This document shows positions 1 to 33,032 of a DNA stretch of 33,032 nt, piece after piece. The translations under genes were made by a program, and so were the position numbers. The stretch comes from Desulfobacterales bacterium. Lineage in GTDB: Bacteria > Desulfobacterota > Desulfobulbia > Desulfobulbales > VMSU01. The DNA lies in the NCBI GenBank assembly GCA_011330685.1, contig DRPV01000325.1:1-33032 (forward strand), read 5' to 3'. A model generated the notes under the pieces. The model did not search any database and was not told where the DNA came from. It saw only the letters and a program-made list of their open reading frames with translations. The number at the start of each line of letters is the position of its first letter. Position 1 is the stretch's first letter.

Positions 1-48
1 AAAAATTGCTAAACTCGTTCGTTCCTCACTCAGACAGACGCAATTTTT
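1..48. repeat. Hairpin repeat at the window edge
   Basis: Bases 1-9 (aaaaattgc) and 40-48 (gcaattttt) are perfect reverse complements around a 30-base loop. The base pairing may extend past the left edge, which cuts it off. It lies in non-coding DNA and looks like a REP-type or terminator-like hairpin; the T-run after the right arm would allow termination on the plus strand. Function unknown. Confidence 0.5.
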
Positions 49-171
49 GGCTACGCTTCACTAAGAAAATGCTACAGAATTTGTTCAATACGCTACGAAG
101 ACAGTCCTATTACCCTCGTGCAAGATTGTAACCGGACACCGCTGAGTATTTTTAATTATTAAATTTATATC

Positions 172-260
172 TATTCAGCTAAGGCACCAAATTGCCCTAA
201 AGTCATCTGCCAGGGGTGTTGGCCTTGGACGTGACTTTCATATTTCGTTGTACCTGAATA
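172..260. repeat. Intergenic repeat bounded by ctattcag / ctgaatag
   Basis: Bases 172-179 (ctattcag) and 253-260 (ctgaatag) are inverted copies. The left 34 bases (172-205) align by eye with 2607-2640 and 12231-12263: each has ctatt(c/t)ag, then a (g)ggca block, then c(c)ctaaa. It is therefore a third copy of the dispersed intergenic family seen elsewhere in this window. Internal complementarity (aaggc/gcctt) suggests a folded structure. Confidence 0.5.
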
Positions 261-443
261 GTCGGCCATAGATGTTAGTTGCAAAGTTCATACCCTGTTG
301 CCAAAGTGCGACAGTTTTGCAGCAGTCAAAATAGATCACCAATTAACAGGAAAATTGTTTACTCCCCGAAATAACGTTGGAACTGGCTTTTTTTATCCTT
401 GCATATGGAAAAATAAATCTTATATAGGCCTTTTATTTCCCAT

Positions 444-474
444 TTGCTTTCTCTGTTACAACCTTTGTTATAAT
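444..474 (+). promoter_or_regulatory. Possible sigma-70 promoter of the DUF3108 gene
   Basis: TATAAT at 469-474 is a perfect -10 hexamer, with TTGCTT at 444-449 as a weak -35 and a 19-base spacer, longer than ideal. Transcription would start near 481, just before the AGAGG ribosome-binding site at 484-488. The match is by eye only in an AT-rich region. Confidence 0.3.
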
Positions 475-502
475 TCGCCGACAAGAGGTTAAATGCCCCA
501 AA

Positions 503-1348
503 ATGCGTAAAATGACCAGTTTTTCACCTTCTATTTTCTACTTCATTGCAGTACTGTTCTGGCTGAATTTCTTAATCCCGGAGATGGCGCCCTGCAAACC
601 GCTTCTCCCCTTTAAAAACGGGGAACGGCTTGAATTCCAGATAAGCTGGCTCTTTATTCCCGCCGGTCGCGCTGTTCTACAAGTAGAGCCGCCACCCGGC
701 AATATACCCGGCGCGGCCCACCATTTTGTCCTGACCGCCTCAACCTATCCAGCCATTGATCTGATCTACAAATTCAGAGAAAGGGTTGATTCATACACCT
801 CAGCCCTGATCAATAGAACGGTATTCTACAAAAAACGCCAGCAAGGCAAAACGGAGCGCGATATTACCATACACTTCAACCTTAAACGGAACACCGCGCA
901 ATACACCAATTTTAAAGAAGTTATGCCGCCTATAAAACTTCCAGAAGACACACTCGATCCCCTCGCCGCACTCTATTTTATCCGCTGCCAGTCTCTTGTT
1001 CCGGGACAAACCATAGAACGACCTATTACTGATGGCAAAAAAGTAGTTATCGGCCGCCTGCGGGTCATAAAACGTGAAGTCATAAGGCTTGCCGGCCACT
1101 ACTACAAAACCATCAAGCTGGAACCGGAATTAAAGGAGGTAAAGGGGGTATTTGAGAAGAGTAAGAATGCTAAAATGTATGTCTGGGTTACAGATGATAA
1201 GAGAAAGATATTGGTGCGTCTCAAGAGCCGGGTAGTGGTGGGCAGCTTCATCGCTACCCTGATAAACACGGATATATTAGGTAAGCAGGATAGAGAAGAC
1301 AAAAAGGAAAGAACAGAAAATTCAACTGCCGCTGATGATTATATATGA
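503..1348 (+). CDS. DUF3108 domain-containing exported protein
   Basis: A 281-residue protein with a hydrophobic N-terminal segment (about residues 9-28) after a Lys/Arg start, consistent with a signal peptide for the periplasm or outer membrane. The rest matches the DUF3108 pattern: an early LEFQISWLFIPAGRA strand, the FRERVDSYTS motif, later a LPEDTLDPLAALYFIR segment and a C-terminal MYVWVTDDKRKILVRL strand. Proteins of this family are predicted beta-rich and periplasmic; their function is not established. ATG 503 is used because the preceding ATG at 493 runs into a stop after five codons; AGAGG lies at 484-488. The last 25 residues are charged and low in complexity. The gene stands alone and converges on arsM. 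Confidence 0.8.
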   Translation: MRKMTSFSPSIFYFIAVLFWLNFLIPEMAPCKPLLPFKNGERLEFQISWLFIPAGRAVLQVEPPPGNIPGAAHHFVLTASTYPAIDLIYKFRERVDSYTSALINRTVFYKKRQQGKTERDITIHFNLKRNTAQYTNFKEVMPPIKLPEDTLDPLAALYFIRCQSLVPGQTIERPITDGKKVVIGRLRVIKREVIRLAGHYYKTIKLEPELKEVKGVFEKSKNAKMYVWVTDDKRKILVRLKSRVVVGSFIATLINTDILGKQDREDKKERTENSTAADDYI

Positions 1349-1386
1349 AGCTTGCAGGGGCGGCACAGGATATGCGGGGGGGGGCA

Positions 1387-1500
1387 ATATATGATGCTCT
1401 GGTAAAAAGTCCACATTTGGCAATTTTACCATAGGTACCCCCTTGAAATCATTAGGGGGCAGAATTAGATCTTTCGACTTTTTACGATAGCATCATATAT
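1387..1500. repeat. 114-base palindromic element between convergent genes
   Basis: Arms 1387-1411 and 1476-1500 are inverted copies, 25 bases each with 22 matching; the first 12 bases at each tip (atatatgatgct) match exactly. A nested hairpin (ccccct 1438-1443 / aggggg 1454-1459) sits in the centre. The element fills the gap between the 3' ends of the DUF3108 gene and arsM. It could be a MITE-like insertion or a bidirectional transcription stop; it has no strong T-run next to a short stem, so it is not a typical intrinsic terminator. Confidence 0.6.
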
Positions 1501-1532
1501 GAGGCGTATTAAAAAAAAAGCCGCCCTTCTTC

Positions 1533-2582
1533 TTAACAGCAGCAGGCACCGCCGTATGATGATGCCCCGCTCTTAGCTTTCTCCGCCGCCTCACCGCAGG
1601 CAAAGGGGCCGAAATGACGGGAACGGTCACCGCTGACCATAAAATGAGGGGCCAGACGGGTTTCGGAAAGCATGGCAGCAGTATTACCGCAAACCAGCAT
1701 TGGTTTATGGGCAATGAAATGGTGGTGGTCGTCTAAATCGAAAAAATGCGGTGCCTCCGGAATGCTGCCTTTATAAACGGCCATCTGACCGTAATCCTCG
1801 CAGATATCCTCAAGGTCAGCAAGCTTGAAGGCTCGAATAGTTTCGGAAAAGAAGGCCGCCATCCCAATCTTAGCCGCGATCTCCGGGTTATCAAGCTCTA
1901 CGCGCCGACTATTAAGACACCTGAAATCCCGGCAGCCGAGATTAAGCAGCAAACGTCTAAAATCCTCCCGATACATGGCGCCGGAGAGACATTCACCCCT
2001 AAGTACCGGATCATCATACAGGGCTACCGGAATCCGGCAGCCGGAGAAGATATCCGCGAAAAAGAGTTCGCCGCCCGGCTTTAAAACCCGGAAAATCTCC
2101 GAGAATACCGCTTCCTTATCCGGAGAAAGATTAAGGACGCAGTTCGAGATAACCACATCCACCGAGTTATCCGCCACCTCAATGGCCCGCAAATCCTCAA
2201 TATACCCCTGCCGGAAATCGACATTGGCCTTTTCATAGCCAAATCTAACCATTTGACTATCGAGATTGCGACGGGCTACTGCCAGTTGTTCACTGGTCAT
2301 ATCCACCCCAATCACATAGCCGGTTGGTCCGGCCAGGCGGGAGGCTAAAAAGGCATCCCGCCCAGTTCCGCAGCCTAAATCGAGAACGGTGCAGCCCTCA
2401 AGCAGAGGGGGCAACGGCGAACCGCAGCCATAAAATTTTTCCAGGATTTCATCATTAATCTCGCTTAAAATGGCCTTAATCCGGGCTGGAATCTCATCAT
2501 CACAGCAACAGGCGCTGGTCTGGAGATCCTTGTTCCCTTTAAGGATGCGGCCATAATATTCTTTTACCTGTTTAAATTCCAC
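1533..2582 (-). CDS. arsM: Arsenite methyltransferase-like SAM-dependent methyltransferase
   Basis: A 349-residue class I SAM methyltransferase. The SAM-binding motif VLDLGCGTGRD lies near residue 70 and a later acidic GVDMTSEQL loop near 95. Cys residues sit where ArsM enzymes bind As(III): YGCG before motif I, SNCVLNL in the middle and GECLSG near residue 200, plus an ACCC run near residue 25. The C-terminus ends in a GGACCC tail, common among ArsM proteins. Known ArsM enzymes methylate arsenite to volatile or less retained forms in the cytoplasm; this activity is inferred here. The start is GTG at 2582 with only a weak ribosome-binding site. It is the last gene of the minus-strand block, 106 bases after mvhD with a dispersed repeat in between, so it may be a separate unit. 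A T9 run at 1511-1519 follows the stop. Confidence 0.78.
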   Translation of the reverse strand: MEFKQVKEYYGRILKGNKDLQTSACCCDDEIPARIKAILSEINDEILEKFYGCGSPLPPLLEGCTVLDLGCGTGRDAFLASRLAGPTGYVIGVDMTSEQLAVARRNLDSQMVRFGYEKANVDFRQGYIEDLRAIEVADNSVDVVISNCVLNLSPDKEAVFSEIFRVLKPGGELFFADIFSGCRIPVALYDDPVLRGECLSGAMYREDFRRLLLNLGCRDFRCLNSRRVELDNPEIAAKIGMAAFFSETIRAFKLADLEDICEDYGQMAVYKGSIPEAPHFFDLDDHHHFIAHKPMLVCGNTAAMLSETRLAPHFMVSGDRSRHFGPFACGEAAEKAKSGASSYGGACCC

Positions 2583-2602
2583 GGCTCATGTGTAAAACAT
2601 TT

Positions 2603-2659
2603 GTAACTATTCAGCGGGGGCAACACATTCATCCTAAACTTATAGTCGTAACCGTTCAG
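2603..2659. repeat. Dispersed intergenic repeat, copy between mvhD and arsM
   Basis: GTAACTATTCAG at 2603-2614 and the variant GTAACCGTTCAG at 2648-2659 flank a ggggcaa ... cctaaact core. The same order of blocks, with nearly the same spacing, occurs at 12229-12282. Its position between two co-oriented genes may separate the transcription of arsM from that of mvhD. Confidence 0.6.
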
Positions 2660-2688
2660 GGAAGCGAAGACTCCACTTGTGGCAAAAA

Positions 2689-3291
2689 CTATTCCAGACC
2701 GGCACTGATGGTCTTGGATAATTTGCTGTCCACGGTCTCCTTAATCCATTCCGGGGTTATCTGCGGCCCCTCCTTGCGCATGGCCTTGGTCACATTGCCA
2801 AACCCCACCCGCAGTTTACGGTCACTCAGCAGATTAACGGCCTTAGTTAAGCGTTCCTTAACCTCTTCCGGACTCAGCCCCTCACTCTGACCCAGGGGCC
2901 CAAGCTCCTTTGTCCGTATTGTGAAATCAGTAATCAACTTCACAAAGCGCGGTGCCTCAGCGGCCGAGGCCCAATGCAGGCCAAAGCGCTCCGGATTTAT
3001 ACCAATCTCGGTTAAAACCTTTTTGACCAAGGCGTTAACTCCCATAGCGTCATAATTACCAACCTGGTAATGGCATTCACCAAGTTGTCAGCCGCCGGTA
3101 AATATGGCATCGGCCCCCTCAACAAAGCCCCTGAGGATAAAGGCGGCATCCACCCGGCCAGTACACATAACCCGAATAGTACGGAGATTAGGCGGATACT
3201 GGTATCGCGAAACCCCGGCCGCGTCAGCGGCGGCGTAACAGCACCAATTACACAAAAACCCAAGTATTTTGGGATTAAACTCGTCAGTCAT
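2689..3291 (-). CDS. mvhD: MvhD/FrhD-type Fe-S electron-transfer subunit, predicted selenoprotein
   Basis: Read through one in-frame TGA at 3088-3090, this is a 200-residue MvhD-family protein. These small proteins bind a [2Fe-2S] cluster and pass electrons from a hydrogenase or formate dehydrogenase to HdrA. The N-terminal half shows LGFLCNWCCYAAADAAG and a VMCTGRVD motif. The second half carries the family motif GG(U)QLGECHYQVGNY, with the UGA at the Cys position of the usual GCxxGxCHY. Both halves are in the same frame and neither is complete alone. The start ATG 3291 lies 2 bases after the hdrA stop, with GAGGAG at the end of hdrA as ribosome-binding site. At 200 residues it is longer than the typical 130-150; the extra C-terminal 60 residues are charged and helical. 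The UGA is residue 68. Confidence 0.88.
3055..3090 (-). promoter_or_regulatory. Candidate SECIS hairpin after the mvhD UGA
   Basis: On the minus strand the UGA (3090-3088) is followed after 16 bases by ATTACC (3071-3066), a five-base AGGTT loop and GGTAAT (3060-3055), a perfect 6-bp stem. Bacterial SECIS elements lie inside the coding region just downstream of UGA, so the place fits. Folding energy was not computed. Confidence 0.5.
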
Positions 3292-3293
3292 GC

Positions 3294-6200
3294 TTACTCC
3301 TCAATTGAATTACCAAAGGCCTCAATCTGGGCGATAATTTGTTCATTTGTAAAGCCCCCCATGGAAATAGCAAAGGTGGGGCAGTGAGAGGCACAGATTC
3401 CGCAGGCCTTACAGGAGGCCACTATGGTCTCGGCCTTGCGTTTTTTATCTACCTTAATAATCTGAATGGCTTGATATGGGCAGAGACTGGCGCACAGACC
3501 ACAGCCGATACAGGCCTCCTGATCAACATGGGAGACGATGGGCTCCACGGAGACCGAGCCCTTGACCAGAGGCATGGCTGCCTTGGCGGCCGCGGCCTGA
3601 GCCTGGACAATAGTTTCATTCAGGGGCTTGGGCGAGTGAGCCAGGCCGCAGACATAAACCCCGGCCACCGGCATCTCCACGGGCCGCAGTTTGACATGGG
3701 CCTCCATAAAGAATTTATGCTCCGTTACCGGCACCTTGAGTAATTTACTCAAAGCCTCGGTACCCTGGGGCACAATGCCCACACTGAGAGCAATAACCTC
3801 GGGCTGCATCACAACATCTTCCTGCAGCAGCGGGTCGTGAAAACTTATTTCCACCTTCTGACCTTTTTTGGTGATCCGGGGTTTATTATCCACCTCATAG
3901 GGAATAAAGACGACGCCCTTCTCTCTGGCCTGCTGATATTTTTCCTCAGCATAACCATAGGTGCGAAGATCACGATAGAGGACAAATACCTGAGATTCAG
4001 GATTTATTTCTTTAATATGCAGGGCATTCTTAACGGCATGATTACAGCAGACCTTACTGCAGTAATTCAGGTCGTCGCCTCGGCTGCCGGCGCATTGCAC
4101 CATGACTACTGAGGATGGAGCCCGTTTTTTGGCCTTACCGAAGAGCCTGGTCTCTAACTCCTGCTGGGTGATTATCTGCTTTGATTTTACCAATTCCTGC
4201 CCCAAAACCTGGGCCGGTTTATGCTCCCGGCCGCCGGTGGCAAGAATAATTACCCCATGGTCAATGGTATGTTCGGCGGTTTTCTTGCCTTCCTGTACCT
4301 TGAGTACTGAAGAAAAATTACCCACAAAGCCGTTGATAGTAATTAGCTCGGCCTTGGTTATAACCTCAATCAAGGCACTGCTTTTTACCCTGGAGATAAG
4401 CTTCTTCAGAGTAGCGGCCGTTCCAACTCCTTCAATGGTCTGCTTAATGACCAGCAGATTACCGCCAAGCTCTGCCTCCTTCTCTACCAGTGTACAATGG
4501 AATCCCTGCTCGGCCAGAGTCAGAGCGGCAGTCAACCCCGCCACACCGCCCCCTAAAACCAGGGCCTTGTCAGTTACCGGTACCGTTTGCTCGGCCAGCG
4601 GCTGAATACGGTTGGCCTTGGCCACTGCCATGCGGATTAAATCCATGGATTTCTCAGTGGCGGCCTCAGGCTCATTGGCATGAACCCAGGAGCATTGGTC
4701 GCGGATATTAACCATCTCGAACAGGGAACGGTTCAGCCCGGCATCCTTCAGCGTCTCTTGAAACAGAGGCTCGTGGGTTCGCGGAGAACAGGCGGCTATG
4801 ACCACCCGGTTCAAATTATGCTCTTTAATTGTCTTCTTTAACATCTCCTGGGCATCCTGCGAGCAGGAATACATGGACTCGGAGTGATAAACGACATTTT
4901 CCATACCATCGGTATATTTATCAACCCTGGGCACATCCACTACGCCGCCGATATTAATACCACAATGACAGGTAAAAACCCCGATACGAATATCCTCTCC
5001 GGTAATATCATGTTCGGCGGGATATGATTTTACCACATAGCCCTTACCCCGCTGTTTCTTCAAGAGACCGGCGGCAATACCAGCCGCGGCTGAAGACTGG
5101 GTGACACTCTCGGGAATATCACAGGGGCCCTGGAAGGCGCCAGCCACATAAATACCCGGCTGGGACGAATTAAGGGGATGAAAGGGGTCAGTCCGGCAAA
5201 AATCAAACTTATTAAGTTCCACATCCAGGAGCTTAGAAATTTTGCGGGCATCTTTAGGGGCATCAAGACCGACGGAGAGCACCACCATGTCAAAGGGGTC
5301 AAAACGATGCCGACCGTCCATAGTGGAATAGGTAAGTCTCAGGCCCTTGGCACCCCAGGGGGTAACACCTGCCACCTTAGCCCGGACAAATTTGATGCCG
5401 AACTGTTCCTCAGCCCGTTTGCGGGCCGCGTCAAAGTCCTTGCCCTGAGTCCGCATGTCCATATAAAAAATGATGATATCCAGCTCTGGATCGTGCTCCT
5501 TGGCAACCATAGCCTCCTTGATGGCATACATACAGCAGACCGACGAGCAATAGCCGTTACCACAGCCCAGATCCCGTGACCCCACACACTGAATAAAAGC
5601 CAGACTCTTGGGATGACGTTGATCCGACAGACAGAGGACATTCCCCTGATAGGGGCCGGAGGGATTTAAAAGGCGCTCAAATTCCAGGCTGGTAAGCACA
5701 TCGGCATGGACACCGTAACTATATTTAGCCAAGGTACTGTCAGGCACCTTGCCAAATCCAGGCGCCAGCACCACGGCACCAACCGCAATCTTTTTAACCT
5801 TGGGCTTCTGATTAAAATTGATGGCGTGGCTGCGGCATACCGGCACACATATCTGGCAGGTATCCTCGGTAACATGCAGACAGGCCGCAGGATCAATATA
5901 ATAGGTAGCCGGTACCGCCTGCGGGTAATCAATATGGATGGGGCGGGTTAGATTCAGGCCCTCATTAAATGTATCCTGCAGGTGGCGCGGGCAGTAAGTG
6001 GTACATAAACCGCAGGCCGTACATTTATCGGCATCAATAAAACGAGGCCGCATATTAACCTTGGCCGTAAAGGCCCCCGGCTTACCTTCAAGTCCTGTAA
6101 AATCAGCGTTGCTTAAAATTTCAATATTGGGAGACCGACCGGCCTCTACCAGTTTTGGTGCCAGGATTCAGAGGGCGCAGTCATTGGTGGGAAAGGTCTT

Positions 6201-6377
6201 GTCAAGTTGCGCCATCACTCCGCCAATGGCCGGACTCTTCTCAACGAGATAGACATAATAACCTAACTCGGTGAGATCAAGAGCGGACTGCACACCGGCA
6301 ATTCCGCCGCCCAGTACCATAACCGCCCCGGAGGAGGTGCCTTTATCTGCCTTTTTATTTTTTACTGCCTTTGCCAT
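3294..6377 (-). CDS. hdrA: HdrA-type flavin Fe-S oxidoreductase with two FAD domains, predicted selenoprotein
   Basis: Reading through the TGA at 6168-6170 gives a 1027-residue HdrA. HdrA is the flavin subunit of heterodisulfide reductase-type complexes and the usual site of electron bifurcation, in the cytoplasm. The N-terminus has a Rossmann fold ([15 protein letters not shown]) and the HdrA motif [20 protein letters not shown], with Sec70 in place of a conserved Cys. Next comes a ferredoxin motif ([12 protein letters not shown], about residues 116-127), further Cys motifs, and a second FAD region with [15 protein letters not shown]. The C-terminus has two more [4Fe-4S] motifs ([12 protein letters not shown] and [12 protein letters not shown]). 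It is far longer than archaeal HdrA (about 650), a double-FAD form seen in delta-proteobacteria. The ATG at 6377 has GGAG 8 bases upstream. It lies between fdhA and mvhD; no hdrB or hdrC is adjacent. Confidence 0.92.
6138..6170 (-). promoter_or_regulatory. Candidate SECIS hairpin after the hdrA UGA
   Basis: After the UGA (6170-6168) and 14 spacer bases, ACTGG (6153-6149) can pair with CCGGT (6142-6138), including one G-U pair, around a six-base TAGAGG loop. The 5-bp stem is the weakest of the three in this window. The protein context supports Sec more strongly than this fold does. Confidence 0.35.
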
Positions 6378-6502
6378 ATTACAAACTCCACGTTATAAGA
6401 ATGAGCGGTCAATTCAACCTGACCGCATTGTTCAAAGATCATGTTTTTTTACCTGTGCCGCAGTACCGCAATACGCCATCCCCTCTTGGGTTTGGGATTA
6501 TA

Positions 6503-9500
6503 TCAAATTATCAAATCATTATGATGTCTTCTGTCATCCGGACTCTGAACCTCAACCCGGATGGCGCATATTTTGTACTGCGGACTTCGGGAGAGGCGGT
6601 CAAGGCTGTTTAAGGTCAACTGATTGACCGGAACCTCGGCAAAATGATAGGGAATAAATACTGTCCCGACCTGTGACCTGTCAGTCAGAGCCGCCCGCAC
6701 CCTTACGGAACCCCTTCTTGAGGTCATCTTGATCCAGTCTCCTTCTTCAATTCCAAGACGTTGGGCATCAAGAGGATTTATCTCAGCCCTGGCCTCACCA
6801 TATATCTTACCCAGCCCGGCGGTCTTCCTGGTCATACTGCCAAAATTATACTGAGCGTAGTGACGGCCGGTGGTGAAGAGCATAGGGAACTCGTCATCGG
6901 GCATCTCTTTAGGCGGCGTATAATCCTCCGGGATAAAGAGGCCGCGGCCTCGGGTAAACTTGCCGACATGCATAACCGTGGTGCCAGAATGACTCTTATT
7001 AGGTACCGGCCACTGCAGGCCAACCTCCTCAATCCGCTGATAGGTAATTCCTTTATACTGCGGGGTGAGAGAGGCAATCTCGGTGAAAATATCGGCCGCT
7101 GATTCATAATTCATTTCATAGCCCATTTTCTTGGACAACTCACAGAATATCCGCCAATCGGCCTTGGCCAGTCCAGGGGGGTCAACGGCCTTCCGTATCC
7201 GCTGCACCCGGCGCTCAGTACTGGTAAAGGTACCATCTTTCTCGGCAAAGCAAGAGGCCGGCAACACCACATCCGCCATCTTGGCGGTGTCGGTGAGGAA
7301 TATATCCTGCACCAGTAGAAAATCCAGTTTTTCCAAGGCCTGCACGGCATGATGGGCATTGGGATCGGCCAATACCGGATCTTCGCCCATAATGTAGAGC
7401 CCGCGGATATCACCCTCATGAATAGCATCCCAGACCTCGGTGGCAGCCTTACCGGGCCGCCGGGGTAATTTAACACCCCACATCTCTTCATAACGATCAA
7501 AGATGTCATCATTTTTAAGACCGGCATAACCCGGCAGAGTGTTGAACAGGGCACCCATATCACAGGCACCCTGAACATTATTCTGCCCCCGCAGGGGATT
7601 AACCCCACCCCCGGCGGTACCCATCTTGCCGCAGAGCATGGCGAGGTTAGCGACACATTTAACATTATCGGTACCGGTGGCATGATGGGCCAGGCCCATA
7701 CCGTAAAAGACAGCGCATTTTTTACCGGGGCTGGCGTACAGACGAGCCACGGCATGGAGCTGCTCCGAATCTATGCCGGTGATCTCCTCCACATAGGACG
7801 GGGTATATTTTTCGGTAACAATGAGCAGCTCTTCAAAATTCTCGGTACGCTGCTCGACAAATTCCTTATCATAAAGTTCTTCCTTGATGATAACCCGCAT
7901 CATACCGTTTAACAGGGCGACATCACTACCCGGTTTATTACGTACCCATTGTTCGGCACGCCGGGCGAAATCAGTACCCCTGGGATCAACCACAATAAGC
8001 CTGGTACCGTTATCCAAGGCCTGATGAATCCGCAGGCCGATGGTGGGATGCCCGGTATCGGCATTGGAACCAATCATGAAGATTACATCAGAGTCTTTAA
8101 TATCCGCAATGGAATTAGTCATTGCGCCGCTGCCGAAAGAGATGGCCAAACTGGCCACCGTGGGAGCGTGTCAGAGCCTGGCGCAGTGGTCGATATTATT
8201 CGTCCCCAGCGCCGTACGCATAAACTTCTGCATTATAAAATTGTCTTCATTGGTGGCCCTGGCGCAGGAAAATCCGGCGATGGAATCCGGCCCGTACATG
8301 GCTCTCAAATCGAAGAAGTGTTTGGCCACATGGTTCAAGGCCTCTTCCCAGGTAGTCTCCACCAGTTGGCCGCCCTGGCGGATGAGGGGAGCGGTGAGAC
8401 GATCACGATGCTGCACAAAGTCAAAACCGAAACGCCCCTTAACACAGAGAGCGCCATAATTAGGCGCCAGCTCCGGATCGGCGCTGACCTCCATAATCGT
8501 ATTGTTCTTAATCCTCAAGATCAACTGGCATCCAGCGCCGCAATAGGGACAGGTAGTTTGAACCTCGCGAATTTTTTCGTTCACCACCGGGACATTGGCT
8601 GCTGTTTTAGATAAAGCACCGGTGGAACAGAATTCGGCGCAACGGCCGCAGGCCACACAATTATCATTAAAGCTGAGTTTAATCCCCTGAGCCCGGCCAA
8701 GCTCATCAAAACCGGCCGCCGTCAGCTCCAGGGCCTTGTATTCACAGCTGTTCCGGCAACGCTGGCAATATATACATTTATTAAGATCAACGCTTAAGGT
8801 GGGATGCGTGGTGTCCTTGGCATAAAGCGGGATTTTACCCATGCCGGTCTTATTAAGATTGATCTTATGCTCTATAGCGAGAGACTTTAAGTCGCAGCGC
8901 TCAAAGGCCGAACAGCCGCAGGACAGACAGCGGTTAGCCTCTTTGAGAGCCATTTCCTCGGTGAAACCGAGTTTAATCTGATCAAAATCCTGAATGGCAA
9001 TCTCCGGCGGGCGAGTGGGCATTTTCTCGCGGAGCTTAACATTGATGCCTTCGAAATTACGCATATCGACATCATCAAAGGAACGTCCCCGGCTGAAATT
9101 AAAACGCTCGTCGGTTTGTTTGGCAGTCCCCATTAAGTAGCTGTGGATATTTTCGGCGGCCCGCCGGGCGGCAACCACCGTCTGGATAACTGTCCGCGGC
9201 CCGGACACTACGTCACCAGCCGCGAATATTCCCTCCACATTGGTCGATGAATTCCGAACATTAGCCTTCAAACAATTCTTTTGTGAAAGTTCCAGAGTTT
9301 CTTCAATCCCGGCGGCTGATATTTTACTTTTTTCAAAGGCCATCTGCCCCATGGAGTGGACAATACAATCGACCTCAATATGATTGGAACTGCCGGGAAT
9401 GGCCTCGGGATGACGTACTCCGCGCTTGTCCGGTTCGGTGAGGCGCATACGGATTAGTTCAATATCAAGGCCGTGCTCAGCGCTTGATATCTGCACCGGG

Positions 9501-10648
9501 GCGGCCGCCATGAGAAACTGCACCCCCTCATTCTCCGCTTCATGAATAACCCGCTGATTGGCGGTCATTCCGGTGCGGGTTTTGGGGTAGATGACCGTAA
9601 CCTGCTCTACTCCGGAGCGCAACAGAGATCGGGCGGCCTCAAGGGCGATATTATTACCGCCGAATACCGCCGCCGTGGCTCCAAGTTCCGGGCTGTTACC
9701 CTCGGCGATACGCCTTAATAAATCAGTAGCAGAATATATACCGGGCCGGACAGCGCCAGGCACATCCAGGGGTTTAGGCACCCATGAACCAGTACCGATA
9801 AATATAGCGTCAAACCCCTGATCTTTTAAATCCTGCAGCAGAAAATCTTCTCCCCAACGCTGTTCAAATCTTACCGAAATTCCCAGCCGCAAAATAGCAG
9901 AGGTTTCATAATCCAGAATTTTGGGGGAAATTTTATAATCCGGAATCCCGTATCGCAGCATACCGCCCAATTTGGGCATGGCCTCAAATACCGTAACCTG
10001 ATGTCCCTTACGGGCCAGATAAAAGGCATTTGTAAGACCAGCCGGGCCGCCGCCGATAACGGCTACTCGTTTTCCGGTTGCCGGCTCCCGGCTCAACTTA
10101 AGATCAATCTTATTGGCCATACACCAGTCAGCCACAAAACGTTTAAGATGGTTGATGGATACCGGCTCATCCACCAGAATCCGTCGACAGCGGGTCTCGC
10201 AGAACCTTGGACAAACCCGGCCCACGGAAAAGGGGAAGGGATTGCGCTCCATAATCAGACGCATGGCCTCTTCGTATTGACCTTTGGCAATATGGGCGAT
10301 ATAGCCCTGGACATTTATCTGCCCCGGACAGGTGAGATTACAGGGTGCCTTACAGTCACCGAAATGAGTGGCGACGAGAATAGTTAAACGTTCCTTGCGC
10401 TGTTCAACCAGCTCATCAGAGGAGGTAACCACCCGCATCCCCTCTTTAACTATCGTCATGCAGGAACGAAGGGGGGTCTTATCTCCATCAATCTCTACGA
10501 GACATAGTTTACAAGGCTGCTCGGCGTTTTTATCACCAACCCGGCAAAGGGTGGGAATATGAATTCCAGCCCGCCTGGCGGCAGTGAGGACGGTTATCCC
10601 CTCCTGAGCAGTGATTTCCTGGCCATCAATTATTAGATTTATCGACAT
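6503..10648 (-). CDS. fdhA: Formate dehydrogenase fused to a GltD-like FAD domain, predicted selenoprotein
   Basis: Reading through TGA 8171-8173 gives a 1381-residue protein. Order: a [2Fe-2S] domain (Cys35, 46, 49, 63); a GltD/NfnB-like Fe-S and FAD domain (about 95-540, with VIGGGPAGLTN near 199), the type that uses NAD(P)H; two [4Fe-4S] motifs (CIYCQRC near 625 and CVACGRC near 664); then the molybdopterin FdhA part starting at CPYCGAGC (near 700). UGA codes residue 826 in DHCARLUHAPTV, where known formate dehydrogenases have the Mo- or W-binding Sec or Cys. The domain order suggests transfer between NAD(P)H, Fe-S carriers and CO2/formate. The start ATG 10648 lacks an obvious ribosome-binding site. 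No signal peptide is seen, so it should be cytoplasmic. It lies between acsC and hdrA; formate for Fhs is its likely product. It could instead run as a formate oxidase. Confidence 0.92.
8141..8173 (-). promoter_or_regulatory. Candidate SECIS hairpin after the fdhA UGA
   Basis: The UGA (8173-8171) is followed by 11 bases and then an 8-bp stem: GGTGGCCA (8159-8152) pairs with TGGCCATC (8148-8141, one G-U pair) around a GTT loop. This is the strongest of the three post-UGA hairpins and is well placed for SelB-directed decoding. Confidence 0.55.
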
Positions 10649-10812
10649 ATCGTGAATATAGGAGACCGGTGTTAGCTCAAAAAACCATCATTCAAAAGAA
10701 CGGTGATCAACTTATCAAGAAAGACACAAAGCAATTCCGCTTCTAAACAGATTTCAGCCGACTTGCAACAAGGCTGCCATACAGGAAAAACAGGAAAAGC
10801 AGAAAAGCAATA

Positions 10813-12162
10813 TCAGCTGGGCTTCCATTCCTTCAGAAATGCCGGGATATGCCCTGCCTCACGGGGACCGATGGTAATTGTCCAGTCCGGCAGCTCTTCT
10901 TCCAGCTCGCCCTTAATATTAGCTAAATAACCGGGAATCAAGAGTTCGCGATGCTTGACCTTGTCCTCAATGCCTGATTTTTTCATAAACTGGGCAATAA
11001 GATCGGCACCAAATTTACCAGCCGCCCAGGCAGTCAGGACGGAAAGCCCCTCGGTATCTTTAATGAGCAGCCAGGATGGAACCTTGGAGCCCTCTATCTC
11101 ACCGGAGACGATGAAATAGGTAAGCGAGAAGTTACAGGTGATGATAACCGGCGAATTCTCATCCGGGCCGTTCAACGGGTAAATATCCTCCTCAACCACC
11201 ATGGGACGCTGGGGATCGGTGAAAAGATTCATTCGCTCCAGGAACAGGGGAAAGAGGGTATCTCCCTGAAGATCAGAGAGAATAATCATCCCGGCGTATT
11301 TAGCCACCAGAACGGAAGAAAGCATGGCCTCCATCATCAGATCATCGCTCATTTCGCAGGGAAAGGCGATGGTGGGAAAGCCTAACGGCTTATATTTTTT
11401 ATTGATGGCCGCCCGCCGGCAGACAATATTGTCCTCAAAGGCGGCCCGCAGGGTACGGGCTCCGGAGTCAATAATCAGGTCTTTTAAGCCCGCCTTGCTC
11501 AATTCCTCAGATATATATACGGCATCATCAAGATTGACCCCCTTTACCGCCAGTGGACATTTAAAATCCTTGGCAAGCGCGGCCATATCATTATAGTTAT
11601 CAGCGGTGGCGGCATAGATAAGGGGCTGGCGGTCGGAGCAGATCTCCAAGGCCGCCTTCATATTGGCCGTTGATTCAGACATCAATATAATATTGGCATT
11701 AGGGGCCTTATCAATTACCGTCTTTAATAAAGAGGTAAAGGCTGCCTCGTCAGTCAGATCCTTAACTGCCACGAGGTCGGGTTTCATAATCACCCCGACT
11801 CGTTCGTAACTCAGCTTATTATAATTATCGAGACGACTGCCAATGGCAGCTTCATCCATCTCGGTGGTGAGCAGCACCCCGATACCGGTTTGATGTTCAA
11901 AGCGCTTTTCGTGCCGGGCCAGACAGGTCTCACCGCCCACGACAAAGGCATCATCACCGTTACCTATTTTTATAGTCCTGATCGGCGGAGCTGAAGCCTC
12001 ACCAATAGTGGCCTTAACCTCATCATCGACGTAGGGACACTCACCAATCTCCATCTGGCCGGCCGCCACTTTCATGGCAAAGGCCAAACAAGTTGGAATC
12101 TTGCATTCCCCGCAATTCTTCTTGGGAAGCATTTTTAATATCTGTATGCCAGTTAAAGCCAT
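10813..12162 (-). CDS. acsC: Corrinoid iron-sulfur protein, large (gamma) subunit
   Basis: A 449-residue AcsC/CdhE, the large subunit of the corrinoid Fe-S protein that carries the methyl group from methyl-tetrahydrofolate to acetyl-CoA synthase. The N-terminal [4Fe-4S] domain shows NCGECKIPTCLAFAMK followed by GECPY, the family CX2CX4CX16C pattern. The rest has the TIM-barrel and C-terminal corrinoid-binding regions, including IIDSGARTLRAAFEDN and a final PGYLANIKGELEEEL segment. Length equals the family norm. The ATG at 12162 is preceded by GGAGG. Its partner AcsD is encoded within the metF-acsD fusion, beyond acsB. The 226-base gap to acsB holds a long hairpin, so the two may not be made in equal amount. 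Confidence 0.95.
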   Translation of the reverse strand: MALTGIQILKMLPKKNCGECKIPTCLAFAMKVAAGQMEIGECPYVDDEVKATIGEASAPPIRTIKIGNGDDAFVVGGETCLARHEKRFEHQTGIGVLLTTEMDEAAIGSRLDNYNKLSYERVGVIMKPDLVAVKDLTDEAAFTSLLKTVIDKAPNANIILMSESTANMKAALEICSDRQPLIYAATADNYNDMAALAKDFKCPLAVKGVNLDDAVYISEELSKAGLKDLIIDSGARTLRAAFEDNIVCRRAAINKKYKPLGFPTIAFPCEMSDDLMMEAMLSSVLVAKYAGMIILSDLQGDTLFPLFLERMNLFTDPQRPMVVEEDIYPLNGPDENSPVIITCNFSLTYFIVSGEIEGSKVPSWLLIKDTEGLSVLTAWAAGKFGADLIAQFMKKSGIEDKVKHRELLIPGYLANIKGELEEELPDWTITIGPREAGHIPAFLKEWKPS

Positions 12163-12228
12163 TTTCTATTATCCTCCAATACTATCGTAAAATAACCAGT
12201 TAACAAGTGATAGCTAATAGTTTTTCGA

Positions 12229-12282
12229 AACTATTTAGTAGGGGCAATTAATCCCCCTAAACTCGTAACCGTAACTGTTCAG
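12229..12282. repeat. Dispersed intergenic repeat, copy between acsB and acsC
   Basis: The blocks aactatttag, ggggcaa, cctaaact, cgtaacc and gttcag occur in the same order as in the copy at 2603-2659, with identical spacing over the first 19 bases. The end GTAACTGTTCAG (12271-12282) also serves as the left tip of the larger palindrome at 12271-12380. Confidence 0.55.
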
Positions 12283-12380
12283 ATGTGCCCCAGATTTGTT
12301 CGTTTCGCCCTCCGAGTCTGTACTATCTGTACGTGAGGAGGGCGAAACGGACGAAGATGGGGGAGCAGCTGAATAGTTAC
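12271..12380. repeat. 110-base palindrome with long hairpin between acsB and acsC
   Basis: Outer tips GTAACTGTTCAG (12271-12282) and CTGAATAGTTAC (12369-12380) are inverted copies with 11 of 12 matching. Inside, cgtttcgccctcc (near 12300) pairs perfectly over 13 bases with ggagggcgaaacg (near 12337). The pairing continues outward with mismatches to about 27 bases per arm. The RNA would form a very stable stem in the leader between two acs genes. No T-run follows the stem, so termination is not obvious; RNA processing, 3'-end protection or a mobile palindrome is possible. Confidence 0.65.
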
Positions 12381-12388
12381 AGTTTTTC

Positions 12389-14593
12389 TTAGACTGCCAT
12401 CTCCATCTCTAAGGCCGGATGCCCCTTCTCCTTCAGGAAGACCATAATCTCCTCCTCAGTGGAGCCCTGTTCTTCGGTGGCAATCATGTCGTATAACTCC
12501 GGCATCTCTAATTCTTCGCAACGCTTAATCAATTTATCCTTCAGCTGCTCCTTCAGTGCCTTGGGCAGCCAGACCAGCCTCTTCAAGCCGCCCTCCGCCA
12601 ACAATAACTTGCGGCTGGTGATAAAATGTTTTGAAACTCCCATAAAGCCCGGGGTCTGCGCCCCGCCGCCGGCCATACCGGCCAGGGTGGTGAATTTCAT
12701 ACCGGCCGGGGTCATGCCGCGATAATCACGATCAACAATCATTACCCCGTTACATTGAGGCAGCATGGCGGCAATACACTCAAAGCAACCGCAGGCCGTC
12801 ATCGGATTATTCATCAATGAATAGCAGGAAACCGCCGGTACGGCACCCCGGGAGGCCTGCTTGACAAAATCATTAATTCCGCTGAAATCTCCCATCGTGG
12901 GATCAAGGCATTCGCCCTTCTCAATGGGTTGATTGGGGCCGGTGGGATTAATCTGATATGAGGCCTTACCGTCCAACCAGTTATAGGCACCGCACATCCC
13001 TACCCGCTCCGGGGTTATAACACAGACATGACTCGGGGCAAAGGACTGGCACAGGGTGCATGAATAAAAAATATCCTCGGTCTCGTCAGTCATATTGCCG
13101 AGGCGCAGATCACGCTCGCCATAAACCTTGAGGGCCAGTTCCATTACCTCTTCCACCTTTTCCTGAATGGTATAAATTTTGACCTGCACCTTATCGAGAA
13201 TGGCCCCGAACTCCTGATGCAGTTTACCATGCAGTACGGTACCGATGTGTTTGAAGGAAAAGCCCTTTTCCACGGCCCCCTTGCCGATTCTTACCCACAT
13301 GATATTACGCTGACCAATATGCATAATGCCCTGAATATAATTGGTCAGATGATGAAACTGGCGCTCAAGAATCGGCTCGAAATCAGACTGCATCTCACGG
13401 CCGGCAACCTCTACCAGGATAGCGATGGGCAGATTCTGGCCCTCCTCGATGTCTTTTATGTCCGGGCCTTCAAGCACCACCAGACCATCCTGCACCTCAT
13501 CCATGGGTTTGGAGACCAAGACCTCAACACCAGTGGTTCTGCCGCCGCCGCATTCCATATAAAGATCGTCTTTCCGAATCCGCTCACCCTCAAAGGCAGG
13601 GCCAAAGGCCATGGGAATATCAATCTTGCTGACATTAACCTTCAGACCGCGCACCTCAATGGCCTTCTGTACCATCTCATCGTGCGGCACATTACTTACC
13701 ACATGCTCATAGGTGCATATACCGGTGGGCAGAACCTCGGGAATATCATAATCAGAGATAGTGGGAAAGCCCCAGTTAATGGCCCCGGCGGCATTGGCAT
13801 ACCACTCGTCACAAACCGGGCCAAAGGCCATTACAAAGGCAAAGGTACGATCCTTGTTGTATTTCAGATTGGCCTGATAGTCTCCAGGCTTAATACCGCC
13901 GAAGGCCAAGGCCACCCGGCAGGCAAAGCCCAGGGCAAAGACGGCGCTGGTATAGGTGGGACCAAAGGGCACCAGGCGGGTATTCCAGCCCACCTGTACC
14001 CCGCTCTCGACCAGCTGCTCGGGCATCCGGATATCACCGGAGTGATCATGCATGAAGATATAGAGGTTTTTCTCCTGGAGCTCCAGGGCGATCTTGCTGG
14101 CCACCTCCTTATCCTTGGGGGCTCCCATGATAACCGCGAAACCAGGGGCGGTACCATCAACAAATTCTACCCCGCGTTTACGAAAAATAACGTCATCAGC
14201 CGCCCCAAGCCAGATATTTTCCGCCGTGGGGTCTTCGGTCATGGTATAAAACTTAGGGTCCTTAATATAGCGGATTGCCTCATACATCTCCTCAGCAAAA
14301 ATAGTGGCCATACCGGCATCCAAGGCCTGTCCCAGATAAGGCAGCCAGACATCATTGCCGACATTGGCCGGCAACAGCTGACGGCATTCAGTGAAGATAT
14401 CACGCATATCGCCCAGAGTCTGAATCTTAGCACCCAGCATACTGTAAATAACCGGCAGATAATAGGTGGTGTTCGGAAAAGACACCTCCTGCTCCATGCC
14501 GTATTCCTTGATGGCCGCCTCAAAACTCTCTTCGGCCATATCAATAATTTTATGGGCCCCCCTGATGGCGGCAGAACAAATAATTTTAGACAT
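12389..14593 (-). CDS. acsB: Acetyl-CoA synthase (CO dehydrogenase/ACS alpha subunit)
   Basis: A 734-residue bacterial-type AcsB, which condenses the methyl group, CO and CoA into acetyl-CoA. It has the full N-terminal CODH-docking domain that archaeal CdhC lacks. The A-cluster ligands are visible: SCTLCQSFAPSHVC and GMCGAYNW near residues 508-530, and CGCFEC near 597-602. The length and Cys spacing match the Moorella enzyme. ATG 14593 has AAGGAG upstream. It follows the metF-acsD fusion by 91 bases and is followed after 226 bases by acsC. The partner CODH, CooS, is encoded three genes upstream in the same cluster. Confidence 0.97.
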   Translation of the reverse strand: MSKIICSAAIRGAHKIIDMAEESFEAAIKEYGMEQEVSFPNTTYYLPVIYSMLGAKIQTLGDMRDIFTECRQLLPANVGNDVWLPYLGQALDAGMATIFAEEMYEAIRYIKDPKFYTMTEDPTAENIWLGAADDVIFRKRGVEFVDGTAPGFAVIMGAPKDKEVASKIALELQEKNLYIFMHDHSGDIRMPEQLVESGVQVGWNTRLVPFGPTYTSAVFALGFACRVALAFGGIKPGDYQANLKYNKDRTFAFVMAFGPVCDEWYANAAGAINWGFPTISDYDIPEVLPTGICTYEHVVSNVPHDEMVQKAIEVRGLKVNVSKIDIPMAFGPAFEGERIRKDDLYMECGGGRTTGVEVLVSKPMDEVQDGLVVLEGPDIKDIEEGQNLPIAILVEVAGREMQSDFEPILERQFHHLTNYIQGIMHIGQRNIMWVRIGKGAVEKGFSFKHIGTVLHGKLHQEFGAILDKVQVKIYTIQEKVEEVMELALKVYGERDLRLGNMTDETEDIFYSCTLCQSFAPSHVCVITPERVGMCGAYNWLDGKASYQINPTGPNQPIEKGECLDPTMGDFSGINDFVKQASRGAVPAVSCYSLMNNPMTACGCFECIAAMLPQCNGVMIVDRDYRGMTPAGMKFTTLAGMAGGGAQTPGFMGVSKHFITSRKLLLAEGGLKRLVWLPKALKEQLKDKLIKRCEELEMPELYDMIATEEQGSTEEEIMVFLKEKGHPALEMEMAV

Positions 14594-14684
14594 GGGATAA
14601 CTCCTTTAAATTACACGCTATAAAAAAACTTCTTAGTACTTTTTCCGTAAACGATCAAGAAACCACACTTTTCCCCGAAAGGAG

Positions 14685-17363
14685 TCAACCCAGCAGACTG
14701 TTGATTAACTCTTTGGCAAGATCCATGGCTCTGGGATGTCTCATAATCAAGACCTCTCCACCGCAGAGCAGCATACAGGCAGCAGTAATCGCCTCCATCA
14801 TCACCCCGCGCCTCTCCTGATCGCCCAGTAGTTCGTCCGTGGGCAGACGGCATTCCTTGGCCTTCCAGACCTCACGACCCAGATTACAGATTATTGGTAC
14901 CTGCAGTTTTTCATCCTGCTGGGTGAGAGCGGCAAGGCGAATCCGCTCCATGACGGAATAGGTGTACTCAATACCATATCCCAGAGCACCCACCGAAGGA
15001 TCCATCATTACCGTGTCCAATGAAACGCCAAGATTCTCAAGAAGAATATTAAGCTGTTTAGCAAGGTTGACATCAATGGGAGAGGCAGCGACAATGGGGT
15101 GCTGGAAGGCCATGGCTGTGGCCCCTAATGAGCGATAATTGGCGTCGGAAAGAGGCGCCAGACAGACCTTCTTATCACCAATTTCGGCGGTTAATTCCCG
15201 CAGGGTATCGGTATCTTTATCGGAGTTGCCGCAACCCCAGACGATGATGGGTACATCCACCGCCTGGATAACCTCAGCGGCGGTTTTGGCGGCCTCAGCG
15301 GAATCGCGGTTCAGGCCGTTGGGATCGGTGCTGGCCAATGAGATACAGAGGGCATCGGCACCATACTCTTTAACGCATTTCTGAGCCCAGGCCACAGGAT
15401 TACCGAGGACATCGGCAAAATGACGGCTCAAAGGCTCGGGCCATTCCTCGTAACCGGCATCAACAACATCCATGGCTATTAACTGCTTGTGAGGAATTTC
15501 ACCCTCAAAAAGCTGGAAGGGCAAGGCCTTGGAGCCGCCCACGGTAACACTGTTATCGCCGTTACCAAGCACGGTTTCACGAATGACACCGTTATAGGCC
15601 TGAGTGTAATTATCCGGTGCTATCTTAGAAGCCCGTTCAGCAAGCTTTATTTTTTCAAGTTCCAGGGTTGGAACAGCGGGAGCGGCCGTTTCAGCAGCGA
15701 CTGCCTTTTTGCTCTCCTCCGCCTCCCTAACAGCGGCCGCTTCCTTGGCCTCTTCAGCCGCCTTGGCATCAGCCGCTTTTTTGGCCTCTTCTGCTGCCTT
15801 GGCATCAGCCGCCTTTTTAGCCTCCTCTGCTGCCTTGGCATCGGCAGCCTTTTTAGCCTCCTCTGCCGCCTTGGCATCGGCTGCCTTTTGGGCCTCTTCC
15901 GCCTCTTTGGCAGCGGCCGCTTCCTTGGCCTCATCCATTGCCTTGGTATCTTCCACTGCTGCTGGAGGCGTAGAAACCGGGGCAACAGGTGAAGGAGGAG
16001 CGGGAGCCGTTGGAGTTGGAGCAACCGGCGCGGCCGTCTCCGCCACCGGTGGTTCCTTAACTAAAATTTCCTGAGCGCTGATAAACTTCACCAAGGCGTT
16101 AAATTGATCGTCATTTAAGCCGTAGGCGTGTTTAAGGGCATCAAGACCCATTTTTACCGACTCAAGGGCCATGACCCGTTCTTTTTCATTCATTATATGT
16201 TCTCCTGCATCATCTGTCGTTTGTACCACTTTACGGTCAGTACCAATTTCGGCAGCCTGAGCCTGGGCCGCGGCCACAATTTCACTGGCCTCCTGACGCG
16301 CCCTGGCCAAGATTTCCTCGCCAAGATCAGCCGCCTCAGGAGCCGCTGTTTCCGTAACCTCTTCAACCACGGCAGCAGCCTCAGCACTCCCTTGTACCAC
16401 AATGGTCTCCGGGGTGGTGAGATTGGGGGCAATAATTAAATCCTCAATAACGGGACGTTGATCGAGCCCGGCCCGGCTGACAATCTCCGGTACGGCGCTC
16501 TCCCACTCTATGGCCATAATATGTACTCCGGCCACACCCTTGATTTCCTTTACCTGATTGATTATATCAACACAGATATTTATTCCTTCATCCTCTTTAT
16601 CTGCCGCGCCCCGCAACCGGTCAATGACCGCGTCCGGCACATCCATACCCGGTACAAAATTCTTCATATAACGAGCCATTCCCAGAGAACGGGGCGGCGT
16701 AACACCGGCCAGAATATAGGCCTTCTCAGGCAGTCCCAGATCCCGGGCCATCTCCATGAAGCGGGCAAATTTCTCGACATTATAGACAATCTGGGTCTGG
16801 ATAAAGTCGGCGCCATTGGCAATCTTTTTACCCATCCGGGCGGCCCGAAAATCCGGGGGGCCGGCAAAAGGATTGGCGGCGGCTCCGAGAAAGAGACGGG
16901 GCGGGCAGTCCTTAATTTTCTCACCACATTGAAATTGCTGGTCATCACGCAGAGAACGCATCATACCCAGCATCTGAATGGAGTCCATATCAAAGACACC
17001 CTTCGATCCGGGATGATTACCGAATTTTTGATGATCGCCAGTGAGACAGAGGAGGTTTTTGGCTCCAAGGGCGGCAGCCCCGAGAATATCGCTCTGCATG
17101 CCTATCCGGTTCCGATCCCGGCAGGTCATCTGGATAACCGGTTCAACGCCCTCCGCCATCGCGGCTAACCCGGCGGCAATACTGCTCATCCTCACAATTG
17201 CCGTCTGGCAATCGGTGATATTAACCGCGTCCACATGACCTTTTAAAAACCGGGCCTTGTTACGTACCACCTCAATATCACTACTCTTAGGCGGGCCAAG
17301 TTCGCCGGTTACAGCGAAATGGCCGCCTTTAAGAACCTGTTCCAAGCGGCTGGCTGATTTCAT
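14685..17363 (-). CDS. metF-acsD: MetF-AcsD fusion: methylenetetrahydrofolate reductase joined to corrinoid Fe-S protein small subunit
   Basis: One uninterrupted 892-residue frame. Residues 1 to about 310 are MetF: an early FAVTGELGPPKSSD strand, MTCRDRNR, GVTPPRS and a folate-barrel fold; MetF reduces methylene- to methyl-tetrahydrofolate. Residues about 315-390 are an Ala/Glu-rich linker. Residues 391-435 form a small helical region, followed by a Pro/Ala stretch and four or five 12-residue DAKAAEEAKKAA repeats (about 475-546). Residues about 566-892 are AcsD/CdhD, the small subunit that pairs with AcsC, with MDPSVGALGYGIEYTYSVME and CNLGREVWKAKECRLP. The codon flavour is even throughout and no stop or frame change is seen. 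Inside, ATG 16193 (residue 391) has an excellent ribosome-binding site, so a separate 502-residue AcsD may also be made. I do not know of a named MetF-AcsD protein. Confidence 0.88.
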   Translation of the reverse strand: MKSASRLEQVLKGGHFAVTGELGPPKSSDIEVVRNKARFLKGHVDAVNITDCQTAIVRMSSIAAGLAAMAEGVEPVIQMTCRDRNRIGMQSDILGAAALGAKNLLCLTGDHQKFGNHPGSKGVFDMDSIQMLGMMRSLRDDQQFQCGEKIKDCPPRLFLGAAANPFAGPPDFRAARMGKKIANGADFIQTQIVYNVEKFARFMEMARDLGLPEKAYILAGVTPPRSLGMARYMKNFVPGMDVPDAVIDRLRGAADKEDEGINICVDIINQVKEIKGVAGVHIMAIEWESAVPEIVSRAGLDQRPVIEDLIIAPNLTTPETIVVQGSAEAAAVVEEVTETAAPEAADLGEEILARARQEASEIVAAAQAQAAEIGTDRKVVQTTDDAGEHIMNEKERVMALESVKMGLDALKHAYGLNDDQFNALVKFISAQEILVKEPPVAETAAPVAPTPTAPAPPSPVAPVSTPPAAVEDTKAMDEAKEAAAAKEAEEAQKAADAKAAEEAKKAADAKAAEEAKKAADAKAAEEAKKAADAKAAEEAKEAAAVREAEESKKAVAAETAAPAVPTLELEKIKLAERASKIAPDNYTQAYNGVIRETVLGNGDNSVTVGGSKALPFQLFEGEIPHKQLIAMDVVDAGYEEWPEPLSRHFADVLGNPVAWAQKCVKEYGADALCISLASTDPNGLNRDSAEAAKTAAEVIQAVDVPIIVWGCGNSDKDTDTLRELTAEIGDKKVCLAPLSDANYRSLGATAMAFQHPIVAASPIDVNLAKQLNILLENLGVSLDTVMMDPSVGALGYGIEYTYSVMERIRLAALTQQDEKLQVPIICNLGREVWKAKECRLPTDELLGDQERRGVMMEAITAACMLLCGGEVLIMRHPRAMDLAKELINSLLG
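15725..15940 (-). repeat. 36-base tandem repeat coding for an Ala-rich linker
   Basis: The string ccttggcatc starts at 15761, 15797, 15833 and 15869, exactly 36 bases apart, with a degenerate further unit on each side. Each unit encodes 12 residues of the type DAKAAEEAKKAA, predicted helical and TolA-like. Units differ mostly at third codon positions, so they are not fresh duplications. The number of units may vary between strains. Confidence 0.85.
16191..16210 (-). promoter_or_regulatory. Internal ribosome-binding site and start codon inside metF-acsD
   Basis: On the minus strand GCAGGAG is followed after 8 bases by ATG (first base 16193), then AATGAAAAAGAACGG. The spacing is close to ideal and the site is better than those in front of several complete genes in this window. 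In the fusion it encodes DAGEHI-M391. It suggests that acsD was or still is translated on its own. Confidence 0.55.
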
Positions 17364-17439
17364 TCCTTATAATTTCCTTCTCTTGATTACATAAATATGA
17401 ACGAACACTTTAAACAAGACCGATAATCGCTCTAAAAAA

Positions 17440-19431
17440 TCAGCTGCCGGGGCCGGCGCAGCCTACCCCTGCTACGGCTCCGCCTCCCAGGTCTCGACGC
17501 ATATCCATATCAAACAATACCCGATCCTGCTTTTTGTTGATTCCCAAGGCCTCACGCTTATCATCAATATGAGCGATCATCTTATGCGCCAGCTTAACGG
17601 GATCGGGCTCGATAGCCCATTTTCCGCCGCTAAGCTCCTCATGACCTTCCGTGATATATTTCGTCATTTTTTTGGAACCGGTAACCGGTAAGGCGTTAAA
17701 TATAACATAGAGACCGCTGCCCACAAAATACTGCCCGATAGCCACCGCCTTTTCACTCATCCATATTGGCGAAGTTCCCGCCACCGGTAAGTCGGAGATA
17801 TGCTCACCAAGCCCCCCCTCTGCCACCATCTGACTGACGGCAAGCAACAGGCGGCTGTTATCAACACAGGAGCCCATATGAAGAACAGGAGGTGTTCCCA
17901 GGGTCTCACATATCTCAGCCAGACCAGCACCAGCAAACTCCTGAGCAGCTTCAGGGCGCATAAGACCCGCCCGGCCCAGAGCCGTGGCTGAACAGCCGGT
18001 GGCCAGCACCAGGACATTATTTTTAATGAGTTCCCTGGCAATGATTTCGTGGGTGTCGTCGGAGTATTTATAGTTATCACAGCCAACCATGGCGGCCACT
18101 CCCCGAATCCGGCCGTTAATTATGTTGTCATTCAGAGGCCGATAACTGGCCCGAAAGCGGCCACCCTGAATATAATTAACGGTTTCATTACTGAAACCGG
18201 CCACCACATCCAGTTTTTTACTCTCCGGAATATAGAATTTGCCACGTTTTTTGTAGTTGGCAATGGCCTTGGTCAGAATTTCCTTGGCACTGATTATGGC
18301 ATTATCGTCGTCAAACTGAATATGAACGGCACCTTCCATCTTGGCCCGGTAATTGGTAGTAATAATATCCGTATGAAAGGACTTGGCAACCTCGGCCACT
18401 GATTGCATGATGCACTGAATATCTACAACCATGGCCTCCACGGCACCGGTGGCAAGAACAATCTCCTGCTGAATAAAACCAGCCGCCACCGGAATACCGC
18501 GGCGCATGAGAATCTCATTACCAGTACAGCAGACACCAACAAGGTTAATCCCCTTGGCGCCGGCCTTTTTGGCCAAAGCCAGCATGTCATCCTCCTGGGC
18601 GGCCATGCACAGAGCCTCGGCCAGCAGCGGTTCATGCCCATGTACGGTAACATTTACCTGATCCTTTTGCAGAACACCAATATCAACGATGGAGCGGATA
18701 GGCACCGGTGTGCCAAACATGATATCAGTCAATTCCGTTGACATCATGGAGGCCCCCCAACCGTCGGCAAGGGCGCAGCGATTGGCCTGGAGCATGAGGT
18801 TTTTATATTCCTGATCAACACCCATATGGGTACGATGCATTAACTCGACGACCTCACGGTCAATTCCCCTGGGCTCAACCCCGATTTTCTTCCACATGGC
18901 CTGCAGGGTAGCCGGAGCCCGTTTCAGCATGGTCAGGAAACCACTTTGCTGACCGAATTCCGCCAGGCATTTTTCACCAAGTTCCAGGGCAATTTCATTT
19001 TTATCCCGCCCCTCAATCTCAACATCAAAGACCTTGGCCAGGGTATGAAGTTTAGCCACATCCTTGATTTGATGCTCGGTTTCACCCTTGGCAGTGGCGA
19101 TAAATCCCTGCACCATCTCACGGGCATGATCCGTATGAGCGGCAGAACCAGCAGCAACCATCCGGGAGAAATTACGAGCGGCAACCGTTTCGGCAGTAGC
19201 CCCGCAGACGCCGACCATCTCCGCGACCCCGTCGATAATCTGACACGGCCCCATATTACAGTTTCGGCAGCAGACCCCGCCGGAGCCAAAGAGACAGGCC
19301 GACATTCCCCGGTCATCAACCCGGTGAAAGGCGGTCTTAACGCCCTTGGCGACATCCTGGGCCAAAACCTCCTTGGTAGAGGGGCAGGTTATATTATCGC
19401 ATCCTTCACAGCCAATTTTTCGCATACTCAT
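17440..19431 (-). CDS. cooS: Ni-Fe-S carbon monoxide dehydrogenase catalytic subunit
   Basis: A 663-residue CooS/AcsA, reducing CO2 to CO for acetyl-CoA synthase. The N-terminus has CEGCDNITC and then the B/D-cluster motif CLFGSGGVCCRNCNMGPC. All C-cluster ligands can be recognised: His in VTVHGHEPLLAE, and Cys in GVCCTGNEI, VDIQCIMQ, MVGCDNYKYSD, LATGCSATALG and HMGSCVDNSR. The protein should therefore be an active CODH and not a ligand-deficient paralogue. ATG 19431 is preceded by AAGGAG. It sits between folD and metF-acsD in the acs cluster, which points to the carbon-fixing role (acsA). The reaction is reversible, so acetate oxidation is equally possible. Confidence 0.96.
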   Translation of the reverse strand: MSMRKIGCEGCDNITCPSTKEVLAQDVAKGVKTAFHRVDDRGMSACLFGSGGVCCRNCNMGPCQIIDGVAEMVGVCGATAETVAARNFSRMVAAGSAAHTDHAREMVQGFIATAKGETEHQIKDVAKLHTLAKVFDVEIEGRDKNEIALELGEKCLAEFGQQSGFLTMLKRAPATLQAMWKKIGVEPRGIDREVVELMHRTHMGVDQEYKNLMLQANRCALADGWGASMMSTELTDIMFGTPVPIRSIVDIGVLQKDQVNVTVHGHEPLLAEALCMAAQEDDMLALAKKAGAKGINLVGVCCTGNEILMRRGIPVAAGFIQQEIVLATGAVEAMVVDIQCIMQSVAEVAKSFHTDIITTNYRAKMEGAVHIQFDDDNAIISAKEILTKAIANYKKRGKFYIPESKKLDVVAGFSNETVNYIQGGRFRASYRPLNDNIINGRIRGVAAMVGCDNYKYSDDTHEIIARELIKNNVLVLATGCSATALGRAGLMRPEAAQEFAGAGLAEICETLGTPPVLHMGSCVDNSRLLLAVSQMVAEGGLGEHISDLPVAGTSPIWMSEKAVAIGQYFVGSGLYVIFNALPVTGSKKMTKYITEGHEELSGGKWAIEPDPVKLAHKMIAHIDDKREALGINKKQDRVLFDMDMRRDLGGGAVAGVGCAGPGS

Positions 19432-19494
19432 AATAACTCCTTAAATTATCAGACCGTAAACCATCTCTACGGCATGGGTGATTTTAAAACCACC

Positions 19495-19506
19495 GCAACT
19501 ATTCAG
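19495..19506 (+). repeat. Core 12-mer of the intergenic repeat, folD-cooS gap
   Basis: GCAACTATTCAG differs by one base from GTAACTATTCAG. The following bases do not resemble the longer copies, so this may be a fragment or a chance match. The gap of about 160 bases (19432-19592) holds nothing else recognised. Confidence 0.35.
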
Positions 19507-19592
19507 CAGCACCACATCTGCGCCCATTTCGGATTTCTCGATTTCTCGAATACAGCCTGTCTGAAGATTTACACCCACAAATTTACTGCTTT

Positions 19593-20480
19593 TTATAACA
19601 GACCGGCAGCGGACTTGGCCGACTGTACCGTGTTCATCATCAACATGGTAATGGTCATGGGGCCAATGCCGCCCGGTACCGGTGTAATGGCAGAGACCTT
19701 ATCTTTAACCGCCTCAAAGTCAACATCCCCAGCGAGGATTGATTTACCTTCGGCAGTCTTGCCAATCCGGTTCACTCCGACATCAAGAATTACCGCGCCC
19801 TCTTTTACCATATCGGCGGTGACCATCTTGGGTACCCCCACCGCGGCAATCAGAATATCCGCCCGCTTAGTATGAAAGGCGGTATCCTTGGTACGGGTAT
19901 GACACAGGGTAACAGTGGCATTACCGCCTTCCCGCTTCTGAAGCATGAGGTTGGCAATGGGCTTACCGACAATATTACTGCGGCCCAGGACTACTACCTC
20001 TTTACCGCTGGTCTCAATATTATTACGTTTCAGAATTTCAAGCATACCGTGCGGGGTGCAGGGCAGGAAGCATTTTTCGCCCAGCATCATTTTGCCGATA
20101 TTAACCGGATGAAAGCCGTCCACGTCTTTATCCGGATCAATGGCATAGAGAATATTGGCTTCATTAATATGCTTGGGCAGAGGTAACTGCACCAGAATAC
20201 CATGCAGTTTATCGTTCTTGTTACATTTATCGACTAAAGCGAGGAGATCTTCCTCAGAGGTGTCGGCCGGCATATCGTAACGCTCTGAATAAATCCCCAG
20301 ATTCTTCGAGGTTCTTTCTTTGGCCCCGACATATACCTCGGAGGCCGGATCTTCACCAACAAGAATAGTTACCAGTCCGGGAACCACGTTATGTTTTTCC
20401 CTTAATTCCGTAATCTCCTGCTTTAACTCTTCCCGAATGGTCTTGGCAGTCTCTGTACCGCTTAATATCTTAGCACTCAT
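19593..20480 (-). CDS. folD: Bifunctional methylenetetrahydrofolate dehydrogenase / methenyltetrahydrofolate cyclohydrolase
   Basis: A 295-residue FolD, converting formyl-tetrahydrofolate via methenyl- to methylene-tetrahydrofolate. Visible signatures: YVGAKERTSKNLGI with the catalytic Lys, GILVQLPLPKHI, the DVDGFHPVNIGKM folate motif, the nucleotide-binding VLGRSNIVGKPIANLML and the C-terminal PVPGGIGPMTITMLM. Length is typical. ATG 20480 has AAGGAG upstream. It supplies the two steps between Fhs and MetF, so no separate fchA is required. It is the first gene of the acs block after pilB; the 251-base gap upstream could hold the operon promoter, but I found no convincing one. Confidence 0.96.
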   Translation of the reverse strand: MSAKILSGTETAKTIREELKQEITELREKHNVVPGLVTILVGEDPASEVYVGAKERTSKNLGIYSERYDMPADTSEEDLLALVDKCNKNDKLHGILVQLPLPKHINEANILYAIDPDKDVDGFHPVNIGKMMLGEKCFLPCTPHGMLEILKRNNIETSGKEVVVLGRSNIVGKPIANLMLQKREGGNATVTLCHTRTKDTAFHTKRADILIAAVGVPKMVTADMVKEGAVILDVGVNRIGKTAEGKSILAGDVDFEAVKDKVSAITPVPGGIGPMTITMLMMNTVQSAKSAAGLL

Positions 20481-20731
20481 AAATAGGGGGCTCCTTAAAT
20501 AAGACGAAAGAAATAAATCATCAATTACTTGTTATTATTAATAAATCTACAGCTGATACCATCACTTGTTTCGAGTCCATAACCATGTCGACAAAAAGCA
20601 GGTCAATCAACCGTCAACATTGGCTCAAATAGACTTTTTTATTATATATACAAAATAGGAATAATAATACTTGATAGAGGGGGAGTTAGCAATAGGGAAA
20701 AATACGTATTAATAAATTTTAGAGAGGGACT

Positions 20732-22969
20732 TCATTGGCCTGCCGGCCGGCCGCGACTGCCGGCTAATTTAACAATAATGCCATTGGCATGACCAAGACG
20801 TGAGGCCAGTGCCTTGAATATATGATGGGCGACATCCGGGTATTTTTCAATAACCTCGAGAAGCTTATCGCCGGGATAACGCTTCAGTTTACTGCGCCCC
20901 TTGGAGATAATACTGGCCGAGCGCATTTCCCCGGTAACCGCCGACATTTCACCGAAATATTCACCGGGCTGGACAATTTCAGCAATTTTCTTACCATCCT
21001 TGACGACCATCACCGCGCCCTGGATAAGCTTAAAAAAATCCTTATCATTATTGCCCTGCCTGATTATAAAATCACTCTCCTGATATTCCTCGACATCAGG
21101 ATTAACGAGATAGGCGGGTAGGCTTTCCTCTGTAACCACAGTTTTTCTAAGGATCTCGGCAATACTGGTTGCCCCTTCAATCACCTTATTAACCCCGGCC
21201 ATGCGCAGGGTCTTCATCCCTTCTTGAATGGCGATTTTGCGTAGTTGATCCTCTGGAACCTCGGCGTTAATGGCCTTGCTCACCTCATCGGTGACCTCCA
21301 TGAGCTCAAAGAGACCCACCCGCCCCTTATAACCGCCGCCATTGCAGTTACTGCACCCCTTGGGCCCATAAATATTTAACTCATTCACCCCCTCTTCGGC
21401 AAAACCCATGGCAACCAATTCTTCGGCTTTATAGCTTTTAGTCACCTCCTTGCATTCCGGACACAGGCGTCGTGCCAGACGCTGAGACAGCACCATGGTA
21501 ATGGCCGAGGCTAACATAAAGGCCGGGATACCAATATCCACCAGACGGCCAATGGTGGCCGGGCAGTCATTGGTATGCAGGGTTGAAAATACAAGATGGC
21601 CGGTCATGGCGGCCTTGATGGCGATTTCCGCCGTCTCCATATCCCGAATTTCGCCCACCATGATAATATCAGGATCCTGACGTAAAAAGGCCTTCAAAGC
21701 GGCGGAGAAGGTCATCCCCACCTCATTAATGACATTGACCTGATTGATACCCTTAAAGTTAAATTCCACCGGATCCTCGGCGGTGAGGATCTTGGTTCCC
21801 TCATGGTTCAATGAATTCAAGACCGAATAGAGGGTAACCGTCTTGCCACTGCCCGTGGGACCGGTTACCAGCAGCAGCCCCTGGGGACGGGAGATACAGC
21901 GTTGCAGGGCCTCGAAGGTCGGCTGTTCAAAACCCAGCTTGGTGAGATCGACATTAAGGGATGCCTTATCCAGAATACGCAGAACAATGGACTCGCCAAA
22001 GAGAGTGGGCAGAGTGGAAACCCGGAAATCGACGGCCCTGGTACGGCTGATCCGCATCTTAATACGTCCATCCTGGGGGATGCGGCGTTCAGTAATATCC
22101 AAGGATGCCAATATCTTAATTCTGGAGACCAGTGCGTTTTTAATGGTGAGAGGCAGATTCATGGCCCGGTAAAGGGTGCCGTCCAAGCGATAACGAACCT
22201 GCAGATTCTTCTCGTAGGGCTCAATATGAATATCACTGACCCCATCCTTTACCGCCTTGATAAGGATACCGCTGACCAGCTTAATGATTGGCGCGTCAGA
22301 GGCCGAATATTGTTCAACCTCGTTTTCCTCATCACCAATCATTTCATAGTCTTCTGCCGCCTCCGAAGCCAGGGAACCGAAATCATCAATTTCGGTAACC
22401 GGCTCTTCGTCTTCCTCCTCTTCCCCGCCGTTTTTTATCCCGGCACTGATTAGTTCCTGATAGACTTCATCGTTAATTTTGTAATACTTACGATAGGCCT
22501 CGATAATATCATTTTCCACCGAGATACTGACGGAGAGGCCCATCTTGACCTCGGTCTGCAAGGATTCCACCGCCGCGGTATCGGTGGGCTCCGTCATGGT
22601 AATATGCAGGGTGTTCCCCACGGAACGGAGCGGAAAAGCCATATACTTCACGGCAATTTCAAAGGGCATTATCTTTAAAACATCCAGACTGGGAGGCTCA
22701 GCCGCGATATGTACCGCCGGATAATTATGAACCCGGCTCAAGACCTTGAGGATGGTATCTTCTTCTATATAACCAAGACGGATGAGAATACTACCGAGAC
22801 GGCCGCCGGATTTTTTCTGAAGGTCGAGGGCCTCATTAAGTTGAGTATTACTTATTTGCCCCTCTTTGCGGAGAATCTCACCAATCTTCATCTTACCGGC
22901 CCCGGACTGGTCTTTCACCGAGGCCCGAAGACTGGATTGCTGTTTATTTTGTGGTTTAGGAGGGGACAT
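20732..22969 (-). CDS. PilB/GspE-type secretion ATPase with MshEN and cyclic-nucleotide-binding domains
   Basis: A 745-residue hexameric ATPase of the type IV pilus/type II secretion family, working at the inner membrane base. Residues about 27-165 form an MshEN region with two tandem motifs (KIGEILRKEGQI and RLGSILIRLGYI), the fold that binds c-di-GMP in some relatives. The ATPase core has Walker A GPTGSGKT at about 370, Walker B IIMVGEIRDMETAE, and the zinc tetracysteine CPEC...CSNC. Residues about 620-735 add a cyclic-nucleotide-binding domain with IIRQGNNDKDFF and a cassette PGEYFGEMSAVTGEMRSASI, which is unusual for PilB. The N-terminal 26 residues are low in complexity; ATG 22969 lacks a clear ribosome-binding site and M27 is an alternative. 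No other pilus gene is near. Confidence 0.9.
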   Translation of the reverse strand: MSPPKPQNKQQSSLRASVKDQSGAGKMKIGEILRKEGQISNTQLNEALDLQKKSGGRLGSILIRLGYIEEDTILKVLSRVHNYPAVHIAAEPPSLDVLKIMPFEIAVKYMAFPLRSVGNTLHITMTEPTDTAAVESLQTEVKMGLSVSISVENDIIEAYRKYYKINDEVYQELISAGIKNGGEEEEDEEPVTEIDDFGSLASEAAEDYEMIGDEENEVEQYSASDAPIIKLVSGILIKAVKDGVSDIHIEPYEKNLQVRYRLDGTLYRAMNLPLTIKNALVSRIKILASLDITERRIPQDGRIKMRISRTRAVDFRVSTLPTLFGESIVLRILDKASLNVDLTKLGFEQPTFEALQRCISRPQGLLLVTGPTGSGKTVTLYSVLNSLNHEGTKILTAEDPVEFNFKGINQVNVINEVGMTFSAALKAFLRQDPDIIMVGEIRDMETAEIAIKAAMTGHLVFSTLHTNDCPATIGRLVDIGIPAFMLASAITMVLSQRLARRLCPECKEVTKSYKAEELVAMGFAEEGVNELNIYGPKGCSNCNGGGYKGRVGLFELMEVTDEVSKAINAEVPEDQLRKIAIQEGMKTLRMAGVNKVIEGATSIAEILRKTVVTEESLPAYLVNPDVEEYQESDFIIRQGNNDKDFFKLIQGAVMVVKDGKKIAEIVQPGEYFGEMSAVTGEMRSASIISKGRSKLKRYPGDKLLEVIEKYPDVAHHIFKALASRLGHANGIIVKLAGSRGRPAGQ

Positions 22970-23067
22970 GTTTCAAATTAAAAAAAATAAACCGGTTAAG
23001 TCATCTATTTATCCGGCATTACGCCGAGCAGTTACAAATAAGTTTACACTATGCGCGGGCGATATAC

Positions 23068-23113
23068 AAAAAAAAAGGCGGAAGGCTGTATTCAACAGCC
23101 TCCCACCTTTTTT
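23068..23113 (-). terminator. Intrinsic terminator after fhs
   Basis: On the minus strand GGTGGGAGGCTGT pairs with ACAGCCTTCCGCC (13 bp, two G-U pairs) around a TGAAT loop, followed by a run of nine T. In plus coordinates the stem is 23077-23107. The plus strand also has T6 after the stem, so it could stop transcription both ways. It separates fhs from pilB. Confidence 0.85.
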
Positions 23114-23165
23114 ACAACAATTTTTACAACAATTTACCAAACAGAATCAAGCTCAAAGTGCGGAT

Positions 23166-24929
23166 TTAGAAGACCCCCTTAACCTTGCCGGTCTCCACAT
23201 CCACATCAACCCGCCGGTAAGCCGGATCAGACGCTGTACCCGGCATAAGGCTGATAGCCCCGGCCACGGGCACGACAAAACCTGCCCCCTTGTAAGTCAG
23301 GATATCACTGATAGGCAGAGTCCAGCCGGTGGGCACACCCTTTTTGGCGGGTTCATGAGAAAGGCTCAAGTGAGTCTTAACCATACAGGTACCCATCTCT
23401 TTAAGCTCCGGATCCGCTTCCATCCGCTTGAGTTTAGTCTGAGCTTCAGGCGAGTAACTTACCCCGTCGGCGCCATAGACCTCCTTGGCAATCAGTTCAA
23501 TCCGCTGACTCAGGGGGGTATCGAGTTCATAGAGAAATTTAAAGTCATTGGGCTCTTCACAGGCATCAACAACGGCATCGGCAAATTCCAGCGCTCCGTC
23601 ACCACCATGCTCCCAATGCCTTGAGAGGGCGACCCTGGCCCCGGCAGCCTCGGCGAGACGCCGTACCGCCTTAATCTCATCATCAGTATCAGTGTAAAAG
23701 GCGTTAATACAGACTACGGGATTGATCCCGGCCTTTTTAACCGTTTCAATATGATGAACCAGATTCGCGCAGCCCTGCTCAACCCAGCCGACGTTTTCAG
23801 AACCATACTCCTGGGGCATGGGCTTGCCGGGCACGGGAATCGGCGCCCCGCCATGGCATTTCAGGGCCCGAATAGTGGCCACGACTACCGCGCAGTTTGG
23901 CTTCAAACCACTAAACCGGCACTTAAGATTCCAGAATTTTTCAAAACCGATATCGGCCCCAAAACCGGATTCCGTCACATTATAATCAGCCAGTTTAAGG
24001 CCAAGACGATCGGCCAGTACCGAAGACTGACCAATGGCGATATTAGCGAAAGGCCCGGCATGCACCAATACCGGCTGCCCCTCAAGGGTCTGGAGAAGAT
24101 TGGGGTTTAAGGCCTCAACCATCCAGGCGGTCATGGCCCCGGCCACGTCGAGATCCTCGGTGGTAACCGGCTCATCGCGGCGGTTGTAGCCCACCACAAT
24201 CCGTCCCATTCTCTCGCGCATGTCTTTTAAGTCACGGGCCACGGAAAGAATTGCCATAATCTCCGAGCTTACGGCAATAGCGAATTTGGACTGCATAGTC
24301 ATACCGTCCATCTTACCGCCCAGACCTATGGTTATATTGCGCAGGGCCTGAGCGCAGAAATCCATAACCCAGCCCATTTCTACCTTTTTGGGATGAATAT
24401 CCAGCCTCTTTAAACCGCGCCTGGTCAGAATTTCATCGGTATAATTGGACTCGTGCTGCATCCGGGAGGTAACCGCCACCATGGCCAGGTTATGGGCGTT
24501 GACAATGGCGTTTATATCGCCGGTCAAACCAAGAGAAAAAGGGGTCAGCGGAATACACTGGGCCAGTCCGCCGCCGGCGGCACTGCCCTTGATATTCATG
24601 GTGGGGCCGCCGGAGGGCTGGCGGATAGCTCCGATTACGCTCTTATTACGTTTGCCAAGCCCCTGAACCAGACCCATAGCGCAGGTGGACTTTCCCTCGC
24701 CAAGAGGGGTGGGAGTAATGGCGGTAACATCGATATATTTACCATCCGGCCGATTCTGCAAGCGCTTTAGAATAGCCCGGTAATCAAGTTTGGCGACATA
24801 ATGGCCATGGGGCAGAAGTTCCTCCTTCTGCAGGCCGAGTTCCTCTCCAAGCTGATAAACTGTTTTCATGCGGCTTTCCGCCTCTTCGGCAATCTCCCAG
24901 TCCGCGTGCTTTGTCGGATCCAATACCAT
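23166..24929 (-). CDS. fhs: Formate-tetrahydrofolate ligase
   Basis: A 587-residue Fhs, which activates formate with ATP to 10-formyl-tetrahydrofolate, the first folate step of the pathway. Signatures: the P-loop-like [16 protein letters not shown] near residue 75, [19 protein letters not shown], and [16 protein letters not shown]. The length fits the family, which is 550-600. ATG 24929 has AAAGGAG upstream. It lies close to folD, cooS and acs genes but is set apart by a strong terminator and the pilB-like gene, so it is probably a separate transcript. It links formate from the FdhA fusion to FolD. Confidence 0.97.
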
Positions 24930-25026
24930 CTTGATTTCTCCTTTTTGTTGAGTAATAAGTAATAACTAAAATAAAAGTATTATAAAAGTATTTTTAAAAA
25001 TTAAGGCTTGAGGGCCTTGCAAAAAG

Positions 25027-25130
25027 TCGAATTTGTCACGTCTAATCTCGAAAATTCAAAAATTCGAAAAACTTTCGGCAAGCAAAATAATTGATTGGCC
25101 CACGCTTTACAATAGGTACAAATACCTATT
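25027..25130. repeat. Two small palindromes between thyX and fhs
   Basis: TCGAATTT (25027-25034) and AAATTCGA (25060-25067) are inverted copies. AATAGGTA-CAAA-TACCTATT (25111-25130) is a perfect 8-bp hairpin. The gap of 221 bases carries no gene. Neither hairpin has a T-run, so their role as terminator is doubtful; the second could be an operator-like site. Confidence 0.45.
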
Positions 25131-25150
25131 CGGGCGCTGATTATAGTGTC

Positions 25151-26089
25151 CTAAGCGGGGAATACGGCGGGGAATATTACCTTAAATTTATCTGACAGGG
25201 GGATCATCAATTCCCGCATGGAGGGCTCAGCCGCCGTTGAGGTGCGGAGCTTAAAGATATGCCGCCATTGCAAAAGGCTGGCAAAGACAATAATTTCCGT
25301 CTTGCATGAATTGGGCAGCACCGTACGGGCAGCCTGGGGAGAGGCGGTCTTCAATAATTCAAAATACAGGCTCTCGGTCTCAACCATGGCCCGTGCCCAG
25401 AGCTTGTATTCTTCAGAATTTTCATCAAAAAACATTGGTTTGATAAAGGTAACTTCACTGCCGAACTGATCTTTGTCATAACGGCAATAGCGTTGGCTCT
25501 CCTGCAGATACGAACAGGGGCGGTGACGGACAATCTCATGAGTAACCGCCCGGTTGGTAATAAATTTCACCGCCAGAAAACGATGCCGGGCCATCAGACC
25601 AGCGTCCAACGTCTCCACCTCGGTTAGAGGAACCTTCTCCAGCGCAATACCGGCCTGGGGCAGCCAGCCGCTCCTGGGGCGCAGATCATCAAAGAAAAGG
25701 GGATAACGCCCGGCGAGAACAGCGGTTATCCCCTTCACCATCTTCACGGCCGGATGATCCATGAACAATTCCCGGAAGCCCCGCACGCTGCCGGTAATAA
25801 GCAGAGTGGCTTTATCTAAGCGGTCTATCACCAGATAACGGGGTACCAATTCATAGAAATGATTAATATAACTCTGCGTATCGGCCGTCACCTTAATGGT
25901 CAGAACCGCCATTTCCGCCACAGAATTATGTCCCCGCTTTAAGATGTTTGTTATAAAAGGCCCGGCCGAGTCATCGCTGATTTTTTCTTCACTCTTATAA
26001 CATACCCGGCCGCAGAACTCTATCCGCCGGGCCATACTGCCGTGGTCAAGTTCCCGCAGAATCTCAAATGATGGTGAAATTACCCGCAT
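25151..26089 (-). CDS. thyX: Flavin-dependent thymidylate synthase
   Basis: A 312-residue ThyX, making dTMP from dUMP with FAD, NADPH and methylene-tetrahydrofolate. The signature RHRPCSYLQESQR lies at about residue 188 and matches the RHRxxSxxxxSxR motif. An upstream HNSVAEMAVLTIKV segment and a downstream NSCKTEIIVFASLLQWRHIF segment fit the FAD- and dUMP-binding regions. It is somewhat longer than many ThyX proteins (220-260). It draws on the same folate pool as the carbon-fixation pathway. ATG 26089 lies 31 bases after nifS, so the genes may be cotranscribed. Confidence 0.95.
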   Translation of the reverse strand: MRVISPSFEILRELDHGSMARRIEFCGRVCYKSEEKISDDSAGPFITNILKRGHNSVAEMAVLTIKVTADTQSYINHFYELVPRYLVIDRLDKATLLITGSVRGFRELFMDHPAVKMVKGITAVLAGRYPLFFDDLRPRSGWLPQAGIALEKVPLTEVETLDAGLMARHRFLAVKFITNRAVTHEIVRHRPCSYLQESQRYCRYDKDQFGSEVTFIKPMFFDENSEEYKLWARAMVETESLYFELLKTASPQAARTVLPNSCKTEIIVFASLLQWRHIFKLRTSTAAEPSMRELMIPLSDKFKVIFPAVFPA

Positions 26090-26120
26090 ACAGACCTCAT
26101 AATAGTTTTACATTGATCAC

Positions 26121-27302
26121 TTAAGAATTATTCCGGTTCTGCCAGAATGGTGACATCTCCCGCAGCCCGGCGATGATGGCCGGCATTTTTTCTAAGACCA
26201 GATCAACCTCATCCTCGGTATTAAAGACACTCAGACTGAAACGAATTGAACCATGGGCGGCAGTAAACGGCACTCCCATGGCCCGCATGACATGCGACGG
26301 CTCTAAAGAACCGGAGGTACATGCCGAACCAGAGGAGGCGCATATATTATACTGATCCATATGGAGAAGAATGGCCTCACCCTCAATATATTCAAAGCTG
26401 ATATTAGAGGTATTAGGCAGACGGCTGATCTTATGGCCGTTCAAGATAGAATTAGGGATACTGGCCAGCAGCCCTTCCTCTAATTTATCCCGTAATTTAC
26501 GCACCTTACTGTTCTCAATATTCATCCAGGCTCCAGCCAGTTCACAGGCCTTACCCAGACCGATGATGGAGGCGGTATTTTCCGTCCCCCCTCGCCGGCC
26601 CCTCTCCTGATGGCCACCAATCATAAAGGGTGCGTATGGCGTACCTTTTTTGACATAGAGTACACCAACCCCCTTGGGGGCATGCAGTTTGTGGCCGGAG
26701 AGTGAGAGAAAATTAACCTCTAACTCCCGCAGATTAATAGGGATTTTACCCACCGCCTGCACGGCATCGGTGTGAAACAGAATCCCCTGTTCCCTCGCCA
26801 TGGACGCCATTTCAGCAATGGGAAAGATAACCCCGGTTTCATTATTGGCCCACATAACACTGACCAGGGCAGTATCATCAGTTAAGGCCTTGCGGTATTC
26901 ATCAAGGTCAAGCATGCCCTCACTGTCCACCCCGAGACTGGTAACCCGGTATTTGTGGCCGGTGAGATTTTGCAGACTGGCGGCAAGATTCTTCACCGCT
27001 GGATGCTCTACCCGGGTAGTGACAATATGATGTTTATCGGGGTTGGCCCGCACCGCCGAGAGAATAGCCGTGGAATCGCTCTCCGTACCGCAGCTCGTGA
27101 AGATTATCTCCTCCGGCTCAGCGCCCAGCAGCTCTGCCACCTGCTCACGGGCCTTAACGAGAGCCCGGCCCACCAGTCCGCCAAAGCGGTGCATACTGGA
27201 GGGATTACCGTATAATTCACTAAAATATGGCAGCATAGCCGTAAGAACATCCGGAGCTACCTTGGTCGTCGCGTTATTATCCATATAAATTACATCGTTC
27301 AC
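26121..27302 (-). CDS. nifS: NifS-type cysteine desulfurase
   Basis: A 393-residue pyridoxal-phosphate enzyme that frees sulfur from cysteine for Fe-S cluster assembly. Visible: the start YMDNNATTKV, the PLP Lys in LSLSGHKLHAPKG and the active Cys in SSGSACTSGSLEPSHV. The ATG overlaps the nifU stop by 4 bases (ATGA), indicating translational coupling. Together with NifU it should supply the many Fe-S proteins encoded in this window. Without nif structural genes nearby, a housekeeping role (as in organisms lacking a full isc system) is more likely than nitrogen fixation. It might also provide selenium to selenophosphate synthetase; this is only a possibility. Confidence 0.95.
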   Translation of the reverse strand: MNDVIYMDNNATTKVAPDVLTAMLPYFSELYGNPSSMHRFGGLVGRALVKAREQVAELLGAEPEEIIFTSCGTESDSTAILSAVRANPDKHHIVTTRVEHPAVKNLAASLQNLTGHKYRVTSLGVDSEGMLDLDEYRKALTDDTALVSVMWANNETGVIFPIAEMASMAREQGILFHTDAVQAVGKIPINLRELEVNFLSLSGHKLHAPKGVGVLYVKKGTPYAPFMIGGHQERGRRGGTENTASIIGLGKACELAGAWMNIENSKVRKLRDKLEEGLLASIPNSILNGHKISRLPNTSNISFEYIEGEAILLHMDQYNICASSGSACTSGSLEPSHVMRAMGVPFTAAHGSIRFSLSVFNTEDEVDLVLEKMPAIIAGLREMSPFWQNRNNS

Positions 27303-28132
27303 CGGTCTTCCTCCACTACCAGGGTATCAAGTACCTGCTCACGCAGGGTCTTCTCGACATATTCCTTCAGGGTTGTTGTTGACCGCGAACAACCGCCGCA
27401 GGCCCCTCGCAGGGCAACAATCACCATATCACCATCAACATCAATTAATTCGATATCGCCGCCGTCGTTACGGAGAGCCGGCCGAATCTCCCGCTCCAGG
27501 ACATCTTCAATCTTTTTTATCTTTTGAATGGTAGTCATCCGGGCCGGGCCCTTCATGGGAATAATCCGTGACTTGGCGCCTGTTACCTCATCCAGAATTT
27601 CCTGCAGACGATCCAAGCATTTACCACAACCGCCCCCGGCCTTGGTAAAGTTGGTAATATCCTCCACACTGTGCAGATGACTCTCTTCAATGGCCCGTTT
27701 GACCTCTAAATCGGTAACGCCAAAACACTCACAGACAACCTCGCCCTCAGCCACCGGAACTGGTACGCCCCGATAATTGGCAACAGCCGCCTCCAAGGCC
27801 TCACGGCCCATTACCGAACAATGCATCTTTTCCTTGGGCAGTCCGCCAAGAAAATCGGCAATCTCTTCGTTGGTAATTTTTTCCGCCTCGGTGAGAGGCA
27901 GTCCTTTGACCATCTCGGTGAGAGCCGATGATGAGGCAATGGCACTGGCGCAGCCAAAGGTCTGAAATTTGGCGTCGACAATTATCTCTTTTTCATCCAC
28001 CTTCAACATTAGTTTAAGGGCGTCGCCGCAAGACAGCGACCCCACCTCGCCCACGGCGTTGGCGTCCTTTATCTCACCAACATTACGCGGGTTCATAAAA
28101 TGATCTTTGACCTTATCCGTGTATTCCCACAT
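27299..28132 (-). CDS. nifU: NifU-type Fe-S cluster scaffold (three domains)
   Basis: A 277-residue NifU. The N-terminal IscU-like domain has the three Cys in LSCGDALKL, FGCASAIASSS and KMHCSVMG. A central [2Fe-2S] BFD-like domain has VCECFGVTD and GGGCGKCLD. The C-terminal Nfu domain has the CGGC motif in LRGACGGCSRS. ATG 28132 (MWEYTDKVKDHFMNPRNVG) is chosen since GGAGG lies upstream; a longer frame begins at a TTG at 28150 that overlaps this ribosome-binding site. It is coupled with nifS by a 4-base overlap. It assembles clusters on the sulfur delivered by NifS. Confidence 0.95.
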   Translation of the reverse strand: MWEYTDKVKDHFMNPRNVGEIKDANAVGEVGSLSCGDALKLMLKVDEKEIIVDAKFQTFGCASAIASSSALTEMVKGLPLTEAEKITNEEIADFLGGLPKEKMHCSVMGREALEAAVANYRGVPVPVAEGEVVCECFGVTDLEVKRAIEESHLHSVEDITNFTKAGGGCGKCLDRLQEILDEVTGAKSRIIPMKGPARMTTIQKIKKIEDVLEREIRPALRNDGGDIELIDVDGDMVIVALRGACGGCSRSTTTLKEYVEKTLREQVLDTLVVEEDR

Positions 28133-28266
28133 TATAGCAACAGCCTCCAAAAATAATTGTATGCCAGTCGTACCATATCAAATTCCGGTGTCTGGCTGTG
28201 ATTTTTAAACAAGGGTTAAAAACATAATTACTTGCCCTCTAAATTGCAACTTAATATGTAAGATAT

Positions 28267-28278
28267 GTAACTATTCAA
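28267..28278 (+). repeat. Core 12-mer of the intergenic repeat, near nifU
   Basis: GTAACTATTCAA differs by one base from GTAACTATTCAG and is followed by cctaa. It lies between AGATAT (28261-28266) and ATATCT (28283-28288), which are inverted copies. Confidence 0.4.
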
Positions 28279-28445
28279 CCTAATATCTAAATATATAGAA
28301 GTCGCGATAACTACCGGGGCGTAACCTCGGCTTACAAAACAGCCGCCAATTTTCCCGCCGCCGCGTCAATAATCACCACGCCATCCTGGTCTGGTAGACC
28401 CTGAGTATCGCGGACTGGCGGCCGTCTTTCACCCTCCTTGCGCTA

Positions 28446-28461
28446 TGGCATGCAAATTGCT
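28446..28461 (+). promoter_or_regulatory. Sigma-54 (RpoN)-type promoter
   Basis: TGGCATGCAAATTGCT matches the consensus TGGCACGNNNNTTGCW at all but one fixed position. GG (28447-28448) and GC (28459-28460) are exactly 10 bases apart, as RpoN requires. A transcript would start near 28472, leaving a leader of about 30 bases that contains the AAGGAGAG ribosome-binding site of the gene at 28504. It implies control by a bacterial enhancer-binding protein. Confidence 0.7.
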
Positions 28462-28503
28462 TAATTTCAGACAAAATACCGCAGCTTTTTTAAGGAGAGT
28501 AAG

Positions 28504-29802
28504 ATGCCCATCGCAAAAAATAATATTAATGCCGAGATACAGACCGCCTTTGTGCAACCCAGAAAGCCTCAAAGCCCACCAGGCCCGACCGCTGATAATT
28601 TTCAGCAAATATTGACCGACAATATGCACCAGCCTCCGCATACTGAAAAAAGCACCAACCAAATTATAAAGTTAGGGGTAATAGATAAAAATACCCCGAC
28701 TGTCTCCAATCTTCTTCATCAAAACAAAAGATTTAAGGATGAGACCTGGAATATCATTTTTTCAGCCGCTAACCGCGGCAAGCGTTTTAGAGATATACGG
28801 GCGGGCAGCGAGGTTACCCTCAACCTCGCTAATAATGAAATCAGCTGGCACCGGCCGTCTCACAAGCCCGCAATTCCCGCTTCCGCGTGGAGTAGTCAGA
28901 AACTTACCGCCGACGGCCTGGTCATAGTGGGCAAAATAAGCCGTGAGACGCCCACGGTTTCAAACCTCTTGCGGCGTAATAAAATTTATCATGATGAAGC
29001 CTGGAACATAATCCTTTCCAGCATCAACAGTGACAAGCCCTTCAACACCATACGCCCAGGGACAACTATAGCCATCAACCCTCAAACCTTTGAACTGTCT
29101 TTTATCCGCCACCCGCGCCAGGGTGCGGCAGCCAAAACAATCAGTTCCGCCGCCGAGGAGCATCTATCCACGGCGGTTACTAATTTTTTCACCGATAATA
29201 AGAGCATTTCCCAGAAACTGGTCGATAAAATCAGGCCGTATATAGGCCGTCCATACAGTGAGATAGATTGTTACGGCCTGGTGATCAGAGGATTAAAGGG
29301 CTTAGGCGTAAAATATAGCGGCAACGGCGGCCTGCGCGAGACCCTGGAAAAAATGGCCATGGCACAGGGAAAACCTCTAAACGCCTACCAGAATGGTGAA
29401 GGTTTGATCAAGGCGGCCGGTAAAACCACCTTTGCCAAGACCTTTAATCACATTAAACATCCCGAGAAACTGGCTGAACAAACATTTATCGGTGTTGAGA
29501 AGTCTCTCCGCCAGGGGATGATTCTATCATTTTCCACCCCTTCCCAGGGCCACACAGGCGTTATAGCAAGAGATAACGGGGAATGGAGTTATCTTAATTC
29601 CGGCCTCATCGACCACCAGCTTGACCGGGGCCGAACCGCCATGCGGGTGGGCGAAGAATCACTGGAAAAAGAAATAGACAACTGGTTCAAGCTGGCAAAA
29701 AACAACAACGAGCCCCTGGAAATAAATATCGGTATGTTAGACAAGAACAAGCTGAATAATTTTCGTTCCCACCACGCCGAGATCAGCCATCGGCTGTTTT
29801 AA
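28504..29802 (+). CDS. NlpC/P60-like protein with two LysM/OapA-like repeats
   Basis: A 432-residue protein not recognised as a named gene. Residues about 53-111 and 135-195 are two copies of a 60-residue module sharing TPTVSNLL, a DE(T/A)WNII core and a (I/R)RxG(S/T) turn; this resembles LysM or OapA-like peptidoglycan-binding modules. The C-terminal part has Cys256 in SEIDCYGLVIRG and His350 in SQGHTGVIARDNG, placed as the catalytic pair of an NlpC/P60 cysteine peptidase. No signal peptide or membrane segment is visible; the first 50 residues are Pro/Gln-rich and contain FQQILTDNM. ATG 28504 follows AAGGAGAG. A sigma-54-type promoter lies just upstream. A role in cell wall cutting, perhaps linked with flagella given RpoN control, is an inference. 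Confidence 0.6.
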   Translation: MPIAKNNINAEIQTAFVQPRKPQSPPGPTADNFQQILTDNMHQPPHTEKSTNQIIKLGVIDKNTPTVSNLLHQNKRFKDETWNIIFSAANRGKRFRDIRAGSEVTLNLANNEISWHRPSHKPAIPASAWSSQKLTADGLVIVGKISRETPTVSNLLRRNKIYHDEAWNIILSSINSDKPFNTIRPGTTIAINPQTFELSFIRHPRQGAAAKTISSAAEEHLSTAVTNFFTDNKSISQKLVDKIRPYIGRPYSEIDCYGLVIRGLKGLGVKYSGNGGLRETLEKMAMAQGKPLNAYQNGEGLIKAAGKTTFAKTFNHIKHPEKLAEQTFIGVEKSLRQGMILSFSTPSQGHTGVIARDNGEWSYLNSGLIDHQLDRGRTAMRVGEESLEKEIDNWFKLAKNNNEPLEINIGMLDKNKLNNFRSHHAEISHRLF

Positions 29803-29966
29803 CTTTTCAGCGGTGGTTAGGCATACCATTGGCCGCCGCCAAAACCCTTCCGCCGGACTCCCGCCCTTTCTGCCCCTTGCCCCCTTTAATTTTGCCTGTT
29901 ATAGTGCCCCTGCATTTTTCAAGTACAAGAACCCAGGCATCTTTCTAAAATTAAGGGAAAACAGCA

Positions 29967-30773
29967 ATGGCAACGATAGGATTTATTGGCGGCGGCCAAA
30001 TGGCCGAGGCCTTGATAAAGGGTATATTAAAGGCGGAATTATTTCCGGCCCGGGAAATAACAGCCGCTGATCCCACCCCCGGCCGCAGGCAGATACTAAA
30101 AGGCTACGGAATAAACACCTGCGCCGATGCCAATGAGATGACCGCCGAATGCCGGATCATCGTTCTGGCCGTCAAACCCCAGATCATGGGGCCGGTATTA
30201 GACAGCGTTCAGGCATCCATTGGGGCTGATCATCTGATAATTTCCATTGCCGCCGGTATTCCTTTAAGTTTCTTGGAGAATAAGCTGGCCGACGGCGGCT
30301 GCCGGGTCATTCGGGTAATGCCCAATACCCCGGCTCTGGTTCAGGAAGGAGCCGCCGCCTTAAGCCCCGGACGCGGGGCCACCGATGAGGATATGGCAAA
30401 GGCCAGGGCCATTTTTGAGGCCGTGGGCCAGGCGGTGATCCTGCCGGAATCATACCTTGACGCGGTTACCGGCCTTTCCGGCTCCGGCCCGGCCTATGTC
30501 TTTACCTTTATTGAGGCCCTGATTGATGCCGGGCTCAAGGTTGGCTTACCGAGAGACGCGGCTCAAACCCTGGTTCTACAGACCATACTTGGCTCAGTAA
30601 AATTAAGCATGGAAAGCGGTAAACATCCCGCTGAACTTCGGGCCATGGTGACTTCCCCCGGCGGTACCACTATTGCCGGTCTGCATGAAATGGCCAGGGC
30701 CGGCTTCCAGGGAATCATCATGGATACCGTCGAAGCGGCAACAAGACGTTCAACGGAACTCGGTAAATCCTGA
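29967..30773 (+). CDS. proC: Pyrroline-5-carboxylate reductase
   Basis: A 268-residue ProC, the last step of proline synthesis, using NAD(P)H in the cytoplasm. The N-terminal Rossmann motif is IGFIGGGQMAEALIKG; later come VIRVMPNTPALVQEGAAAL and the family signature around GLSGSGPAYVFTFIEALIDAG, and the C-terminal SPGGTTIAGLHEM. Length is typical. The ATG is preceded by AAGGGA. A 164-base gap separates it from the NlpC/P60-like gene. It is followed at 37 bases by nadK, which could provide NADP for it. Confidence 0.96.
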   Translation: MATIGFIGGGQMAEALIKGILKAELFPAREITAADPTPGRRQILKGYGINTCADANEMTAECRIIVLAVKPQIMGPVLDSVQASIGADHLIISIAAGIPLSFLENKLADGGCRVIRVMPNTPALVQEGAAALSPGRGATDEDMAKARAIFEAVGQAVILPESYLDAVTGLSGSGPAYVFTFIEALIDAGLKVGLPRDAAQTLVLQTILGSVKLSMESGKHPAELRAMVTSPGGTTIAGLHEMARAGFQGIIMDTVEAATRRSTELGKS

Positions 30774-30810
30774 GTTGCCGGTTCGAATAGATAGTACTAC
30801 TCCTCTAACT

Positions 30811-31650
30811 ATGCGTGAAATTGGCATAATCAGACGCCTTGGCAATACGGAGGAGCCGGAAATTATCGCCGCCGAGCTGAGCGCCTGGTTCCGTGAGCGC
30901 GGCATAAAGGTCGTCATAGATCAGGTGAAACCGGGCCTTGATCTGCTCATCATCCTCGGCGGAGACGGTACCCTCCTCCATGTCGCCGGAGAGGCCAGCC
31001 GTTATGGAATTCCCGTCGTCGGCATCAATCTTGGCGATCTTGGTTTTCTCACCGAGGTAAGCAAAGATGAACGTTACGAGGCCCTGGAGGCTATTCTCCA
31101 TAACAGGTTCGCCATTGAACACCGCCTGCTCCTGAAAACAAGGCTTATCTCCGGTGGCCGGCCGTCGGACTGGCGGATGGCCTTGAATGATGTAGTCATC
31201 AGCAAGGGCAATATTGACCGCCTGATCCAGCTTGATTCCTGGGCCAATGACAACTATATAACCACCTACCGGGCCGATGGACTTATTTTTTCCACTCCCA
31301 CCGGGGCCACCGCCTATAATCTATCGGCCGGCGGCCCCATCGTTCACCCCGCCCTGCAATCAATCCTCATAACCCCCATTTGTCCCTTCATGCTGGACAG
31401 CCGCCCGCTCCTGGTGGCTCCTGAGACTATCCTCACCGCCAGGCTCAAGGACGGCCGCCGGCAGGATGTCAAGGTGCTGGTCGACGGCCAGTCTGCCTGG
31501 GATATTCACCAGGACGATACCATTGAAATTCAGGCCTCGGAGTATTATCTAAAACTGATTGCCTCCTCTAAAAAGGATTATTTTGAGATATTACGCAATA
31601 AGCTGAACTGGGGAAGTTCCATAAAAAACGGCAAGAATCCAAGCAGATAA
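30811..31650 (+). CDS. nadK: NAD kinase
   Basis: A 279-residue NAD kinase, phosphorylating NAD to NADP with ATP. Signatures: the catalytic GGDGTLL, GINLGDLGFLTEV, LNDVVISKG and PTGATAYNLSAGGPIV. The start is taken as ATG 30811, since MREIGIIRRL aligns with the usual N-terminus. A longer frame reaches back into proC, and a TTG at 30775 right after the proC stop is another option; neither has a clear ribosome-binding site. It is likely cotranscribed with proC. Confidence 0.93.
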   Translation: MREIGIIRRLGNTEEPEIIAAELSAWFRERGIKVVIDQVKPGLDLLIILGGDGTLLHVAGEASRYGIPVVGINLGDLGFLTEVSKDERYEALEAILHNRFAIEHRLLLKTRLISGGRPSDWRMALNDVVISKGNIDRLIQLDSWANDNYITTYRADGLIFSTPTGATAYNLSAGGPIVHPALQSILITPICPFMLDSRPLLVAPETILTARLKDGRRQDVKVLVDGQSAWDIHQDDTIEIQASEYYLKLIASSKKDYFEILRNKLNWGSSIKNGKNPSR

Positions 31651-31670
31651 CCCAGATACTTAATTTTTTT

Positions 31671-31706
31671 ATTATTTTTATTATTTTTATTATTTTTATT
31701 ATTTCT
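31671..31706 (+). repeat. 9-base tandem repeat (attattttt) upstream of topB
   Basis: Three exact copies of attattttt plus one with two changes fill most of the gap between nadK and topB. The tract is 13 bases from the topB ATG. The gene has no visible purine-rich ribosome-binding site there. Slippage of the repeat would change spacing to any upstream promoter and not the reading frame. Confidence 0.7.
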
Positions 31707-31719
31707 TATTTATAAAACT

Positions 31720-33032
31720 ATGGCAGATAAAATCTTAGTAATAGCGGAAAAGCCCAGCGTCGCAGCGGATCTTGTAAAGGTATTACCGGGCAAATTCACC
31801 AAGAGTAAAACACATTACGAATCCAGTAAATATATTGTTTCTTACGCCATTGGCCACCTCGTTTCCATCTGCTATCCCGAGGAGATTGATCCCAAATACA
31901 AGAGTTGGGGACTTAATCTCCTGCCTATTTTACCGGATAAATTCCCTCTCAAGGGCTTGAGTAACACCAAGAGTCAGTTGAACGCCCTGCAGAAACTCAT
32001 CCGCCGCCAGGATGTTAAGGAAATTATCAATGCCTGCGATGCCGGACGTGAGGGTGAGTTGATATTTCAGTATATAATTGATTACGTCTGGAATAAAACC
32101 GTGGCCCGCAAATCCTTTAAGCGGCTCTGGCTCCAGTCAATGACCAAGGACGCTATCCAGGAGGGCTTTAATACACTGCGGGAGAAGGAGGAAATGGCCT
32201 CCCTGCATGACACAGCGCTCTGCCGCTCAGAATCGGACTGGCTCATAGGCCTGAATGCCACCAGGGCCCTTACCTCTTATAATTCCCGTAACGGCGGCTT
32301 CATGCTTACCCCCTGCGGCCGGGATCAGACCCCTACCCTCTCCATGCTGGTTAAACGGGAGAAGGAACGGCAGGAATTTGTTCCCCGGCCCTATTTTACC
32401 CTCCACGGTTCATTCTCCTGGGGGGAAGAGGGCTATGATGGTAAATGGATTGACCCGGATTTTAAGAAAGATGAGCATGATCCATATCTCAAAAAGGATA
32501 GGATATGGGATGAAGACAAGGCCAGAGACATCATCAAACGCTGTACCGGCCAGAGCGCCCTGGTCACCGAAACCAGTAAAAAATCGAGTCAGAATTCACC
32601 GCCCCTCTATGATCTAACCTCCCTGCAGCGTGAGGCTAACTCCCGGTTTGGTTTCTCCGCCAAAAATACCCTGGGACTGGCCCAGGCCCTCTATGAACGG
32701 CATAAGGTTCTCACCTACCCCCGGACAGACAGCCGTTGTCTGCCCGAGGACTATCTGCCGCAGGTAAAGGAAACCATTGGCAGCCAGAGGGGCTGGCAGC
32801 TCAATAAATTCGCCCAAATTGCCTTAGAGAACAACTATCTGAAAAAAAACAGGCGTATATTCAATAACGCCAAAATTTCCGATCATCACGCCATCATCCC
32901 CACCACCAAACTGCCGGGCAGCCTGTCTGAACCGGAGTATAAAATTTATCTGATGGTGGTACAGCGTTTTATGGCGGTATTCTCCCCCCCGGCCCGTTAT
33001 CTCAACACGACCCGTTTATCTGTAACCGCCGG
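31720..33032 (+). CDS. topB: Type IA DNA topoisomerase (topoisomerase III-like), 3' end cut by window
   Basis: An open frame from ATG 31720 to the right edge gives 437 residues without a stop. The N-terminal TOPRIM domain has ILVIAEKPSVAADLVKVL and the acidic NACDAGREGELIFQYI. Later come GRDQTPTLSMLVKREKE and the active-site Tyr motif VLTYPRTDSR, followed by SDHHAIIPT. These mark a type IA topoisomerase; the start and lack of an early spacer suggest TopB over TopA, which relaxes or decatenates single-strand-gapped DNA. The remaining 200 or more residues lie outside the window. The start lacks a ribosome-binding site and follows an AT-rich tandem repeat. It is co-oriented with nadK at 69 bases. 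Confidence 0.92.
   Translation, partial: MADKILVIAEKPSVAADLVKVLPGKFTKSKTHYESSKYIVSYAIGHLVSICYPEEIDPKYKSWGLNLLPILPDKFPLKGLSNTKSQLNALQKLIRRQDVKEIINACDAGREGELIFQYIIDYVWNKTVARKSFKRLWLQSMTKDAIQEGFNTLREKEEMASLHDTALCRSESDWLIGLNATRALTSYNSRNGGFMLTPCGRDQTPTLSMLVKREKERQEFVPRPYFTLHGSFSWGEEGYDGKWIDPDFKKDEHDPYLKKDRIWDEDKARDIIKRCTGQSALVTETSKKSSQNSPPLYDLTSLQREANSRFGFSAKNTLGLAQALYERHKVLTYPRTDSRCLPEDYLPQVKETIGSQRGWQLNKFAQIALENNYLKKNRRIFNNAKISDHHAIIPTTKLPGSLSEPEYKIYLMVVQRFMAVFSPPARYLNTTRLSVTA

Follow-up and report, generated by a model that had tools for sequence, protein, structure and literature searches.

MetF and AcsD are both enzymes of the Wood-Ljungdahl pathway, an ancient route of CO2 fixation. In the stretch of DNA that we analysed, 33,032 nucleotides of a contig from a Desulfobacterales bacterium (the window), both are encoded by a single open frame on the minus strand (14685–17363; 892 aa, ~95 kDa), which runs without interruption from an ATG at 17363 to a stop codon at 14687–14685; the plus strand across the same interval contains many stops. 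This agrees with a first-pass annotation of the sequence, which had described a continuous MetF-linker-AcsD frame inside an acs cluster, giving no strand. The gene for the catalytic subunit of CO dehydrogenase (CooS/AcsA type; 17440–19431, minus strand, TIGR01702) lies upstream together with genes for FolD, a pilB-type protein and formate-THF ligase. The genes for acetyl-CoA synthase (AcsB; 12389–14593, minus strand, NF040764) and for AcsC, the large subunit of the corrinoid/iron-sulfur protein and the partner of AcsD (10813–12162, minus strand, PRK04165, 6e-177), lie downstream, where there are also genes for a formate dehydrogenase fusion and for proteins of HdrA-like and FlpD/MvhD type. The acsD domain is therefore encoded in one cluster with AcsB, AcsC and CO dehydrogenase, and the fused gene is the only AcsD gene of its genome.

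The formate dehydrogenase region (6503–10648, minus strand) consists of two frames that are in phase across a TGA at 8173–8171 (ARL-TGA-HAPTV), a typical selenocysteine site, and when read through they encode a single protein in which formate dehydrogenase is fused with NAD(P)H/FeS domains. The HdrA-like (919 aa) and FlpD/MvhD-like (118 aa) proteins that come after it (2689–6053, minus strand) are arranged as in Desulfurivibrio AMeS2. The pilB-type ATPase (20732–22969, minus strand) has a C-terminal cyclic-nucleotide-binding domain, and its gene separates folD from fhs within the Wood-Ljungdahl cluster. Elsewhere in the window, a 432-aa frame (28504–29802, plus strand) has no Pfam match, and an Rfam scan of the window gave no matches.

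The first-pass annotation suggested looking for PF02219 and PF03599 in one protein, and both are matched here, as well as being fused in relatives. The MetF TIM barrel occupies residues 1–300 (16464–17363, minus strand); the Pfam MTHFR profile (PF02219) matches residues 6–299 over positions 1–287 of 287 (2.2e-34, 119.5 bits against a cut-off of 24), and a Foldseek search with an AlphaFold model of the protein retrieves the MTHFR of E. coli and that of T. thermophilus (8eac/1v93, E ~1e-14; 6e-15 for 8eac_A). The match to the classical TIGR00676 model is weak (52.7 bits versus a cut-off of 293.7). The catalytic Glu and Asp of E. coli MTHFR are Glu28 and Asp120; possible counterparts in the fused MetF are E21 and D110, neither of which varies across 48 homologues. 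The complete barrel is shared with 1v93 (T. thermophilus) and 1b5t (E. coli), but unlike either of these MetF is here joined to AcsD. From its profile and fold, the fused MetF is predicted to act as a methylenetetrahydrofolate reductase.

The C-terminal domain (residues 566–892; 14688–15668, minus strand) is an AcsD barrel, the small subunit of the corrinoid/iron-sulfur protein. Pfam CdhD (PF03599) matches residues 597–835 (1.1e-44, 153 bits), and 4djd_D and 2h9a_B are recovered by both sequence and fold (Foldseek E ~1e-30). AcsD/CdhD structures (4djd_D, 2h9a_B and 9fzy_E) match the domain over its full length with 37–42% identity and TM-scores of 0.89–0.93 on the target, and the fusion likewise lies beside acsB and acsC. 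However, the solved AcsD proteins stand alone at ~310–323 aa, whereas this one carries in addition a linker, a helical hairpin and, in the long product, MetF. Its predicted role is to form with AcsC the heterodimer that holds the corrinoid.

The linker is modular. The AlphaFold model, built with 48 homologues, has a mean pLDDT of 75 and a pTM of 0.48, and therefore does not give the arrangement of the domains. Within it MetF extends to about residue 300 and is followed by a weakly predicted or disordered stretch (309–343), an isolated helix with predicted disorder on either side (344–375; 16239–16334, minus strand), further disorder (376–391), a conserved two-helix hairpin that belongs to no known family (393–435; 16059–16187, minus strand), disorder (436–484), an EAK-rich single helix of 66 residues spanning ~10 nm (485–550; 15714–15911, minus strand), and disorder (551–573) before AcsD. 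A Pfam scan of the linker gave no match, and a profile search of the hairpin against the PDB found nothing convincing; an apparent TAL-effector match (E 4e-13) was judged spurious, as no stretch passes alone. The idea that the hairpin is shared with other Wood-Ljungdahl proteins was rejected, since each genome has one credible copy, in every case within the fusion gene. In a group of fusions with long linkers the linker instead has TPR repeats (L061; TPR_2, 4e-13) and coiled-coil-like sequence, and weaker TPR matches are present in a Thermodesulfobacteriales linker (L039). Differing interaction-type modules thus separate the same two enzymes in different lineages.

The metF-acsD fusion is genuine and conserved. 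Of 38 related genomes covered by a protein search, 37 gave matches, and in 22 of the 38 there is one unbroken match along nearly the entire protein, the frames measuring 853–910 aa; additional relatives are also fused, with linkers at which BLAST splits the match. Named records include Desulfocapsa, Desulfurivibrio, Electronema, Thermosulfurimonas and other Thermodesulfobacteria. The fusion is found across the order Desulfobulbales and, beyond it, in Thermodesulfobacteria and further lineages of this phylum. Phylum-wide, 228 of 297 genomes are matched at 1e-50; the fused frame is, among the matches listed, limited to Desulfobulbales and a few other families, and most of the remaining genomes have MetF in a frame of ~305–350 aa. 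Most other Desulfobacterota keep separate genes, consistent with the first-pass annotation's view of the normal arrangement. Over all loci, 92 are scored as fused. A frameshift or stop interrupts four loci of the Desulfobulbales type and one Thermodesulfatator locus, in most cases within MetF or AcsD, and these breaks look like draft-assembly errors. At two Desulfobacterales loci (L096 and L102) metF and acsD are separate but adjacent and in the same order, which is likely the pre-fusion arrangement. A quick MetF tree (71 rows) can be explained by a single switch between the fused and the separate state (58 versus 10 scored rows), but the branch support is 58 and a single origin is therefore neither shown nor rejected. 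The wide conservation of the covalent link indicates that it is under selection.

The linker also contains a candidate translation start. Residues 386–393 form a motif, A-G-E-x-x-M-N-E, encoded as GCA GGA GAA nnn nnn ATG AAT GAA, and we collected 60 distinct Desulfobulbales-type fusions with this motif. In all of them GGAG is positioned exactly 8 nt 5' of an in-frame ATG. At the locus described here the putative Shine-Dalgarno sequence is AGGAG (16202–16206, minus strand; within the codons GCA GGA GAA of residues 386–388) and the ATG is that of Met391 (16191–16193, minus strand), bordering the hairpin domain of the model; initiation there would give a nested product of hairpin, linker and AcsD of 502 aa and ~53 kDa (14685–16193, minus strand). 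The motif is also kept in the four broken and in truncated Desulfobulbales-type loci. At Thermodesulfobacteria and long-linker fusions we found no internal start at one conserved place. The long-linker loci L115 and L075/L125 have GGAGG just 5' of an ATG at the same hairpin boundary, which is possibly an older or an independent internal start.

Codon usage in the motif is constrained well beyond the peptide. The Gly codon is GGA in 60/60 fusions, against 8.4 expected, although GGA makes up only ~14% of the Gly codons of these genes; in one of them (L090) it is the sole GGA among 61 Gly codons. This column is the most extreme of 482 testable codon columns (z 19.7; the next is 14.3) and, of 282 conserved columns of four- or six-fold degeneracy, no other is restricted to one codon; 46 of the 49 Gly columns use all four codons. 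Because all columns share one tree, relatedness alone fails to explain it. The preceding Ala codon is GCA or GCG in 51/51 cases (17.2 expected), which keeps A/G before the GGAG, and where Arg follows Met-Asn-Glu it is AGA in 12/12 (0.76 expected). GGAG lies 5–9 nt upstream of all 60 motif Met codons but of only 29 of 1757 other in-frame Met codons. Median pairing with the anti-Shine-Dalgarno sequence of the 16S tail is -7.4 kcal/mol at the internal site versus -2.9 kcal/mol at other in-frame Met codons, and resembles that of true operon starts (-6.0 kcal/mol for metF and -8.2 kcal/mol for acsB). The site is, at the median, within the least structured 3% of the gene. We conclude from these comparisons that this stretch is probably selected as a translation start, beyond its protein sequence alone, and with the ribosome-binding site and start conserved in 60/60 fusions, AcsD should also arise without MetF. 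The first-pass annotation had anticipated one fused product; the fused frame stands, but this start signal predicts a MetF-free AcsD as well.

The explanation that we favour, and consider likely, is that one frame specifies two proteins, an 892-aa MetF-linker-AcsD and a 502-aa hairpin-linker-AcsD, with MetF tethered near the corrinoid protein. Initiation at the metF ATG would yield the long form and initiation at the conserved internal site the short form, and each should be able to combine with AcsC into a corrinoid/iron-sulfur protein. With a single AcsD gene, every corrinoid protein would bear MetF unless there is internal initiation or cleavage; the short form would supply MetF-free AcsD, and MetF would thus not be bound to a 1:1 ratio with AcsC. 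MetF would then be a tethered passenger on the corrinoid protein, possibly on a minority of copies, and not fixed to every one. In the long form MetF would be carried on a flexible arm (a disordered stretch, a helix, the hairpin, a Pro/Ala-rich stretch and the 10-nm helix), such that methylenetetrahydrofolate reduction may take place near the corrinoid protein. Use of the internal start, the ratio of the products and a function in proximity are all deduced, and the absence of a conserved site in the Thermodesulfobacteria and long-linker fusions implies that a second product is not required for fused AcsD everywhere.

An alternative explanation is that the protein is cut after translation within the linker to give mainly separate MetF and AcsD, with the fusion serving only to couple their synthesis. 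The predicted disorder at residues 309–343, 376–391, 436–484 and 551–573 would be suited to this, but the linker modules are either kept or, in the long-linker group with its TPR repeats, swapped for other interaction modules, which suggests that the joined form matters, and we regard cleavage as unlikely. Slightly less probable still is that there is fusion only, with MetF on each AcsD and the GGAG and ATG kept for some other reason such as slowing the ribosome for folding. The lineages without the site are nonetheless fused, which accords with this explanation; however, a pause needs neither an ATG at a fixed 8 nt in 60/60 genes nor A-rich AGA codons in 12/12 nor low median structure, and constraint on the peptide cannot account for one codon in 60/60. 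We think it very improbable that the Shine-Dalgarno-like site drives programmed frameshifting to release free MetF. Such sequences can stimulate frameshifting, and with ATGA at 60/60 sites the +1 frame stops exactly there at a TGA, but the ATGA is explained by the conserved Met-Asn pair, no slippery heptamer is conserved (the third codon after the ATG is mostly AAA or AGA and differs in a few rows), and in the +1 frame the open stretch upstream has a median length of only 17 codons; we therefore reject it. An error of assembly or sequencing at the joint, or a recent readthrough confined to one genome, has next to no likelihood even though this genome is a draft of 330 contigs, because the same frame is present in tens of independent genomes, including single-contig genomes (G013, G136, G163, G237 and G300) and the isolate records of Thermosulfurimonas dismutans S95 and Desulfurivibrio sp. 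AMeS2. This excludes a missed stop or frameshift in the single assembly.

The first-pass annotation took the covalent link to suggest channelling between the folate and carbonyl branches. The methyltransferase AcsE would act between MetF and the corrinoid protein, and it is neither fused nor encoded within the window; an AcsE-like gene is located on another contig (L112), matching PRK07535 with 113 bits, below the cut-off of 259. Channelling into the carbonyl branch requires AcsE between MetF and AcsD. The model has flexible segments on both sides of the long helix and no fixed interface between MetF and AcsD. Proximity of MetF and AcsD is plausible; direct channelling is a plausible hypothesis. 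A bolder version, in which the internal start sets the ratio of MetF-bearing to MetF-free protein and the linker serves as a docking scaffold, gathering MetF, AcsE and CODH/ACS for local passage of methyl groups to the corrinoid, is one we advance only tentatively and think somewhat more apt to be wrong than right.

The genome also encodes a second MTHFR, joined to a MetV-like C-terminal domain (PF12225; L002:1434–2936, contig C54), and its gene adjoins one for a cobalamin-pathway-like methyltransferase. With this MetF-MetV type enzyme present, the folate branch may have a reductase besides the fused MetF. On another contig (L140:1038–2144, contig C285), a 368-aa protein with an NVWCAAGG sequence and two ferredoxin motifs looks like an HgcAB-like fusion, related to mercury-methylation proteins.

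No MetV-like domain (PF12225) is present among the window proteins scanned. Moorella thermoacetica has a MetFV-HdrABC-MvhD complex, in which MetF is partnered by MetV and by Hdr proteins (PMC10553843, PMC9012536). HdrA-like and MvhD/FlpD genes are similarly present in the fusion's cluster, but here MetF is joined to AcsD and MetV is not adjacent, the MetF-MetV-like protein being encoded on another contig. Desulfurivibrio sp. AMeS2 has the same Fdh-HdrA-MvhD neighbourhood, and its HdrL/MvhD genes are assigned to formate dehydrogenase (PMC12142623). Nested in-frame starts are known for Cas11b inside a Cas gene (PMC11899642) and for the embedded lysin of phage Ms6 lysA (PMC3111421), and as in these there is an internal Shine-Dalgarno sequence and a start in the same frame with a short, here predicted, C-terminal product. 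The Shine-Dalgarno sequence is at normal spacing in 60/60 fusions across species, and its synonymous sites are constrained beyond the protein. In the open-access literature we found no case of a nested start in a Wood-Ljungdahl gene or in a two-enzyme fusion. The E2 subunits of 2-oxoacid dehydrogenases act as swinging arms and consist of a catalytic domain, an Ala/Pro-rich linker, a small helical domain, a linker and a second domain. The fusion has the same order of modules, but this is an analogy only, as no sequence relation was found for the hairpin, which has no known cofactor site.

The first-pass annotation knew of no described fusion of this kind, and we likewise found no mention of the MetF-AcsD fusion or its nested start in the main texts of the open-access papers searched. 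Neither was found on term searches within PMC12827605, PMC4911364, PMC12142623, PMC9751629, PMC8780430, PMC7117923, PMC10553843, PMC2702500 and PMC9012536. A study of pathway evolution in Desulfobacterota treats AcsD as a stand-alone subunit (PMC12827605), TDIS_1006 of T. dismutans is given as an MTHFR only (PMC4911364), and the genome papers label the gene simply MTHFR or a component of CODH/ACS. Single-gene searches can therefore misread genomes that bear the fusion. The component parts are known; what appears new is their combination, with the predicted dual coding.

The fusion spans a large group of sulfur-metabolising bacteria, in which evolution has joined an enzyme of the methyl branch to the methyl acceptor, and the retained start signal should allow the extent of this joining to be adjusted. 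Changing a single codon to a synonymous one should shift the ratio of the long and short forms, and would provide a clean test of the importance of the tether. If the docking-scaffold reading is true, with a linker made of the hairpin and the 10-nm helix here and of a coiled coil and TPR repeats elsewhere, then one gene would set the composition of a Wood-Ljungdahl assembly.
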